The notes under the pieces: model-generated | What the model was told of the DNA's origin: nothing | Databases searched by the model: none | Seen by the model: the letters and a program-made list of their open reading frames with translations, nothing else | Shown: piece after piece, positions 1 through 64,000 of the stretch | Position numbering within the stretch: the stretch's first letter is position 1 | Layout: each line of letters starts with the position of its first letter | Program-made: the position numbers and the translations under genes | Assembly (NCBI GenBank): GCA_021773115.1 | Contig: JAJFKS010000014.1 | Location: forward strand, 1 to 64,000 | Origin: Woeseiaceae bacterium | GTDB taxonomy: Bacteria > Pseudomonadota > Gammaproteobacteria > Steroidobacterales > Woeseiaceae | Length of the DNA: 64,000 nt | Direction of reading: 5' to 3'

Positions 1-554
1 TCGCGCATTGGCGGCGATATGGTCCGCCAGCCTTCCCATGCCTCTTTAAGCTCATCGTAATCGCGACTCTTGAAGATTATCTCCTCGAGGTCCGGAAGGC
101 TTTTGCAGTCGTCGCCCTTGCAGTATTGCCCGGCGCCGTACATGCCTGTGAGCTCGGTCGCGATCAGCGTTAGCTCTTTGCGCTTGGCCGGGTCTGCCGG
201 TGTTGGCAAGGAGGTGCCCAGCTTCAGCAAATCGATAGCGCGCTGTGTCGTCGCATCAAGGTCCTGTCCTTCATAAGCGAGCGCTTGCTGGACCATACCG
301 CTGTGCCATTCGGCATAGCGCTCACTGGCGGCAGCGGCGAGAATCGCCGTGTCCGGCGTGATGTAGGTTGCGCGCACCCACTCGGCGGCGCCGATTTCCT
401 TCGACAGATCTTTGAGTTCGGCATTCGCACGTGCGACGAACTCCTCGGCAGTTTCGGTGGGCGCGGCTGCAATTTCCTCTTCAACCGCATCCTGAGCGCA
501 ACCCGAAATGATCAGCGCGATGCTGATGAAGGCGTAAGTAATGTATCTCTTCAT
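1..554 (-). CDS. M2 family peptidyl-dipeptidase (ACE-like), N-terminal part
   Basis: The reading frame is open from an ATG at 554 to the window edge, giving about 184 N-terminal residues; the zinc-binding HExxH region lies outside. A lipoprotein signal peptide is visible, with a hydrophobic stretch at residues 5-16 and lipobox ISGC (Cys19), so the enzyme is probably anchored in the envelope. Segments such as AEWVRATYITPDT and the later ELTGMYGAGQYC are typical of bacterial homologues of angiotensin-converting enzyme, which cut dipeptides from peptide C-termini. A POT peptide transporter lies 79 bases upstream on the same strand, which suggests joint peptide use: extracytoplasmic cleavage followed by dipeptide import. 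The family call is confident; activity cannot be judged without the missing catalytic part. Confidence 0.85.
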   Translation of the reverse strand, partial: MKRYITYAFISIALIISGCAQDAVEEEIAAAPTETAEEFVARANAELKDLSKEIGAAEWVRATYITPDTAILAAAASERYAEWHSGMVQQALAYEGQDLDATTQRAIDLLKLGTSLPTPADPAKRKELTLIATELTGMYGAGQYCKGDDCKSLPDLEEIIFKSRDYDELKEAWEGWRTISPPMR

Positions 555-633
555 AGTGTAATCCGTGTTTCGAACGCGGCGGTCAACAAGCCGCCGCGGA
601 AGTTAGATAAGCCTGTCGGTCGTGTGGCGACAG

Positions 634-2157
634 TCACTCCGATGATTTTGCCGATTGCACCTCGGTTTCCCACTTCTTTGTCGCCAGGCCGACGAGCAGC
701 AAGATTATTCCCAGAATGACGCTGACCTTGACGATCTGCATATACAGTCCCGGCATTTCGGCGACATTCTCGGGGTCGAAGTTTCCCGCGAATATGCCGG
801 CGATAATGTTGCCAATGGAGTATGTCAGGACGAACACTCCCATCATCTGCCCGATGAAACGCTTCGGCGACAGCTTGCTGACCGCACTGAGCGCTACCGG
901 GCTTAATACCAGCTCGCCAACGGTGTGCACGAAGTAGGTCATGACGAGCCAGTATGGTGCCGCCAGCATGCCGGACGCCGCGATGTGTGCGGCGAAGAAC
1001 ATGATAATGAAGCCGCTGGCCATGATGATTAGACCTACGGCGCACTTGACGCCATAGGCGGGTGAAATCATGCGCTTGCCAAGCCATACCCAGAACGCGG
1101 CGAAGAACGGCGACAGCAGAATGATGAAGGTGGAGTTCGCATTCTGGAGCCAAGTCGTCGGAATCTGGAATGTGCCAATCATCCGATCCGTATAGTCGCG
1201 TCCGAAAAGGTTCATCGATGAGCCGGCCTGCTCAAAGCCGGACCAGAATACAGCCGACGCGATGCACACGACCAGGAGCGCCCACATGCCCTTTTTCTCA
1301 ACAGCGCTCAGATTGCCCAGTAGAAATATCCCCCCGAAGTAGATAAAGAAAAGAAGAACGAACAGCACCGCCGTGTAACGCGCGATGACAACCGGGTCAA
1401 TCGAAAATGTTCGGGAAATCAGCAGGCCAGCGAGCACGGCAAGCGTGATCAGGAAGCCGACGATGACAGCCCAGGCGGCACGGGCGCCTGCTGGAGTCAG
1501 CGGTTGCGTAGGTGCTGCTCCTTCGCCCTTCAAACTATCTGACGTTAATCGGAACTGGATAAGTCCAAAGGCCATACCAATGGCGGCGGCGCCAAAGGCC
1601 CAGTGCCAACCAGCGTTCTGTGCGAGATATCCGCAGACGGTGTAACCGATAACGGAACCGATGTTGATGCCCATGTAATAAAGCGCGTAACCACTATCGC
1701 GGCGCACGTCACTGGCCGAGTAGAGCTGGCCGACGAGTGCACCTATGTTGGGTTTGAGCAATCCAGTACCAAGGACGACCAGAATCATGCCTATAAAGAA
1801 CGTTTTGTCATTCGGGATGGCCAGCACAATATGGCCGCACATAATGATGATGCCGCCGTACCAAACGGTGCGCTGGCTCCCCATCAGCCGATCCGCAATC
1901 CAGCCGCCTGGAAGCCCCATGAAATAAACGAATGCCGTGTACAGTGCGTAAATCGATGTTGCGGTGATCACGGTCAGTTCGAGGCCACCGGTCATCATAG
2001 CGTCGGTCATGAACAGAACGAGCAGTCCGCGCATTCCGTAATAGCTCATTCGCTCCCACATTTCGGTGAAGAAAAGCGTTCTCAAGCCCTTAGGGTGGCC
2101 GAAAAATTCGGCCTGATTCTTCAGGTCGGCCGCAGGTGCGGCAACGGTGTCGGTCAT
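634..2157 (-). CDS. POT/PTR family proton-dependent oligopeptide transporter
   Basis: This is a 507-residue inner-membrane protein with about 12-14 hydrophobic segments. The N-terminal ExxERxxYY signature of proton-coupled oligopeptide transporters is present (Glu32, Glu35, Arg36, Tyr39, Tyr40). These proteins import di- and tripeptides with protons. The length fits the family. The ATG at 2157 is preceded by a purine-rich GGGGGA about ten bases upstream. The M2 peptidyl-dipeptidase follows 79 bases downstream on the same strand, so the pair may form a peptide-scavenging unit. Substrate range cannot be read from sequence. Confidence 0.92.
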   Translation of the reverse strand: MTDTVAAPAADLKNQAEFFGHPKGLRTLFFTEMWERMSYYGMRGLLVLFMTDAMMTGGLELTVITATSIYALYTAFVYFMGLPGGWIADRLMGSQRTVWYGGIIIMCGHIVLAIPNDKTFFIGMILVVLGTGLLKPNIGALVGQLYSASDVRRDSGYALYYMGINIGSVIGYTVCGYLAQNAGWHWAFGAAAIGMAFGLIQFRLTSDSLKGEGAAPTQPLTPAGARAAWAVIVGFLITLAVLAGLLISRTFSIDPVVIARYTAVLFVLLFFIYFGGIFLLGNLSAVEKKGMWALLVVCIASAVFWSGFEQAGSSMNLFGRDYTDRMIGTFQIPTTWLQNANSTFIILLSPFFAAFWVWLGKRMISPAYGVKCAVGLIIMASGFIIMFFAAHIAASGMLAAPYWLVMTYFVHTVGELVLSPVALSAVSKLSPKRFIGQMMGVFVLTYSIGNIIAGIFAGNFDPENVAEMPGLYMQIVKVSVILGIILLLVGLATKKWETEVQSAKSSE

Positions 2158-2246
2158 TGTTTTTTTCCCCCGGAACGTGCGATGCGCCGTTTCGAATTTT
2201 TGGGCGGATCAGGTTTTGCATTTAACACTATTTTCGCCCTGTTAGC

Positions 2247-2996
2247 CTACTTGTCAGCTTTCCGCCTGAAAAGTTTCGCCATAATAATGCCAAGCTCGTA
2301 GAGCAAATAAACCGGAATCGCCAGCACGGTTTGGCTGATCACGTCAGGTGGCGTCAATAACATGCCGATAACAAAAGCACCCAGAAAGACATAGGGGCGC
2401 GCCTTGCCCAGTTTCTCGGGTGTCGTCAGCCCGGTCGCGACCGTCAGCATGGTCGCAATCGGTGTCTCGAAGGCGAGGCCGAAAACCAGCACGATCATCA
2501 TGACGAAACTGATGTACTCGGCGATATCCGGTTTCCAGTCGACGCTGCCGGCTGAGAATGTTGCGATGAAGCCAAAAATGAGTGGCAGTACGACAAAATA
2601 GGCAAAAGCGAGGCCCGCATAAAACAGGACAGTGCTCGAGACGAGCAAGGGCATCGCGAAGTTTTTCTCTTTTTTATAGAGTCCCGGCGCAACGAATGCC
2701 CACACCTGGTACAGCACCACGGGCATGGCAATAAACAGGGCGATATAAAAGGCCAGCGAAATTTGTGCCGTCAGTGGCGAGGCGACCTTGATCGCCTGTA
2801 GCTGGTTGCCGTCAATAAAACGCGTCAGAGGATCCGTCGCCAGCAGCAGGATCTTCTTCGAAAAGGGCAGCAAAATCAGGAAAACGAGAAACACGCTGCC
2901 AAAAACCTTGAACAGGCGATTGCGCAACTCGAACAGGTGCGACATTAAGGTACCTTCGGCGAGCTCCCCGTCCTGATCCGCTGAAGATTCCGTCAT
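2247..2996 (-). CDS. tatC: Twin-arginine translocase subunit TatC
   Basis: A 249-residue protein with six predicted membrane helices. It is the Tat component that binds twin-arginine signal peptides and assembles with TatB and TatA to move folded proteins across the inner membrane. The conserved N-terminal SHLFELRNRL motif (from about residue 19) and the later AFVAPGLYKKEK region are diagnostic. The start overlaps the tatB stop by four bases (ATGA), so translation is likely coupled. It closes a tatA-tatB-tatC operon. A probable Tat client, the TRAP binding protein at 4516, lies nearby. Confidence 0.96.
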   Translation of the reverse strand: MTESSADQDGELAEGTLMSHLFELRNRLFKVFGSVFLVFLILLPFSKKILLLATDPLTRFIDGNQLQAIKVASPLTAQISLAFYIALFIAMPVVLYQVWAFVAPGLYKKEKNFAMPLLVSSTVLFYAGLAFAYFVVLPLIFGFIATFSAGSVDWKPDIAEYISFVMMIVLVFGLAFETPIATMLTVATGLTTPEKLGKARPYVFLGAFVIGMLLTPPDVISQTVLAIPVYLLYELGIIMAKLFRRKADK

Positions 2997-3310
2997 TTTT
3001 CAGGCTTCTCGGCGGCGGCCTCGCTCGCAACTTCCTCTACGTCATCCTCCTCGTCATGCAAGGGAGAATAGGTGTCGTCTTCACGAGGCTTCATCATTTC
3101 GTGGGGGTCGAGGTCCTTGGGGTCAAAACCAAAGTTCTTCTTCAGGTCGGTCTCTTCTTCGAGCTGATGCTGCAGTGAGCGCGTCATCTGGCGAGCCTTG
3201 CCCATCCAGCGGCCGATCTTACGGGCGACCAGTGGCAGTCGTTCCGGGCCAAGAATCATGAGCCCGATCAGACATATGAGCAGGAACTCGGAGGGAGCTA
3301 TTCCAGACAT
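2993..3310 (-). CDS. tatB: Sec-independent translocase protein TatB
   Basis: A 105-residue protein with one N-terminal membrane helix beginning after Glu8, a hinge containing GPERLP, an amphipathic helix, and a long acidic tail rich in Glu and Asp. TatB pairs with TatC to form the receptor for twin-arginine signals. Position between tatA and tatC and the ILGPERLP hinge separate it from TatA, which carries FGTKRL at the same place. The gap to the tatA stop region is nine bases, so the three genes are almost certainly one transcript. Confidence 0.95.
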   Translation of the reverse strand: MSGIAPSEFLLICLIGLMILGPERLPLVARKIGRWMGKARQMTRSLQHQLEEETDLKKNFGFDPKDLDPHEMMKPREDDTYSPLHDEEDDVEEVASEAAAEKPEK

Positions 3311-3319
3311 GGCTGGAGG

Positions 3320-3550
3320 CTAGACGTCGGTCTTGTCGCGGTTCTCTTCAACCGGCGTGTTGTCGAAGTCGGCATCCGACGAGTCATCGAGCTGTTCCTT
3401 GGTTTCCTCGGCTTCGTTCATTGCACTGCGAAAGCCCTTGACGGACTTTCCGAGGTCAGAACCGAGGGTGCTCAGACGCTTGGTACCGAAAATGGCCAAC
3501 ACGATGACCAGAATGATCAGTAACTGCCACGGACCGATGTTGGCAAACAT
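3320..3550 (-). CDS. tatA: Sec-independent translocase protein TatA
   Basis: A 76-residue protein with a short N-terminal membrane helix (about residues 5-20), the FGTKRL hinge, an amphipathic helix (LGKSVKGFRSAM) and an acidic C-terminus. It multimerises to form the translocation path of the Tat system. It is the first gene of tatABC. The 127-base gap to the dtd stop upstream could hold its own promoter and contains a GC-rich palindrome (GGGGCCaGGCCCC) just before the gene. Length and motif order are normal. Confidence 0.95.
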   Translation of the reverse strand: MFANIGPWQLLIILVIVLAIFGTKRLSTLGSDLGKSVKGFRSAMNEAEETKEQLDDSSDADFDNTPVEENRDKTDV

Positions 3551-3677
3551 TGTGTAACTCCCGGGGCCAGGCCCCTCTTATCAAATGGCGACGCCGGCCA
3601 AAGCCGGGCGCGAATTATGTTCATGATACGCCTCGAAGCGCAACAAAACCGTACCGGTGTCACACGGCAACAGGCTG

Positions 3678-4115
3678 CTAGCTTTCGATCCAGAAGGTCA
3701 CCGGGCCATCGTTCACGAGATGAACCTGCATGTCGGCGGCAAAGTGCCCCAGCGCAACCTGTGCCAGGCGTTCGCTACAGAGCCCCGCGAGCTCATCGAA
3801 ATAGTGACGGGCCTTGTCCGGGTCGGCGCCTTTGGTGAAGCTTGCCCGCGTGCCCTTGCGCGTATCGGCGGTCAGCGTGAACTGTGGTACCAGCAACAGA
3901 CTCCCTTTTATGGCCTCAACGCTACGGTTCATGCGCCCTTCGGTGTCGGGAAATACCCGGTAGGTCAGGATTCGCTCGGCCATCCGGGTGATGTCGTGAG
4001 GCTCATCGTCCCGATGCACGGCGATCAGTGCCAGCAGCCCGCGGTCGATCCGGGCAATTTCCTGCTCCTTGACGCTGACAGACGCGGCACTCACACGCTG
4101 CAATAGGGCGATCAT
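3678..4115 (-). CDS. dtd: D-aminoacyl-tRNA deacylase
   Basis: A 145-residue cytosolic enzyme that hydrolyses D-amino acids wrongly attached to tRNA. The start MIALLQRVSAASV, the central VPQFTLTADTRKG and the C-terminal NDGPVTFWIES match the DTD fold; the NxGPVT motif is the one that makes the chiral proofreading site across the dimer. The usual SQFTL reads PQFTL here, a small change in the first motif. It lies upstream of tatABC on the same strand. Confidence 0.95.
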   Translation of the reverse strand: MIALLQRVSAASVSVKEQEIARIDRGLLALIAVHRDDEPHDITRMAERILTYRVFPDTEGRMNRSVEAIKGSLLLVPQFTLTADTRKGTRASFTKGADPDKARHYFDELAGLCSERLAQVALGHFAADMQVHLVNDGPVTFWIES

Positions 4116-4515
4116 TTATCGTTCTGAGGTCCGTTTATCCGGGTTTGCCAGCCTTTATTAATGCATCAAGCAATTACGAATAGCTACCCCGGGCGACACA
4201 GCTGTAACACTGGACGTACCGGCCGGTGGGTAGGCGCTATCATTTGTGCTCCCCTTTCCCTGGCCATGGAAGGCGTGGAACGGGCGAACCCGTCGGCCGG
4301 ACCATGGAAGGCGGGCCCCGGCCTGGTGTCGGGGCCCATTTTAATGTGTCGTGGGAAATGATTTGCTATAAATTGCACTAATATCAACTAAGGTGGGTTT
4401 TTTACCTTAATCCTATTTCCCACTCAAGCCCAGCGGTGCCCGAAAAACCGTCTATTGAGTCACCTCGAGTGCTCGCATAGACTGGGGCTCCTCACCGAGA
4501 AAATCCGGATTCATA
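4116..4515. other. 400-base intergenic region between dtd and the TRAP binding protein
   Basis: The two flanking genes diverge, so this space should hold promoters for both. It contains a direct repeat CCATGGAAGGCG (4264-4275 and 4302-4313) on either side of a small hairpin ACGGG-CGAA-CCCGT (4280-4293), then a strong GC hairpin (4313-4337) followed by ATTTT. An AT-rich stretch with TATAAA at 4367-4372 and a short hairpin AAGGT...ACCTT (4390-4408) precede the TRAP gene. No credible coding sequence was found. Confidence 0.6.
4313..4344 (+). terminator. Probable Rho-independent terminator of an unannotated short transcript
   Basis: GGGCCCCG (4313-4320) pairs perfectly with CGGGGCCC (4330-4337) around a nine-base loop and is followed by ATTTTAA. 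On the plus strand no gene ends just before it, so it either ends a small RNA starting in the preceding 150 bases or acts as an attenuator for the TRAP gene. The T tract is short, which lowers confidence. Confidence 0.45.
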
Positions 4516-5607
4516 ATGAAAAGAAGAGAATTTGTCGGCGGCGTCGCCGCGACGGCGGGATTGGCTGCTTGTACCAAAACCGGCAGCAACGCGTCCGATG
4601 CACCCAGAACGAATCAGCAGCGCTTCGAATGGTCTTGCGTCACCTCCTGGCCGCCGAAATTCCCGGGTCTTGGCATGGCCGTTGAAAACCTGGCGACCCG
4701 TCTTGATCGGGCCTCTGGCGGTCGTCTCAAAATAAAGGTCTACGGAGGCGGCGAGCTGGTGCCGCCGTTTGAGGTTTTTGACGCGGTAAGTCGCGGCGCG
4801 GTCGAGATGGGCCATGACGCCTCCTACTACCATAAGGGCAAGGTCGACGCGGCCCAGTTTTTCACGGCGATACCCTTCGGTATGAACTACATGGAACTCA
4901 ACGCATGGATTTACTACGGGGGCGGCCACAAGCTGTGGCGCGAACTCTATCAGCCTTTCAATCTCGTACCCTTCCTGTGCGGCAATACCGGTGTGCAAAT
5001 GGGCGGTTGGTTCAACCGCGAAATTAAAAGCGTCGCAGACCTCAAGGGATTGAAGATGCGTATCCCGGGACTCGGTGGTGAAGTATTGCGGCGGGCGGGT
5101 GGCACGCCGGTAACGCTGCCGGGTGCCGAAATATTTACGTCACTACAGACGGGTGCAATCGACGCAACCGAATGGGTCGGACCCTACAACGATGTGTCAT
5201 TCGGATTGCACAAGGCCGCAAAGTATTACTACTACCCCGGCTGGCAGGAGCCCGGCCCAGGCCTTGAGTGCATTATCAATCGTGAAGCCTGGGAGTCACT
5301 GCCAGACGATCTGCAGTCGCTGGTCGAAATCACCTGCCAGGCGATTACAACGGATATGGCCGCAGAGTACAGCCATGGCAACGCGAACTCACTGCAACAA
5401 CTTGTCGCGGACCCGACGGTTGATGTCAGGCCCTTTCCGGCGGATGTGCTGCAACACCTGAAGAGCATCGCGAGGAACCTGGTCGAGGAATTGGCGGCGA
5501 AAGACCCGACGTTTGCCAAAATTAGTAAGCCCTATTATGAGTACCTGGCGAAGATGGAAGCCAATACACGTATCTCGGAGCGGGCTTACCTCGATACGCG
5601 GCTGTAG
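4516..5607 (+). CDS. TRAP transporter substrate-binding protein, TakP/2-oxo-acid type
   Basis: A 363-residue extracytoplasmic solute receptor (DctP family). The N-terminus MKRREFVGG carries a twin-arginine motif followed by a hydrophobic stretch and a lipobox-like LAAC, so export by Tat and lipid anchoring are both likely. Stretches such as GNTGVQMGGWF, the AEWVGPYND motif and KYYYYPGWQEPGP resemble TakP, the receptor for pyruvate and other 2-oxo acids; the exact ligand is an inference. Unlike most TRAP loci, its permease genes (dctQM) lie on the opposite strand and converge on it, with stops 47 bases apart. Confidence 0.9.
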   Translation: MKRREFVGGVAATAGLAACTKTGSNASDAPRTNQQRFEWSCVTSWPPKFPGLGMAVENLATRLDRASGGRLKIKVYGGGELVPPFEVFDAVSRGAVEMGHDASYYHKGKVDAAQFFTAIPFGMNYMELNAWIYYGGGHKLWRELYQPFNLVPFLCGNTGVQMGGWFNREIKSVADLKGLKMRIPGLGGEVLRRAGGTPVTLPGAEIFTSLQTGAIDATEWVGPYNDVSFGLHKAAKYYYYPGWQEPGPGLECIINREAWESLPDDLQSLVEITCQAITTDMAAEYSHGNANSLQQLVADPTVDVRPFPADVLQHLKSIARNLVEELAAKDPTFAKISKPYYEYLAKMEANTRISERAYLDTRL

Positions 5608-5654
5608 GACTCAAGAGCAGAAAGTATCGCTTCCGGCGTCCGGCACCCTTAGGC

Positions 5655-7028
5655 TTAAGAGCCGTAAATTTTTCCCGGTAGCCAGGTTACGAGTTGCGGG
5701 AACAAGGCCAGCAGCAACAGCGCCAGCAATTGAATCGCAACGAAAGGCATCGCGCCGCGATAGATTTGTGCGGTGCTTATCGATGCAGGCGCGACACCAC
5801 GCAGATAGAACAGGGCAAAACCGAATGGCGGTGTCAGGAACGAGGTCTGCAGGTTGACCGCAATCATGATGCCCAGCCAGACCGGGTCAAGCCCCATTGC
5901 AAGCAACACCGGGCCGACGATGGGAACAACGACAAAGGTAATCTCGATGAAGTCGAGCACGAAGCCGAGCAGGAACATGACCAGCATGACGACGAGCACC
6001 GCAGCGAATACACCACCGGGCAATGCTTCGAGAATTGCTCGCACACCGTCATCGCCACCGTAACCGCGAAACACCAGAGAGAATATCGAAGCACCGATCA
6101 GGATCATGAAGACCATGCTGCTGATACGCAGGGTAGACCGCATGATCTCCCGCAAACGCTCAAGGTTCAGCTGACGGCGGGTGACGGCGAGAAACAATGC
6201 GCCCATCGCACCAACGCCAGCCGCTTCGGTTGGTGTTGCGAAGCCACCGAGAATGGATCCGAGTACTGCGAAAATCAGCAGCAGTGGCGGAAACAGTGCG
6301 TGCAGAATCTGCAGCAGAGATGTCGACTCGTCCGCTCCGCGCACGTGCGCTGGCATCGTCGCCGGTTTGAAGAATGCGAGTCCAAGTACGTACAGCATAT
6401 ACAGCAGTACCAGCAGCAGCCCGGGTATCAACGCGCCGGCGAACAGGTCGCCGACAGAGACGGTCTTGGGCGAGAAGATACCCATATCCAGTTGCGCCTG
6501 TTGGTATGCGGTTGTCATGACGTCACCCAGCATGACGAGAATAATCGATGGCGGGATTATCTGGCCGAGCGTGCCGGACGCACAGATCGTGCCTGCGGCA
6601 ATTTCAGGCGAATAGCCTCGCTTCAACATGGTAGGCAGCGACAACAAGCCCATCGTAACGACCGTGGCACCGACAATGCCCGTACTGGCCGCCAACAACA
6701 TGCCCACCAGCGTGACCGATATACCCAGACCGCCACGCAGGCTTCCAAACAGGGCACTCAGCGTTTCAAGCAAATCCTCGGCAATGCGGGAGCGTTCGAG
6801 GGTGACGCCCATGAAAACAAAAAGCGGCACGGCAACCAGGGTTTCATTGCTCATGATGCCGAACAGGCGATTCGGCAAACCGGACAACAGCGCGCTATGG
6901 AACTCGCCAGCCAGTACGCCGGCCCCGGCGAACAACAGCGCCGTACCCCCGAGTGTAAACGCGACCGGGAAGCCGGCGAGCAGGACCAGGATGACAGAAA
7001 CGAACAGAAGGCCCGCGACCCATTCCAT
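5655..7028 (-). CDS. dctM: TRAP transporter large permease DctM
   Basis: About 457 residues and 12 or so membrane segments, starting at MEWVAGLLFVSVILVLLAGFP. This is the ion-coupled transport subunit of tripartite ATP-independent periplasmic transporters; it works with DctQ and a periplasmic receptor. The upstream in-frame extension of 20 residues is rejected because the ATG at 7028 sits one base after the dctQ stop, as expected in an operon. GIVGATVVTMG and the Gly/Pro-rich IIPPSIILVMLGD segments are typical of DctM. Its likely receptor is the convergent gene ending at 5607. Confidence 0.93.
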   Translation of the reverse strand: MEWVAGLLFVSVILVLLAGFPVAFTLGGTALLFAGAGVLAGEFHSALLSGLPNRLFGIMSNETLVAVPLFVFMGVTLERSRIAEDLLETLSALFGSLRGGLGISVTLVGMLLAASTGIVGATVVTMGLLSLPTMLKRGYSPEIAAGTICASGTLGQIIPPSIILVMLGDVMTTAYQQAQLDMGIFSPKTVSVGDLFAGALIPGLLLVLLYMLYVLGLAFFKPATMPAHVRGADESTSLLQILHALFPPLLLIFAVLGSILGGFATPTEAAGVGAMGALFLAVTRRQLNLERLREIMRSTLRISSMVFMILIGASIFSLVFRGYGGDDGVRAILEALPGGVFAAVLVVMLVMFLLGFVLDFIEITFVVVPIVGPVLLAMGLDPVWLGIMIAVNLQTSFLTPPFGFALFYLRGVAPASISTAQIYRGAMPFVAIQLLALLLLALFPQLVTWLPGKIYGS

Positions 7029-7029
7029 G

Positions 7030-7515
7030 TCAGTGCGCCCGTATCGTTGAGATCGAACGCAACAGCAGCGCGATGCCCTGCAGGCCAAGCATCAATGGCA
7101 TGAGCAGCAGGGCCGATTTCAACATCGGTACTAACGGGTACGGCAAGCCGCCGGACTCGCGCGACGCCTCTTGCATTTTCCAGGACACGGCGACGAAATC
7201 CCAGGCTTTGATGCCGAGCAACAAGCACATTGGCAACAGGAAGACGAGCACACCGAGGCAATCAACCCAGGCCCGACGCCGCGCGCTCATCCTGTGATAG
7301 AAAATATCTACGCGAACGTGTTCTTCTTGCTGCAAGGTGTAGGCTGCGCCCACCATGAACACGACCGCATGCATCCAGACAACCGACTCCTGTAACCAGA
7401 TCAGGCCGGCATCGAAAACATATCGCATCACGACGACGACGAAGGTGACGAGCACCATGGCGAGCGTCAACCACGCGCTTGCCTTGCCGATTTGCTCGCT
7501 TAATCGGTCAAGCAT
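7030..7515 (-). CDS. dctQ: TRAP transporter small permease DctQ
   Basis: A 161-residue protein with four hydrophobic segments. The small subunit supports DctM in moving substrate delivered by the periplasmic receptor, usually with Na+. The conserved W at LIWLQESVVWMHAVVFM and the HVRVDIFYHRM segment are typical of DctQ. The gene ends one base before dctM. Its start lies only three bases from the end of trkH, so trkH-dctQ-dctM may be co-transcribed, an unusual pairing of K+ uptake with organic acid uptake. Confidence 0.92.
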   Translation of the reverse strand: MLDRLSEQIGKASAWLTLAMVLVTFVVVVMRYVFDAGLIWLQESVVWMHAVVFMVGAAYTLQQEEHVRVDIFYHRMSARRRAWVDCLGVLVFLLPMCLLLGIKAWDFVAVSWKMQEASRESGGLPYPLVPMLKSALLLMPLMLGLQGIALLLRSISTIRAH

Positions 7516-7518
7516 GCG

Positions 7519-8970
7519 TTAGTGGCGCCAGAAGGTTGGCGTAATCAATACCAATAACGTGAAGATTTCGAGACGACCCAGCAACATTCCAACCACTGAT
7601 ATCCACTTCGCGGTATCGCTGACTGACATGAAGCCCGATGTAACATCGCCGAGACCAGGGCCCAGGTTATTGAGTGTTGCCGCCACTGCCGAGAACGCAG
7701 TGACCTGGTCGAGGCCGGTCGCCATCATCGCGAGCAGCATCACGCCGAACACGACGATATACATTGCAAAAAAGCCCCAGACAGCGTCGACAACGCGGGG
7801 CTGGACTGCAGAGCTGCCCAACTTGACCGGGATTTCCGCGTTCGGATGCACGAGTCGTGCGACCTCTCTTGCACCCTGTTTGTAAATAAGTAACCAGCGA
7901 ATAACCTTAATGCCACCGGCAGTTGAGCCCGCAGAGCCGCCGACGAAACTGGCGAAAATGAGCAAGACAGGCAGCAAGGTCGGCCACGCTGAGAAGTTTT
8001 CGGTCGTAAAGCCGGTGGTCGTCGCGATGGAAACCGCCTGAAAAATACCGTTGATAATTGTGCTGCCAGGATCATCAAAGCCGCGGTGCTGAAACAGCGT
8101 GAACAAAACAACCGACGAAAGCGCTATCAGGATAAAGCTGTAGGCTTTGAATTCCGGATCAAGAAAATAATGTTTGATCGATACATAGCGCCAGGCAAAA
8201 AAGTGCAGGGAAAAATTAATGCCCGCGATGAACATGAAAACAATTGCAACGCTGTTCACCAGCCAGCTATCGAAATAGGCGATGCTTGCGTCATGCGGTG
8301 AAAAACCGCCAATCGCAACCGTCGAAAAAGAATGGCACAGCGCGTCGAACCAGCCCATGCCCGCGAGCCGATAGCTCAACATGCAGGCGATCGTAAACGC
8401 GAGATACACATACCACAGCGCTTTTGCCGTCTCGGTGATGCGCGGCGTTAGCTTGTTGTCTTTGACCGGCCCCGGTGTTTCGGCGCGGTACAACTGCATA
8501 CCGCCGACGCCCAGCATTGGCAGCACAGCCACGGCCAGGACGATAATTCCCATGCCGCCAAGCCACTGCAGTTGCTGGCGGTAATACAGCATCGAGAGCG
8601 GCAGCGTGTCGAGGCCAGTTAATACCGTGGCGCCCGTTGTCGTCAGACCCGACATCGATTCAAATATCGCATCGGTCAGCGACATCGACGGCACATCCGA
8701 GAAGTAAAACGGCGCCGCACCGAAGGTTCCCAGAACCGTCCAGAAGGCAGCGACCACCAGGAAGCCATCACGCAAGCGCAGATCTTTTCGCGAACGGTGC
8801 ACCGGCAGCCAGATCAGAATTCCGGAGACCAGCGTTAAGGCAAAGCCCTCAACAAACGGCAGCCAGGATTGATCGTTGTACCAGAGGCTGAATCCGATCG
8901 GCGGCAGCATCGTAAGGCTGAACATCATGAGCAGCAGTCCGAGAATCCGCTGTACGACAGTCCAATTCAT
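7519..8970 (-). CDS. trkH: Trk system potassium uptake protein TrkH
   Basis: A 483-residue membrane protein with four pore-loop repeats that make the K+ filter: TTTGAT (residues 110-115), STVAIGGFS, ATTTGFT and LNNLGPGLG. TrkH forms the K+ channel-like subunit in the inner membrane and is gated by the nucleotide-binding TrkA ring. Length and order of loops are normal. trkA lies 197 bases upstream on the same strand; dctQ begins right after the stop. Confidence 0.96.
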   Translation of the reverse strand: MNWTVVQRILGLLLMMFSLTMLPPIGFSLWYNDQSWLPFVEGFALTLVSGILIWLPVHRSRKDLRLRDGFLVVAAFWTVLGTFGAAPFYFSDVPSMSLTDAIFESMSGLTTTGATVLTGLDTLPLSMLYYRQQLQWLGGMGIIVLAVAVLPMLGVGGMQLYRAETPGPVKDNKLTPRITETAKALWYVYLAFTIACMLSYRLAGMGWFDALCHSFSTVAIGGFSPHDASIAYFDSWLVNSVAIVFMFIAGINFSLHFFAWRYVSIKHYFLDPEFKAYSFILIALSSVVLFTLFQHRGFDDPGSTIINGIFQAVSIATTTGFTTENFSAWPTLLPVLLIFASFVGGSAGSTAGGIKVIRWLLIYKQGAREVARLVHPNAEIPVKLGSSAVQPRVVDAVWGFFAMYIVVFGVMLLAMMATGLDQVTAFSAVAATLNNLGPGLGDVTSGFMSVSDTAKWISVVGMLLGRLEIFTLLVLITPTFWRH

Positions 8971-9167
8971 CAGGGGTTGCCGCTGCCGTCGCCGATTCCG
9001 TCGGCCAGCGAGGTGCAGTCCGCGCGGCGTAGCCGAGCCAGGCTGGTGATCGGCAACGCCGCTGGCACGGCTCGTCGCTTACTTGGAACAACCAAACTTA
9101 TCTCCTCGCGCCCTGATTGATGCATTGTCGGATGCTACAGCTGCGACGTCCATTGCGTTTGCAGGCC

Positions 9168-10544
9168 CTAGACGAAGGACACACCAACCTGGAACAGACT
9201 TTCCAGATTTTCAATTTTGCGCCGATCGGTCATAAAAAGGATCACGTGATCGTCGGTTTCGATCATGGTGTCGTGATGCGCGATGAGAACCTTCTCATTG
9301 CGAACGATGGCGACAATCGCGGTTCCCTTCGGAAGCTCGACCTCTTCGATTGTTCGGCCGACGACTTTCGAGCTGTCCTTGTCACCGTGAGCAATCGCTT
9401 CCATGGCCTCAGCTGCGCCGCGGCGTAAAGAATGTACCTTGACGACATCGCCACGGCGCACATGTGCCAGCAGCGAGCCAATCGTAATCTGTTGCGGGGA
9501 AATCGCGATGTCGATGCTGCCGGATTCCACCAGGTCGACATAGGACGGTCGATTAATCAGTGCCATAACTTTGTTCGCACCGAGTCGCTTGGCCAGCATC
9601 GAACTCAGGATGTTTGCCTCTTCCGAGTTTGTCAGCGCGCAGAAAACATCAACGTTGTCGATGTTTTCTTCCAGCAGCAGTTCCTCGTCGGCGGCATCAC
9701 CCACCAGCACGATCGCTTTATTGAGCTGCTCCGATATCGCACGCGCGCGACGCGGGTCCCGTTCAATAATTTTCACCTGGTTGGTTTGCTCGAGAGCAAG
9801 CGCCAGGCGCACGCCGATGTTGCCGCCACCGGCGATGACAACGCGCCGCACGGGATCTTCAAGCCGCCGCATTTCGCTCATGAATACGCGAATGTCCTTG
9901 CGGTCGGCGATGAAGAAAACCTCGTCCCCTTCCTGGATAACGGTGTCGCCATCGGGCAGCGTCGCAACACCCTGGCGATAAATCGCCGCGATTCGGCCTT
10001 CCGAATTGGGAATGTGGTCTTTCAGGGTTGCAATGCGCTGGCCGACAAGCAAACCGTCGCGATCCGCCTTTGCCCCGACCAGCCGAACACGGCCGTCAGC
10101 GAAATCAAGCACCTGCGATGAGCCGGGGTAAAGGATAAGTTGTTCGATATGCGAACAAACGAGTTGTTCCGGGCTAATGCGAACATCGATTGGAATCGCG
10201 TCTTGCGTAAACAGGTTGTTCGCGTTCATGTACTCGGCAGCACGAATACGCGCAATCTTGGTCGGCGTCCGAAATGCGGTATAGGCAATCTGACAGGCAA
10301 TCATGTTGGTTTCGTCGGAATTGGTCAGCGCGACGACAATATCCGCGTCGCTGGCGCCCGCGCGTTCCAGTACGTCGGGATAGGCCGCGTGGCCAACGAC
10401 CGTTCGAATATCCAGCCGGTCCTGCAGCTCTCGCAGAACCTCGGAGCGCATGTCGACGACGGTGACCTCGTTGGCCTCTTCCCGCGACAGGTGATATGCC
10501 GCGGATGAGCCAACCTGACCAGCGCCGAGAATGAGAATTTTCAT
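9168..10544 (-). CDS. trkA: Trk system potassium transporter peripheral subunit TrkA
   Basis: A 458-residue cytosolic protein built from two RCK repeats. Each starts with a Rossmann NAD(H)-binding loop: GAGQVG at residues 7-12 and GGGNIG near residue 240, each followed by a TrkA-C ligand-binding domain. It gates TrkH in response to nucleotides. The 197 bases to trkH hold no recognisable gene. It is directly downstream of uvrD, which ends ten bases before the trkA start. Confidence 0.96.
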   Translation of the reverse strand: MKILILGAGQVGSSAAYHLSREEANEVTVVDMRSEVLRELQDRLDIRTVVGHAAYPDVLERAGASDADIVVALTNSDETNMIACQIAYTAFRTPTKIARIRAAEYMNANNLFTQDAIPIDVRISPEQLVCSHIEQLILYPGSSQVLDFADGRVRLVGAKADRDGLLVGQRIATLKDHIPNSEGRIAAIYRQGVATLPDGDTVIQEGDEVFFIADRKDIRVFMSEMRRLEDPVRRVVIAGGGNIGVRLALALEQTNQVKIIERDPRRARAISEQLNKAIVLVGDAADEELLLEENIDNVDVFCALTNSEEANILSSMLAKRLGANKVMALINRPSYVDLVESGSIDIAISPQQITIGSLLAHVRRGDVVKVHSLRRGAAEAMEAIAHGDKDSSKVVGRTIEEVELPKGTAIVAIVRNEKVLIAHHDTMIETDDHVILFMTDRRKIENLESLFQVGVSFV

Positions 10545-10554
10545 CGCCAGTAGT

Positions 10555-12726
10555 CTACATCAGTTCGAGATTGGCATAGCTCAGAACGAGCCATTTTGTC
10601 CCCGCGCTCTCGAAATTGACCTCGACGCGAGCGTGGGCTCCCTGACCTTCATAATTAAGAATAACACCGTCTCCAAATTTCTTGTGGCAAACGCGCTGTC
10701 CGAGGCGAATGCCGAGATCATTGTCGGTGATGCCGGCGGAACGACCCTGATGTGTCGGCCGCGTCGAGCGCATTGGTCTTGCAACCTGAACACGGGGCCG
10801 GATTTCCTCCACGAATTCGTCAGGAATCTCCGAGATAAAGCGGGACGGTTGCGAAAAGTTGTCCATGCCGTGCAGCCGGCGCTGCTCGGCATGGGTAATG
10901 TAGAGTGTCTGCATCGCACGCGTGATGCCGACATAACAAAGGCGCCGTTCCTCTTCGAGACCTTGCGAGTCCGCGACTGAGCGCTGATGCGGAAACAGCC
11001 CGTCTTCGAGGCCACACATGAATACGAGCGGAAATTCGAGGCCCTTCGCCGAGTGCATGGTCATTAGTTGCGCGCAGTCTTCCCAGGCATCGGCCTGGCC
11101 CTCGCCGGATTCGAGCGCTGCGTGCGACAGAAACTCGTCCAGCGGCGACATCTCTTCGGCGGGGTCTGGCTCAAAACTTTTCGCGGCGCTAACCAGCTCC
11201 GCGAGATTCTCTATTCGTGTCTCGCCTTTTTCACCTTTGTCTTTTTTGAAGAAGTCGATCAGTGTGCTCAGGTGGATGACGTGATCTACCCTGTCGTGCA
11301 GATCGAGTCCGTTGGTCTCACGCGCCATGCGCTCGATTAGCGACATAAATGCGTTCACCGCATTGGCAGCTCGACCGTTCAGGTCATCGCTGGCGATGGC
11401 ACCTGCCGCACGCCACAATGAACAGGCATTCGCCCGGGCGTAGCTTCGCATCATTTCAACCGTGCGCGCACCGATGCCTCGCGTTGGTTTGTTGACGACC
11501 CGCTCGAACGAACTGTCGTCGTCTCGATTTGAGATGAGGCGCAGGTAGGCAAGTGCGTCCTTGATTTCAGCACGCTCGAAGAATCGCAGGCCACCATAGA
11601 CACGATAAGGAATGCGCGCGTTGATGAGACCCTCTTCCAGCACGCGTGACTGTGCGTTGGAGCGATACAGGATTGCTGCGTCGGCGCGGGCGTTGCCTTG
11701 TGCAATCCAGTCACGCAGGCGACCAATTACAAAGTCAGCCTCGTCACGCTCGTTGTACGCGGAGTAGACTTTTATCGGTTCACCAGTCGCACCGTCAGTC
11801 CAGAGTTTCTTACCCATTCGCGAACTGTTATTGGCAATGATCGCGTTCGCGGCATTCAGGATGGTTTCCGTCGAACGATAATTCTGTTCCAGCTTGACGA
11901 TATTGGTGCCCGGAAAGTCCTTCTGGAACCGATGAATGTGTTCGACGCGTGCGCCGCGCCAGCGATAGATTGACTGGTCGTCGTCGCCGACAACAAACGG
12001 CACGCCTTTCTTGCCCGCAAGCAGCCGCAGCCAGGCGTACTGAATCGCGTTAGTGTCCTGGAACTCGTCGACCAACAAATGCTGGAAGCGGCGCTGGTAA
12101 TGCTCGAGCAACTCCGCGTTATCGCGCAGCAATTCGTGAGCACGCAGCAGTAGCTCGGCGAAGTCGACCAGGCCACCACGCTGGCAGATATCTTCGTAAG
12201 ACTGGTACAGCGATATCAGCTCGCGTCGATCGGGATCACCTTCGTCATCGATGTGCTTCGGCCGGAGACCTTCATCCTTCTGGCCGTTGATAAACCACTG
12301 GATTTCCTTCGGCACCCAGCGGCCGTCGTCGACTTCGAGGTTCTTCACCAGGCGCTTGATCAGGCGCAACTGGTCATCGGAATCGATGATCTGGAAGTTC
12401 TGCGGCAAGCCAGCTTCGCGCCAGTGGCGTCTCAGCATGCGGTGCGCAAGGCCGTGGAAAGTGCCAATCCAAAGATGTCGCACGGGTACATTGAGAAGCG
12501 ACTCGATGCGATTGCGCATTTCAGCCGCGGCCTTATTGGTGAATGTGACGGCGAGCAGGCTCTGCGGTGAGATACCTTCGACTTCAATTAACCATGCCGC
12601 ACGGTGGACCAACACGCGCGTCTTGCCACTACCAGCGCCGGCGATAACCAGTGCGGGCTCGGATGGTGATGTGACGGCCTGTCGCTGCGCGTCATTCAGG
12701 CTGTCGAGGATTGGTGTGACGTCCAT
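10555..12726 (-). CDS. uvrD: DNA helicase II UvrD
   Basis: A 723-residue superfamily 1A 3'-5' DNA helicase used in nucleotide excision and mismatch repair. Visible motifs include Q motif LNDAQRQAV, Walker A AGAGSGKT (residues 29-36), VDEFQDTN, DDDQSIYRWRGA, QNYRS, MTMHSAKGLEFP and VGITRAM. The C-terminus carries the small Tudor-like module KFGDGVILNYEGQG that is usual for UvrD/PcrA and contacts RNA polymerase. The ATG at 12726 is preceded by a region with a possible operator (see 12772). All catalytic motifs are intact. Confidence 0.97.
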   Translation of the reverse strand: MDVTPILDSLNDAQRQAVTSPSEPALVIAGAGSGKTRVLVHRAAWLIEVEGISPQSLLAVTFTNKAAAEMRNRIESLLNVPVRHLWIGTFHGLAHRMLRRHWREAGLPQNFQIIDSDDQLRLIKRLVKNLEVDDGRWVPKEIQWFINGQKDEGLRPKHIDDEGDPDRRELISLYQSYEDICQRGGLVDFAELLLRAHELLRDNAELLEHYQRRFQHLLVDEFQDTNAIQYAWLRLLAGKKGVPFVVGDDDQSIYRWRGARVEHIHRFQKDFPGTNIVKLEQNYRSTETILNAANAIIANNSSRMGKKLWTDGATGEPIKVYSAYNERDEADFVIGRLRDWIAQGNARADAAILYRSNAQSRVLEEGLINARIPYRVYGGLRFFERAEIKDALAYLRLISNRDDDSSFERVVNKPTRGIGARTVEMMRSYARANACSLWRAAGAIASDDLNGRAANAVNAFMSLIERMARETNGLDLHDRVDHVIHLSTLIDFFKKDKGEKGETRIENLAELVSAAKSFEPDPAEEMSPLDEFLSHAALESGEGQADAWEDCAQLMTMHSAKGLEFPLVFMCGLEDGLFPHQRSVADSQGLEEERRLCYVGITRAMQTLYITHAEQRRLHGMDNFSQPSRFISEIPDEFVEEIRPRVQVARPMRSTRPTHQGRSAGITDNDLGIRLGQRVCHKKFGDGVILNYEGQGAHARVEVNFESAGTKWLVLSYANLELM

Positions 12727-12771
12727 CTGGGGAGTAATGCCGGGCGCTCGAAAGCGCGAAAGTGTAGCAGA

Positions 12772-12783
12772 GAACTACTGTTC
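12772..12783 (-). promoter_or_regulatory. Palindrome GAAC-N4-GTTC upstream of uvrD
   Basis: GAACTACTGTTC sits 46 bases before the uvrD ATG, next to a possible -10 (TACACT on the minus strand, 12761-12766). GAAC-N4-GTTC matches the core of the LexA box of Gram-positive bacteria rather than the CTG-N10-CAG box of enterics. uvrD is an SOS gene in several bacteria, so this could be an SOS operator, but LexA specificity in this organism is unknown. Confidence 0.25.
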
Positions 12784-12819
12784 CCAGCCCCACGAATAAT
12801 CTCGGCACAATCTGGACCT

Positions 12820-14412
12820 TCACTGCTCCCAGCGTACCCCGAGCGTGTACTGATTTCGCTCAAACTGGACGCGCGCATCGTTCGATACTGTCTCGCGGTA
12901 GCGCGCCTCGGCGATCAGGCTGAGATGGCGCGTCATACGGAAATCGGCGACAAGACGAAGCTCGGCGGATTCCTGGGTTTTGCGCGGCTGATTGGGATTG
13001 TTGTAAGCGAATGCGTTGGGATAGTCGTACAGGTGGTAGACGCCGCGCGCCTCGATATCGAATCGATCACCGGGCGTCCAGTGAATTTCGACGCCGGCGC
13101 TGTCACGCGTGTAGTCATAGTAACCAACGTATTGGTCAATGCGTTCGGTGCGCTGCACATCGAAGCCAAACCAGAGGTCGTTGAAAACACGTTGCCGAGC
13201 TGTCAACTCCACCGCGTAGTAGTCGTAACGAATATTCGGGTTCTCCAGGCGTGGTTCACCATCAAGGTCGTAGGACGGACGATCGCCGTAGCGGCGACTG
13301 TAGCCTTCGGCTGTAATTCGGAACAATGAAGATGGCGTAAACCTGTACTGGCCATACAGGCGCAACAAGAAGTATTCATGATCGTATTCAGGAATAATTT
13401 CCTGCGTCGAGTAGTTCCACAGCTGGCCCTTGATATGCGCACCGATGGTGAGGCGCTCATGTGACTGGCGGACTCGCAGCTCGGGGCCATAACGAAGGTA
13501 GTCCAGCCGGTCGTCAACCAAGACGCCGTTGACGTCTCGCGCAGTGCCGTCATCCGGGTCGTAGTAGGTCTCAACGTGTTGTGAAACGGTAAACGCGCTA
13601 CGAACCTCACGTTCACGACTGCCCTCTTTGCGCCGGTACTCGCTGCCGAAACTGGCTTGGTGTTGATACTCGTTCGCGTTCTCGAGTTCCTTGTCCTGGT
13701 AATACCGACCCGCGAGCCGGTAGGCAACGTAGAAGCCCTCAAACTTGAGGCTGTTGATCAGGTACTTGGCGCTGAGGCTGAGCGGCATGTAGGCGCCAGT
13801 TTGTACGACAGGCGTTACGACAGGTGTCGCCGGATCGGATTGATCGACGTAAGGGTCGGCAGGCGAACGAAATACATTGTCGTCACTGCCAAAGCCGATA
13901 CGAACCCGAAAGCTCAGGTCGGCGAAATCGCGCTTCCTGTCACGCTCGGCAACGCGAACGTCAAATTCGTCCGGTGCCGCCTGTTGGTCGCGAATTCTCG
14001 CGATGGCAACGATTGCAAATGACTGAAGTTTCTCGTTGACGTTCTGGTCGCGCGCAAGGCGGAACCATTGCAATGCCTCGTCGATTTCGCCGAGGGCATA
14101 GGCATTGAGGCCAAGGTTGTACTGCGCGGCGACTCGAAGCGCCGGATCGCCGAGGGCTTGCGACAATTCCTCACGCGCTCGCAGGTACTGCGCCGCCCGG
14201 TAGTGAGCGACACCCATGTTGTAGTGCAGCAATGCCGTGTCCATGCCCTCTTCGGCGGCCTGCCGGTAACGCAGCAAGGCAGCCCAGTAAAGCTCATCAC
14301 GATAAAGCCTGTTGCCATCGGCAAAGTACTGGCTGGCCGTCATCGCGTGAGCATTCTGGGCAGGCACGAGTAAGGCGATAGCCGCCAGCAGGCTGAGTGA
14401 GAGATGTCGCAT
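12820..14412 (-). CDS. TPR plus outer-membrane beta-barrel protein, function unknown
   Basis: About 530 residues. The start is uncertain: ATG at 14412 (MRHLSLSLLAAIALLVPAQNAHA, a clear Sec signal peptide), ATG at 14421 or GTG at 14439 are all in frame. After the signal come two or three tetratricopeptide-like repeats (about residues 25-130, with ALLRYRQAAEEG and ALQWFRLARDQ helices). The rest is rich in alternating aromatic/polar strands (for example YEFEV-type strands ending in YTLGVRWEQ), and a terminal aromatic-rich strand as in outer-membrane barrels. The layout resembles periplasmic-TPR/barrel proteins such as surface lipoprotein assembly modifiers and exopolysaccharide exporters, but no specific family was recognised. 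Confidence 0.75.
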   Translation of the reverse strand: MRHLSLSLLAAIALLVPAQNAHAMTASQYFADGNRLYRDELYWAALLRYRQAAEEGMDTALLHYNMGVAHYRAAQYLRAREELSQALGDPALRVAAQYNLGLNAYALGEIDEALQWFRLARDQNVNEKLQSFAIVAIARIRDQQAAPDEFDVRVAERDRKRDFADLSFRVRIGFGSDDNVFRSPADPYVDQSDPATPVVTPVVQTGAYMPLSLSAKYLINSLKFEGFYVAYRLAGRYYQDKELENANEYQHQASFGSEYRRKEGSREREVRSAFTVSQHVETYYDPDDGTARDVNGVLVDDRLDYLRYGPELRVRQSHERLTIGAHIKGQLWNYSTQEIIPEYDHEYFLLRLYGQYRFTPSSLFRITAEGYSRRYGDRPSYDLDGEPRLENPNIRYDYYAVELTARQRVFNDLWFGFDVQRTERIDQYVGYYDYTRDSAGVEIHWTPGDRFDIEARGVYHLYDYPNAFAYNNPNQPRKTQESAELRLVADFRMTRHLSLIAEARYRETVSNDARVQFERNQYTLGVRWEQ

Positions 14413-14497
14413 CTTGACCATGGGGTGGAAACAACTCACGTTATGTCAGATTTGAAAGAGTACAGACTAAAGGGGACCGAAAACTATGACGCAGTCG

Positions 14498-14532
14498 AAA
14501 AAAACCCCCCCGAGAGGCAAGCAATCGGAGGG
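14498..14532 (-). terminator. Rho-independent terminator of the sigma-factor operon
   Basis: Read on the minus strand, CCCTCCGA pairs with TCGGGGGG around an 11-base loop and is followed by seven or eight T residues. It lies about 30 bases after the stop of the hyperacidic protein gene, so it closes the three-gene ECF operon and separates it from the TPR/barrel gene downstream. Confidence 0.75.
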
Positions 14533-14561
14533 ATTTCGGGGTTTAAGCGGTATTTGAATGA

Positions 14562-15053
14562 TTAGTCGTCATCATCGTCGTCATCCATCTCGTCGTCGTC
14601 ATCGTCATCTTCGTCTTCAAGGTCATCTTCGATCTCGTCGCCGTATTCAAAGTCGTCATCGTCTTCGAGGTCATTTTCGTCTTCGTATTCATCGTCATCA
14701 CGATCGAAGTCGTCGTCCTCATCCTCATCTTCAAAGTCGTCGTCTTCCTCATCGATACGATCATCATCCTCATCGATTTGGTCATCGTCACGATCGTGCT
14801 CGCGCGTTTCATCCTCGTCCTCATCGCGCTGCTGGTTGCCGTCATCCTCATCGTCCCAGTCATCATCATCAACGTCGTCGTCGTCGGGACCGCGCATCTG
14901 AGAAATGCTGGAGTCAACGTCATTGGCATCGTCACCAACGACCATCGTGACATCAAGACCTTCGAGCGCGTCATCGGCGCGCACCACGGCCGGGAAAAAT
15001 GCACAACTGGCCAGAACCAGTGTTGCCACAAATATAGTGAGTTGTCTCATCAT
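14562..15053 (-). CDS. Hyperacidic secreted protein, Asp/Glu-rich
   Basis: A 163-residue product with an N-terminal Sec signal peptide (MMRQLTIFVATLVLASCAFF..., likely cut after VRA near residue 26). After a short ordered segment (LEGLDVTMVVGDD...SISQMRGP), residues 57-163 are almost only Asp and Glu with scattered Arg, Tyr and Phe. A pI far below 4 is expected, along with high capacity for Ca2+, Mg2+ or cationic surfaces. The start overlaps the stop of the membrane regulator upstream (ATGA), so it belongs to the ECF sigma operon and may be a target or sensor of that system. No known family was recognised. The repetitive GAC/GAT/GAG/GAA codons make it prone to slippage. Confidence 0.8.
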   Translation of the reverse strand: MMRQLTIFVATLVLASCAFFPAVVRADDALEGLDVTMVVGDDANDVDSSISQMRGPDDDDVDDDDWDDEDDGNQQRDEDEDETREHDRDDDQIDEDDDRIDEEDDDFEDEDEDDDFDRDDDEYEDENDLEDDDDFEYGDEIEDDLEDEDDDDDDEMDDDDDDD

Positions 15054-15601
15054 CCTGCTCCGTTAAAAACATCGATATGGAGGCGGAAAGTCCGGCCCCG
15101 ATCATGGTGTACAAGGGTTGCATGAACCTCACCACCGATTGGCGATGTGGCGATTAATTTGAGCGGCAACAGATTTTTGCCCTCGGCGAGACTGGTCTGC
15201 CAGGTCACTTCACGTTGACCGGGAAAGCCGGCCAGTTCGATTCCATCCGGAAAGCGCACGGTCAGCGTTGCCGAGTCGAGCGCTTCTGCAGAGGCGAAGA
15301 TCAGTTTCACGGTCTGTGGTTCGGCAAGCGTCATCGTGACGCCGGGCATCTGAGGTTCAACGGATGGCAGCTCGGGCGTCGCAAGGAATATGACGCCTAT
15401 CATCCACAGCGCAAGGCCTGCGGCAACTGCCGAGCCGAAGCCGGTGAGCAGCCAGCGACGGCGTTGATGACGGGTGCCTTCGCGCGTTGCTCGCGCGAGT
15501 GCCTGGTCGTAAAAGCCTGCTGCTGCCTCTGGCATCGGATAGTCCTTTAAGAGCGCCTGGATCTCCTGATCCTGCCGTTGTGTTTTATCGTCATGCATCA
15601 T
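15050..15601 (-). CDS. Membrane-anchored probable anti-sigma regulator
   Basis: A 183-residue protein placed between an ECF sigma gene (27 bases upstream) and the hyperacidic protein gene (overlapping downstream). It has a cytosolic N-terminal part of about 45 residues, a single membrane helix (about residues 48-72, after RHQRRRWLL) and an extracytoplasmic beta-rich domain containing VTMTLAEPQTVKLIF. This is the layout of single-pass anti-sigma factors. No HxxxCxxC zinc motif is present, so it is not a ZAS-type anti-sigma factor. The role is inferred from topology and gene order only. Confidence 0.6.
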   Translation of the reverse strand: MMHDDKTQRQDQEIQALLKDYPMPEAAAGFYDQALARATREGTRHQRRRWLLTGFGSAVAAGLALWMIGVIFLATPELPSVEPQMPGVTMTLAEPQTVKLIFASAEALDSATLTVRFPDGIELAGFPGQREVTWQTSLAEGKNLLPLKLIATSPIGGEVHATLVHHDRGRTFRLHIDVFNGAG

Positions 15602-15628
15602 TTTTATCCTGCTTGAACCCTTACACGA

Positions 15629-16174
15629 TCAGGATTCAAAAAAGGTTCCATCCGCCGCCAGAATGTCGCGCAAGCGCGCCCTCGCACGGTGCAATCGGGA
15701 CTTGATGGTTCCGACCGGAACGCCTGTAAGATCTTGAATTTCTGTGAGTTTATAGCCTTCCGTATCGTGCAATAGCAGCATCATGCGATGTTCATCGCTG
15801 AGCTCGGACAATGCTGCGTCGAGTTGTCGTATGCGGTCCAGGCGCTCCTGGTCACGGACCGGACTTTCAGAGCCCGGCAGGCCTGCAATGCCATCACCGC
15901 TCATCTCGCCTTCTTCGACGGTGTGCATGCGCTGTCGCGCATAACGACGACGCTCATCAATAAACAGGTTGTACATCATTCGCGATAGCCAGGATCCCGG
16001 CTCGTCAATGTGAACGAGATCGTCGAGTTTCCCTAATGCCTTGATCAGTAGTTCCTGGAACAGGTCTTCAGCTTCAGACTTCTGGCCGGTGAGTCGCCAG
16101 GCAAGCCGGTACAGCCGGTCGAAGTGCGGCCGTATGATTTTCTCGAAGGCTTGTTGCTGGGATGTCGAGCTCAT
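15629..16174 (-). CDS. ECF (sigma-70 family) RNA polymerase sigma factor
   Basis: A 181-residue RpoE-type sigma factor. Region 2 (about residues 10-80) includes LYRLAWRLTGQKSEAEDLFQE and the WLSRMMYNLFIDERRR helix; region 4 (about residues 110-175) has SELSDEHRMMLLLHDTEGYKLTEI and a helix-turn-helix ending GTIKSRLHRARARLRD. It directs core RNA polymerase to a small regulon, commonly for envelope stress. It heads a three-gene operon. A GGAAAAAC-N15-GTC element upstream could support self-activation. Confidence 0.93.
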   Translation of the reverse strand: MSSTSQQQAFEKIIRPHFDRLYRLAWRLTGQKSEAEDLFQELLIKALGKLDDLVHIDEPGSWLSRMMYNLFIDERRRYARQRMHTVEEGEMSGDGIAGLPGSESPVRDQERLDRIRQLDAALSELSDEHRMMLLLHDTEGYKLTEIQDLTGVPVGTIKSRLHRARARLRDILAADGTFFES

Positions 16175-16204
16175 TAGCCGCAGTGTATGACGTTACGTGC
16201 AGCT

Positions 16205-16230
16205 GACAAGGACTGGTTTAGCGTTTTTCC
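16205..16230 (-). promoter_or_regulatory. Candidate ECF-type promoter of the sigma-factor operon
   Basis: On the minus strand GGAAAAAC is followed after 15 bases by GTC, the spacing expected for ECF promoters (GGAAC-like -35 and GTC-like -10). It lies about 30-55 bases upstream of the sigma factor ATG. Many ECF operons are transcribed by their own product. The match is short and could be chance. Confidence 0.35.
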
Positions 16231-16231
16231 T

Positions 16232-16253
16232 AAAAGGGGTCAGGTTTATTTTA
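16232..16253 (+). repeat. Left flanking repeat of the REP-associated transposase
   Basis: The core GGTCAGGTTTATTTT (16238-16252) is the reverse complement of the AAAATAAACCTGAC core found twice on the other side of the transposase gene (see 17025 and 17057). Together they make an inverted-repeat frame about 0.8 kb long around the gene, as expected for the DNA substrate of a RAYT enzyme. Confidence 0.75.
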
Positions 16254-16336
16254 CAAAGAATCGGCAGATTTACGCCTGCCAATAGTGCCACTCACACACT
16301 AATGTCGATTGATCTTCTGCGACCACGCCGACAACA

Positions 16337-17032
16337 TTGCCAAGATTTCCTCGTCTTTTTCTCCCGCATGTGCCGCTACACATTGTGCAGCGGGGACATG
16401 ATCGTCAGCCGGTCTTTGTAAATTCGTCGGACTTCTCCTACTACATCCGCAATATGATCGAGGCAAAGATAAAAGAGGACATCCGAATTTACGGGTACTG
16501 CCTAATGACGAATCACGTGCACCTGGTGATCGCACCGGGCGAGAACGTCGCCGGCGTTTCCCGCTTTATGCGAATTCTCTCAGGTCGCCAGACCCGTTAC
16601 GTGAACAAGTTGGAAAATCGGACTGGCACGTTGTGGGAGGGCAGATTCAAAGCAAGCTTGATCGACTCCGAGACCTACTTGCTGGCCTGTTGTCGGTACG
16701 TCGATCTGAACCCGATACGAGCTGCGATGGTTGCATCGCCCGAGGACTATCACTGGTCCAGTTATCGATACCGGATCGGATTGGTTTCGAGCGATTGGCT
16801 GGACGATCATCCATTATTCCAGTCTCTGGCTGCAACGGATGAAGAAAGAAGAGTGGCCTATCAGGATTTCGTGTCATCCGGAATCGGCGACGACGAACTG
16901 GCGACGATAAGAGCAGCGCTGAATCGTAATCAGTTATCTGGAAATCAGACGTTCAACGACGCAATCGAAAAGCGGACCGGCAGACGGATCTCGTCAAAAG
17001 CACCAGGGCGGCCACGTCTGCACAGAAAATAA
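16337..17032 (+). CDS. REP-associated tyrosine transposase (RAYT, Y1/HUH family)
   Basis: A 231-residue single-strand DNA transposase of the TnpA-REP group. The HUH metal site is seen as His60-Val-His62 in CLMTNHVHLVIAP; WEGRFKASLID and the CCRYVDLNPIRA segment are family hallmarks, with Tyr114 a likely nucleophile. The first residues MPRFPRLFLPHVPLHIVQRG match the usual start, here a TTG at 16337. The C-terminus is basic. The gene lies alone between copies of an AAAATAAACCTGACACC repeat and in the opposite direction to its neighbours. Such enzymes maintain and spread REP-like palindromes rather than moving as classic insertion sequences. Confidence 0.9.
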   Translation: MPRFPRLFLPHVPLHIVQRGHDRQPVFVNSSDFSYYIRNMIEAKIKEDIRIYGYCLMTNHVHLVIAPGENVAGVSRFMRILSGRQTRYVNKLENRTGTLWEGRFKASLIDSETYLLACCRYVDLNPIRAAMVASPEDYHWSSYRYRIGLVSSDWLDDHPLFQSLAATDEERRVAYQDFVSSGIGDDELATIRAALNRNQLSGNQTFNDAIEKRTGRRISSKAPGRPRLHRK

Positions 17033-17049
17033 ACCTGACACCTTTTTCC
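17025..17049 (+). repeat. Right flanking repeat of the transposase, copy 1
   Basis: A 25-base unit beginning GAAAATAAACCTGACACC and ending in TTTTTCC. It overlaps the transposase stop codon. An identical unit begins 32 bases later (17057), and the core is the reverse complement of the left repeat at 16238-16252. Confidence 0.85.
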
Positions 17050-17056
17050 ATTTTTC

Positions 17057-17095
17057 GAAAATAAACCTGACACCTTTTTCCGACACCTTTTTCGC
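17057..17095 (+). repeat. Right flanking repeat of the transposase, copy 2 plus partial copy
   Basis: Positions 17057-17081 repeat the 25-base unit at 17025-17049 exactly. Directly after it, GACACCTTTTTCGC (17082-17095) is a third, truncated unit. The tandem right end against a single left end suggests repeated copying at one side by the transposase. Confidence 0.85.
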
Positions 17096-17103
17096 ACTTT
17101 TTC

Positions 17104-18006
17104 TTAAAGACTTAGCTGAATCAGCAGGTAGTGATCGATCAGCAGTGCACCAAACAGGAAGCCGAGATAGCTGATGGAATACTTGAACATATTCATCGGC
17201 AGTTCGACGTCGTCGTCGTTGCGGTACAAACGCACGGCGTAGTACAGGAAGTAAAGCCCGAGGATGGCCGCGCTCACCAGGTAGATCAGTCCGCTCATGC
17301 CGATCAGGTACGGCAACACGGTAATGACCAGTAACAGGATCGTGTACAGCAGAATGTTCAGGCGCGTGTAGGCCTCACCGTGGGTCACCGGCAACATCGG
17401 AATGTCGACCTTCGCGTATTCTTCTTTTCTCGCGATCGCGAGTGCCCAGAAGTGCGGCGGTGTCCAGATGAAAATAATCAAAAACAGCAGCAAGGCACCA
17501 CTGGTGACGTCATTGGTGATCGCCGCCCAGCCGAGCACAGGCGGTGCCGCGCCTGCTGCACCGCCGATGACAATGTTTTGTGGGGTCGCGTGCTTCAGCC
17601 ATACGGTATAGACAACGGCATAGCCGATCAGTGACAAAAACGTCAGCACGGCGGTCAGCGGATTGACGAGATACCAAAGAATGATCATCGAGATGACGCC
17701 GAGGCCGAAACCGAACGTCAGCGCAGTGCGCGCGGTCAATTTTTGCTGCGGCAACGGCCGAGCACGCGTGCGCGACATCTGGATGTCAGTACGTGCGTCG
17801 AGTACGTGATTGAAAACGGCGGCCGACGATGCAGCCATTCCGATGCCGAGCGTACCGAAGAACAGCGCGCCGAGGTCGGGCAGGCCGGGAACGGACAAGA
17901 ACATGCCGACGATCGCCGTGAACACGATCAGTATGACGACACGAGGCTTGGTCAGCTCGTAGAAGTCGCGCCAGCTTGTGTAGCTTGTTTCGACGTTTGT
18001 GTTCAC
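17104..18006 (-). CDS. cyoE: Protoheme IX farnesyltransferase (heme O synthase)
   Basis: A 300-residue UbiA-superfamily membrane protein with about nine helices. It adds a farnesyl chain to heme b to give heme O. The first Asp-rich motif is [12 protein letters not shown] and the family signature [14 protein letters not shown] is intact. The start is a GTG. It is the last gene of the cytochrome oxidase cluster, two bases after the Sco-like gene. The heme A synthase gene ctaA that normally precedes it is absent here. Confidence 0.96.
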
Positions 18007-18008
18007 GT

Positions 18009-18581
18009 TCAGCCTATTCTGGATAGCTTCAATAGCCGCTTGATGTCTTCGACCATGAGGCTCGGATCGAGTCCGGGTTCGAAATACATCACCAGGTTGC
18101 CCAGAGGGTCCATCAGGAAATACCCGCCTGCCGGTAATAGTGCAGGTTTCTTTTTATAAAGCAATTCGGATAATCCGCTATCCGAGACCGCGATGAGTCC
18201 TGCATGCTCATTGGAGAGAAATACTGTATCGGGCGGCGAATCGCCGTGCAAGAAGACTCGGAGCAAGCGGTCCATTTCCTTGCCCAGCATTTTCCGGGAC
18301 TGCCGGATGGTGTACAGCGCCTGCTCGCAATCCGTCGTGCAGGCCCCGTTATTGGCGTAGATCAGCAGCCAGTAACCGTCGCCAAGCCTGGCAACTGGCG
18401 ATTCCGGCAGCAATTCGACGACATTGATGATCGGCTCGAGCAGCACGCCGTGGTTGGTGCGCCCTTCTGGCGTAAATGCGCCGGTGTAGTACATCCAGGT
18501 AGCGACGGCGAGCGGACCGAGAAAAACAGCTACGATGACCAGCATTTGCAGTCGCGCCCAGGTGGTTTTCTTTTCACTCAT
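18009..18581 (-). CDS. Cytochrome oxidase-associated thioredoxin-like membrane protein
   Basis: A 190-residue protein with one N-terminal membrane helix (about residues 11-32) and an extracytoplasmic domain with the motif ACTTDC, a CxxxC pair like that of Sco copper chaperones, in a thioredoxin-like setting ([16 protein letters not shown]...). It overlaps the surf1 stop by four bases and ends two bases before cyoE. The same position in many oxidase operons is held by a short protein of unknown function. A role in copper delivery or thiol reduction of the CuA site is an inference. Confidence 0.7.
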
Positions 18582-19291
18582 GAGTCAAACCGCTTCTTGC
18601 GGTAATTCCAGACCAGCAAACCCGCTAATACGGCGCCCATCGCAAACCATTGCAGCGCATAGCCAAAATGTTTACCTGGCCCGAATTCGGTCGGCACCCA
18701 GTGACGGTAGAAGCCACCCGCCTCCTCATGATCCATCAGGAGCACGAAGGGCTGAAGCTCGCGCCCGAGCGCCGCCGAGACTTCATCGACTGATGGGTAC
18801 ACCGCGTATTTCGGCCAGCCTGGCGTCTGGGTCACAGCGGAACCCATCTTGTAGCCGGCGCGTGGCAAGGAGCCAGCCCGTCCATGCACGATCGTTGGCT
18901 CGGCCGGCAGTTCGAGCAGAGCAGAGTCGATTGGTGTTGCCCCTTTCTCAATCCAGCCGCGATTAATGAGCAAAACCGGTACGTCATCGCCAAGTTCCAA
19001 CGGTGTGATGATGTAGTAGCCATACCGGCTATTGATGATAATGTTTTCAAGAATGACCTGATGCGCGGAGTCGAAGCGGCCCTCGATCCTCAAGCGCTGG
19101 TAGGGACGAACAGCCGCGCCATGCTGCCAGGTCGTGAAACCCGATTCATCGCGGTACAGGTTCTGTGTGGCGCGCTTTTCCAGGCCGCGTGATATTTGCC
19201 AGACACCGAGTCCCGCAAACTGCACCACGAGCAGGAAGCCGACGACCAAGGGCAGCCAGGACGGAAGAGTCTTTTTGCTTGGGTCGTTCAC
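18578..19291 (-). CDS. SURF1 family cytochrome oxidase biogenesis protein
   Basis: A 237-residue protein with a membrane helix at each end. The first is at about residues 13-32, where a helix ending in GVWQISRGLEK begins the conserved block. It also has RIEGRF, the conserved ILINRGWI-like VLLINRGWI segment and the C-terminal FGYALQWFAMGAVL helix. SURF1 helps place heme a in subunit I of cytochrome oxidase. The start is GTG at 19291, facing the small plus-strand gene at 19327 with 35 bases between. Confidence 0.93.
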   Translation of the reverse strand: MNDPSKKTLPSWLPLVVGFLLVVQFAGLGVWQISRGLEKRATQNLYRDESGFTTWQHGAAVRPYQRLRIEGRFDSAHQVILENIIINSRYGYYIITPLELGDDVPVLLINRGWIEKGATPIDSALLELPAEPTIVHGRAGSLPRAGYKMGSAVTQTPGWPKYAVYPSVDEVSAALGRELQPFVLLMDHEEAGGFYRHWVPTEFGPGKHFGYALQWFAMGAVLAGLLVWNYRKKRFDS

Positions 19292-19326
19292 GTTATACTG
19301 CGCGCTCGAATTTTAAGGCACTCGTT

Positions 19327-19518
19327 ATGAAAATCGTCGTCTTTGCACTGTTGGCCGCAATTCTGATTAGCCTGGGCTCGGGACTATTTTATTTGTCACG
19401 TGACGAGGGCGACTCAACGAAACTCCTACGCGCCCTGAAAGTTCGGGTCGCCTTGTCAGCCGTTCTTATAGCGTTTCTGGTGGCATCCTACTTGCTGGGC
19501 TGGATTCAACCCAGCTAG
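19327..19518 (+). CDS. DUF2909-like twin-transmembrane protein
   Basis: A 63-residue protein with two membrane helices (about residues 2-24 and 43-60) joined by a short loop containing DEGDSTKLLRALKVRVALS. It matches the small twin-helix proteins found inside cytochrome oxidase clusters. The ATG at 19327 is preferred; longer in-frame extensions run into the surf1 promoter. It is the only plus-strand gene of the cluster, lying between surf1 and ctaE, which are both on minus. Its function is unknown. Confidence 0.85.
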   Translation: MKIVVFALLAAILISLGSGLFYLSRDEGDSTKLLRALKVRVALSAVLIAFLVASYLLGWIQPS

Positions 19519-19532
19519 CAGACGCCGATCAT

Positions 19533-20402
19533 TTACATCCAGTAAACGAATACGTACAAACCGATCCAAACAACATCCACGAAGTGCCAATACCATGCGA
19601 CGGCTTCGAAACCGAAGTGATTCTTCGGCGTGAAATGTCCCTTCAACACCCGGAACCAGATCACCGTGATCATAATCGCGCCGATGGTTACGTGCATGCC
19701 GTGGAAGCCCGTCAGCATGAAGAACGTTGAGCCGTAAATGCCCGACGTCAGCTTCAGGTTCATGTGCTCGTAAGCCTCGATGTACTCCACGCCTTGTAAG
19801 TAGACGAAGGTGAAACCGAGAATAAAAGTCATCGCGAGAAATGCGCTGAGCTGCGCGCGCTTGCCCGCGATCAGCGCGTGATGTGCAATCGTAATGGTCA
19901 CAGAGCTCGTCAGCAGCAAGGCGGTATTAATAAGTGGCAGGCCGAAAGGTGGCATCGCCTCGTATTCGCCTCCCACGTTGCCCGGGCCGTTCGACGGCCA
20001 GGTGCTCTCGTAGCCCTCCCACAACAGCAGGTTGGTGAAGAAGTTGTTGCTGTCGCCGCCGAGCCAGGGAATCGACATGTTTCGCGCGTAGAATAAGGCG
20101 CCGAAAAACGCCGCGAAGAACATGACTTCCGAGAAAATAAACCAGAACATACCCTGGCGAAACGAGTTGTCGACCTGGTCATTGTAGAGACCGCCCACAC
20201 TCTCGCTGATCACCGTGCCGAACCAGCCGGCCAGCATGAAAATTATGACGCCGAAGCCGGCGAGCATGATGTAGAAACCGGTATCCGCGCCGTTCAGCCA
20301 GCTCGAAACACCAACCATCAGGAACAACAATCCCACCGAGCCTACGATCGGCCAGTGACTGCCGTGGGGAACGTAGTAACGTTCGTCTGTTTGTGTCGTC
20401 AT
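19533..20402 (-). CDS. ctaE: Cytochrome c oxidase subunit III
   Basis: A 289-residue protein with seven membrane helices. Typical segments are DNSFRQGMFWFIFSEVMFF with the conserved Glu, SVTITIAHHALI, and the C-terminal HFVDVVWIGLYVFVYWM. Subunit III stabilises the proton-pumping aa3 oxidase. It starts one base after the ctaG stop, within the coxB-coxA-ctaG-ctaE run. Confidence 0.97.
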   Translation of the reverse strand: MTTQTDERYYVPHGSHWPIVGSVGLLFLMVGVSSWLNGADTGFYIMLAGFGVIIFMLAGWFGTVISESVGGLYNDQVDNSFRQGMFWFIFSEVMFFAAFFGALFYARNMSIPWLGGDSNNFFTNLLLWEGYESTWPSNGPGNVGGEYEAMPPFGLPLINTALLLTSSVTITIAHHALIAGKRAQLSAFLAMTFILGFTFVYLQGVEYIEAYEHMNLKLTSGIYGSTFFMLTGFHGMHVTIGAIMITVIWFRVLKGHFTPKNHFGFEAVAWYWHFVDVVWIGLYVFVYWM

Positions 20403-20403
20403 G

Positions 20404-20955
20404 TTATTTCTCAGTATTCGCCGCTACGCGAGCGGTGTCGAAAAAAGTGTAACTCAAGGTAATCGTGTCGACGTAATCCGGCAGCTCCGGATTGACGATG
20501 AACTGCAGCGGCATCGCGCGCTCTTCATCGGCGACGAATGTCTGGCTCTCGAAGCAGAAACACTCAATTTTTGTGAAGTACTCAGCGGCCGTGGTGGGTG
20601 CGACGCTGGGTACTGCCTGAGCGACTTTTTCGCCAGCAGCAAGATTTTTTGCTGTGAACGTCGCGTAGTACATTTTGCCGGGATTAACGGTCATGCTGTC
20701 CGCATCCGCTGCGAATTCGAACTGCGCATATTCGTTAACGGTGGTGATGAACTCAACGCGAATTTCCCGTGACAGGTCCGGTGCTTCGGCAACCGTGGCG
20801 GCCTCCGAGTTCGTGCGACCACCGAATCCGGTGAGGTCACAAAATACGTCGTACAAGGGCACGAGCAGGAAGCCGAAACCAAACATCGCGACAGTCATGA
20901 CTGCCAGTTGAGCGATCAGCGAACGATGACTTCGATTCTCAGGCACGAACAACAC
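20404..20955 (-). CDS. ctaG: Cytochrome c oxidase assembly protein CtaG/Cox11
   Basis: Up to 183 residues: one N-terminal membrane helix followed by a periplasmic immunoglobulin-like domain that delivers copper to the CuB site of subunit I. The motifs [15 protein letters not shown] and [10 protein letters not shown], which holds the copper-binding Cys pair, are present. The start is either GTG at 20955 or GTG at 20946; both overlap the preceding 36-residue ORF. Confidence 0.94.
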
Positions 20956-21049
20956 CCATCAGGATAAACCCCAGGTAAAACGAAAGCGCAATCACCGCGA
21001 CGATCAGTGTCGTGTAGCGAATGCTCTTCTTGCGCTCAGCGTCCGTCAT
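20939..21049 (-). CDS. 36-residue membrane protein in the oxidase operon
   Basis: Between coxA and ctaG there is an ATG at 21049 and a stop at 20939-20941, coding [17 protein letters not shown] and then a single hydrophobic helix ending MGVVRA. It begins two bases after the coxA stop and overlaps the ctaG start. Short single-helix proteins at this place are known in other oxidase operons and are thought to be small assembly factors or extra subunits. It is too short for most gene finders but fits the operon exactly. Confidence 0.7.
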
Positions 21050-21051
21050 TG

Positions 21052-22662
21052 TTAATCGAACGCCTCGCCAGCAATGCGAGCTTTCGGAGGTGTCTCAAAC
21101 GTGTGATACGGCGCGGGTGACGGCACGGTCCACTCCAGTCCGTGTGAACCTTCCCAGACACGGGCCGTCGCTTTCTCGCCCTTCTTCGCCGTCAGTATTA
21201 CCCAGACGAACATTAGCTGTGACAATCCGAAACCGATTGCGCCGACGCTGGCAACGGTATTGAAGTCCGCAAATTGCGTCGAGTAATCAGGAATTCGGCG
21301 CGGCATGCCCGCGAGGCCCAGGAAGTGCATCGGGAAGAAGGTCAGGTTGACGAAGATCGCCGAGGCCCAGAAATGCACCTTGCCGAGGGTTTCGTTGTAC
21401 ATGTGACCGGTCCATTTCGGTAGCCAGTAATAGGCCGCGGCCATGATGGCAAAAATGGAGCCCGGAACCAGAACGTAGTGAAAGTGGGCGACGACAAAAT
21501 AGGTGTCGTGGTACTGCACGTCAGCAGGCTGCACCGCGAGCATCAGGCCAGAGAAACCGCCGATCGAAAACAGGAACACAAATGCCAGCGAAAACAGCAT
21601 AGGCGTCTCAAATGTCATCGCGCCGCGCCACATCGTTGCCACCCAGTTGAAAATTTTCACGCCGGTCGGAACCGCAATGAGCATGGTGGCGAACATGAAA
21701 AACAGCTGCCCGGTCAAAGGCATGCCCACCGTGAACATGTGGTGTGCCCAGACGATGAACGACAGGAATGCAATACAAGATGCGGCGTAGACCATCGAAT
21801 CGTGGCCGAACAGTTTCTTGCGCGCAAAGGTCGGAATGATTTCAGAGACGACGCCAAACGCCGGCAGGATCATGATGTAAACCTCGGGGTGCCCGAAGAA
21901 CCAGAAAATGTGCTGGAACATGACAGGATCGCCGCCACCGGCCGCGAGGAAGAAGCTGGTGCCGAAAAACTGGTCGGTCAGCAACATGGTTACCGCACCA
22001 GCGAGCACCGGCATGACAGCGATCAGCAGGTAGGCGGTGATCAGCCAGGTCCAGACGAACATCGGCATCTTCAAAAGCGACATTTCCGGCGCACGCATGT
22101 TGATGATCGTGACGATGACATTGATCGCACCCATGATGGAAGAAAGCCCCATCAGGTGAACCGAGAAAATCAGGAATGGAAACGAGTCACCGGTCTGCAA
22201 AACGAGCGGTGGGTACATGGTCCAGCCGCCAGCGGGAGCGCCACCCGGCATAAATAGTGTCGACAACAGGATGGTGAAGGCGACTGGCAGGATCCAGAAC
22301 GACCAGTTGTTCATGCGCGGCAGTGCCATGTCCGGCGCACCGATCATCAACGGGATCATCCAGTTCGCGAGACCCACAAAGGCCGGCATGACCGCACCGA
22401 AGACCATGATGAGGGCATGCATTGTCGTCATCTGGTTGAAGAACTCAGGGTGCACGAATTGCAGGCCCGGTATCGCGAGCTCGGAACGGATGACCATCGC
22501 CATCGTGCCGCCGATAAAGAACATGAGCAGACTGAAAACAAGGTACATCGTGCCGATGTCCTTATGATTGGTCGAGAACAGCCACCGGCCTATGCCTTTT
22601 GCCGGCCCATGGTCGTCATGATCGTCGTGTGTGTCGTGCGCGTCAGTTATTGCAGTTGTCAT
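21052..22662 (-). CDS. ctaD: Cytochrome c oxidase subunit I
   Basis: A 536-residue protein with 12 helices, the catalytic subunit of an aa3-type oxidase. Ligand motifs are visible: MTTMHALIMVF (low-spin heme His), GHPEVYIMILPAFG with His-Tyr of the CuB site, WAHHMF (CuB His pair) and HFHYVLVPG (heme a and a3 His). The Tyr in HPEVY marks an A-type heme-copper oxidase. It lies three bases after coxB. Confidence 0.98.
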   Translation of the reverse strand: MTTAITDAHDTHDDHDDHGPAKGIGRWLFSTNHKDIGTMYLVFSLLMFFIGGTMAMVIRSELAIPGLQFVHPEFFNQMTTMHALIMVFGAVMPAFVGLANWMIPLMIGAPDMALPRMNNWSFWILPVAFTILLSTLFMPGGAPAGGWTMYPPLVLQTGDSFPFLIFSVHLMGLSSIMGAINVIVTIINMRAPEMSLLKMPMFVWTWLITAYLLIAVMPVLAGAVTMLLTDQFFGTSFFLAAGGGDPVMFQHIFWFFGHPEVYIMILPAFGVVSEIIPTFARKKLFGHDSMVYAASCIAFLSFIVWAHHMFTVGMPLTGQLFFMFATMLIAVPTGVKIFNWVATMWRGAMTFETPMLFSLAFVFLFSIGGFSGLMLAVQPADVQYHDTYFVVAHFHYVLVPGSIFAIMAAAYYWLPKWTGHMYNETLGKVHFWASAIFVNLTFFPMHFLGLAGMPRRIPDYSTQFADFNTVASVGAIGFGLSQLMFVWVILTAKKGEKATARVWEGSHGLEWTVPSPAPYHTFETPPKARIAGEAFD

Positions 22663-22665
22663 TTC

Positions 22666-23451
22666 TTAAAGCTCCGCGTCTTGGCTGGCAACCCAGGCAT
22701 CAAAGGCCTCGGGCTCAACGACTTCAACAACGATGGGCATGTAGCCGTGGTCTTTGCCACAGAGTTCGGCGCACTGGCCGCGATAGGTGCCGGTTTCATT
22801 TGCGCGAAACCAGGTTTCGTTGACCATGCCGGGAATCGCATCTTTCTTCATCGACAGTGCTGGCACCCACCATGAATGAATCACGTCGTTTGAAGTTACC
22901 AGCAGGCGCACTTTCGCGCCGCGCGGGACAACGAGCGGTTTGTCGACTTCCAGCAGGTAATTGGCTACGGAAAACGGGTCGATACCGGACGCTTTACGGC
23001 GCGCTTCCAGGCTCGAACGCGCGAGGCTAGAGTAAAAATCGACATCCGTATCCTGGTACTTGTAGTGCCACTTCCATTGGTAGCCGGTAACGACGATCGA
23101 CAGATCGGGGTTTCGCGAATCCTCCATCTTCACCATCGTCTCAGCCGTCGGCACGGCCATCAGGACCAGGATGATGACCGGAATCGTCGTCCAGATGATC
23201 TCCGCCGTTGTGCTGTGCGTGAAGGTCGCGGGCTCAGCACCCTGAGACTTGCGGTGCTTGATCAGCGAAAAGATCATCACGCCGAACACCACGATGCCGA
23301 TCGCAACGCACCACCAGAACACCATCATGTGCAGGTCGTAGGTTTCGAGACTGAGGTCTGTTACGCCTTTGGGCATATTCAATGCCCATTCGGCTGCCGC
23401 CGAACCCGCCAGCGTGAGGCCGAGCAAGCCCAGGAATAAATTTCGTATCAT
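22666..23451 (-). CDS. ctaC: Cytochrome c oxidase subunit II
   Basis: The ATG at 23451 gives 261 residues; the open frame continues upstream, but MIRNLFLGLLGLTLAGSAAAE is a good signal peptide and has AAGGTGA before it. Two membrane helices (near residues 40-60 and 85-105) precede a cupredoxin domain with the CuA motif RGQCAELCGKDHGYMPI (Cys-x3-Cys-x3-His). There is no C-terminal cytochrome c domain, so this is a plain aa3-type subunit. It is the first gene of the operon. Confidence 0.96.
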   Translation of the reverse strand: MIRNLFLGLLGLTLAGSAAAEWALNMPKGVTDLSLETYDLHMMVFWWCVAIGIVVFGVMIFSLIKHRKSQGAEPATFTHSTTAEIIWTTIPVIILVLMAVPTAETMVKMEDSRNPDLSIVVTGYQWKWHYKYQDTDVDFYSSLARSSLEARRKASGIDPFSVANYLLEVDKPLVVPRGAKVRLLVTSNDVIHSWWVPALSMKKDAIPGMVNETWFRANETGTYRGQCAELCGKDHGYMPIVVEVVEPEAFDAWVASQDAEL

Positions 23452-23624
23452 TGATTGTTCACCTTGCGAGCCGTCGAGCGGCTGGATTGGCGGGATCAGC
23501 CCGTCAAAAAGCTCGCGAAGTGTACTCAAATAGCCGCGGCCATGCAATTCGGCCTGTCCGATAGTCCGCACAGCAATCCGTTAGATTACAAGGGCTTAAA
23601 TGGCGTTGTTGCGAAACAATCGCC

Positions 23625-24473
23625 TCATCTTTTGCGCAGCGGTATTTGCCCGGCATCAATTCGGTAGTTTCCAGGGTCCATTTTCGGCCCGGCGCCCCAG
23701 CAGTGCCCGAAAACCAGCTCCAGTTCGACAGCGATTTTGCCGCCGCTGGCCGCCGCGTCGAGTGCCGCCAGCATGTTCCGGAATCGTTGTTTGCCGGTCA
23801 GTGCGCGGCTGCGGTCCTGCAGCGCATTCCGGGCACCTGCGGCTCCGAGATCCGCCAACAGCGCGTCGCTGCTGGCGTAACTGACGGTCAGGCGGTCAAC
23901 GTCGAGCACCGGATCGCACAGGCCCGCACGTACCAGGCCGTCACCGAGATTGTGCATGTCGGGAAAGCGGCTCACGTGAAGGCCGTCATCAACGTGGCTC
24001 CAGGCGCGACTGATTTCCAGCAAGCTGTCGGGCCCAAGCGTGGCGAACGCAAACACGCCGCCCTTTCTGAGTACTCGTGCGACTTCGAGGAAAACTGAGT
24101 CAGGATTCGCAATCCACGGCAGCAACTGGTTCGAAAAAATGACATCGATACTTTCATCAGCGAACGGTAACTTGCGCGCCTCCGCCTGCACATAAGTCGT
24201 CTTCGCCAACCAGGATTTCCTGGCACGTGCCTCACGCAACATGCTGTGTGCAAAATCGACGGCGACAAGCCGGGATTTTGGAAAACGTTTGTGGAGCTGC
24301 CGAGATGCAGCGCCGCTTGCGCAACCCAGATCGACCACCGTCTTCGCGTCGATGAGCAACGGTTCAATGCGTTGCAACAAGCCATCCCGCGTCGCCGCAT
24401 GAACGAAGTCGGCGTCGTCAAAGGTCCTGGCAACGCGTTCAAAGCGGCGACGAATGTGGCGAGCGTTTAACAT
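23625..24473 (-). CDS. SAM-dependent methyltransferase, BioC-like
   Basis: A 282-residue class I methyltransferase. Residues 1-20 (MLNARHIRRRFERVARTFDD) match the start of BioC, which methylates malonyl-ACP early in biotin synthesis; the SAM-binding VVDLGCASGAASRQL and the LPFADESIDVIFSNQLLPWI block follow. No other biotin gene is nearby and it diverges from comF, so BioC-like function is probable but a related methyltransferase cannot be excluded. Confidence 0.75.
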   Translation of the reverse strand: MLNARHIRRRFERVARTFDDADFVHAATRDGLLQRIEPLLIDAKTVVDLGCASGAASRQLHKRFPKSRLVAVDFAHSMLREARARKSWLAKTTYVQAEARKLPFADESIDVIFSNQLLPWIANPDSVFLEVARVLRKGGVFAFATLGPDSLLEISRAWSHVDDGLHVSRFPDMHNLGDGLVRAGLCDPVLDVDRLTVSYASSDALLADLGAAGARNALQDRSRALTGKQRFRNMLAALDAAASGGKIAVELELVFGHCWGAGPKMDPGNYRIDAGQIPLRKR

Positions 24474-24556
24474 TTCCGAAACGGTAGCACGCTTTCACGC
24501 GTAATCGCCCGATTTTACGACAGGCGTACTTTGGCGTTATTTGCGAGCCTGTCAGC

Positions 24557-25183
24557 ATGTTCTTGCTCGATTTTTTGGTGCCACGACACTGTGCCTTCTG
24601 CGGCGTGCTGGCGATACACGATGAGCGCAATATTTGCGTGAATTGTTTCGATGACCTGCCCTGGCATGAGACTGCAATTTCGCCGACGCCCGGGATTCTC
24701 GAATGCAGCATCGCAATGTTGCACTACGAATTTCCGGTCGACGTCGCGATTAAGGCATTGAAGTTCAATCGACGTTTGTTCTACGCCCCCGCTTTCGCCG
24801 AAGTGCTGTGCGCAGCGAACCCCCACTTGCCGACCGATATCGACGCTGTCCTGCCGGTACCGCTGCACTGGCGCCGAAAAATGCGGCGTGGCTTCAACCA
24901 GGCAAGCGAACTGGCAAAGCCTGTCGCTGATGCGCTGAACGTCGAGCAACTGCGTGGAGTAGATCGATGCAAGGCAACGCCCTATCAATCCGGGCTCAAG
25001 GCGTTTGAACGCCGAAGAAACCTGCGGCGGGCGTTTACAGTCCGAAAGCAATTGCAGCACAAGCATGTGCTGATCATTGACGACGTCGTCACCACCGGTA
25101 CCACACTATCTGAGCTCGCCAAAGTCTTGCTTCGCAACGGAGCGGAAAAAGTCAGCGCCCTGACTGTTGCGAGCGCGCGCTAA
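24557..25183 (+). CDS. ComF family phosphoribosyltransferase-like protein
   Basis: A 208-residue protein. The N-terminus has a zinc-finger-like set (HCAFCG...ICVNC, Cys12, Cys15, Cys26, Cys29), and the C-terminal half has the PRPP-binding loop LIIDDVVTTGTTLSE of type I phosphoribosyltransferases, with LPVPLHWRRKMRRGFNQA before it. ComF/GntX proteins take part in DNA uptake or use of DNA as a nutrient; the exact reaction is unknown. The gene borders an accessory patch downstream. Confidence 0.9.
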   Translation: MFLLDFLVPRHCAFCGVLAIHDERNICVNCFDDLPWHETAISPTPGILECSIAMLHYEFPVDVAIKALKFNRRLFYAPAFAEVLCAANPHLPTDIDAVLPVPLHWRRKMRRGFNQASELAKPVADALNVEQLRGVDRCKATPYQSGLKAFERRRNLRRAFTVRKQLQHKHVLIIDDVVTTGTTLSELAKVLLRNGAEKVSALTVASAR

Positions 25184-25312
25184 GCTGCACGTCAAACCCG
25201 AACGGCCACAACCCGTAGCTGACATATGGAAGAACTTGCACGAGTGTCTGCATTCTCAGCGATTTCCAGGGAGACTCTGATCAATTGCCCCGCAATCTGA
25301 GTAGTGATCTAG

Positions 25313-25500
25313 CTATGCCCTCGAAAGGCGGCAGTCACAGGTTCGCTCAGTCCGGACCTTAGTTTTACGGAGCGGTTCATTTCCATATCGATTTCTTCCA
25401 TCAGCATTTGTGAGAGACGTTTCATTCTTGATCGTGTCGTTCGAGAGCAGCGTAAAATTGCCAGAATTTACGAGTTCCTGATAAGTGTTGTCGATCAATT
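25313..25500 (-). pseudogene. Relic resembling the N-terminal part of a DUF6090-type protein
   Basis: On the minus strand a frame opens after a TAA stop and reads IDNTYQELVNSGNFTLLSNDTIKNE. The pattern YxELxxSGNxxLLSNDxxxN resembles a segment I recall from DUF6090 membrane proteins. After that the best reading seems to jump to another frame (MKRLSQMLMEEIDMEMNRS), so both ends look broken. It has no start and no membrane helices. The family resemblance comes from memory of the motif and needs a profile search. Confidence 0.35.
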
Positions 25501-25726
25501 AGTAGCGCTGCCCGAGCGGCCTAACGTAATGAGCCACCGATCTCTTGTCCGACGGCCTCGGGATTGATTACAGTCGATACCGGTGGCTTTTCTCGCTCAT
25601 CTCGCAGGGCATGAGAGCTAAGCTCCTGAAAAGCGCGTGTAGTTCAACGATGGAACATCAGCTTCCCAAGGTGACGACATACCTGCTCGCCGGAGAGCAG
25701 ACGTTCAATATCCAAGAAAGAGCGGC

Positions 25727-25772
25727 TGGCCGAACTAAGTCAGTCGCCGTTGGTGAGATAGAATGACGGCTG
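25727..25772 (+). repeat. 46-base direct repeat, copy 1
   Basis: TGGCCGAACTAAGT...GACGGCTG occurs here and again at 26458-26503 with one mismatch (A at 25742, G at 26473). The unit ends in GGTGAGATAGAATGACGGCTG, which looks like a ribosome binding site and start codon. After this copy the frame closes after 25 codons. Confidence 0.9.
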
Positions 25773-25873
25773 CTGAAGCGGACTTTCGCCAAAATGTGTC
25801 CGGACAAAGAGATTTTTCCACTCCGCCACACAAAGCATAGTTGTGTGTCGCTTGCTGTATACGAAGGAAATAT

Positions 25874-26284
25874 ATGAACATGAACACTCGATTTCTCATG
25901 AGTCTTAGCGCGACTTTCTTTGCAATACTTGGAATCGGATTTACATTTCTGCCGCAAGAAATTCTCGCTCACGTTGGAGTACTATCCGACGGCGCTGTCG
26001 TCTTGTTGATGCAGATACTTGGCGCGCTGTGCTTAGGCTTTGCAATGCTTAACTGGATGAATCGAGGAAGTCACATCGGCGGAATTTATGGACGCCCCGT
26101 CTCAATGCCCAACTTTTTCAATTCCGTAATCGGAGGCGCAGCGTTAGTGAAATGGGTTTTTACGGATCAGTTCGCGCCTGAAATTGCCGTTATGGCGTTG
26201 TTCTACTCATTATTTGCAGTTTGGTTTGGATTGGTCGTATTCACTCATCCTGCGAATAAAACTCAGGTAAGGTCAGACAAATAA
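25874..26284 (+). CDS. Small four-helix membrane protein, unknown
   Basis: 136 residues with about four hydrophobic helices: residues 8-28, 38-58, 82-98 and 106-126. The ATG at 25874 has AAGGAA at good spacing; the longer upstream frame is rejected. No family was recognised and no catalytic motif is seen. It sits between two copies of a 46-base repeat in a patch whose genes have no link to the neighbours, so horizontal acquisition is likely. Charged residues are few and the protein ends in a short basic tail. Confidence 0.7.
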   Translation: MNMNTRFLMSLSATFFAILGIGFTFLPQEILAHVGVLSDGAVVLLMQILGALCLGFAMLNWMNRGSHIGGIYGRPVSMPNFFNSVIGGAALVKWVFTDQFAPEIAVMALFYSLFAVWFGLVVFTHPANKTQVRSDK

Positions 26285-26457
26285 GATCTTAGCAGCCGCG
26301 AAATAGGCCTTCCCGATGAGCGCTTCCGAGGCCGGATACCCCCTGACCGGGCGATGAGATTGCAAAGGAAATAGACGCAGAGTAAAGCGAGGACCAATCT
26401 ATCTGGCTATTTTCGCTATGCATGCAACATCGTTGTATCGTCCTGAACGATCGCTCT

Positions 26458-26503
26458 TGGCCGAACTAAGTCGGTCGCCGTTGGTGAGATAGAATGACGG
26501 CTG
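26458..26503 (+). repeat. 46-base direct repeat, copy 2
   Basis: Second copy of the unit at 25727-25772, 731 bases downstream in the same direction. Here the ATG inside the unit (26494) opens a frame of 136 codons, so the repeat seems to supply the start site of the next gene. Confidence 0.9.
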
Positions 26504-26904
26504 GTGACCCGAAGTGGAACCCGGCGATTAACATGATCGACAAGCTTAAAAAATACTCTGAATACATCCGACACCTTCGTCTGCCTGCAATTGCTGTCGG
26601 CTTTTTTTGCTTGATAACAACGATTGTGATCATTCTCGATTCTGAATCGAACTTCGGAAATAGATTTCTTATTCCCAGCTTTGTCGGCGTAGTCTGGGCT
26701 ATGAGCATCTATGCGTTTATTGTCACTTTTCAGTCTGTACCTGAAAAAGCTAATAATAGTGTGAGGATCTTCGGCAAAATAAAGCGCCGTCTTCATCGCG
26801 GCTGGTATTGGATCATAAGCGTGGTGTTCCTTAGCACAACGTTAGCCGCTATATACTTCACTAATTCGGTCATTTCCATATGGCTGAGCGACTACGCTGA
26901 GTAG
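26494..26904 (+). CDS. Small three-helix membrane protein, unknown
   Basis: 136 residues from the ATG at 26494, which lies inside the 46-base repeat and has GGTGAGA upstream; ATG at 26533 (MIDKLKKYSEYIRHL) is an alternative without a clear ribosome site. Three hydrophobic segments are seen (about residues 32-48, 58-80, 106-126) with Lys/Arg-rich links. No family was recognised. The gene looks like part of the same acquired patch as its neighbours. Confidence 0.6.
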   Translation: MTAGDPKWNPAINMIDKLKKYSEYIRHLRLPAIAVGFFCLITTIVIILDSESNFGNRFLIPSFVGVVWAMSIYAFIVTFQSVPEKANNSVRIFGKIKRRLHRGWYWIISVVFLSTTLAAIYFTNSVISIWLSDYAE

Positions 26905-26982
26905 CTCAGTATCGAACTTTCGACGAAGCCAGCGACCGCTGCTGACTCTTTGCAAGCATCTCTCACTAAACAGGGAAACAGA

Positions 26983-27606
26983 ATGGCACTTAATATTATC
27001 GGCGCTGGTGTTGGGCGGACGGGCACATACTCACTCAAGCTTGCAATTAATCAGCTCGAGCTAGGCCCGTGCCACCATATGGAAGAGGTGCTTCATAACA
27101 TGCCTTTGCAGGTACCACTTTGGTCGGCTGCGGTAGCTGGAGAGCCGGACTGGCTGCAGATCTATGATGGTTATCAAAGTGCTGTCGACTGGCCCACTGC
27201 GTGTTTCTTTCGCGAATTACTACAAGAGTTTCCGTCAGCCAAATTCATCTTAACTCAGCGCGATCCGGAGAAATGGGCGGATAGCTTCGGTGCAACAATC
27301 TATAAGTTGCTGGCGGGTAAAGATCAGGCACCTCAAGAAATGCAGGCCTGGCTCGACATGGCAAACGGCGTCATCGAGAAAACCGGATTTCCCGCCGGCC
27401 TCGATCGAGACGGACTGATTCAGGCCTTTATGGCGCATAACGACGCAGTCAAAGAAGCAATTCCGGCTAAACAGTTACTGTTATTTGAAGTCAAGGATGG
27501 GTGGGAACCACTCTGTACCTTCCTCGGTGTGCCAGCGCCAACCGAAGTTTTTCCACGCACCAATCATCGAGAAGAGTTTTGGGATCGCGTAGAGGGCAAG
27601 ATCTAA
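26983..27606 (+). CDS. Sulfotransferase family protein
   Basis: 207 residues from the ATG at 26983, which has AGGGAA eight bases upstream. The N-terminal GVGRTGTYSLKLAI (Gly9 to Ile22) is the 5'-phosphosulfate loop of PAPS-dependent sulfotransferases, and KFILTQRDPEKWADS is the 3'-phosphate binding region with Arg and Ser. The C-terminal VKDGWEPLCTFLGVPAP block is also typical. It most resembles the small sulfotransferase-4 group whose acceptors are unknown. It is the last gene of the accessory patch before ubiA. Confidence 0.88.
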   Translation: MALNIIGAGVGRTGTYSLKLAINQLELGPCHHMEEVLHNMPLQVPLWSAAVAGEPDWLQIYDGYQSAVDWPTACFFRELLQEFPSAKFILTQRDPEKWADSFGATIYKLLAGKDQAPQEMQAWLDMANGVIEKTGFPAGLDRDGLIQAFMAHNDAVKEAIPAKQLLLFEVKDGWEPLCTFLGVPAPTEVFPRTNHREEFWDRVEGKI

Positions 27607-27686
27607 GCAAGAATCTCGGTGATGGGGCCCAGCGCGAGGATGTCGAGAGCCAAGCTATTGAACACTGCACAGCGCTCGCCAAGTGT

Positions 27687-28583
27687 TCAGCCGACGGCTG
27701 GCTTGAAGGTGTAGTTCAAAACTATACCGATGAACACCACCATACCGATGTAATGATTGTGCCTGAAGGCCGCAAAGCAGCCTGCAGGCTGGCGATCACG
27801 GGCCAGCCAAAGGTGGTAAGCCATTAGCCCACCAGCAACAGCGATCGACAGGTAATACCAGAGCCCCAGGTTTGCGCGCATGCCGATCAATATCAAAGCA
27901 AGCAGCATCAGACCTTGCAGACCGGCGATCACAAAAAGATCGACCTCGCCAAACAAAATGGCCGTCGACTTAACGCCGACCTTGAGGTCATCTTCGCGGT
28001 CAACCATCGCATAGAACGTGTCGTAGATAACGGCCCAGATCATGGCGGTACCGAATACGAGCCAGGCGAGCTCGGGCGTCTCTGCGGTTTGGGCTGCGAA
28101 TGCCATCGGTACTGCCCAACCAAAAGCGGCACCGAGAACAAGCTGCGGGATGGAAATAAAGCGTTTTATAAACGGATAGGCGATTGTCAGTACCGCGGCG
28201 ACAATGGCCAGCAATTGTGCGGGACGATTCAGCATTGTTGCGAGGCCCACAGCAACCAGGCTTAGCGCGGTGAACAGGATCAATGCTTCGAGCGGCGCGA
28301 CCGCGCCCGAGGCGATGGGCCGTGTTCGCGTTCGTTCGACATAGGGATCAATCTTACGATCAACGAAGTCGTTCAATACGCAACCGGCGGATCGCATGAC
28401 GACGACACCCAACATGAACACAACGAACAGGCCCTGCTCCGGACTGCCCTCGCCTGCCAGCCAAAGGGCCCAGAGGGTCGGCCACAACAGCAACCAGATG
28501 CCGATGGGTTTATCAATGCGCATCAGCTTGCCGTAATTGCGAAGCTGGCTTATCAGTTCCGGTGCGAAATTCGGGGCGAGCAT
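27687..28583 (-). CDS. ubiA: 4-hydroxybenzoate octaprenyltransferase
   Basis: About 298 residues and eight or nine helices. UbiA joins a polyprenyl chain to 4-hydroxybenzoate in ubiquinone synthesis. The Asp-rich motifs are NDFVDRKIDPYVERTRTRP and DTFYAMVDREDDLKVGVKS. The ATG at 28583 is preferred over 28592 and longer starts because GAGG lies nine bases before it. No ubiC is adjacent. recG ends 19 bases upstream on the same strand. Confidence 0.95.
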   Translation of the reverse strand: MLAPNFAPELISQLRNYGKLMRIDKPIGIWLLLWPTLWALWLAGEGSPEQGLFVVFMLGVVVMRSAGCVLNDFVDRKIDPYVERTRTRPIASGAVAPLEALILFTALSLVAVGLATMLNRPAQLLAIVAAVLTIAYPFIKRFISIPQLVLGAAFGWAVPMAFAAQTAETPELAWLVFGTAMIWAVIYDTFYAMVDREDDLKVGVKSTAILFGEVDLFVIAGLQGLMLLALILIGMRANLGLWYYLSIAVAGGLMAYHLWLARDRQPAGCFAAFRHNHYIGMVVFIGIVLNYTFKPAVG

Positions 28584-28602
28584 TTTATTCATCCTCAGAA
28601 GT

Positions 28603-30675
28603 CTACACTTTCCCGTATCGACTCGCGTCACCGAGCCAACGTCGAACAATTGCGGCAACGCGGACGTCTGACGTCCGCATCAGCCCCTCAGCCGTGATTT
28701 GTACCTGTGGCATCAGGGCGGCATCACGAATGAGATTGGCAACGCGATATTCTGGCAGGCCGGTTTGTCGTGTACCCAGCAGTTCACCAGGACCGCGCAA
28801 CTCCAGGTCACGCTGCGCGACAATGAAGCCATCATTGGTCTCTCGCAAAACACTCAAGCGTTCCTTGGCAATGCGACCGAGTGGCGCTTTGTAAAGCAGC
28901 ACACAATGACTCTGCGCGGCACCACGGCCGACACGACCGCGCAACTGGTGCAACTGCGACAGGCCCATGCGTTCGGCATTCTCGATAATCATCAGGCTGG
29001 CATTCGGCACATCGACACCGACTTCGATCACCGTCGTGGCGACCAGCAACTGAATCAGCCCCTCTTTGAACGCCTTCATGCCTCGCTCTTTTTCGGCCGG
29101 CCGCATGCGCCCATGCACGAGTCCGATACGGAGGTCGGGCAAGGCTTCGGTCAACATCGCGTAACTGGCTTCGGCAGCCTGGTAATCCAGCACCTCGGAC
29201 TCTTCAATCAATGGACAAACCCAATAAGCCTGCTGCCCCGCAGCGCACGCGGACAGCACCCGTTCGACAACCTCATGGCGGCGCGACTCCGGGATCGCGA
29301 TGGTCGTGACCGGCTGGCGGCCCGGTGGCAACTCGTCAATCACCGAGGTATCGAGGTCCGCATAGGCCGCCATTGCGAGCGTGCGCGGTATGGGTGTCGC
29401 GGTCATCACCAGCTGATGCGGGTGCGCGCCTTGCGCGACACCTTTGTCGCGCAAGGCCATTCTCTGATGTACGCCGAAACGGTGTTGTTCGTCTATCACC
29501 ACCAGCCCGAGGCGATGAAAGTCAACGCCCTCCTGAAACAGCGCATGGGTACCGACAATCAGCTGTGCCGTACCATCGGCAATCGCCGCCAGTGACTCTC
29601 GCCTGGCGACCACGCGCTGGCTGCCACTTAGCCATGCAGGCTCAATACCGAGTGGTTGAAACCAGTCGGAGAAACTGCGCCAGTGTTGTTCGGCGAGAAT
29701 CTCGGTCGGCGCCATGATCGCGGCTTGTACACCACAGGCGATCGCCTTGAGGCAGGCAATCGCAGCAACAACGGTTTTACCCGAGCCAACGTCGCCCTGT
29801 ATCAGGCGCATCATCGGGTGTGGCTCCGCAAGGTCGTTGAGAATGTCGTTCACAACCCGTTGCTGCGCAGCGGTCAGCTTGAACGGCAAATCATCGATGA
29901 AATTACCGACATCTTCATTGCCCTCGCGCAGCGCGACCGCGCCCTCGCTCGCGGCCAGGGCACGCACCTTGCGTAAGCTAAGGTAGTGGGCAAGTAGTTC
30001 CTCGAACGCCAGTCGTTGCTGGCAAGGGTGCGTGCCGGCGAGCATTTGCTGCACATCGGCATCAGGTGGTGGTCGATGCAGATAAGCAAGGGCATCGGCC
30101 AGCGATGGCATGCCCAGTTTCTCCGTGGTCGCGGCCGGCAGCAATTCCTGCGGCGGTGCCCTGGACATCTGCTGCAGGGCCTGGTCGGTGAGGTTTCGCA
30201 ATCGTCGCTGTTGCACACCCTCGGTGGCCGGATAAATCGGCGTCAGCGAATCACTGGTGGTCGCGTCCTGATTTTTTCTGAGGACGCGATACTCCGGGTG
30301 AATGATTTCGAAGCCGTTTTTGCCGCGGCGCACTTCGCCAAAGCACGTAATGTGTGCGCCCGGCTGAAACTGCGCCTGTTGCGTTCTGGAAAAATGAAAA
30401 AAACGCAAGGTTAGCTGGCCACTACCGTCGCTGATTCGAACCAGCAAATTACGGCGTCCCCGAAACGCGGTTTCGGCAAGCAATACTTCGCCTGTCACGA
30501 GGCTTCGGGTACCGGCCTGTAAGGAACCAATCTTGATTAGCTGCGTTCTATCTTCGTAACGCAACGGCAGCAGGAACAAAAGATCGTCGACCCGATGGAG
30601 GCCCAGCTTCTCGAGTTTTTTCGCCAGCGCCTCGCCGACGCCTTTCAGTTCAGTAAGAGGCGAATCAGATAGCAA
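28603..30675 (-). CDS. recG: ATP-dependent DNA helicase RecG
   Basis: About 690 residues. RecG reverses stalled replication forks and branch-migrates Holliday junctions. The N-terminal wedge domain (OB fold: [16 protein letters not shown]...[21 protein letters not shown]) is followed by a superfamily 2 helicase core with Walker [29 protein letters not shown] and [11 protein letters not shown], ending in QLRGRVGRG. The start is uncertain: TTG at 30675, GTG at 30702 and TTG at 30720 are in frame; all overlap the ridA 3' end. Confidence 0.94.
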
Positions 30676-31045
30676 GGATTGCGTCTGCCTCGACGTCGAC
30701 ACCTTTTGGCAACGAAGCAACGCCGACCGCCGCGCGCGCTGGATAGGGCTCGCTAAGATAGCGCTCCATGACGGCGTTCACGGTCGAAAAGTTGCCGAGA
30801 TCAGTTAGAAACACAGTAATCTTGACGGCGTCATTCAGATTGCCGCCGGCCGCTTCGGCAACAGCTTTGAGGTTCTCAAAAACCTGTATAGCGCGCGCCT
30901 CGAAATCGCCTGCGACAATTTCCATTGTTTCGGGTACGAGCGGAATTTGCCCGGACAGAAAAACCAAACCGCCGGCGGTAGTCGCCTGCGAATAGGTGCC
31001 GATTGCCGCCGGTGCGTTGTCACTGTGAATTGCTTTCTTGCTCAT
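30665..31045 (-). CDS. ridA: RidA family reactive intermediate deaminase
   Basis: 126 residues from the ATG at 31045 ([21 protein letters not shown]). RidA hydrolyses enamine and imine intermediates of pyridoxal enzymes. The conserved [27 protein letters not shown] and the catalytic-Arg region [14 protein letters not shown] are present. It lies between spoT (16 bases upstream) and recG (overlapping downstream), a common order in this class. Confidence 0.95.
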
Positions 31046-31061
31046 AAGATTAGTCCATCTG

Positions 31062-33218
31062 TTATGCGCACTCACGATTTACGCGAATGACGTTCTTCAT
31101 ATTGCGCACGCTTCGCAAAATCTTCGCGAGGTGCACCCGATCCTTCACCAGCAACTGGAATGACAACACCGAACAGTCCTCATGTCGACCGAGCACCGAC
31201 ACCTGTTCGATATTCGACTTACAGTCGGCAATAGTTGCGGCGACTTCTGCCAGTACGCCCGGCTTATTGCGGGTGTCGATATGCACCAGGCAGGCAAAGT
31301 CACGATCGATATCTTTTTCCCAGCTGACCGTAATCCACTTCTCGGGCTGCTTGCGAAAGTTGGACAGGTTGCCGCACTGGTTGCGATGTATGACGACGCC
31401 ACGACCTGCAGTGAGATAGCCCATGACTGGATCACCCGGGATAGGGTGGCAGCATTTCGCATAGGTGACGACCATGCCCTCGGTGCCGGCGATAACAAGG
31501 GCGGCCGATTCGTCTTTCTTTCCCTCGCCAGCACTCACCCCGACCAGAATTCGGGCGGTGAGCGGCGCAAGACGTTCGCCCAGGCCAACCTGCTCGAAGA
31601 GCGCCTTGCTGTTGTCCAGACCGAGTTCCCTGAGGGCCTCCGACATTCGTACCTTGCCGACTTTGCGCAGTGATGCACCAAGGTCTTTCAGCGAGCGGTC
31701 CAGAAGACGTTTGCCGAGATCGGCAGATTCCGATGAACGCAGGTTTTTCATGTGATGTCGAATCGCCGTTCGCGCTTTGGCGGTACGTACAAATGTGAGC
31801 CAGTTTGGGTTCGGCCTGGCACCCTTGGACGTAATCACTTCAACCGTCTGGCTGTTATGCAACTCGGTACGCAATGGCACCAGTCCACGATTCACTTTCG
31901 CCGCGACACAGCGATCGCCAACGTCGGTGTGCACGGCATAAGCAAAATCCACGGTCGTGGCGCCCTTCGGCAGCGGCATGATGTCGCCCTTCGGAGTAAA
32001 CACGTAAATCTTGTCAGGAAACAGATCGACTTTGACGCTCTCAAGGAATTCTTCCGAGGTTCCGGTCTGTTGCATTTCCTCGAGGTTTGACAGCCATTCG
32101 CGAGTGCGGCGCTGTGGACTGGCGTCCGACTTTTCGTCGGCCTTGTAAATCCAGTGGGAAGCAACGCCCGACTCCGCAAGGCGGTCCATGTCGCGCGTTC
32201 GGATCTGTACTTCGAGCGGCAGACCCTGCGGTCCAAACAGCGTCGTGTGCAATGATTGGTAGCCGTTGATGCGAGGGATTGCGATGTAGTCTTTGAAGCG
32301 CCCGGGCATTGGCTTATAGAGTCCGTGCACGATCCCAAGTATCTGGTAGCAGGTGTTGACGTCCAAGGCCACGATACGAAATCCGTAGACGTCGACGATG
32401 TCCGATAGTTGGCGACGCTTGCCCGACATTTTTTTGTAAATGCTGTACAGGTGTTTTTGTCGGCCAACAACTTCAGCGGTCAGGTTCTCTTCGCTTATCG
32501 CTTCGTCGAACTCTTGCGAAATCTTTTTGACAATCTGCTTCTGGCTGCCCTGACTTTTCTTCAGTGCCGCCTCCAGTACCCGGTAGCGGAACGGGTGCAA
32601 GTGTTTGAAGCTCAGGTCTTCGAGCTGCACCTTCAGGCGATTAATGCCGAGCCGGTTCGCAATGGGCGCATAAACATCCAGTGTTTCTCTGGCGATTCGT
32701 TTGCGCTTTGCAGCCGGCATCGCATCAAGCGTCTGCATGTTGTGCAGACGGTCTGCCAGTTTTACCAGGATGACGCGAATATCTTCAATCATCGCCAGCA
32801 TCATCTTGCGGAAGCTTTCCGCCTGGGCTTCTGCATGACTGCGAAATTCGATCTGATCAAGCTTGCTGACGCCGTCGACCAGCAGCGCAACCTCACTGCC
32901 AAATTTCTCGGTTATCTGGTCGAGTGAGGCCGACGTATCTTCGACGGTGTCGTGAAGAATCGCTGCGATAATCGCCTCGGCATCGAGGTGCATCTCGGCG
33001 AGTTCCTGGGCAACGGCAATCGGGTGCGTGATGTAGGCTTCGCCGGTTTTTCGCTTCTGACCGGCGTGGGCTTCGGCGCCAAACTCGTAGGCCGCGGTTA
33101 TCGATGCCAGCTGTTCATGTGGCAGATAGGACGAAAGCGTATCGATAAGTCGCCGCACGCCGTGGTCACGACGGTTCGCGCCCGGTAATTTCGACAGAAT
33201 GGTAGCGGCGTAATCCAT
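31062..33218 (-). CDS. spoT: Bifunctional (p)ppGpp synthase/hydrolase SpoT
   Basis: A 718-residue Rel/Spo homologue. The N-terminal HD domain keeps the metal site (ILHDTVEDT, residues 88-95), so hydrolase activity is expected. The synthetase domain follows (about 240-350: [20 protein letters not shown] and [15 protein letters not shown]). Then come TGS (about 385-450) and ACT domains (about 640-718). It makes and removes the alarmone in response to starvation. Position after rpoZ matches enteric gene order. Confidence 0.96.
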
Positions 33219-33284
33219 GCCTTGATCATACCCCGGAGATTGGGGATTGTGTCGCTAAGCTCCGCTCACAGCGGAGGCTTATGA

Positions 33285-33566
33285 CTAGTCGCCGATTGAA
33301 ATTCCGCGAACTGGCAGAACGTCATCGATGGCCTCGGCCTGCATCAGATCCTCGGTCACCGGCTCTTCGACTTCCTCAAGGATCGACGGCGATACGAGGC
33401 CCTCGGCAATTTCACGCAGTGCGATGACAGTGGGTTTGTCATTTTCAAGATCGACCATCGGGTCGGCGCCATGCGCAACGCGACGGGCGCGTTTTGCGGC
33501 GACCAGCACCATTTCAAAAATGTTCTCAATATTGTCGAGGCAATCTTCAACGGTAATTCGGGCCAT
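33285..33566 (-). CDS. rpoZ: RNA polymerase omega subunit
   Basis: 93 residues from the ATG at 33566 ([30 protein letters not shown]). Omega helps fold and hold beta-prime and is the partner of ppGpp binding in proteobacterial polymerase. MARI and GADP...[12 protein letters not shown] are conserved. An upstream in-frame extension of 12 residues is rejected. Its placement between gmk and spoT is typical. Confidence 0.96.
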
Positions 33567-33665
33567 TTCGTATCCTGTAACCGGGGCATCCCGGGGGTTC
33601 ATGTGAGGAGCGCGAGTCTAGGGAGGGTCGCGGCGAAAAGCGACCGCTTATAAGAAAAACTTATA

Positions 33666-34289
33666 TCAAGCCTGGCGGAGTATGCGCGACACGGCCCGCC
33701 GCAAGGCCCGGTTTTTCGTCGACGACGCGTCACCATCACCCGCGAGCACGGCTTCGAGCGCGCTAACCGCTTCACCGAGATCATCGTTGATAATGACGTG
33801 GTCGAACTCTTTCCAGTGCGACATATCGCTCCGGGCGTCTCGCAGGCGGCGTTCGATGACGTCGCTACTGTCTGTGCGCCGGTTGCGAAGTCGACGCTCG
33901 AGTTCCTTGATCGACGGCGGCATGATGAACACGCTGACGCAGTCGGGCATCGATTCTCGCACCTGCCGCGCACCCTGCCAGTCAATTTCCAGCACCACAC
34001 TGCGATTGTCCGCGAGATGTCGCTCGACCTGGCTGCGACTTGTCGCGTAGTGGTTATCGAACACCTCGGCATGTTCGAGCATCTCGCCTTCGTCCCGAAG
34101 CCGCATGAACTCCTCTTTGCTGACGAACAGGTAGTCGACTTCATTTGCTTCATTGATGCGCGGTTTGCGCGTTGTATAGGAAATCGAGAAACGCAATTCC
34201 GGATGCTTGGTGACAATGGCGTGTACGAGCGTCGTCTTGCCGGCTCCCGAGGGCGCGGCGAAAACAAAAAGCTTTCCCTTGGCTGTCAT
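33666..34289 (-). CDS. gmk: Guanylate kinase
   Basis: 207 residues. The enzyme phosphorylates GMP to GDP. P-loop APSGAGKT lies at residues 12-19; the GMP-binding SYTTRKPR and the lid region (RRLRNRRTDSSDVIERRLRDA) are normal. It is followed 99 bases later by rpoZ and preceded at 9 bases by yicC. Confidence 0.96.
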   Translation of the reverse strand: MTAKGKLFVFAAPSGAGKTTLVHAIVTKHPELRFSISYTTRKPRINEANEVDYLFVSKEEFMRLRDEGEMLEHAEVFDNHYATSRSQVERHLADNRSVVLEIDWQGARQVRESMPDCVSVFIMPPSIKELERRLRNRRTDSSDVIERRLRDARSDMSHWKEFDHVIINDDLGEAVSALEAVLAGDGDASSTKNRALRRAVSRILRQA

Positions 34290-34298
34290 CGGCCAGCC

Positions 34299-35165
34299 TT
34301 ACTCGACATTCTGGATTTGTTCGCGCATTTGCTCGATCAGCACTTTGAGATCGACGGCCGCTTTGGTGGTTTCGCTGTCTGCCGACTTTGATCCCAGGGT
34401 GTTCGCTTCGCGATTGAGTTCCTGCATCAGGAAGTCGAGCCGTCGGCCCACCGGCTTGTCATCATCCAGTGCATCGCGAATTTCGACCAGGTGACTCTCG
34501 AGGCGATCGAGTTCCTCGTCGACGTCAATTTTTTGCGCGATCAGTGCCAGCTCGACCTCGAGCCGCGCAGGGTCCGCCTCGACATCAAGCTTATCGATAC
34601 GCTCTTTTTGTTTCGCGCGCGTCGTGGCCAGGACTTCCGGCATGCGAACTCGAACCTGTGCGGCGATGCCCTCGATATCCGCGCAGCGGGACTCCAGCAT
34701 TTCCCGGATGCGCTGCCCCTCACTCAGCCGCATTGCGTTGAGCGCGCTGAGGGTTGAGCTCAGCAATTCGCTCGCACTCTCGAACAGTGGTTCGGCATTG
34801 GTCTCCGGTTGTTGCATGACACCCGGCCAGCGCAGCACGTCAACCGGGTTAACGGCGGCGGCCTGCGGAAATTTTGCCGCGATCTCGGCGAGCCGCGCAC
34901 GCAACACTTCGATCAGTTCGTCATTAAGTTGCATTTCCGACTGCTGGTCGACGTCACGCTTAAAATACAAGCCACACTCAATCTTTCCGCGGCCCAGCAC
35001 GGCGCTGACCTGCTGTCGAATGGCCTGTTCTTTCGGCCGCAAATCCTCGGGCAGCTTCAGTTGCACATCCAGGTAGCGGTGATTCACTGCCCTGATTTCC
35101 CAGCTCAGCATTCCGAGCTCGGTTTCCACCGAGGCTCGCGCGAAGCCTGTCATACTGTGTAACAT
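34299..35165 (-). CDS. yicC: YicC family endoribonuclease
   Basis: 288 residues from the ATG at 35165 (MLHSMTGFARA); a 31-residue upstream extension is rejected because MxxSMTGFA is the usual start. YicC proteins act as RNases; the N-terminal SWEIRAVNHRYLDVQ and C-terminal GRRLDFLMQELNREANTLGSKS are conserved. It diverges from the PP2C gene, leaving 109 bases for two promoters. Confidence 0.93.
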   Translation of the reverse strand: MLHSMTGFARASVETELGMLSWEIRAVNHRYLDVQLKLPEDLRPKEQAIRQQVSAVLGRGKIECGLYFKRDVDQQSEMQLNDELIEVLRARLAEIAAKFPQAAAVNPVDVLRWPGVMQQPETNAEPLFESASELLSSTLSALNAMRLSEGQRIREMLESRCADIEGIAAQVRVRMPEVLATTRAKQKERIDKLDVEADPARLEVELALIAQKIDVDEELDRLESHLVEIRDALDDDKPVGRRLDFLMQELNREANTLGSKSADSETTKAAVDLKVLIEQMREQIQNVE

Positions 35166-35274
35166 CAGTGTTGTACTCCTGAGGGTGCGGCGTGTGCTAC
35201 CTGGATCACGCTTTCTTAAGGGACAACATTCTAAGCTGTGGCCGCCTTGTATGGCCACCTGTCACTTGAATCCT

Positions 35275-36021
35275 ATGCAAATCGAATACGCCAAAGTCTC
35301 TGCCCTCGGTGATCGTCAGGACAATCAGGACCGCGCTGCGGTTGTGGTGTCCGAGAATGCCGCACTGATGTTGGTTTTTGACGGCATGGGCGGCCATTCA
35401 GACGGCGCGCGTGCTGCCGAGACCGGGCTGAAAATCGTGCAGGATCGTTTCATGGCGGCAACGCAACCGATTTTTGATCCGCAGGGCTTTCTGTATATGG
35501 CGCTGGCTGCCGCGCACGACGAAGTCGTTCGCGTTGGCAGCGACGTGGCCGTCGACTTCCGCCCACGTGCCACCGGCGCTGTTTGCCTGGTTCAGGAAGG
35601 TGGTGCGTTCTGGGCGCATATCGGCGACAGCCGCATCTACCTGGTTCGCGATGGCGCCGTGCTGAAGCGATCACGTGACCACAGTCATGTTGAAGTCCTC
35701 ATCCAGGAAGGTGCAATCACCGAAGAAGAAGCGCAGGACCATCCGATGCGCAACTTTGTTGAGTGTTGCATTGGCGGTGACGCACCGGTTCCCGATATGA
35801 GTATTACAAATCGCATACCACTGGAGCATGGCGACGTGTTGCTGGCCTGTTCCGACGGGCTGTGGTCGGGGATGAGTGAAAACGATATGGCGCAAATCGC
35901 CGTCCCGCGCGAGCAAAGCATCGTCAAGAACCTGAAGTCACTGAGTATTGCTGCCCTCGAAATCAATGCACCGTACAGTGACAACACGACCGGTACCGCG
36001 TTAAGGTGGCTCGGCACCTAA
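35275..36021 (+). CDS. PP2C-type Ser/Thr protein phosphatase
   Basis: 248 residues from the ATG at 35275 ([19 protein letters not shown]). It has the PP2C metal-binding motifs DNQD (residues 16-19), DGMGG (36-40), [23 protein letters not shown] and SDNTTG near the C-terminus. It is a cytosolic, metal-dependent phosphatase of the bacterial Stp type. No kinase or FHA gene is next to it; rph follows 50 bases downstream on the same strand. Its substrate cannot be inferred. Confidence 0.9.
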
Positions 36022-36071
36022 TTCCGCTTGTCCAGCCTGTATTATTGGCGAATCTTATTTGGAGAATCAGT

Positions 36072-36797
36072 ATGCGTCCCAGTGGCCGCGATCCCGCAAC
36101 TATGCGCGAAATTCAGTTCGTGACTCATTTCACCAAGCATGCAGAAGGCAGTGTCCTGGTATCGTTCGGCGACACGCAGGTGCTGTGCACCGCCAGTGTT
36201 GAAGAGCGCGTTCCCGGCTGGCTGCGTGGTAAAGGCGGCGGTTGGGTCACCGGTGAATACGGCATGTTGCCGCGTGCGACCCATACGCGTTCCGGTCGCG
36301 AGGCATCACGCGGTAAGCAGGGCGGACGCACGGTCGAGATCCAGCGACTCATTGGCCGATCGATGCGCGCAGTGACCGACATGAAGGCGCTCGGCGAACG
36401 TTCCATCACACTTGATTGCGATGTTCTGCAGGCCGATGGCGGCACACGCACGGCGTCAATCAGCGGTGCCTATGTCGCACTGGCGATTGCAATGCAGCGA
36501 CTGGTGGGCAAGGGAAAACTGAAAAAGAACCCGCTCTACGGACAGGTCGCAGCAGTTTCTGTTGGCATCTACCGGGGTACTGCCGTGCTGGATCTTGACT
36601 ACGCGGAAGACTCTGAAGCGGAAACCGACATGAACATCGTCATGAACGATGCCGGTCGTTTCATTGAAGTCCAGGGCACAGCCGAAGGGCACGCCTTCAC
36701 CGACGATGAATTCAACGCCATGCTCAGTCTCGCACGCAGCGGCATCACGAACATTATCGCGGCGCAAAGCGAGGCAATCGCCAACGCCAGTACGTGA
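36072..36797 (+). CDS. rph: Ribonuclease PH
   Basis: 241 residues from the ATG at 36072 ([14 protein letters not shown]). The phosphorolytic 3' exoribonuclease trims tRNA precursors. [19 protein letters not shown] and [16 protein letters not shown] are the signature regions, and the C-terminus is full length, unlike the truncated rph of E. coli K-12. It overlaps rdgB by four bases at a GTGA. Confidence 0.96.
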
Positions 36798-37402
36798 ATA
36801 CGATGCCGCAAAAGGTCGTCATGGCCAGTGGCAATCCCGGAAAAATTCGTGAGATTGCCCGCTTGCTGTCGGACCTCGGCATAGACATCGTCGCGCAGTC
36901 GGCGCTGGGCGTCGACGATGCCGATGAGACCGGCAAAACCTTCGCCGAGAACGCATTTATCAAGGCACGTCATGCCGCTGCGGCGACCGGTCTGCCAGCT
37001 ATCGCCGACGACTCCGGACTGGTTGTCGATGCGCTTGACGGTGCACCCGGCATTTATTCGGCGCGCTATGCTGGCCCAGACGCAAGCGACGATATGAACA
37101 TCGATAAACTACTGGCCGCGCTTGGCGATGTGGAGATACCAGCGCGCGGCGCCGCGTTTCACTGTGCTGCAACGTTCGTAACGCCGGATGACGAGACCGC
37201 ACTGATCTGTGAGGCCCAATGGTGTGGCGCTATTCTTCAGGCCCGTCAGGGCGACGGCGGTTTTGGCTATGACCCGGTGTTTCTCGACCCTGAAAGTGGT
37301 GCGAGTTCGGCACTTTTAACGCCACAGCAGAAAAATGCGCGCAGCCACCGCGGCAAAGCCTTGCGCGGACTTGTCGCACTGATACGCGAACACTTTTCGT
37401 GA
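36794..37402 (+). CDS. rdgB: XTP/dITP diphosphatase (HAM1/RdgB)
   Basis: About 202 residues; GTG at 36794 overlaps the rph stop, with ATG at 36803 as an alternative. It hydrolyses dITP and XTP, keeping damaged purines out of DNA. The N-terminal [14 protein letters not shown], the [14 protein letters not shown] active-site block and the [15 protein letters not shown] segment are intact. It overlaps hemW by four bases. Confidence 0.95.
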
Positions 37403-38565
37403 TCACGCCGCCCTTATCCCTGTACGTCCATCTGCCTTGGTGCGTGCGCAAGTGTCCGTACTGTGACTTCAACTCTCACACGGCAGGCGATGCGGCACCG
37501 AAACGGCGCTATATCAATGCGCTGCTCAAAGACCTTGGGCGCGAAGTCGAGCGCGCAGATGGTCGGCCATTGCAAAGCATTTTCCTGGGCGGTGGTACAC
37601 CGAGCCTGTTTTCACCTGACGAAATCGCCGAGCTGCTGGACGCGATTTGCGATCGATTTTCGCTGCTTCCGCGCGCCGAAGTGACGATGGAGGCCAATCC
37701 GGGCACGGTCGAATGCGGTTCGCCGGCCGGCTACCGTACGGCCGGTGTCACACGCCTTTCGGTGGGAGCCCAGAGCTTCGACGACGGGATGCTGCAGGTG
37801 CTGGGCCGCATTCACAGCAGCGACGACATCGCTCGTGCTGTGCGGGAGGCACGGTCGAGTGGCTTCGAAAATGTCAATATCGACCTGATGCACGGCCTGC
37901 CCGGACAAAGCATCGAAATGGCGCTGGCCGATCTTCGTGCCGCGCTTGACCTCGAGCCGACACACATTTCCTGGTACCAGCTGACGCTGGAGCCAAACAC
38001 GGTGTTCTATGCCCGCCCGCCCGCCGGGCTGCCCGATGACGACGCGGCATTTGAGATCCAGCAGCAAGGTCAGGCGCTGCTCGCGGCACATGCGTATGAA
38101 CAATACGAGGTTTCGGCGTATGCCCGCGACGGGCGGCGCTGTGACCACAACATGAACTACTGGACCTTTGGTGATTACCTGGCCGTGGGTGCCGGCGCAC
38201 ATGGCAAAGTCAGCCGTGACGGCGCCGTCTATCGTTATCAAAAGCCGGCCAATCCGCTGCAATACATGGTTTCCCAGGAAACGGACGCTCCCGGCCTCCC
38301 GGCAGTGGCTCTTCGCCACGACGAACTAATATTCGACTTCATGCTCAACGCCCTGCGCCTCAATGAGGGATTTGCCGAGAGCGTGTTCATGGAGCGGACC
38401 GGCCTGTCGGCCGAGGCGCTATCAATGGCGACCGAAAATGCGAGGCGCCGCAGGCTGATCGTGCGCGATTCAGAGCGAATCTGGAAGCCGACTGAGCTCG
38501 GCGGCCGTTTTTTGAATGACCTGCAGTCAGAATTCATCACCGAGGTGCCCGGGGAGCCGGCATAA
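37399..38565 (+). CDS. hemW: Radical SAM heme chaperone HemW
   Basis: 388 residues from the GTG at 37399. The CxxxCxxC cluster motif (CVRKCPYCDFNSH) binds the radical-SAM iron-sulfur cluster; it is followed by GGGTPSLF and the HemN-like C-terminal domain (ELIFDFMLNALRLNEGF). HemW lacks the coproporphyrinogen oxidase activity of HemN and works as a heme carrier. It ends the rph-rdgB-hemW operon. Confidence 0.95.
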   Translation: MITPPLSLYVHLPWCVRKCPYCDFNSHTAGDAAPKRRYINALLKDLGREVERADGRPLQSIFLGGGTPSLFSPDEIAELLDAICDRFSLLPRAEVTMEANPGTVECGSPAGYRTAGVTRLSVGAQSFDDGMLQVLGRIHSSDDIARAVREARSSGFENVNIDLMHGLPGQSIEMALADLRAALDLEPTHISWYQLTLEPNTVFYARPPAGLPDDDAAFEIQQQGQALLAAHAYEQYEVSAYARDGRRCDHNMNYWTFGDYLAVGAGAHGKVSRDGAVYRYQKPANPLQYMVSQETDAPGLPAVALRHDELIFDFMLNALRLNEGFAESVFMERTGLSAEALSMATENARRRRLIVRDSERIWKPTELGGRFLNDLQSEFITEVPGEPA

Positions 38566-38948
38566 GGTCTGCCGTTGGCACCTTTTGGCGCAGTTTGATC
38601 CTCGTAATCGAGCCAGGCCAGCGACCCACCGGCAGGCCGCGAATTATGCATTTATGCACAAGCCTGCAGCTATCCCTATAAATTCAGTGTAAGACGACCC
38701 TGATCTCACTAGGCGCGTTGCAAAGAGCTTCTAAGTCGTTGTTTTAAATATATAATCGAAAATGGACACAAATTAGGCATTTTGACAACGCGCTATGAAA
38801 AACCGTGGCTTAGAGCATTCACTCAATTTTCATCCACAGTCTTATCCACAGCTTCTGTGGATAAGACATGGGGGCTTGCGGCGGTCGCCGCTTCGCTATA
38901 TCCTACGCGACCTTTTTAATTCAGTAGCGTGCTCCGGAGAGCCAGATC
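38566..38948. other. 383-base region with DnaA boxes and an AT-rich tract
   Basis: Between hemW and rpmE there is no gene. The stretch holds an 8-base inverted repeat GCGCGTTG (38713-38720) / CAACGCGC (38786-38793) that frames an AT-rich core GTTTTAAATATATAAT (about 38741-38756). Downstream are three DnaA-box sequences (38830-38864). The rpmE promoter must also lie here. Confidence 0.7.
38830..38867. promoter_or_regulatory. Cluster of three DnaA boxes with a perfect palindrome
   Basis: TCATCCACA (38830-38838), TTATCCACA (38842-38850) and TGTGGATAA (38856-38864) are one near-perfect and two perfect DnaA boxes, the last inverted. The two perfect boxes sit in a perfect 13-base inverted repeat (38839-38851 and 38855-38867) around CTT. 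Such spacing is beyond chance for a 38-base piece. Binding could control rpmE, or the site could be an origin or a DnaA-reloading site. Confidence 0.75.
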
Positions 38949-39152
38949 ATGAAAGCCGACATCCACCCCAATTACAAAGGCATCAAAGTCACCTGTAGTT
39001 GTGGCAACGAGTTCACTACCCGCTCGACGCTCGGCGAGGACCTCCTCATTGAAGTGTGCTCCTCGTGTCACCCGTTTTACACGGGCAAGCAGAAGATCGT
39101 CGATACCGGCGGACGTGTTGACAAGTTCCGCAAGAAATACGGTATGGGCTAG
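38949..39152 (+). CDS. rpmE: 50S ribosomal protein L31
   Basis: 67 residues. Four cysteines (Cys16, Cys18, Cys37, Cys40) show that this is the zinc-containing form of L31 rather than the zinc-free paralogue. The conserved [16 protein letters not shown] start and [23 protein letters not shown] are intact. It follows the DnaA-box region. Confidence 0.97.
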
Positions 39153-39183
39153 AACCGCCTTCGCTTCGGCGAAAAAGGTTTCT
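39153..39183 (+). terminator. Possible terminator after rpmE
   Basis: Right after the rpmE stop, TTCGC-TTCG-GCGAA forms a short hairpin with a stable UUCG loop, enclosed by AACC and GGTT, then TTTC. It would end rpmE transcription before gltA. The outer pairing is broken, so the call is tentative. Confidence 0.4.
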
Positions 39184-39267
39184 AAAGTTACGACTTCCCA
39201 GAATCCCGGAACCCGGGGACCTCTGCTATGCTCGTCTGGATATTTATACGGATATTAGAGGATAGCG

Positions 39268-40560
39268 ATGAGTCAGGATTCATACCGTCTGACAAGCCCG
39301 GCTGGCTTGGAAATGGAGTTACCCGTTCGGAAAGGCACAGTCGGTCCCGATGTGATCGACGTTGCACGTCTGTACCGGGAGCAGAAAGTCTTTACCTACG
39401 ATCCTGGATTCGTATCCACGGGAAGCTGTGAATCTGAAATCACCTATATTGACGGTGAACAAGGGATCCTCATGTATCGAGGTTACCCGGTTGAGCAGCT
39501 CGCTGAGCACTCGAGTTTCATAGAGGTCTCCTACCTGTTGCTGCACGGCAACCTGCCAACCGCAGAAGAACTCGCCGCCTTCGACAACACGATTCGTCGC
39601 CACACCATGCTCAACGAAGGCATGCTGAGTTTTTTCGGCGGCTTCCGCTACGATGCACACCCGATGGCTATGTTATCGGCCGTCGTCGGTTCCATGTCGG
39701 CCTACTATCACAGTGAGATGGATGCATCGAATGCATTGCATCGCGACATCTTTTCGCACCGCATTCTTGCCAAGCTGCCGACGATTGCGGCAGCGGCGTA
39801 CAAGCTGAACACCGGTCAGCCGTTCATCTATCCGCGTAACGACCTTAACTTCACCGAGAATCTGCTGCACATGCTGTTCGCTGTACCGGCCGAACCTTAT
39901 GAAATCGACCCGACCGCGGCCGACGCACTCGACCTGTTATTCATTCTGCATGCTGACCACGAGCAAAACTGCTCAACGTCAACCGTGCGCATGGCCGGCA
40001 GTTCCGGCGCCAACCCGTATTCGGCCATCGCCGCCGGCATTTCGGCACTCTGGGGACCGGCACACGGCGGTGCCAACGAAGCGGTGCTGAACATGCTCGA
40101 GGAAATCGGCGATGTCAGCCATATCGGTAAATACGTCGACAAAGCCAAGGACAAGAATGATCCATTCCGCCTGATGGGCTTTGGTCATCGCGTTTACAAG
40201 AACTTCGATCCGCGAGCGACCATCATTCGCGAGATGTGTTACAAGGTTTTGAAGAAGCTCGATCACCAAGACACGCCGCTGTTCGACCTCGCCCTTGAAC
40301 TTGAACAGGTCGCGTTGAATGACGACTACTTCAAAGAGAAGAACCTGTACCCGAATGTCGACTTCTATTCCGGCATTATTTACAAAGCGCTTGGTATTCC
40401 GACGTCAATGTTCACGGTCATGTTCGCGATTGGCCGATCGGTTGGCTGGACGGCGCATTGGCGGGAGATGATCGCGGATCCTTCGACCAAGATCGCCAGG
40501 CCACGGCAACTCTACACGGGACCGGCGGCTAGAGATTATCTGGACATCGAAAAACGCTAG
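39268..40560 (+). CDS. gltA: Citrate synthase
   Basis: 430 residues, type II hexameric citrate synthase of Gram-negative bacteria. Active-site regions are [16 protein letters not shown] and [15 protein letters not shown]; the N-terminal [31 protein letters not shown] block is typical. AGAGGA lies seven bases before the ATG. The stop codon TAG is the first three bases of a REP-like palindrome. Confidence 0.97.
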
Positions 40561-40578
40561 GAGCGGCCAATGGCCGCG
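40558..40578 (+). repeat. REP-like palindromic unit, left copy
   Basis: TAGGAGCGGCCAATGGCCGCG begins with the gltA stop codon. GCGGCCAATGGCCGC is itself a near-palindrome. The same 21 bases occur inverted at 40671-40691. Confidence 0.85.
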
Positions 40579-40587
40579 AAGCGCAGC

Positions 40588-40605
40588 GGCAGCCGCAAGG
40601 CTGCC
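40588..40605. repeat. Hairpin between the two REP-like units
   Basis: GGCAGCC and GGCTGCC flank GCAA to give a perfect seven-base stem with a GNRA-type loop. It sits between the inverted REP-like copies, forming a composite (BIME-like) structure between two convergent genes. It has no T tract in either direction to mark it as a classic terminator. Confidence 0.65.
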
Positions 40606-40670
40606 AAAAACGCCCGGCAACAAATGCGGTCAGTCAAGGACATGAGTTAGCCGCCGGGCGCGGCAGGAAT

Positions 40671-40691
40671 CGCGGCCAATGGCCGCTCCTA
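40671..40691 (-). repeat. REP-like palindromic unit, right copy (inverted)
   Basis: Exact reverse complement of 40558-40578. Its TAG is the stop codon of the minus-strand gene that ends at 40689, mirroring the arrangement at gltA. Confidence 0.85.
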
Positions 40692-41300
40692 CACGTGCTC
40701 GAGCATCAGCTGCACAGCGTTTGAATCCACTCGTTTCATCGGTTTGCCATCAATTGGGCTCATCGGCGCCTGGCGGATACCGTCGATCGGGAAGACCGTT
40801 ACCTGGATTGCATTGTTGCTGTGGTGGAATTCAAACCCCGAGTAAAGTTCCACCTGGCCGCGTCGGCTCTTGAGTCGACGCTCGTAGGACTTGTAGTTGA
40901 TGCCCATGCTGGCGAGCTCCATTGCGATGGATTCAGCGCTGTCGGAAAATACGTGAATATTGACCGAAGAGTTTTCATCCGCTGTGCCGGCGAGTACCGG
41001 TCCAACGAGTCTCGGTGAATGAGCCGACAGCAACTCCATCGCAGACAGCGCGGCAACTCGCATCAGCCGTAAATGATATTCGTAGGATTCACCACCAAAA
41101 ATCTTGAGATGTTCCGCGACGGCGACTTCAATTTCTGCGTTGCCGGGGAGGGAGCCGCGATTGTTCATGCCGAGCCGGTCGGCGGCTTTTTGTTTGGCAA
41201 CGCGATAATCGCGCACACCGTGATCAACGATAATGCGTGCGGCTTCCTGCGCCACGAGCTGTCGTTCGCGTTCCGATTCGCTGTTGCGTTTTCTTTTCAT
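40689..41300 (-). CDS. Conserved protein with nucleotidyltransferase-like fold, unknown role
   Basis: 203 residues. A basic N-terminus (MKRKRNSESERERQLVAQEAARI) with a helical RDYRVAKQKAADRLG segment is followed by NAEIEVAVAEHL, RLVGPVLAGTADENSSVNIHVF and a C-terminal QVTVFPIDGIRQAPMSPIDGKPMKR. The GTADENSSVNIHVF part looks like the first strands of a nucleotidyltransferase (G-x-x-x...S-x-x-x-h), but the catalytic Asp pair is not obvious. It starts five bases after the PBP1a stop on the same strand. Family recognised only as conserved hypothetical. Confidence 0.7.
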   Translation of the reverse strand: MKRKRNSESERERQLVAQEAARIIVDHGVRDYRVAKQKAADRLGMNNRGSLPGNAEIEVAVAEHLKIFGGESYEYHLRLMRVAALSAMELLSAHSPRLVGPVLAGTADENSSVNIHVFSDSAESIAMELASMGINYKSYERRLKSRRGQVELYSGFEFHHSNNAIQVTVFPIDGIRQAPMSPIDGKPMKRVDSNAVQLMLEHV

Positions 41301-41305
41301 GGCGC

Positions 41306-43906
41306 CTAAAAGATGGGTTCAGATTCTTCGTCGCCTGCCGTATCGGGTGCTGTATCAATGCCCGATGCATTATTAAATGGATCTGAAATCTCTTCTTGCT
41401 GTTCGCAATCCGGCACATTGCCTTCGCGAAAGACTTCCCAAATAAAATTCGCCTGACCACTGCGCGTCGGGCAACCGGTTGTCGGATCTATTTTGACCGA
41501 GACGATACCTTCTGGCATCGGCATCTGGTGCTCAGGTGCGCCAGCCAGTGCGATACGCATGAACTCGATCCAGATAGGCAGAGCGGTGCGCGAGCCTTCT
41601 TCGCGCGGGCCGAGCGGCAGGTCGTCATCGTAACCGACCCAGACGACGGTCGCGATGTCGGCATTGAAACCGCCGAACCAGGCGTCACGCCGATCGTTCG
41701 ACGTACCCGTCTTGCCGGATAGATCGGAGCGGCCCAGCTCACGCCGCGCACGCACGCCGGTACCGCGGCGTATCACTTCACGCATCATGTCCTGGACGAT
41801 AAATGCGTTTTGCGGGCTAATGGCCTGTGGTGCCACGTTGACGCCTTCGAAGAGCTCCGGTGCCGCCGTCGCATCCGGTCGATAGGTTTCCACAACGTCA
41901 GCCATTTGCTCGAGCAGGTATTCGGAATCATTATCCTCAGCGAACACGTCAATCGACTGCCTTGCCGACTCATCCACAACACACGGGTCACAGGCAACCG
42001 CCGGCGTTGCTCGGAATAGCGGCTGGCCGGTCGAATCAAAAATAGAATCGATGACGTATGGCTTCACAGCATGACCGCCATTGGCCAGCATTGCATAGGC
42101 CTGCGTCATATCAAGAGGCGAGGCCTGGCCGCCACCCAGGGCCAGTGAACCGTTGCGGATCAGCGTCGCGTCTGAGAAGCCAAACTTTTCAAGATGACGA
42201 ACCGCATTTCCAATGCCGGTTTCGAACAGCAGCAGACGAACCGAAACGAGGTTCATCGATTTTACGAGCGCTTCGCGCATGCGGGTCGGTCCGTAAAAGC
42301 GGCCGGAGTAGTTGATGGGTCGCCAGATTGCCTCAAGCTCCGATGAGCTGATGACAACCGGCGCATCAAGTACAACGGTCGCGGCCGTGTTGCCGTACTC
42401 GAGAGCCGCTGAGTAGATAAACGGCTTGAATGCCGAGCCGGGCTGGCGGTAGGCCTGGCGCGCTCGATTGAATTTGCTGACGGTGTAGTCAAAGCCACCG
42501 GTCAGTGCGGTAACAGCGCCATCGTAGGGGTCCATCGAAACGACAGCCGCCTGTGCCTCCGGAGGCTGCGCCAGTGCCCAGAAGTCATTGGCTGTCGGCA
42601 TGACGTAAACAACGTCGCCAGCCGCCACCACCTCGGCAGCCGTTTTTGGCGCGGGCCCGAAACTGTCACGATCGATGAACGGGTTCGCCCACCGTAATCC
42701 GTTCCACGGGATAGTGGCGGCCGACCCATCGTGAAACAGAATGCGGGCCTCATTTCTGTCGGTGACCTCGGTCACCAGGGCAAAGGACAGCCCGCCCGGG
42801 GCGTAACGGTCCAGCCGCTGCAAAATATCGTCGGGCCAGTGATCGACCGGCAAGCTCAGGATGTCATCTGTCAGCTCAAGCCGTTCAACCGGGCCTTTGT
42901 ATCCGCGGCGCCGGGTGAACTCGAGCAGTCCATTGCGCAACGAATAGTTGGCCGCTTCCTGCATGCGCGAATCGAGCGTGGTAACGACCTGGTAGCCAGC
43001 GGTATAGCTTTCTTCGCCGTAGCGCTCGAGCATCTGGCTGCGCACCATCTCGGCAACATAAGGCGCATTCAGCTCAATCGCTGCGCCGTGCAGGCGCGAC
43101 TCCATTGGATAAGCCATCGCCTCGTCGTATTCGTCGCCTGTGATATAGCCGAGGTCGCGCATGCGGCCGAGAACGTAACCGCGGCGGACTTTGGCATTTT
43201 CGGCATTGGAAACCGGGTTATAGCGCGAAGGCGCTGGCAAGACGCCCGCCAGTGTTGCGGCTTCGGCGATATTGACCTTGCTCAGGTCCTTGTTAAAGAA
43301 CACCTGCGCCGATGCGGCGACGCCATAGGCGCGCTGGCCGAAGAACATCTTGTTCAGGAACAGCGCCATGATCTGCTCCTTGGTGAACTCCTGCTCGATC
43401 TTGATCGCAAGAAAGGCCTCGGTCAGTTTGCGCTTCAAGGTTTGTTCGCGGGTCAGGAAGTAATCGCGAGCGAGCTGTTGCGTCAGCGTGCTGCCGCCGC
43501 CGCCCGAGGCATTGCCGGTCCTGACAAGGCGCGAAAAGGCGCGCAAAAAGCCACGATAGTCGAGTCCCGAGTGCTCAAAGAAGCGGCGGTCCTCCGCCGC
43601 AATAAAGGCGTGCACGACGTGCGGCGGCACATCTTCATACGTCACCGGGATGCGTTTTCTTTCGCCGATCTCGCTGATCAGGCGGCCGTCACGGCTGTAG
43701 ATCCTGAGCGGCACCTCCAAACGGATGTCGCGAATTGTGTCGGCTGACTGGAGACTCGGTTGTACGTAGTAATAAGCGCCAACGACGCCAGCGATCGCCC
43801 CAATCGACGCGATTGCGCCGAAACCGAGCAGGACAACGCCCAATCGGAGTAGTCTTCGTCGTCTTATGTGACGTGGTTTCGCTTTTTTTGGCGGTGGATT
43901 ATGCAT
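41306..43906 (-). CDS. mrcA: Penicillin-binding protein 1A (bifunctional)
   Basis: 866 residues. A short cytosolic basic tail and one membrane helix (about residues 20-45) lead to the glycosyltransferase domain with EDRRFFEHSG and GGSTLTQQLAR. An OB-like insert typical of PBP1A follows, then the transpeptidase domain with GSAFKPF (the SxxK-type catalytic motif) and KTGTSNDRRDAWFGG. It builds and cross-links peptidoglycan at the inner membrane. It diverges from pilM, as ponA/mrcA does in many Gammaproteobacteria. Confidence 0.96.
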   Translation of the reverse strand: MHNPPPKKAKPRHIRRRRLLRLGVVLLGFGAIASIGAIAGVVGAYYYVQPSLQSADTIRDIRLEVPLRIYSRDGRLISEIGERKRIPVTYEDVPPHVVHAFIAAEDRRFFEHSGLDYRGFLRAFSRLVRTGNASGGGGSTLTQQLARDYFLTREQTLKRKLTEAFLAIKIEQEFTKEQIMALFLNKMFFGQRAYGVAASAQVFFNKDLSKVNIAEAATLAGVLPAPSRYNPVSNAENAKVRRGYVLGRMRDLGYITGDEYDEAMAYPMESRLHGAAIELNAPYVAEMVRSQMLERYGEESYTAGYQVVTTLDSRMQEAANYSLRNGLLEFTRRRGYKGPVERLELTDDILSLPVDHWPDDILQRLDRYAPGGLSFALVTEVTDRNEARILFHDGSAATIPWNGLRWANPFIDRDSFGPAPKTAAEVVAAGDVVYVMPTANDFWALAQPPEAQAAVVSMDPYDGAVTALTGGFDYTVSKFNRARQAYRQPGSAFKPFIYSAALEYGNTAATVVLDAPVVISSSELEAIWRPINYSGRFYGPTRMREALVKSMNLVSVRLLLFETGIGNAVRHLEKFGFSDATLIRNGSLALGGGQASPLDMTQAYAMLANGGHAVKPYVIDSIFDSTGQPLFRATPAVACDPCVVDESARQSIDVFAEDNDSEYLLEQMADVVETYRPDATAAPELFEGVNVAPQAISPQNAFIVQDMMREVIRRGTGVRARRELGRSDLSGKTGTSNDRRDAWFGGFNADIATVVWVGYDDDLPLGPREEGSRTALPIWIEFMRIALAGAPEHQMPMPEGIVSVKIDPTTGCPTRSGQANFIWEVFREGNVPDCEQQEEISDPFNNASGIDTAPDTAGDEESEPIF

Positions 43907-44264
43907 AGTTACTGCCGTTTTCAGCCAAACCTCCCTGTTTTTGAAGGCGTTTGATCACCTTATTAAAGCTTATCGTGGTGCTCAGCTGGTGCAAGGAATG
44001 TGGCTTTTTACGGGCTAGGGCTCGAGACGGGGCATCAGGCGGCCGATGATAGACGGCAAAACCTGAACGCTGCAATAACGAGTCTGATGTTGGGGCGACG
44101 ACTGGTTCACGGAATCGGCGTATCAAGACGCATTACTATAGGGATGCTGGGTTCGTGAACAAAGTCACGTTTTATTTAACATTTTATTGATATATAGTTA
44201 AATCGCGTTGCTAATGTCCGACCTAGAATTGACTCGCAACTTACCGACTTAGAAGGAAAAAAAC
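43907..44264. other. 358-base divergent promoter region between mrcA and pilM
   Basis: No gene is seen. The pilM-proximal half is AT-rich (TTTTATTTAACATTTTATTGATATATAGTTAAA, about 44170-44203, quoted here as the composition landmark only) and probably holds the pil promoter; the mrcA side should hold its own promoter. No clear operator was found. Confidence 0.4.
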
Positions 44265-45326
44265 GTGCTTTTTGGCAATAAATCACAGCCATTGCTGGGC
44301 CTCGACATCACGACATCGTCGGTTAAATTGATAGAGCTTTCGCAGAGCGGAAAGCGCTATCGAGTTGAGTCATATTCAGCAGAGCCAACACCCCCGAGTT
44401 CAGTGAATTAAAAAGCCATTGTTGACGCCAAGGCCGTCGGCGAGGCCATTCGCCGCGCGGTTAAACGTGCAGGGGCAAAGGCAACCGATGTAGCCGTCGC
44501 AATCAGTGGTGATGCGGCGATTACGAAAGTCATCCAGATGCCATCGAGTCTTTCGGCAAGAGACCTTGAAGGGCAGGTCGAAATCCAGGCGGATCAGTAC
44601 ATACCGTTCCCGATGGAAGAGGTGAGCTTCGACTACGAAGTGATCGGCCCCAACGACAAGGACCCGGAGCTGATGGACGTTTTGCTGGTCGCAACCCGGA
44701 CCGAAAACGTCGAGCAGCGCCAGTCGGCCGTAACGGCTGCCGGACTGACGACACAAATTGTCGACGTCGAAGCGTTCGCGCTTGAGAATGCCTGCCGCTT
44801 GTTAAGTCACCAGATTCCGGACGGTGGTATCGGGCAGTCAGTCGCGGTAGTCGACATCGGCGCGAGCAGCACCACTTTTAGTGTATTGAAGGATCTCAAA
44901 GTCGTTTATACGCGAGACTTTAACTTCGGTGGCCAGCAATTGACCGAAGAAATCATGCGTACCTACGGTTTATCAATGGAAGATGCAGGACGCGCGAAAA
45001 AGCAGGGCGGCCTGCCAAGTAACTATCAACCTGAAGTACTCGAACCCTTCATTGATGATATGACGCAGCAGGTCAGTCGTTCGCTGCAGTTCTACCTGGC
45101 ATCAGGTGGCGGTCGCGAGCAGCCGGACATGATCCTGGTTTGCGGCGGTTGCGCCAATATTCCAGGAATCGCGGATGTCATCTCGAGTCGTGTGGGTATC
45201 CCGACCGAGGTCGGTGATCCACTCGGCCAAATGAAGATTTCATCCAAAGCCAAATCACAGGGCGTAAACAAAGATGCGACAGCACTTCTTACTGCTTGCG
45301 GTCTCGCACTGAGGAGTTTTGACTAA
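44265..45326 (+). pseudogene. pilM: Type IV pilus assembly protein PilM, interrupted by an in-frame TAA
   Basis: From the GTG at 44265 (AAGGA upstream) the frame reads LFGNKSQPLLGLDITTSSVKL, the normal PilM start, but codon 49 is TAA (44409-44411). It then continues as KAIVDAKAVGEAIRRAVKRAG and on to a normal C-terminus at 45326, so the frame is otherwise intact (about 353 codons). The context SSVN-stop-KAIVDA fits a GAA-to-TAA change. The actin-like ATPase fold needs its N-terminal part, so a restart at ATG 44538 would lack it. PilM is cytosolic and binds PilN. Either the strain lacks a working pilus, the base is a read error, or the stop is read through. pilN overlaps the stop (TAATG). Confidence 0.85.
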
Positions 45327-45892
45327 TGCCTAGTATTAATCTACTCCCATGGCGCGAGGCGGAACGCCAAAAACGTCAACGGGATTTCGGTATCGCCATG
45401 GGCGCCGCCGTCATCGCGGGCATCGCTGTCATCATGCTGTCGATGCTGTTTTATTCGCAATTGATTTCAGCGCAGGAGTCTCGCAATAGCCGGCTCAAGG
45501 CCGAAATTGCCATCCTTGAAGAAAGCATCAAGGAAATCGATAGCCTGGAACGGCAGAAGGAACGCCTGCTGGCGCGTATGGAAATTATCGAACAACTGCA
45601 GAAAAGCCGGCCGGAAATTGTGCACCTGTTTGATGAACTCGTTCGGCAGTTGCCCGAGGGTGTTTACCTGACGGGCATGAAGCAGACGGGTTCGCGGGTT
45701 GAGTTGCGGGGCATTGCGCAATCCAGCACGCGCGTATCCGCGCTGATGCGACAGATTGATGCCTCGGTCTGGCTAACGGACCCGGAGGTTGAGCGTGTCG
45801 AAACCAAGCAGTCTGGCAGTTCCAGGCAGTCGGAGTTCGTCGTTTACGCCAAGCAGGTTCGTTCGGACGCTGATCTGGAGGATGACGTATGA
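45326..45892 (+). CDS. pilN: Type IV pilus assembly protein PilN
   Basis: 188 residues. The cytosolic N-terminus INLLPWREAER is the motif that docks into PilM. One membrane helix (about residues 24-44) and a coiled-coil stretch (SRLKAEIAILEESIKEIDSLERQ) precede a ferredoxin-like periplasmic domain. It forms the inner-membrane alignment complex with PilM, PilO and PilP. Start and stop overlap the neighbouring genes. Confidence 0.95.
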   Translation: MPSINLLPWREAERQKRQRDFGIAMGAAVIAGIAVIMLSMLFYSQLISAQESRNSRLKAEIAILEESIKEIDSLERQKERLLARMEIIEQLQKSRPEIVHLFDELVRQLPEGVYLTGMKQTGSRVELRGIAQSSTRVSALMRQIDASVWLTDPEVERVETKQSGSSRQSEFVVYAKQVRSDADLEDDV

Positions 45893-46488
45893 GCATGATA
45901 GACGACCTCCAAAGTCTGGACGTCAATGACGTTGGCCGCTGGCCACTGGCTTTTCGTGCCGCCGTAATCGGCCTGGTGTTTGTCGGCGTTGTAGGTCTTG
46001 GAATCTATTTCACAATCATCAAAGACAAACGCCCGCAACTATTGCGCGCGGAGGCGGATCAAATTGCACTGCAAACGACCTTTGAGAACAAGCAAAGGAA
46101 AGCCGTCAACTACGACGCCTACAAGGCGCAGCTGGCTCAGATCGAACAGTCTTTCGGCACCATGTTGCGGCAGCTACCGGGCGAGACCGAAATCCCGAGC
46201 CTGATTGTCGATATTTCGCAAACTGGACTGGCGGCCGGCCTGCAGGAAAAACTATTTGTTCCACAGGCGGAGATTCCCCGCGAATTCTACGCCGAGAAAC
46301 CCATCCAGATTCGCCTGACCGGCAACTATCATGAGATTGGCAAATTCGTCAGCGGAATTGCTGCGTTGCCGCGAATCGTAACGTTGCACAACATTACGAT
46401 AACGCCGGAATCCAGCGACAGCTTTGATGTCTTGAGTATGGAAGTGACCGCTCAGACATACCGCTACCTGGACGAGGAGGCTAACTAA
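45889..46488 (+). CDS. pilO: Type IV pilus assembly protein PilO
   Basis: 199 residues. A short cytosolic part (MSMIDDLQSLDVNDVGRWPLAFR), one membrane helix (about residues 24-44), a coiled coil, then a periplasmic core with the conserved LRQLPGETEIPSLIVDIS. PilO pairs with PilN. It overlaps pilN by four bases and pilP by one, so the set is translated as an operon. Confidence 0.95.
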   Translation: MSMIDDLQSLDVNDVGRWPLAFRAAVIGLVFVGVVGLGIYFTIIKDKRPQLLRAEADQIALQTTFENKQRKAVNYDAYKAQLAQIEQSFGTMLRQLPGETEIPSLIVDISQTGLAAGLQEKLFVPQAEIPREFYAEKPIQIRLTGNYHEIGKFVSGIAALPRIVTLHNITITPESSDSFDVLSMEVTAQTYRYLDEEAN

Positions 46489-47012
46489 TGCGCACTTCTC
46501 CAATGATCAAACACGCCTTGCTGCTGGCGGTATTTGCCGTCGGCGCTTCCGGCTGCGGCGGCGGTGGCGATGACCTTGACCAGTACATCAACGATATTAA
46601 GAAGCGTCCCGGCGGTCGTATTGAACCGCTGCCGGAAATTACGCCCTACGAAGTCTTCAGTTATGTCGCCGATGTGCAAGGTCTGCGATCACCGTTTCGC
46701 CCGGATACACCACAGGCAGGTGGCAAGGGCGGCGGCCCGCGACCGGATGTCGAGCGCAGTCGTGAATACCTTGAAAGCTTTCCGCTCGATTCGTTGAGCA
46801 TGGTTGGAACGCTGCACATCGGTGAAACGATGTATGGCCTGGTACAAACTTCGGACGGTTTGATTCACCGTGTCATTCCCGGCAACTATCTGGGACAAAA
46901 TGACGGACGGATTACGGGAATTTCTGAATCGGAAATCGGCTTGGTAGAGATTATTTCTGATGGTATTGGCGGCTATATCGAAAGAGACGCCGCGGTTGGT
47001 CTTTCAGACTGA
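46488..47012 (+). CDS. pilP: Type IV pilus lipoprotein PilP
   Basis: 174 residues. A signal peptide ends in the lipobox GASGC (Cys near residue 23), followed by a flexible linker and a beta-sandwich domain (VGTLHIGETMYGLVQTSDGLIHRV). PilP links the PilNO pair to the secretin PilQ. It overlaps the upstream in-frame extension of pilQ but the true pilQ start lies 28 bases after it. Confidence 0.95.
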   Translation: MRTSPMIKHALLLAVFAVGASGCGGGGDDLDQYINDIKKRPGGRIEPLPEITPYEVFSYVADVQGLRSPFRPDTPQAGGKGGGPRPDVERSREYLESFPLDSLSMVGTLHIGETMYGLVQTSDGLIHRVIPGNYLGQNDGRITGISESEIGLVEIISDGIGGYIERDAAVGLSD

Positions 47013-47040
47013 CACCTGCATGGAACTGGGAGTTATAGGA

Positions 47041-49221
47041 ATGATGTTCAAATTCAAACCGACAGCCGGACGTCGTAATTCGATGTTAACAATGGCTGCA
47101 TTGGCACAAGCGGCGCTGCTGCTTTTCTGGGGCGCTGCGGCTAGCGCACAGGAAGGTAATCGGCTGCAGGATATTCAGGTTCAGAGTCTGCCCGGCCAGC
47201 GTGTCGAGTTGAAGCTCATTATGAGCGACACTGCACCCGAGCCACTTGCCTTTACCATTGAAAATCCGGCGCGTATCGCGCTTGATTTACCGAATACAAC
47301 ACTGGGGCTGAGCTCGCGCCGCCGCGACGTCAACTTAGGACCCCTGAATACTGTGCTGACTGCCGAGGCCAATGGCCGTACGCGAGTCGTGCTGAACCTA
47401 GGCTCCATGGTTCAGTACCAGACGTCACACAGCGGCAACACGGTTACCGTCATCTTGGGTGACGGCGATGATTACAGTGCAGGTACCACCCAGTTCGCCA
47501 GCACTGCAGCATCCAGCGACCGTTCGTATGCCGCCCCGGGCAGCCGTTCAATCTCGGGCGTTGATTTCCGCCGAACACGCGATGGCGGTGGTCGCGTTGT
47601 CGTAAACCTGACGGATCCATCAACACCAGTCGACATTCGCCAGGAAGGCGGACGCGTCGTTGCGGTCTTTAAGGACACCAGTCTGCCGGCTGAACTGATG
47701 CGTCGTCTTGATGTCATGGACTTCGCAACACCCGTTACGACAGTTGATACGCTGCGCACCAACCTTGACACACGAATCGTGATCTCGGCTGATGGCAAGT
47801 ACGAGCAACTCGCGTATCAGTCGGACAATGAATTCACAATCGAAATCAATCCGGCGCCAGAAACGACAGATGCTGAATCCAGCCTGTTCTCATCGGACAA
47901 AGAATACGAAGGTCAACGCCTGACGCTGAACTTCCAGGACATCGAAACACGTGCTGTTCTGCAGTTGCTGGCTGAAACTTCGGGCAAGAACATTGTTGTA
48001 TCTGACACCGTTCAGGGTAACGTGACTTTGCGTTTGCGTAATGTTCCGTGGGACCAGGCACTCGACATCGTAATGACGACGAAAGGTCTGGACATGCGCC
48101 AGAATGGTAACGTCATCATGGTCGCGCCGGCTGAAGAAATTGCAGCGCGTGAAACCGCCGACCTAGAAGCACAGCTTGCAATCAGTGAGCTTGAGCCGAC
48201 CTACTCCGAGTTTTTACAGGTGAACTACGCGAAAGCATCGGATCTTGCGACGCTAATCACTGGCGGCACTGGCAGCAAAACCATGCTCTCGGATCGCGGC
48301 AGCCTCGGCGTTGACGAGCGTACCAATACACTTCTTGTGCAGGACACCGCTGAGCGATTGCAGATCGTTCGTCGCATGGTTCGCACACTCGATGTTCCGA
48401 TCAAGCAGGTTCTTATCGAATCACGCATTGTTGTCGTAAACGATGACTTCAGTCGTGACCTCGGTGTCAGGCTTGGCATTACCTCCAACAACATTGGTCC
48501 TCGCGACCTGTTGGTTACATCAGGCAGTGCTGTCGGTTCAAATAATTACCTGAGCTCGATTCTCGAAGCGGCAAACGACCCGACCGGACAGACAACAGTC
48601 GAATTTCCGCAGCAGAGCGAGCGCTTCAACGTGAACGTTCCGATTGCTGATGCGGCTGGGCGGTTCTCGCTGGCTCTTCTTAAGAGTGACGTACTGATTG
48701 ATCTTGAATTGTCGGCACTGGAAGCTGAAGGACGCGGCGAAATTGTTTCGACACCGCGTGTTATCACGGCTAACCAAAGTGAAGCGACTATCAAGCAGGG
48801 TGTGGAAATTCCGTTCCAGCAGTCTGCGTCTTCGGGTGCGACAACGATCCAATTCAAGGAAGCGGTTCTTGAGCTGGTTGTAACCCCGCAGATTACGCCG
48901 GATAACAACATCATTATGGACCTTCGCGTCAGCAAAGATAACGTTGGCGAGATTATCTCCACGGGTGGTTTTGGCGGCACGGTTCCGAGTATCGACACTC
49001 GCTCGGTGGAAACGCAGGTGCTTGTAGCCGACGGCCAGACGGTTGTTCTCGGTGGCATCTACGAGACGGAGCGTCGTGAGACCATCAAGAAGGTACCGCT
49101 CCTTGGCGATATCCCGTTTGTTGGTGCCATGTTCCGCAGCAAGCAACGGCTCAATAACAAGGCTGAGCTGCTGATCTTCGTCACGCCGCGTATTCTTGAA
49201 GAAGGCGCAAGCGTTTACTAA
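47041..49221 (+). CDS. pilQ: Type IV pilus secretin PilQ
   Basis: 726 residues from ATG 47041 (47044 is also possible). A Sec signal peptide is cut near ASAQ (residue 36). Two AMIN domains follow (about 40-150 and 160-270), which bind peptidoglycan, then STN/N0 and N1 domains (about 295-450: LNFQDIETRAVLQLLAETSGKNIV) and the secretin barrel (about 480-720, with VPLLGDIPFVGAMFRS near the end). It forms the outer-membrane pore for pilus extrusion. Domain order is normal. Confidence 0.96.
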   Translation: MMFKFKPTAGRRNSMLTMAALAQAALLLFWGAAASAQEGNRLQDIQVQSLPGQRVELKLIMSDTAPEPLAFTIENPARIALDLPNTTLGLSSRRRDVNLGPLNTVLTAEANGRTRVVLNLGSMVQYQTSHSGNTVTVILGDGDDYSAGTTQFASTAASSDRSYAAPGSRSISGVDFRRTRDGGGRVVVNLTDPSTPVDIRQEGGRVVAVFKDTSLPAELMRRLDVMDFATPVTTVDTLRTNLDTRIVISADGKYEQLAYQSDNEFTIEINPAPETTDAESSLFSSDKEYEGQRLTLNFQDIETRAVLQLLAETSGKNIVVSDTVQGNVTLRLRNVPWDQALDIVMTTKGLDMRQNGNVIMVAPAEEIAARETADLEAQLAISELEPTYSEFLQVNYAKASDLATLITGGTGSKTMLSDRGSLGVDERTNTLLVQDTAERLQIVRRMVRTLDVPIKQVLIESRIVVVNDDFSRDLGVRLGITSNNIGPRDLLVTSGSAVGSNNYLSSILEAANDPTGQTTVEFPQQSERFNVNVPIADAAGRFSLALLKSDVLIDLELSALEAEGRGEIVSTPRVITANQSEATIKQGVEIPFQQSASSGATTIQFKEAVLELVVTPQITPDNNIIMDLRVSKDNVGEIISTGGFGGTVPSIDTRSVETQVLVADGQTVVLGGIYETERRETIKKVPLLGDIPFVGAMFRSKQRLNNKAELLIFVTPRILEEGASVY

Positions 49222-49245
49222 GCGGTCAGCGCTCCAATAAACTGT

Positions 49246-49275
49246 AAAGCCAACCTTCGGGTTGGCTTTCTTTTG
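49246..49275 (+). terminator. Rho-independent terminator after pilQ
   Basis: AAAGCCAACC and GGTTGGCTTT make a perfect ten-base stem with a TTCG loop, followed by CTTTTG. It ends the pil operon just before aroK. aroK therefore needs its own promoter or read-through. Confidence 0.85.
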
Positions 49276-49291
49276 TGAGAAAGCATCGTCA

Positions 49292-49804
49292 ATGAAACAT
49301 CCCAGGAATATTTTTCTCATCGGCCCGATGGGCGCAGGAAAATCAGCGGTTGGACGCTATCTTGCGCGGACCTTGCATCTGTCCTTTGTTGATAGCGATG
49401 ACGAGATTGAGTCGCGGACCGGTGTCGATATTCCGTTCATCTTTGAGAAAGAGGGTGAGTCCGGTTTCCGCAAACGCGAGGCTGCGGTCATTGACGATTT
49501 GAGCAAGATGGACGGTGTCGTGCTCGCGACCGGTGGCGGCGCGGTCATCGATCCCGACAGTCGCAGTCGCCTCGGAGGCCGCGGCTTCGTCGTCTACCTG
49601 CTTACGAGTGTGGACCAACAGGTTGCAAGGACACAGAAGGGCCGTGAACGGCCGCTGCTAGAGGGCGGTGATCCGCGCGAGACGCTAACGGCCCTATTGG
49701 AGTTGCGCGACCCCCTGTACCGGGAAATTGCGGATATCGTTGTGTTAACCGATGGTCGCAAAGTGAAGTCTGTCGCCGACGAAATTATCGAACAGGTTTC
49801 GTAG
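49292..49804 (+). CDS. aroK: Shikimate kinase
   Basis: 170 residues from the ATG at 49292 ([11 protein letters not shown]). P-loop GPMGAGKS (11-18), shikimate-binding DSDDEIE and GFRKREA, and the ATGGGAV motif are present. It makes shikimate 3-phosphate. The order pilQ-aroK-aroB is the usual one in Gammaproteobacteria. The upstream extension overlaps the pilQ terminator and is rejected. Confidence 0.96.
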
Positions 49805-49830
49805 CAGCGCACGTTGCGCACATGTTGTTT

Positions 49831-49853
49831 CGCGCGCAGGGCGCGCCCCTACG
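49831..49853 (-). repeat. Degenerate REP-like unit between aroK and aroB
   Basis: On the minus strand CGTAGGGGCGCGCCCTGCGCG shares the GTAGG-GCG head with the units at 40558 and 40671 but has a different stem. It is a single copy, so it may be an eroded palindrome rather than an active one. Confidence 0.35.
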
Positions 49854-49869
49854 TTGGTATACTGCCGTC

Positions 49870-50943
49870 ATGGCAAAGCACTCCACTATCACCGTCAAGC
49901 TGGGCGATCGAAGCTACCCGATCATCATCGGTAGCGGCTTGCTGGACGGTGCCTTCGATCTGACGCGCTTTATGCGCGGATCCGACTGTCTGATCGTCAG
50001 CAACGAGACGGTTGCGCCGCTTTACCTCGACCGCCTGCGGGCAAATCTCGGCGACAAGACAATCCACAGCATTGAGTTGCCCGATGGCGAAGCCCATAAG
50101 TCAATCGCAAGCCTGCAAACCATACTGGATCGCCTCGCAGAGAGTGGCGCCGGCCGCGACACCACGGTCATTGCGCTCGGCGGAGGTGTCGTGGGCGATA
50201 TCGCCGGATTCGCGGCCGCCTGCTACATGCGTGGCGTGGCGTTTATTCAGGTTCCGACTACGCTGCTTGCCCAGGTTGATTCATCTGTCGGCGGCAAAAC
50301 CGGAGTCAACCATCCCGAGGGCAAAAATCTCATCGGTGCGTTCCACCAGCCGCGAGCCGTTTTGATTGATACGAGCACACTATCAAGCCTGCCGGATCGG
50401 GAACTGAAAGCGGGGCTGGCGGAAGTCATCAAACACGGTGCAATTTGCGACATTGAGTTCTTCGCCTGGCTGGAAGAAAACATGCAGAAGCTGCTACGAA
50501 AAGAGCCTCTGGCACTGGCACATGCCGTGCAGCGGTCCTGCGAAATCAAGGCAGAAGTTGTTGCTGACGACGAACGTGAGGCGGGACGACGCGCAATTCT
50601 GAATTTTGGCCACACCTTCGGTCACGCGATTGAGCGTTGCGAGGGCTACGGCGAATGGCTGCATGGTGAAGCGGTCGCTGCTGGCATGGTCATGGCGGCC
50701 GAGCTCAGCGGTATCATCGATGCGGATATTGACAGGCTGCGCGCGTTGATCGCCCAGGCGGGCCTGCCGGTGTCACCGCCGAGCATCGATGCCGACAGCT
50801 GGATGCGGGCGATGGGAATGGACAAAAAGGTCGAACAGGACCAGCTTCGCTTCGTTTTGCTGCATGCACTGGGCGACGCTCACGTGACAAGCTCTTACGA
50901 TAATGAGCTACTCCGGCAGATTGTTGGCGCAGACGCCCGGTGA
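49870..50943 (+). CDS. aroB: 3-dehydroquinate synthase
   Basis: 357 residues from the ATG at 49870 ([12 protein letters not shown]). It closes the first ring of the shikimate pathway using NAD and a metal. [38 protein letters not shown] and the metal-binding GHTFGHAIE are present. It overlaps the next gene by four bases (GTGA). Confidence 0.97.
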
Positions 50944-52067
50944 GCGCTTCGCTGGCACCGTACGCGGCGCAGGAATCTCAGAGTCGCGGTCGACGCTATA
51001 AGGAGGAGCCCTCGGTTTATCGTGGCGAATATCAACGCGATCGAGATCGCATTATTCATTCCACGGCGTTTCGCCGGCTCATGTACAAGACTCAGGTTTT
51101 CGTCAATCACGAGGGTGACCTGTACCGAACTCGCCTGACGCATTCGCTGGAGGTCGCGCAAATTGGCCGTACGATCGCCGTTGCACTGCAACTTAATGAA
51201 GCACTCGCCGAGGCAATTTGCCTGGCGCACGACCTGGGACACACGCCATTCGGGCACGCCGGGCAAGACACGCTCAACGCCTGCATGCACGACTACGGCG
51301 GCTTTGAACACAATCTGCAGTCGCTGCGTGTGGTCGACGTTCTTGAGGTAAAATACGCAGACTTTCCGGGACTCAACCTGATGTTCGAGACGCGCGAGGG
51401 TATTTTAAAGCACTGCTCGGCCCGCAATGCCCGAATGCTCGGCGATGTGGGGGAGCGCTTCCTGCAACGAAAACAACCCGGTCTTGAGGCACAGCTCGCG
51501 AACATTGCTGACGCCATCGCTTACAACAACCACGACGTTGACGATGGTTACCGGGCGGGTCTGTTAAGCCTCGAGCAACTGCGGCAACAGCCACTGTTTG
51601 GTGACCGTCTCGACACGGTTCAGAAGCGCTACCCGGACCTTGACGACCGGCGCCTGATCTACGAAGTGATTCGGCGCATGATCGGGTCGGTCGTTACTGA
51701 CCTCATTGAGGAGACACGTCGCAGAATCAAGTCTGTCGCCCCGCAATCGATAGACAGCGTCCGTGATGCAGGCGTGCCGCTGGTTGCAATGTCGGATGCA
51801 ATGCACGAACAACACAGTGCGCTGAAGAAGTTTCTCCACAGGCATCTGTACAGTCACGAAAAAAAGCTCGCGATGACGCGCGAGGTACAGGCGATTGTCA
51901 AAGACCTGTTCACAGCCTATATGGACGACGCCAGTCTGATGCCGGAAGAGTTCACCGAAGCGGCCCGCAATGCCGAGGGCAGCGATCGAGCTCGCGTCGT
52001 GGCCGATTTTATTGCCGGAATGACGGATCGATACGCGATCGCGGCCCACGAAACCATCTCAGGCTGA
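50940..52067 (+). CDS. dGTPase-like HD-domain hydrolase
   Basis: 375 residues from the GTG at 50940. It belongs to the deoxyguanosine triphosphate triphosphohydrolase-like group: [20 protein letters not shown], then the HD motif [14 protein letters not shown] with His and Asp metal ligands. It is the type 2 form, shorter than E. coli Dgt. It hydrolyses dNTPs to nucleosides and triphosphate. The link to aroB is by operon overlap only. Confidence 0.93.
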
Positions 52068-52110
52068 TAGAATTCGATCCCCGCGGGAAACCAGCAGACA
52101 AGGACCGCCT

Positions 52111-52827
52111 GTGCAACACAAAAATATCGCCTGCAAAGACCGGCTGATCTTCGCCATGGACGTGCCCAACTGCGAGCGTGCCCGCGAGCTCACCGAAGAA
52201 CTGGGCGACGCCATTACGTTCTACAAGATCGGTCTCGAGCTGATGATGAGCGGCGAGTATTTCGAACTACTCGACTGGATGCTCGAACGGGACAAGAAAG
52301 TCTTCTGCGATTTGAAGTTCTTCGACATTCCGGCAACAGTTGGATCTGCCGTACGGCAACTAAAAGATCGAGGCGCGAGTTTCGTGACCGTGCACGGCAA
52401 CCGCTCAATCATGGAAGCCGCGGCTGAAAACAAAGGCGACACGCTCAAGGTTCTTGGCGTCACCGTTCTGACCAGCCTCGATCGTGGTGATCTGGACGAC
52501 CTGGGATTCGCGTGCGATCTGGAAGCGCTGGTGCTGTCGCGGGCAAAGCAGGCGCTGGCTGCGGGCTGTGACGGTGTCATCTCGTCAGGCCTCGAAGTAC
52601 CAAAACTTCGTGAGCACGTCGACAACAAATTACTCGTGGTTTCACCCGGGATCCGGCCGGTCGACAACAAACCAATGGGTGACCAAAAACGCGTCGTAAG
52701 CGTTGAAACGGCATTTTCGAACGGCGCTGACTACATCGTCGTGGGCCGACCTATCCGCGATGCGGAAAATCCACGCGCTGCTGCAGAAGCAATGCAAGCG
52801 TCCATCGAAACGCAAACAGGTGCCTGA
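52111..52827 (+). CDS. pyrF: Orotidine 5'-phosphate decarboxylase
   Basis: 238 residues from the GTG at 52111 ([17 protein letters not shown]). The catalytic Asp-Lys-Asp set lies in [13 protein letters not shown]; the C-terminal [17 protein letters not shown] and DYIVVGRPI strand are also normal. It makes UMP. It overlaps hemE by one base. Confidence 0.96.
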
Positions 52828-53891
52828 TGTCCAAACTTAAGAATGACGTTTTACTTCGCTCGCTGATGCGCGAGCCGGTAACCCGCACACCCGTCTGGAT
52901 CATGCGGCAGGCGGGCCGATACCTGCCCGAATATCGCGAACTGCGAGCAAAAGCCGGCGACTTCATGAGCCTGTGTCAAAATCCGGAACTCGCCTGCGAA
53001 GTAACAGTGCAACCACTGCGACGCTTTAAGCTCGATGCGGCAATCCTGTTTTCCGACATCCTGACGATTCCGGATGCGATGGGGCTCGGTCTCTATTTCG
53101 TCAGCGGTAAAGGCCCCAAATTCGAACGCCCGGTTCAGGACGCAAGATCAATCAAGAACCTGAAGGTGCCAGACGTCGAAAAGAAACTTGGCTATGTCTT
53201 CGAAACGGTACGCCGCGTGCGCGCCGAACTGAACGGCAACGTCCCACTCATCGGCTTTGCCGGTAGCCCATTCACCGTCGGCACCTACATGGTCGAAGGC
53301 GCATCAAGTCGCGAATTCCCAACCATCAAAGGCCTCGCAGCAGAAGCACCCGAGGTCCTCGATCGCCTGATGAACACCCTCGCCGAAACCACCATCGAAT
53401 ACCTCAACGCCCAAATTGACGCCGGTGCACAGGCGGTCCAAATCTTCGACACCTGGGGTGCCGCCCTCGAACCCGACGATTTCCGCCGCTTCTCAATGGC
53501 CAGCATGCAAAAGATCATCGACGGCCTGACCCGAACCCACGACGGCCGCCAGGTTCCGGTCATTGTCTTCACCAAAGGCGCTGGACCGTTACTGAAGGAT
53601 CTGGCAGAAACGGGTTGTGATGCTTTGGGAGTGGATTGGACAACAGACCTCGCCACCGCCCGACAATATGTTTCTGACAAAGTCGCGCTGCAAGGTAACC
53701 TCGATCCGGCAACGCTAAGAGAGAGCCCGGACGTGATTCGACAAGGCGTTGCGGACACACTCGCAAGCTACGGAGATGGCCCGGGCCATGTTTTCAACCT
53801 TGGCCACGGAATTACGCCTGATATCAAACCCGAGCACCTGGGAGCATTGGTGGATGCCGTGCATGAGTTGAGTCCCGAATACCACGATTAG
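52827..53891 (+). CDS. hemE: Uroporphyrinogen decarboxylase
   Basis: 354 residues. It removes four carboxyl groups from uroporphyrinogen III in heme synthesis. The N-terminal [18 protein letters not shown], the [14 protein letters not shown] active-site Asp, and [16 protein letters not shown] are conserved. It is the last gene of the aroB-dgt-pyrF-hemE run and is followed by an unusual paired hairpin region. Confidence 0.97.
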
Positions 53892-53924
53892 TGTCGTACT
53901 TGACCGCTGCACCAGGGAGCGGAG

Positions 53925-53995
53925 CGTTCCGGAAAGTGTTTAAAGGAAATAAAGCGGACCGAAGGGAGCCATTCCGATAAACACTTTCCGGAACG
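53925..53995 (+). repeat. Hairpin element A, shared loop
   Basis: Perfect 18-base arms CGTTCCGGAAAGTGTTTA (53925-53942) and TAAACACTTTCCGGAACG (53978-53995) enclose a 35-base loop. The loop holds a 31-base sequence (53945-53975, starting GGAAATAAAGCGG and ending GGGAGCCATTCC) that recurs, reversed, in element B. It lies right after hemE, between convergent genes. Confidence 0.8.
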
Positions 53996-54043
53996 ATCCG
54001 CGGCCAGTCAGGTAACAATCGTCACACTGTTCACGGGTCGACC

Positions 54044-54125
54044 GGGAATCTCTTTCTAGGAATGGCTCCCTTCGGTCCCGTCAAGCGGGATCGAGATCCG
54101 CTTTATTTCCTCGAAAGAGATTCCC
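54044..54125 (-). repeat. Hairpin element B, same loop, different stem
   Basis: Arms GGGAATCTCTTTC (54044-54056) and GAAAGAGATTCCC (54113-54125) are perfect complements and unrelated to the arms of element A. The loop contains the reverse complement of the element A loop, split by an 18-base insertion with its own small palindrome (CCCGTCAAGCGGGA). Thus loop sequence is kept while stem sequence changes but still pairs. Confidence 0.8.
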
Positions 54126-54156
54126 GCTCGCCCCTTAATTGGGTGCGGGGTTTTGG

Positions 54157-54534
54157 CTACAAGAGTTCGATTTCGAGGATCTGGCATTGTTGAACGACGT
54201 TGGCGTTCTCACCACCGTGAGTGACGGCCTCAGCCCAGACGACCTGCCCGAACTTGAACTCTTCCATGTGTCGGTTTCCCTTACCATCATCTTCGAGCCA
54301 GCCGCAGGTTTGAAGGTAGACGAGCAACCGGTCCGGGTGCGCATGCAGCGGCTGGTTCTCGCCATTACGGACGGTTTGTTTCAAAACACGAACACGTTCA
54401 TTTTCAAATTCGAGAGAGAAAATGTGCGGCGCGACCCATAGTGGGTCGAGTGGCTTGGGCACTGCCGCGCCAACGACTGCTGCGAGCAGTAGCAGTGGCA
54501 CCAGCGATAGAAGTTTCGAGCCGAGATTATTCAC
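54157..54534 (-). CDS. Small exported cupin-like protein
   Basis: 125 residues from the GTG at 54534, which overlaps the fadD stop. An N-terminal hydrophobic signal (LLSLVPLLLLAAVVGAAVP) suggests export. The rest reads as a small beta-barrel with HAHPDRLLVYLQ and a later HGGENANVV segment, which fit a single cupin domain with His ligands. No enzyme family was recognised. It is encoded directly after fadD on the same strand and ends before the paired hairpins. Confidence 0.65.
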   Translation of the reverse strand: MNNLGSKLLSLVPLLLLAAVVGAAVPKPLDPLWVAPHIFSLEFENERVRVLKQTVRNGENQPLHAHPDRLLVYLQTCGWLEDDGKGNRHMEEFKFGQVVWAEAVTHGGENANVVQQCQILEIELL

Positions 54535-56185
54535 GCAGTGCTCTCCTGAGAATCTTGCCAACATTGGTCTTCGGTAATTCATCACGGAACTCAACAATGC
54601 GAGGCCGCTTGTAGCCGGTCAGGTTTTTCTTGCAATGATCAAGGACGTCTTGCTCGGTGAGGTTCGGATCCTTGCGTACGACGAATACCTTGACGATCTC
54701 GCCGGATCGCTCATCCGGGAGACCGATGGCAGCCGCTTCCAGGACGCCGGGCATTTCGACGATGACGTTTTCGATTTCGTTTGGGTAAACGTTGAAACCG
54801 GAGACCAGGATCATGTCCTTCTTGCGGTCTTCGATAAATACATAGCCATCGGGATCCATGCGACCGACATCGCCGGTGCGTAGCCAGCCGCCCGGGAGCA
54901 TTGTTTCTGCCGTTTCTGCGGGCCGCTGCCAGTAGCCCTCCATCACCTGCGGGCCGCGAATACATATTTCGCCGATTTCGCCGATCGGGAGTGGGTTGCC
55001 GTCGTCGCCAGCGATCATGACGTCGGTAGAGGGTATGGGTAGTCCAATGGTCCCGCTGAATTCGCTGCCGACGCGGCAAACGATCGCCGCGGGTGACGTC
55101 TCGGTCAGGCCATAGCCTTGCAGAATGGACGTACCGGTCTTTTCTTTCCATTCCCTGGCGATCGCGGGCTGTACGGCCATACCGCCCCCAATGCAGACCC
55201 GCAAAAAACTAAAGTCGATTTTCGAAAAGCTGGGCGTGTCCATTAGCGCTGCAAACAGTGTATTCACACCGGTGAACATGTTGAATTGGTGTTTCGCGAC
55301 TTCCTTGGCAAAGCCTTCGAAGTCGCGTGGGTTTGTGATGAGTACGTTTTCGCCGCCCTGCGCCATTACCGTCAGGCAATTCCCCTGCAGCGAGAAAATG
55401 TGATACAGCGGCAGGGCGGTGATCGCGACAATCGGTTTGACCCCTTCGTAGGCGTCGGCTTGCCAGGTAATGGATTGTTGAACGTTGTAGACCATGTTGC
55501 GGTGACTCAGCATCGCGCCCTTGGAGGCGCCCGTTGTGCCACCGGTGTATTGCAAAAACGCAATGTCGGCATAGCCGATATCGACTTCGTCAAGTACCGC
55601 TTCAGCGCCGGCGTTGAGCGCTTGTCGGAAGCTGGTCTTGCCTGGCAGTTTGAAAGCTGGCACGGAACGCTTGATGTAGCGAAGTACGAAATTGATTAAA
55701 GCGCCTTTTGGAAATCTGAGCAGATCGCCGGCACCTGTTGTAATGACATGCTTGACCTTGGTTTCCCCGATTACGTCTTCAAGGACATGTGCAAAGTTCT
55801 CGAGAATGATGATGCACTTCGCGCCGGAGTCTTTTAGCTGATGCTTGAGTTCGCGCGCTGTGTACAGTGGATTCACGTTGACCGCAACCAGGCCGGCACG
55901 AAAGATGCCGCACAAGGCAACCGGATACTGAAGAATGTTGGGAAGCATAATTGCGACCCGTTCACCACGGGTTAGTCGCAGTTCTTTTTGTAGATAGCAG
56001 GCAAACTGCATCGACAGGCGGTCGATGTCCGCGTAGCTCAGCGTCGTGCCCATATTGGAAAAACTGGTATTGTCGGGATATGCTTGGAAGGCTTGTTCAA
56101 ACAGGTCGCGAAGCGAACCATATGGGGGAGTCGGGACCTCTTCAGGCATACCTGGCGGATAAGACTTGAGCCAAACTTTTTCCAA
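54527..56185 (-). CDS. fadD: Long-chain fatty acid-CoA ligase
   Basis: 552 residues from a TTG at 56185 with a strong GAGGGGAAGG upstream. An ANL-superfamily enzyme with YTGGTTGASKGAML (P-loop), GYGLTETSPAA, GWLRTGDVGRMDPDGYVFIEDR and the C-terminal KTNVGKILRRALRE Lys motif. It activates fatty acids to acyl-CoA at the inner membrane. The neighbour tesA hydrolyses acyl-CoA, which is a plausible functional pairing. Exact chain length preference is not readable. Confidence 0.93.
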   Translation of the reverse strand: MEKVWLKSYPPGMPEEVPTPPYGSLRDLFEQAFQAYPDNTSFSNMGTTLSYADIDRLSMQFACYLQKELRLTRGERVAIMLPNILQYPVALCGIFRAGLVAVNVNPLYTARELKHQLKDSGAKCIIILENFAHVLEDVIGETKVKHVITTGAGDLLRFPKGALINFVLRYIKRSVPAFKLPGKTSFRQALNAGAEAVLDEVDIGYADIAFLQYTGGTTGASKGAMLSHRNMVYNVQQSITWQADAYEGVKPIVAITALPLYHIFSLQGNCLTVMAQGGENVLITNPRDFEGFAKEVAKHQFNMFTGVNTLFAALMDTPSFSKIDFSFLRVCIGGGMAVQPAIAREWKEKTGTSILQGYGLTETSPAAIVCRVGSEFSGTIGLPIPSTDVMIAGDDGNPLPIGEIGEICIRGPQVMEGYWQRPAETAETMLPGGWLRTGDVGRMDPDGYVFIEDRKKDMILVSGFNVYPNEIENVIVEMPGVLEAAAIGLPDERSGEIVKVFVVRKDPNLTEQDVLDHCKKNLTGYKRPRIVEFRDELPKTNVGKILRRALRE

Positions 56186-56217
56186 AACCTTCCCCTCGTT
56201 GTTTGTCGCGCTTTGGC

Positions 56218-56829
56218 TTACTCGTCCAGTGTAGCGCTTATGATTGGCCAGGCGTTATCGAGCAACAGCGACTGTGCAATGGCGTTCGGATGAATTCGGT
56301 CGCTTTGCAGCAATTCATCGTTCAGTGCGATGCCTTCCATAAAGAACTCGATCCACTTTATGTTCAGTTCCTCTGCGACCTCACGAAACACATTTTCAAA
56401 TGCTTGCGAATAACGTGGCCCGTAATTGACCGGAATGCGAATGCCGAGCAGGACGACAGTCGCACCGGATGCTTTGGCGCGTTCAATAATTACTTCGAGA
56501 TTCGCCTTCACTCGCGATGGCGGGAAGCCACGCAAGCCGTCGTTCGCGCCCAGCTCCAGGATCAGCAGCTGCGGCGAGAAATCTCTGAGCGCATCGTCGA
56601 TACGCGTAACGCCGCCCTCGGTCGTTTCGCCACTGATACTGGCGTTCACGACTCGATGTTCGTACCCTTGCTGTTCGAGTCTGGCTTGCAACAATGTGGC
56701 CCAGGATTGGTCAACTTCTATACCGTGGCCTGCGCTCAGGCTGTCACCGAAGACGAGCACAGTTGGCACTTCGGTACTCTGGGCACCAGCGGCTAGCAAC
56801 AGCAGCAGAAGGGAAGCTATTTTTCGCAT
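56218..56829 (-). CDS. tesA: GDSL acyl-CoA thioesterase/arylesterase TesA
   Basis: 203 residues with a short signal peptide. The SGNH blocks are visible: VFGDSLSAG with nucleophile Ser30, a Gly block, ELGANDGLRG (Asn) and DRIHPN with the catalytic Asp-His pair. It is a periplasmic thioesterase I/lysophospholipase type enzyme. Its ATG (56829-56827) and the ybbA ATG (56828-56830) share bases in a CATG, as in the tesA/ybbA pair of E. coli. Confidence 0.94.
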   Translation of the reverse strand: MRKIASLLLLLLAAGAQSTEVPTVLVFGDSLSAGHGIEVDQSWATLLQARLEQQGYEHRVVNASISGETTEGGVTRIDDALRDFSPQLLILELGANDGLRGFPPSRVKANLEVIIERAKASGATVVLLGIRIPVNYGPRYSQAFENVFREVAEELNIKWIEFFMEGIALNDELLQSDRIHPNAIAQSLLLDNAWPIISATLDE

Positions 56830-57535
56830 GTCGAATCAGTCATCAGAAGCAATCAGTGTCCTTGAGGCCTACAAACTCAGTAAACAGGTTAGCAGTCCGG
56901 AAGGGACTCTGACCATTCTTTCGGACGTCAGTTTCACGATCGCCGCCGGTGAGTCCGTTGCGGTAGTTGGGCCGTCGGGCGCCGGCAAGTCAACCCTGCT
57001 CGCGCTGCTTGCCGGGCTGGATTTGCCAAGCACAGGCCATGTCGTGCTCAACGGCTCGAACCTGTCGCGCCTCGACGAGGATGGTCGGGCAGTCTTGCGG
57101 GCCGAGAGTGTCGGCTTCGTCTTTCAGTCATTCCACCTGGTGCCGTCGCTGAACGCGCTCGAGAACGTCATGTTGCCACTGGAACTCGCCGGCCAGTCCA
57201 ACGCGCGTGCGGCGGCACTTGAGATTATTGAAAAGGTGGGGCTGGGTGAGCGCTGGAGCCACTATCCGGCGCAATTGTCCGGCGGTGAAAAACAGCGCGT
57301 CGCAATTGCTCGCGCGTTCGCAACGGAGCCTGCCGTCCTGTTCGCCGATGAACCGACGGGCAATCTCGACAGTCGAACCGGCGCCACGATCATGCAGTTG
57401 ATGTTCAAGTTGAATCGCGAATCATCGACCACACTGGTGTTGGTTACGCACGACCAGGCACTGGCTGCACGATGTGACCGCATCTTGTCGCTCGATGTTG
57501 GCAAGCTCGTTAGCGACACTCGGGCAGCCGTGTGA
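56828..57535 (+). CDS. ybbA: ABC transporter ATP-binding protein YbbA
   Basis: 235 residues from the ATG at 56828; a long upstream frame is only a shadow of tesA. Walker A GPSGAGKS lies at residues 48-55, then the signature LSGGEKQRVAIARA and Walker B VLFADEPTGNLD. It belongs to the LolD/MacB-like subfamily. With YbbP it forms a transporter or mechanotransmission complex of unknown cargo. It overlaps ybbP by four bases. Confidence 0.94.
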   Translation: MSNQSSEAISVLEAYKLSKQVSSPEGTLTILSDVSFTIAAGESVAVVGPSGAGKSTLLALLAGLDLPSTGHVVLNGSNLSRLDEDGRAVLRAESVGFVFQSFHLVPSLNALENVMLPLELAGQSNARAAALEIIEKVGLGERWSHYPAQLSGGEKQRVAIARAFATEPAVLFADEPTGNLDSRTGATIMQLMFKLNRESSTTLVLVTHDQALAARCDRILSLDVGKLVSDTRAAV

Positions 57536-60030
57536 AAGCACTCGCGTTTGCGCTAAGAAGTTTTTCCCGGGAGCTGCGATCCGGCGAGGTGCTGGTGTTG
57601 CTGGTGGCGGTTGGGCTTGCCGTTGCCGCATTAACCGCCGTTGGCTTCCTGACGGATCGTATCGGTAAGGCGGTTGCACGCCAGGCCAATGAAGTTCTGG
57701 CGGCGGACCTGCGACTGCGATCGCAGGTGCCGGTGCCCGAGGAATGGCGTGATCTTGCGCGTGAATATAATCTCGAAACAGCCGACACGCTGTCTTTTCC
57801 ATCCGTTGTTTTCAAAAATGATGACAGTGCTCTGGCGACCATCAAAATCGTTAGCGATGGCTATCCGCTGCGCGGCAAGGTACGAATCGCCGACACGCTG
57901 TTTGGTGAGCAACGAGCTGTCGACGGGATTCCGGCGTCAGGAGAGGTTTGGGCCGACGGTTCGCTGCTTGCGCGCGTTGGTGCCGATGTTGGCGATACGC
58001 TGGCCGTTGGTGAGCTAAACCTGCGCGTCACGGCAATTCTGACGTATCGTCCCGACCAGTCGATCGGTTTTGCATCGCTTGCGCCCTCGTTAATCATGAA
58101 TATTGCCGACGCATCGCAAAGCGGCCTGATCGGCGAGGGCAGTCGCGTTGCCTACGCCTTGCTCGTTGCCGGTGACGAAGCGGCAGTCACGGACTTTAAC
58201 GACGCGATTCAGGACATATTGCCGGACGAAATACGTGTACGAAGCCAGGAGGAAAGCAGCGAACGGGCGTACAACGCAGCCGATCGCGCACAACGATTCC
58301 TGTCACTGACCGCCGTGATCAGTCTGTTGCTCAGCGCAGTTGCCGTCGCGATGTCGGCTCGCCGGTTCGCGCACCGGCGCATGGATACCGTTGCCTTGAT
58401 GAAGAGTCTCGGCGCAACCCAGGGCTTCGTCATCTCTGTCGCGCTGGTGCAATTGCTGCTGCTGGGTGTACTCGGCGTTGTCGCCGGAAGTGTCGTTGGT
58501 TTCGCCGCTGAAGAGCTGCTGTCACGCATCCTCATCGACCTGCTGCAGCAGGGTGAGTTGCCGGGTGTCGGACTGCGCCCCGTTATTCTCGCCTGCAGCA
58601 GTGCCATGGTGTTACTGCTGGGGTTCGCCTTACCCTCACTCATTCAGCTCCGCAACACGCCGCCACTGCGTATTTTGCGCCACGACGTGATGCCGCCACC
58701 GCCGTCCCGAATTTTCGTCGCCGGACTGTCACTGGCGGCCGTCGCGGCCTTGCTGTACCGCTCGGTTGGCGACCCCGTCATGCTGCTGATCCTGATTGGC
58801 GGCATCATCGTGATCGCCGGCCTCCTGTACCTGCTTGGCAGGCTGATGGTTGCTGTAATAGGCCGCGCACGCTCGGGCGTCGGCGTTGCCTGGCGTTACG
58901 GTTTGGCCAATGTCGCGCGCCGCGGTCGCGATAGCGCGGTGCAGGTCGTGGCATTCGGTCTCGGTATCACGGTGTTGCTGCTGCTCACGCTCGTTCGAAC
59001 TGACCTGCTCGAGGGCTGGCGGAGCACCCTGGAAGACGACGCACCGAATCATTTCCTGATTAACATCCAGCCACATGAGCTGGACTCGGTCGGCAAGCTA
59101 TTCGAGTTGAGTGAAATCGAAGCGCCCGTATTTACACCGATGGTTCGCGCCAGGATGGTGAGCATAAACGATGAGTCGGTGAAGGACCGCGAATACCCGA
59201 ATGAAGACGGCAAGTGGCTGGCCAACCGCGAGGCGAACCTGTCCTGGACCGAGGCAATGAGCTCCAGTAACGAATTGCTGGAAGGCGCGTGGTGGCCAGC
59301 GGGCTATCGCGGCCCACCGCTGGCCTCGATTGAATCCGAGGCGGCAGCCAATGCCGGATTCAGCATCGGTGATCGACTGAAGTTTGTCATCGCCGGCCGT
59401 GAAGTCGAGGCGGAAATCAGCAGCATACGCAAAATCAACTGGGACTCGTTCCAGCCGAATTTCTTTATCGTGTTGTCGCCGGGCGCGCTGGACGGTATGC
59501 CAACGACTTACATTTCGAGTCTCAGAATCGCCGCCGAAAAACAGCCGATGCTAATCGACCTGATGCGCGCGCATCCCAGTGTTTCTGTAATTGATCTCGG
59601 GGCCATCTTGGAACAGGTACGCGGCATTATCGAAAAAGCGAGCCTGGCCGTGCAGGCAGTGTTCATGTTCACACTCGCGGCGGGAATTGCCGTACTGTTT
59701 GCCGCGGTGCAGTCGACGATTGATGAGCGTCGCTTTGAAAGCGCGATGTTGCGGGCGTTGGGCGCGAAACGACGGACAGTTTTTGCCGGCGTCATGGCCG
59801 AGTTCGCGGCACTCGGCACCGCAGCCGGTGTGCTCGCGTCGGCAGGCGCATCGGTGCTGGCTTACCTGGTCGCAACGCGGATGTTTGACCTGGCGTATTC
59901 GTTCAGTCCAATGCTATGGCTCGCCGGCGTGTCCGGCGGCGTGCTTGTGGTTTGCGTAAGCGGCTACTTTGCCGCGCGCAGCGCCGTGAATTCACGCCCG
60001 GCGGATGTGTTGCGCGAAGTGAATACCTGA
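57532..60030 (+). CDS. ybbP: FtsX-like ABC permease YbbP
   Basis: 832 residues from the GTG at 57532. An N-terminal helix, a large periplasmic domain, then helices in two FtsX-type blocks (about residues 250-500 and 710-830), giving roughly ten helices. It ends in YFAARSAVNSRPADVLREVN, a typical end. In E. coli the pair is next to tesA, as here, and may export lipid-related molecules; the cargo is unproven. It overlaps the next gene by three bases (TGATG). Confidence 0.93.
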   Translation: MKALAFALRSFSRELRSGEVLVLLVAVGLAVAALTAVGFLTDRIGKAVARQANEVLAADLRLRSQVPVPEEWRDLAREYNLETADTLSFPSVVFKNDDSALATIKIVSDGYPLRGKVRIADTLFGEQRAVDGIPASGEVWADGSLLARVGADVGDTLAVGELNLRVTAILTYRPDQSIGFASLAPSLIMNIADASQSGLIGEGSRVAYALLVAGDEAAVTDFNDAIQDILPDEIRVRSQEESSERAYNAADRAQRFLSLTAVISLLLSAVAVAMSARRFAHRRMDTVALMKSLGATQGFVISVALVQLLLLGVLGVVAGSVVGFAAEELLSRILIDLLQQGELPGVGLRPVILACSSAMVLLLGFALPSLIQLRNTPPLRILRHDVMPPPPSRIFVAGLSLAAVAALLYRSVGDPVMLLILIGGIIVIAGLLYLLGRLMVAVIGRARSGVGVAWRYGLANVARRGRDSAVQVVAFGLGITVLLLLTLVRTDLLEGWRSTLEDDAPNHFLINIQPHELDSVGKLFELSEIEAPVFTPMVRARMVSINDESVKDREYPNEDGKWLANREANLSWTEAMSSSNELLEGAWWPAGYRGPPLASIESEAAANAGFSIGDRLKFVIAGREVEAEISSIRKINWDSFQPNFFIVLSPGALDGMPTTYISSLRIAAEKQPMLIDLMRAHPSVSVIDLGAILEQVRGIIEKASLAVQAVFMFTLAAGIAVLFAAVQSTIDERRFESAMLRALGAKRRTVFAGVMAEFAALGTAAGVLASAGASVLAYLVATRMFDLAYSFSPMLWLAGVSGGVLVVCVSGYFAARSAVNSRPADVLREVNT

Positions 60031-60443
60031 TGGAGTACAAATTGTCCTGTGGCTTCGTTGTTGCGCGTAGAACAGACGACGGCTGGGCGACACTTTTGTT
60101 GAGGGCCTACCACCACTGGGATTTTCCGAAAGGGATTCGTGAGCCGGGCGAAGAACCAATGCAGACGGCCCTGCGAGAGGTCCTCGAGGAAACCGGGATT
60201 GACGATCTGCAACTCGAATGGTCCGATCGATTCTTTGAGACCGGTCCGTACAGCAAAGGCAAAATTGCGCGCTACTACCTGGGCCGCACTGAAAAGGCCG
60301 ACGTCGTCATGGGTATCTCGCCGGAGACGGGTCAGCCGGAACATCACGAGTGGCGATGGGTATCTTTCGATGAGGCCTATGACCTCGGCTCGCCGAGGGT
60401 GCGCCAGATCGTGCGATGGGCAAGACAGTACCTCGGCGCTTGA
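60030..60443 (+). CDS. NUDIX hydrolase, diadenosine tetraphosphatase-like
   Basis: 137 residues from the ATG at 60030. The full Nudix box is GIREPGEEPMQTALREVLEETGI (Gly-x5-Glu-x7-Arg-Glu-x-x-Glu-Glu-x-Gly) with all metal ligands, preceded by HHWDFPKG. The W-rich lead-in and small size fit the asymmetric Ap4A hydrolase-like group. It is the last gene of the ybbA-ybbP run and ends five bases before the stop of the convergent dehydrogenase. Confidence 0.87.
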   Translation: MEYKLSCGFVVARRTDDGWATLLLRAYHHWDFPKGIREPGEEPMQTALREVLEETGIDDLQLEWSDRFFETGPYSKGKIARYYLGRTEKADVVMGISPETGQPEHHEWRWVSFDEAYDLGSPRVRQIVRWARQYLGA

Positions 60444-60447
60444 GGCA

Positions 60448-61401
60448 CTAGGTAACGCGATTGCGTTCCTCGCCCGCAAGAAACGCCGCAACGTTGGCGA
60501 CCAGTTCGTCGATCGCCGCCTGACGCGCCTCATTGCTTCCCCAGGCGATGTGCGGCGTGATGATCAGATTCGGTGCGCTGTAGTCTAGCAAAGGGTCGCC
60601 GTCGACCGGCGGCTCCTGCGGCAACACATCCACAGCAGCTGCCGCGATGTCGCCGTTTTTCAGCGCTGCGGCGAGTGCCGATGTATCGACCAGGCCGCCA
60701 CGCGCGGTATTGATAAGCACCGCGTCCGATTTCATTTTTCGAAACTCTGCGGCACCGAACAGCCCGGCGGTTGCCGGCGTCAGGGGGCAATGCAGGGAAA
60801 TTGCGTCCGAACGCTGCAGCAGCTCATCGAACGACACACGCCCTGCTTCGACCGCGGATGCACCAGGCCGTGCTGAGATGATGACGGTCATGCCGAAAGC
60901 CTTCGCAATATTTTCAACAGCCTTGCCAAGTGCGCCATAGCCTATGATGCCGAGTGTCATGCCGCCGAGCTCGCGAATCGGATACGATAGCAGGCAAAAG
61001 TCTTTTGATAGCTGCCACTCACCGCGTTTCACGGCGGCATCGTAGCGATTGAGATTGTGGCTCAGGCTCAACAGGCAAGCGAGAACATGCTCAGCAACAG
61101 ACTGACTGCAATAAGCACGAATATTGCAAACCGCCACACCGTGCTGCCGCGCCGAATCGAGATTGACGTTGTCGGTTCCGGTCGCGGTGAGCCCGATCAA
61201 TCGCAGCGAAGGGCATCGGCTCAACAGCTCGCTCGAGAAGCGCGCCTTGTTCGTCAGTACAATTTCCGCATCTTGAATGCGACCTGCAAGTTGTTCGCTG
61301 CTGGTGGTATCGAAAATTTCGAGCTCAGGCAACAGCGCGCGCATTGCGCTGACATCGAGATCCGGGCCCATCGTGGCGAAGTCGAGAAATATTGCTTTCA
61401 T
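60448..61401 (-). CDS. D-isomer 2-hydroxyacid dehydrogenase
   Basis: 317 residues. The NAD-binding Rossmann fold has [16 protein letters not shown]; the catalytic triad is Arg in [12 protein letters not shown], Glu in VLPQEPP and His in ITPHIAWGS. It oxidises or reduces a 2-hydroxy acid such as glycerate or hydroxypyruvate. The substrate is not certain from sequence. It diverges from the YcgN-type gene. Confidence 0.9.
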
Positions 61402-61439
61402 ATGGCAATTGGGTGGCTAGTGGCGCAGAGTATTGGACG

Positions 61440-61868
61440 ATGACCGATCAGTTTTGGAAACGCAAATCGCTGTCGGAGATGAGCGAGCCAGAGTGGGAAT
61501 CGCTATGCGATGGCTGTGCTCTGTGCTGCATGCACAAAGTGGAAGATGAAGATACGGGCGAAGTTTTCTACACGGATCTCGCGTGTCGGCTGCTTGACCT
61601 CGAAACCTGTCGTTGTATGGATTATGCACGACGCGCAAAGCAGGTCGCCGAGTGCCTGACACTTACAGTTGATGAACCGGAAGCATTCAAATGGCTGCCA
61701 ACGACCTGCGCATATCGCCTGATCGCAGACGGTGATGACCTGGCGCCATGGCATCCCTTACTGTCCGGACGTGCCGAAAGCGTACACGAGGCGGGTATTT
61801 CCGTTCGCGGCCGCGCGGTTTCCGAACGCGATACCGATGAGTGGAGCATCCTGCAAAAAAGGAGCTAG
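61440..61868 (+). CDS. YcgN-type cysteine cluster protein
   Basis: 142 residues from ATG 61440; the longer frame is rejected because it runs into the divergent gene. A cluster of Cys residues, [24 protein letters not shown] and later AECL, fits the YkgJ/YcgN family, thought to bind a metal or Fe-S cluster. Function is unknown. The stop TAG is followed at once by an AGGGAGACTCTGAT motif. Confidence 0.9.
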
Positions 61869-62112
61869 GGAGACTCTGATTAATTCACGTCGCACACGTT
61901 GCGTTCTTTATAAAATACTTGATCGACCAGGAAGCGAACGACCGTTCTTGTTGCTGGTTGTCGGATACCCGGATGAAAACGCGCGCGTATCCGACATTCA
62001 TCGCAAGTAATCGGCATCACGCTGCTACTGTCGGGCGGCTCGACAATGGAGATCGATCGAACGTTCGAGTTTGGGTGGTTTGATGGCATTTGAGAAGTCT
62101 GTGAGGAAATTT

Positions 62113-62292
62113 ATGAAAGTATTGAAATGTGATTTGTGTGACGAAACGGCGCAAGGTGAGACCTTCGAAGATTGGATGAAAGCGCTCCGTCCCCACTACA
62201 TGGAGGCTCATGCCGATGTCATGAGCAGCCATAATAAGGAAGACGGAATGAAGTGGATGCTTGACAACAAGGCAAGGTTCGACGCTGCTTGA
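62113..62292 (+). CDS. Small Cys-x2-Cys protein, unknown
   Basis: 59 residues from the ATG at 62113, which has a very good GAGGAA site; the upstream extension starting MGGLMAFEKS is less likely. MKVLKCDLCDE has a Cys-x2-Cys pair and there is a later HYMEAHADVM with His residues, so a small zinc-binding C2H2-like fold is possible. No family was recognised with certainty. It lies alone between a plus-strand gene and the ppc stop. Confidence 0.6.
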   Translation: MKVLKCDLCDETAQGETFEDWMKALRPHYMEAHADVMSSHNKEDGMKWMLDNKARFDAA

Positions 62293-62305
62293 GTGGTGCC
62301 GTTCT

Positions 62306-64000
62306 TTATCCGGTGTTTTGCAGGGCCTGGGCAATGCCATTGACGCTGGCAAGAAGGGCGTCGAAGATTTCCTGGTCCTCGTAATCTGAGGCACGCCAGC
62401 GCTTGAGCAGATCAACCTGCATCAGGCTCATCGGGTCGACATAAGGGTTTCTAAGCATGATGGCGCGTTGCAATGTGACGTCGCCGTCGAGTAAAGCCGC
62501 GTGTTCCGAGAAGCCGAGTACCAGGTCGCGTGTGAGCTGATACTCGGCAGTGATGATTGGGAAGAACTCATCGTGCAGATCACCGGCGAGTCGGGAATAG
62601 AGCTCTGCAATGCTGATATCGGATTTGGCCAACACCATTTCTGTGTCAGCCGTCAGCGAACGCAAGAAGTACCACTCGCGAAACATATTGCCGACTGCTT
62701 TTTCGCCGAATTCATCGATGGCTTTTTGAAGTCCGCTGCCAATACCGTACCAACCGGGTAGCATCAGGCGGGCTTGTGTCCACGAAAATACCCAGGGAAT
62801 CGCGCGCAGGTCTTCAATCCCGCTCTGGCTGCGGCGCGATGAGGGGCGTGAGCCGATGCGCATGCGCTCAATCAGGTCGATCGGCGTCGCTTTCCGAAAG
62901 TATTCGTAGAAGTTCGGTGTTTCGTAAATAATCGCTCGATACGCGCGGCGACTCTCGTCGGCGATAACGTCCATCATCTTGTGCCACTCAGGATCATCGT
63001 TGCCGCGGTGCCGAGGCATCGCTGTTGCCAGGGCGACAGAGCCTGTCACTTGTTCGAGGGTGCGCAGCGCGATACCGCGCAGGCCGTATTTCTCGTTGAT
63101 GATTTCGCCCTGCTCAGTGACGCGCAGCCGACCGTTGACGGTTCCCGGTGGCGCACCGAGTACCGCGACGTGGGTCTTACTGCCACCACGGCTGACCGTG
63201 CCTCCGCGGCCATGAAAAAGCGCCAGTTCAATGCCTTGCTCTTGCGCCGCTTTAACGATGATTTCCTGCGCGCCCTGCAGCGCCCAGCGCGCCGAGGCCA
63301 GGCCGCCATCCTTATTGCTGTCGGAATAGCCAATCATGACCATCTGGCGATTCTTGCGGCGCCGCAGGTGCTCGCGATACAGGTCAATCGCGAGCAGCGC
63401 TTCGAGGATCGCAGGTCCGTTATTCAGGTCATCAACCGTTTCCAGCAATGGTGCGATGTCGAGTGGCACCTGGCCGCGCTTGTTGTGCAGTTCGCCCCAT
63501 TGCGCCAGCAGCATCACCGAGAGTATGTCGTCAACACCATGCGTCATGCTGACGATAAACGGACCGATCGCCTTCGACCCATACTTACGACGGCAGAAAG
63601 CGATCGCCTGGAAGACAGCAATGGTCTTTCTTGCCTGGGTACTGAGGGTCAGGCCCACACTCTCACGCGTCGATATCGCATCGACCAGGCGGTTCGTTCG
63701 ATCTTGCACTGACATTTCGTCCCAGTCGGGCTCACCGAGACACTCGCCGATAACGCTGCGGTGCACTTCGGCGTCTTGCCGGACGTCGAGCGTTACCAGG
63801 TGGAAGCCAAAGGTATGAATGCGGCGCAACAGTCGACGAACCGCGAATAATCCTGCCTGCGCACCCTTGTTTTTGGTCAGGCTATCGGCGATCAGGTCAA
63901 TATCGTCGACCAGTTGACCGACTTTTTCATAGGGGTAGACATCGTCGTCGTAGGTTGTTTGCAGGCGTTGTTGAATCAGTCGCAGAAAGACGCGATACGG
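62306..64000 (-). CDS. ppc: Phosphoenolpyruvate carboxylase, C-terminal part
   Basis: The frame is open to the window edge, giving 564 C-terminal residues of an enzyme usually near 900. It adds bicarbonate to PEP to give oxaloacetate, refilling the citric acid cycle together with gltA. The active-site GYSDSNKDGG, the FHGRGGTVSRGG loop and the C-terminal QNTG are present. The real start is beyond the window; the TTG at 63829 is internal. Confidence 0.96.
   Translation of the reverse strand, partial: PYRVFLRLIQQRLQTTYDDDVYPYEKVGQLVDDIDLIADSLTKNKGAQAGLFAVRRLLRRIHTFGFHLVTLDVRQDAEVHRSVIGECLGEPDWDEMSVQDRTNRLVDAISTRESVGLTLSTQARKTIAVFQAIAFCRRKYGSKAIGPFIVSMTHGVDDILSVMLLAQWGELHNKRGQVPLDIAPLLETVDDLNNGPAILEALLAIDLYREHLRRRKNRQMVMIGYSDSNKDGGLASARWALQGAQEIIVKAAQEQGIELALFHGRGGTVSRGGSKTHVAVLGAPPGTVNGRLRVTEQGEIINEKYGLRGIALRTLEQVTGSVALATAMPRHRGNDDPEWHKMMDVIADESRRAYRAIIYETPNFYEYFRKATPIDLIERMRIGSRPSSRRSQSGIEDLRAIPWVFSWTQARLMLPGWYGIGSGLQKAIDEFGEKAVGNMFREWYFLRSLTADTEMVLAKSDISIAELYSRLAGDLHDEFFPIITAEYQLTRDLVLGFSEHAALLDGDVTLQRAIMLRNPYVDPMSLMQVDLLKRWRASDYEDQEIFDALLASVNGIAQALQNTG

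What the first reader, a model, noticed from the sequence alone, without database searches (positions are those of the whole stretch)
53925..54125. Two hairpins with the same loop but different, still complementary stems
Seen: element A (18-base perfect arms) and element B (13-base perfect arms) carry the same loop in opposite direction, while their arms share no sequence. Loop kept and stem changed with pairing kept is the pattern expected when structure, not stem sequence, is selected, for example in an RNA or in a folded single-strand DNA substrate. Element B also has an 18-base insertion with its own palindrome. I do not recognise this element.
Basis: seen in the sequence. Interest (0 to 1): 0.7.

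Follow-up and report, generated by a model that had tools for sequence, protein, structure and literature searches.

The report
Conserved-loop hairpins with rewritable stems
The two odd hairpins belong to a family of DNA hairpins scattered between genes in a group of mostly uncultured bacteria; the copies keep nearly the same loop and a stem of about 30 paired letters, while the stem letters themselves are rewritten from copy to copy without losing pairing.

Summary
A and B (53919-54001, 54035-54134) are two of five copies in this genome; the loop occurs in 42 of 99 related genomes, own included (40 of 61 of the genus). The loop GGAAATAAAGCGGACCGNAGGGAGCCATTCC is nearly fixed; the stem, about 30 bp, is rewritten yet stays paired: 215 of 230 copies have complementary arms. 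In 86 non-redundant copies (chosen as ungapped and paired) two-sided changes are 1092 cells against 314 in shuffles. Mirrored single-base insertions also occur. G.T exceeds A.C mismatches 171 to 51 on the strand reading this loop, which suggests selection on one strand's fold. Copies lie mostly downstream of genes, rarely in divergent gaps, often as inverted pairs, and several sites (rpsJ, hemE, five more) are shared across species. They resemble REP/BIME repeats but fail the tag, size and transposase tests. No T-tract, no sense-strand rule, no link to the Y1 (HUH) genes read, no Rfam match in the window. In one genome an IS110 element sits in the loops, with non-coding words matching both halves of the loop. 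Best reading: a REP-like DNA palindrome read through its loop, arms kept matched by template switching plus selection. What recognises the loop is unknown.

The parts
53919..53942 (+). element A, left arm of the stem (18 perfect pairs 53925-53942, one G.A mismatch at 53924, five outer pairs)
   Evidence: one outer GC pair changes to AT on both sides in the closest genome, mismatch kept (read from the alignment)
53945..53975 (+). element A, 31-nt conserved loop (type I: GCGGACCGAAGGGAGC)
   Evidence: exact or near copies genome-wide and in relatives
53978..54001 (+). element A, right arm of the stem
54035..54056 (-). element B, one arm of the stem (14 perfect pairs 54043-54056; 28-nt extended arm at 89 percent)
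   Evidence: three pairs differ from the orthologous hairpin of G048, all compensated, plus one one-sided change at an already unpaired position (read from the alignment)
54059..54110 (-). element B, loop in reverse orientation (31 conserved nt plus 21-nt insertion)
54079..54099 (-). 21-nt insertion in loop B (third loop type; ends ambiguous by a few bases)
   Evidence: absent from the orthologous hairpin in G048, present in three other hairpins: rpsJ hairpin 2 of G048, G046 and G037
54113..54134 (-). element B, other arm of the stem
52827..53891 (+). upstream gene (354 aa), recognised by me as uroporphyrinogen decarboxylase, hemE; no family search was run on it. Its stop codon ends 27 nt before the foot of A
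   Evidence: ORF; orthologues by search
54157..54597 (-). convergent 146-aa ORF on the other side, no Pfam match

Best explanation
A and B are two units of a REP-like family of intergenic DNA palindromes of the Woeseia group. SHOWN: each unit is a hairpin with a nearly fixed 31-nt loop that can fold further (GC pairs, a CC/GG or GC/GC pair, GNA tip) on a stem of about 30 bp whose sequence drifts while pairing is kept. Units lie mostly downstream of genes, often as inverted pairs about 90-200 nt apart, and several persist at orthologous sites while stems turn over. INFERRED: the fold of the strand that reads TAAAGCGGACCGNAGGGAGCCAT is what is selected, at the DNA level (single-stranded or extruded), because its orientation does not generally follow the direction of the neighbouring gene. 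INFERRED: arms stay matched because replication template switching copies one arm onto the other, and selection removes badly paired versions. INFERRED: a trans-acting factor, not identified, reads the loop and measures the stem; the use at gene ends is orientation-independent (a boundary, end or supercoiling mark, as proposed for REPs).
For: Loop in 42 of 99 genomes (own included), reversed control 0. 185 copies not selected for pairing: own-arm alignment score median 23, arm of another copy median 6, maximum 13.5. Pairing is 62-95 percent at left-arm offsets 2-30 from the loop and 35 percent or less from offset 33. In 86 preselected rows, covariation score 0.939 against 0.194 shuffled and at most 0.155 slid; cells changed on both sides 1092 against 314. 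Nearest-neighbour tree of 161 copies: 561 two-sided Watson-Crick changes, 303 of transversion type, against 239 other changes. Mirrored one-base insertions with complementary letters in four groups. G.T 171 vs A.C 51, purine-purine 274 vs pyrimidine-pyrimidine 52. Context of 144 units: 64 convergent, 59 tandem, 8 divergent, 9 in gene, 4 not assigned; background gaps 66/140/74 (convergent/tandem/divergent); divergent depletion p 3e-7, sites counted as independent. Orthologous sites: rpsJ 13 of 30 loci read, hemE 8 of 30 (own included), and five further sites. Tandem single units 11 sense, 20 antisense. Template switching is published to homogenise inverted-repeat arms and invert spacers (PMC8604942, abstract read).
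Against: No loop-binding factor or transposase was found. In the shuffle control two of the five measures barely differ: pairs with any two-sided change 30 against 28.7 (48 of 500 shuffles reach it) and further pair types 118 against 112 (21 of 500). At rpsJ the orientation of the proximal hairpin is constant (12 of 12), which would fit a strand-specific role there. The position downstream of genes fits an RNA role as well. Copies were found through the loop, so loop constancy is partly built in. Copy numbers are low for a REP: 52 of 61 genomes of the genus have six or fewer hits, 21 have none (counts, tabulated). Gene calls were a home-made codon score and misread the ORF beside B (calls 54139-54441 on the + strand); orthologous sites of several species are counted separately in the context figures.
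Confidence: 0.5

Rival explanations
1. A transcribed RNA hairpin in 3' untranslated regions (RNA end protection, RNase III site or protein-bound terminator): structure is selected in RNA and the loop is bound by a protein.
For: Units begin shortly after stop codons (median 87 nt from gene end to loop core in convergent gaps, about 30 of which is stem). At hemE of G014, G008, G026 and G002 one hairpin takes up nearly all of the gap (by eye). G.T exceeds A.C; for published REPs, G-T pairing and the same gap preference were taken as a sign of transcription (PMC3733652, passage).
Against: No T-tract: TTTT in 0 of 215 right feet and 7 of 215 on the other strand, background 4 and 8 of 215. In tandem gaps the selected strand is antisense in 20 of 31 single units (p 0.15); at rpsJ the proximal hairpin is antisense in 12 of 12; orientation differs between species at hemE. 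G.U is rare in the inner stem (19 of 1290 cells in columns 11-25, counted) and transversion-type double changes exceed transitions, unlike most RNA helices (recalled). No Rfam family at gathering score in the window; nine sub-threshold hits in five other loci, eight to microRNA models and one to a snoRNA model.
Confidence: 0.25
2. A miniature transposon moved in trans by a Y1/HUH transposase (RAYT-like), the hairpin being its single-stranded substrate.
For: Dispersed homologous units exist inside one genome: 11 units of about 290 bp in G037 share spacer and both hairpins. Y1 genes are common in the group (51 of 99 genomes), one of them in this window at 16313-17032. Inverted dimers resemble BIMEs. 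GTAG words are somewhat enriched at the left foot (20 of 215 against 1 and 7 of 215).
Against: No copy lies in any of the 10 Y1 loci read, and those loci hold no inverted repeat with 11-nt arms and a spacer up to 40 nt. Copy number does not follow Y1 in 61 genomes (rho -0.05; 25/15/14/7 table, p 0.79). The window Y1 gene is flanked by different repeats. No general GTAG/CGTC tag and no convincing common foot motif. Seven sites looked at are shared between species.
Confidence: 0.15
3. Pure mutational palindrome maintenance: template switching keeps the arms equal and nothing selects the stem.
For: Perfect arms, mirrored indels, transversion-type double changes about as common as transitions, copy-specific outer inverted arms of 27-45 nt in 6 of 9 G037 units.
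Against: The process should treat both strands alike, but mismatches are biased to those tolerated on one strand; stem length is sharply fixed (quartiles 29 and 33); the loop is kept at shared sites.
Confidence: 0.1

Closest known systems
REP / BIME repetitive extragenic palindromes (GTAG and CGTC families)
   Same: Intergenic palindromes downstream of genes, convergent and tandem gaps preferred, inverted dimers, hit by insertion sequences (PMC3733652: abstract and passages read; PMC1525189: abstract read).
   Different: Published REP stems are 5-13 bp and loops 2-20 bp with a terminal GTAG or CGTC tag (PMC3733652, Table 1 and other passages). Here the stem is about 30 bp, the conserved part is the loop rather than a foot tag, and stems are rewritten between copies.
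REP-associated tyrosine (Y1) transposase systems
   Same: A hairpin as presumed single-strand substrate; Y1 genes exist in many of the same genomes.
   Different: No linkage at the 10 Y1 loci read and no correlation with copy number.
Integron attC sites
   Same: Structure kept while stem sequence varies (recalled).
   Different: attC conserves its end boxes (recalled); here R-box-like words at the feet are at or below background (2 and 2 of 215 against 8 and 5).
IS110/IS1111 target palindromes (IS621 in REP)
   Same: An IS110-family element is inserted in the loops in G005 and its non-coding region matches both halves of the loop (PMC11208160, passages read).
   Different: The insertion element was seen in G005 and in records of isolate PL23b_bin.52 (probably the same genome); the hairpins exist without it elsewhere.
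Double-hairpin / palindromic elements of organelle genomes
   Same: Dispersed hairpins that look selfish (PMC2670323: search listing with start of abstract only; the Allomyces case is recalled).
   Different: Organellar; not compared by sequence here.

Membership tests
REP (GTAG or CGTC families) | terminal GTAG or CGTC tag at one foot | tested here: not met
   GTAG at left foot 20 of 215 and right foot 3 of 215, background left 1 and right 7 of 215 (a slight left enrichment, but 195 of 215 lack it); CGTC 5 and 8 of 215, background left 15 and right 19
REP (GTAG or CGTC families) | stem 5-13 bp, loop 2-20 bp | tested here: not met
   stem quartiles 29-33 bp; 25 nt between the paired arms in the gapless alignment; limits from PMC3733652
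REP / BIME | extragenic palindromes, downstream of genes, often inverted dimers | tested here: met
   144 units: 64 convergent, 59 tandem, 8 divergent, 9 in gene, 4 not assigned; consecutive copies within 400 nt: 52 (-+), 13 (+-), 5 same direction
REP mobilised by a Y1 transposase | copies flanking a Y1 transposase gene | tested here: not met
   0 of 10 Y1 loci read contain the core; the other Y1 places were not read, except the one in the window
REP mobilised by a Y1 transposase | cleavage of the single-stranded hairpin by the enzyme | not testable with these tools
   needs purified protein
Rho-independent terminator | T-tract after the hairpin | tested here: not met
   TTTT in 0 of 215 (right foot) and 7 of 215 (other strand), background 4 and 8 of 215
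Integron attC | RYYYAAC / GTTRRRY end boxes | tested here: not met
   2 and 2 of 215 feet against 8 and 5 in background; motif recalled
Known Rfam RNA family | match at the gathering score | tested here: not met
   0 in the window at gathering score; 9 hits below the gathering score in five loci, eight to microRNA models and one to a snoRNA model
Structure-selected hairpin | two-sided compensated changes beyond chance | tested here: met
   all 185 copies, not selected for pairing; 161 rows preselected for ungapped pairing; 86 rows preselected

The most novel reading that the evidence does not exclude
A lineage-specific class of structure-addressed DNA mark: a dedicated, still unknown factor recognises a nearly invariant single-stranded loop held up by a stem of fixed length but free sequence, and replication template switching rewrites each stem so that every chromosomal copy carries its own address while all share one loop.
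Probability: 0.25. Interest if true: 0.85.

Novelty: new variant of a known kind. Interest (0 to 1): 0.6.

Why it matters
A hairpin family that covaries along its whole stem, with all four Watson-Crick pair types at most stem positions, in DNA that seems not to act as a sense RNA, is unusual. It offers a natural data set in which structure selection and template-switch arm copying can be told apart, and a defined 31-nt bait for a structure-reading protein. The IS110 element in its loops adds a candidate natural guide-RNA/target pair.

Tried and rejected
HUH/Y1 link: tested by position, flanks and copy number, not found. Universal foot motif by Gibbs sampling (110 of 171 non-redundant flanks): information 4.8-4.9 against 4.3-4.4 bits in shuffles, spread positions, not convincing. 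Outer inverted arms as a general feature: scores >=12 in 8 of 49 (-+) units, 1 of 11 (+-) and 2 of 60 null pairs; six of the nine are in G037, so not general. First indel analysis by free gap alignment gave many spurious gaps (417 matched, 550 unmatched pairwise events) and was replaced by an explicit one-insertion test. First gene-context count with longest ORFs (48 convergent, 41 tandem, 27 inside an ORF, 8 divergent, 3 not assigned of 127) was replaced by a codon-score version; both are crude. Plasmid records: no match; viral contigs: 0 for the exact core. Literature: no paper with both Woeseiaceae and palindrom; in the rows listed by the searches for a conserved-loop, compensated palindrome family nothing recognisable appeared, so absence from print is only as wide as those searches of open-licence papers.

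Rows dropped before counts: copies without 80-90 nt of flank; 15 of 230 copies without aligned arms near the loop; 54 of 215 not paired in ungapped register; for the 86-row alignment only ungapped copies with at least 21 of 27 pairs and at least 6 pair differences from each other, which raises its percentage of pairing; 14 of 44 rpsJ places and the hemE places beyond the first 30 were not fetched.

Full report
WHAT WAS CHECKED. The two hairpins exist as described, with small corrections (A 18-nt perfect arms, B 14-nt, B insertion 21 nt). In the 64-kb window they account for 3 of the 5 inverted pairs with arms of 13 or more within 120 nt; simulated sequence gives 0.07 on average.

FAMILY. The loop pattern hits four further places in the window's own genome besides A: B, two in the gap between the S10 and L3 genes, and one at another convergent gap. 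Each has long, different, paired arms. In 99 genomes (own included) 42 carry the loop at up to 3 mismatches, with none for the reversed control. Of the 61 genomes of the genus 40 have it; of the 38 others of the order 2 do, one of them (G062, another family) with 62 copies. The exact core was found in 118 stretches of named genome records before the scan stopped at its limit; the 80 shown are titled Woeseiaceae, Woeseia sp., Gammaproteobacteria, Proteobacteria or Rhodospirillales. In a sample of 369 genomes of the class only 2 carry the core at up to 1 mismatch, both of the same genus, own genome included.

STEM. From 185 distinct copies (found by the loop only), pairing at the mirrored offset is 62-95 percent from offset 2 to 30 and then falls to 52, 41, 35 and 30 percent. 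The alignment score of a copy's two arms has median 23; with another copy's arm it is 6. With more loci, 215 of 230 copies have paired arms, stem median 30. In 86 non-redundant copies, chosen as ungapped and paired, 94.4 percent of cells pair against 56.0 in shuffles, and the covariation score is 0.939 against 0.194 for shuffles and 0.142-0.155 for slid structures; all 29 stem pairs change on both sides somewhere, but that count alone is hardly above the shuffles (30 of 33 pairs against 28.7). RNAalifold predicts the same stem. Inside the loop one pair also changes on both sides (columns 41/47) and three are invariant.

HOW STEMS CHANGE. On a nearest-neighbour tree of 161 copies, 561 sites change from one Watson-Crick pair to another, 258 by two transitions and 303 by transversion types; 217 sites change between a Watson-Crick and another state and 22 between two other states. 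Among closest neighbours (at most two pair differences, 32 edges) there are 16 double and 21 single changes, so intermediates are visible. A strict test found a one-base gain in both arms, at mirrored positions, in ten copies; in seven of them, forming four groups (L037; L164; the G037 hairpins L052, L134, L176, L178; L108), the gained letters are complementary, in three (L122, L157, L149) they are not as called. Twenty pairwise comparisons show a gain in one arm only, some looking like intermediates (L034, L104). Against the closest genome (G048), the stem of A is unchanged apart from one compensated outer pair, and B differs at three compensated pairs and at one already unpaired position, while the surrounding gap sequence has diverged. 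Template switching between inverted-repeat arms is a published route to matched arms and to spacer inversion (PMC8604942, abstract; PMC7202029, search listing with start of abstract).

WHICH STRAND. Written on the strand reading TAAAGCGGACCGNAGGGAGCCAT, mismatches are G.T 171, A.C 51, purine-purine 274, pyrimidine-pyrimidine 52. Near the loop some purine-purine mismatches are position-specific. A process blind to strand would not give this bias, so the fold of this strand is likely selected; strand-biased mutation is not excluded. Folding energies as DNA are similar for both strands in two of three hairpins tried, so overall stability alone does not explain the bias.

WHERE. With a codon-score gene caller, 144 units fall into 64 convergent, 59 tandem, 8 divergent, 9 inside a called gene and 4 unassigned; background gaps over 60 nt are 66 convergent, 140 tandem and 74 divergent (divergent depletion p 3e-7, with orthologous sites counted separately). 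In tandem gaps single units are sense 11 and antisense 20 (p 0.15). No T-tract follows the hairpins. Downstream of rpsJ, 13 of the 30 loci read carry the core at up to 3 mismatches; in 12 the proximal hairpin is antisense, in the 13th only a distal hit remains. Downstream of hemE, 8 of 30 do (own genome included), as pairs or singles in either direction; some genomes with a similar-looking convergent reading frame lack it (read by eye). Among 35 loci compared, five further sites are shared between species whose flanks are 72-81 percent identical. So at these seven sites the element is inherited in place while stems turn over. In G037, eleven sites nevertheless carry the same unit of about 290 bp with two hairpins, including sites where other species have different hairpins: within-genome homogenisation or re-invasion.

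LOOP TYPES. Two main loop forms, GCGGACCGNAGGGAGC and GCGCAGCGNAGCGAGC, differ by three coupled bases; a third has a 21-nt insertion. Between G000 and G048 the insertion is in B of the first and in the second rpsJ hairpin of the other, and loop A is of the first form in one and the second in the other over an identical inner stem: loops switch in place.

AN INSERTION SEQUENCE IN THE LOOP. In G005 an IS110-family element (Pfam Transposase_20 and DEDD_Tnp_IS110) lies inside the loop. In the loci held, 4 right-end and 16 left-end junctions (some are overlapping reads of one site) all fall in loops of this family, at two points; since the loci were fetched by the loop, insertions elsewhere would not have been seen. 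Its 180-nt non-coding region contains CGGTCCGCTT (same as one half of the target) and, 21 nt further on, GAATAAAG (complement of the other half), the sense published for the two target guides of a bridge RNA (PMC11208160, passages read). This is a prediction from sequence.

COMPARISON. The family works like REP/BIME elements in position and dimer form, but three features of published REPs (tag, size, transposase association) were tested and not met, so it is not filed as a member. It is not an attC site, an intrinsic terminator or a known Rfam family by the tests made. The likely reading and its rivals are weighed in the other fields. What remains open is the loop-reading factor and whether there is a benefit to the host.

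Noticed in passing
L282:238-1423 (genome G005): IS110-family insertion sequence inserted in the hairpin loop; its non-coding region contains words matching both halves of the loop target, as expected of a bridge RNA.
   Followed up: partly
window 54079-54099; L196, L206, L210: 21-nt loop insertion with small palindromes recurs in four hairpins and is gained or lost in place between close genomes; similar words occur outside the family in L243 and L313.
   Followed up: partly
window 16313-17032: Y1 (IS200-like, RAYT-type by my reading) transposase gene flanked by its own repeat AAAATAAACCTGACACCTTTTT in inverted orientation, unrelated to the hairpins.
   Followed up: partly
L182 (G037:C52): Outer arms are 39-nt inverted copies that each contain a G+C hairpin next to an A or T run (AAAAAAGGGGCCTGCCCC... 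and its complement), as if a terminator had been duplicated in inverse orientation around the unit.
   Followed up: no
L202 (G044), downstream of rpsJ: What looks like a degenerate remnant of a hairpin at the rpsJ site (by eye).
   Followed up: no
L221 (G045), downstream of rpsJ: Pair of hairpins at the shared site, one of them with a 29-bp perfect stem unlike the other rpsJ-site stems read.
   Followed up: partly
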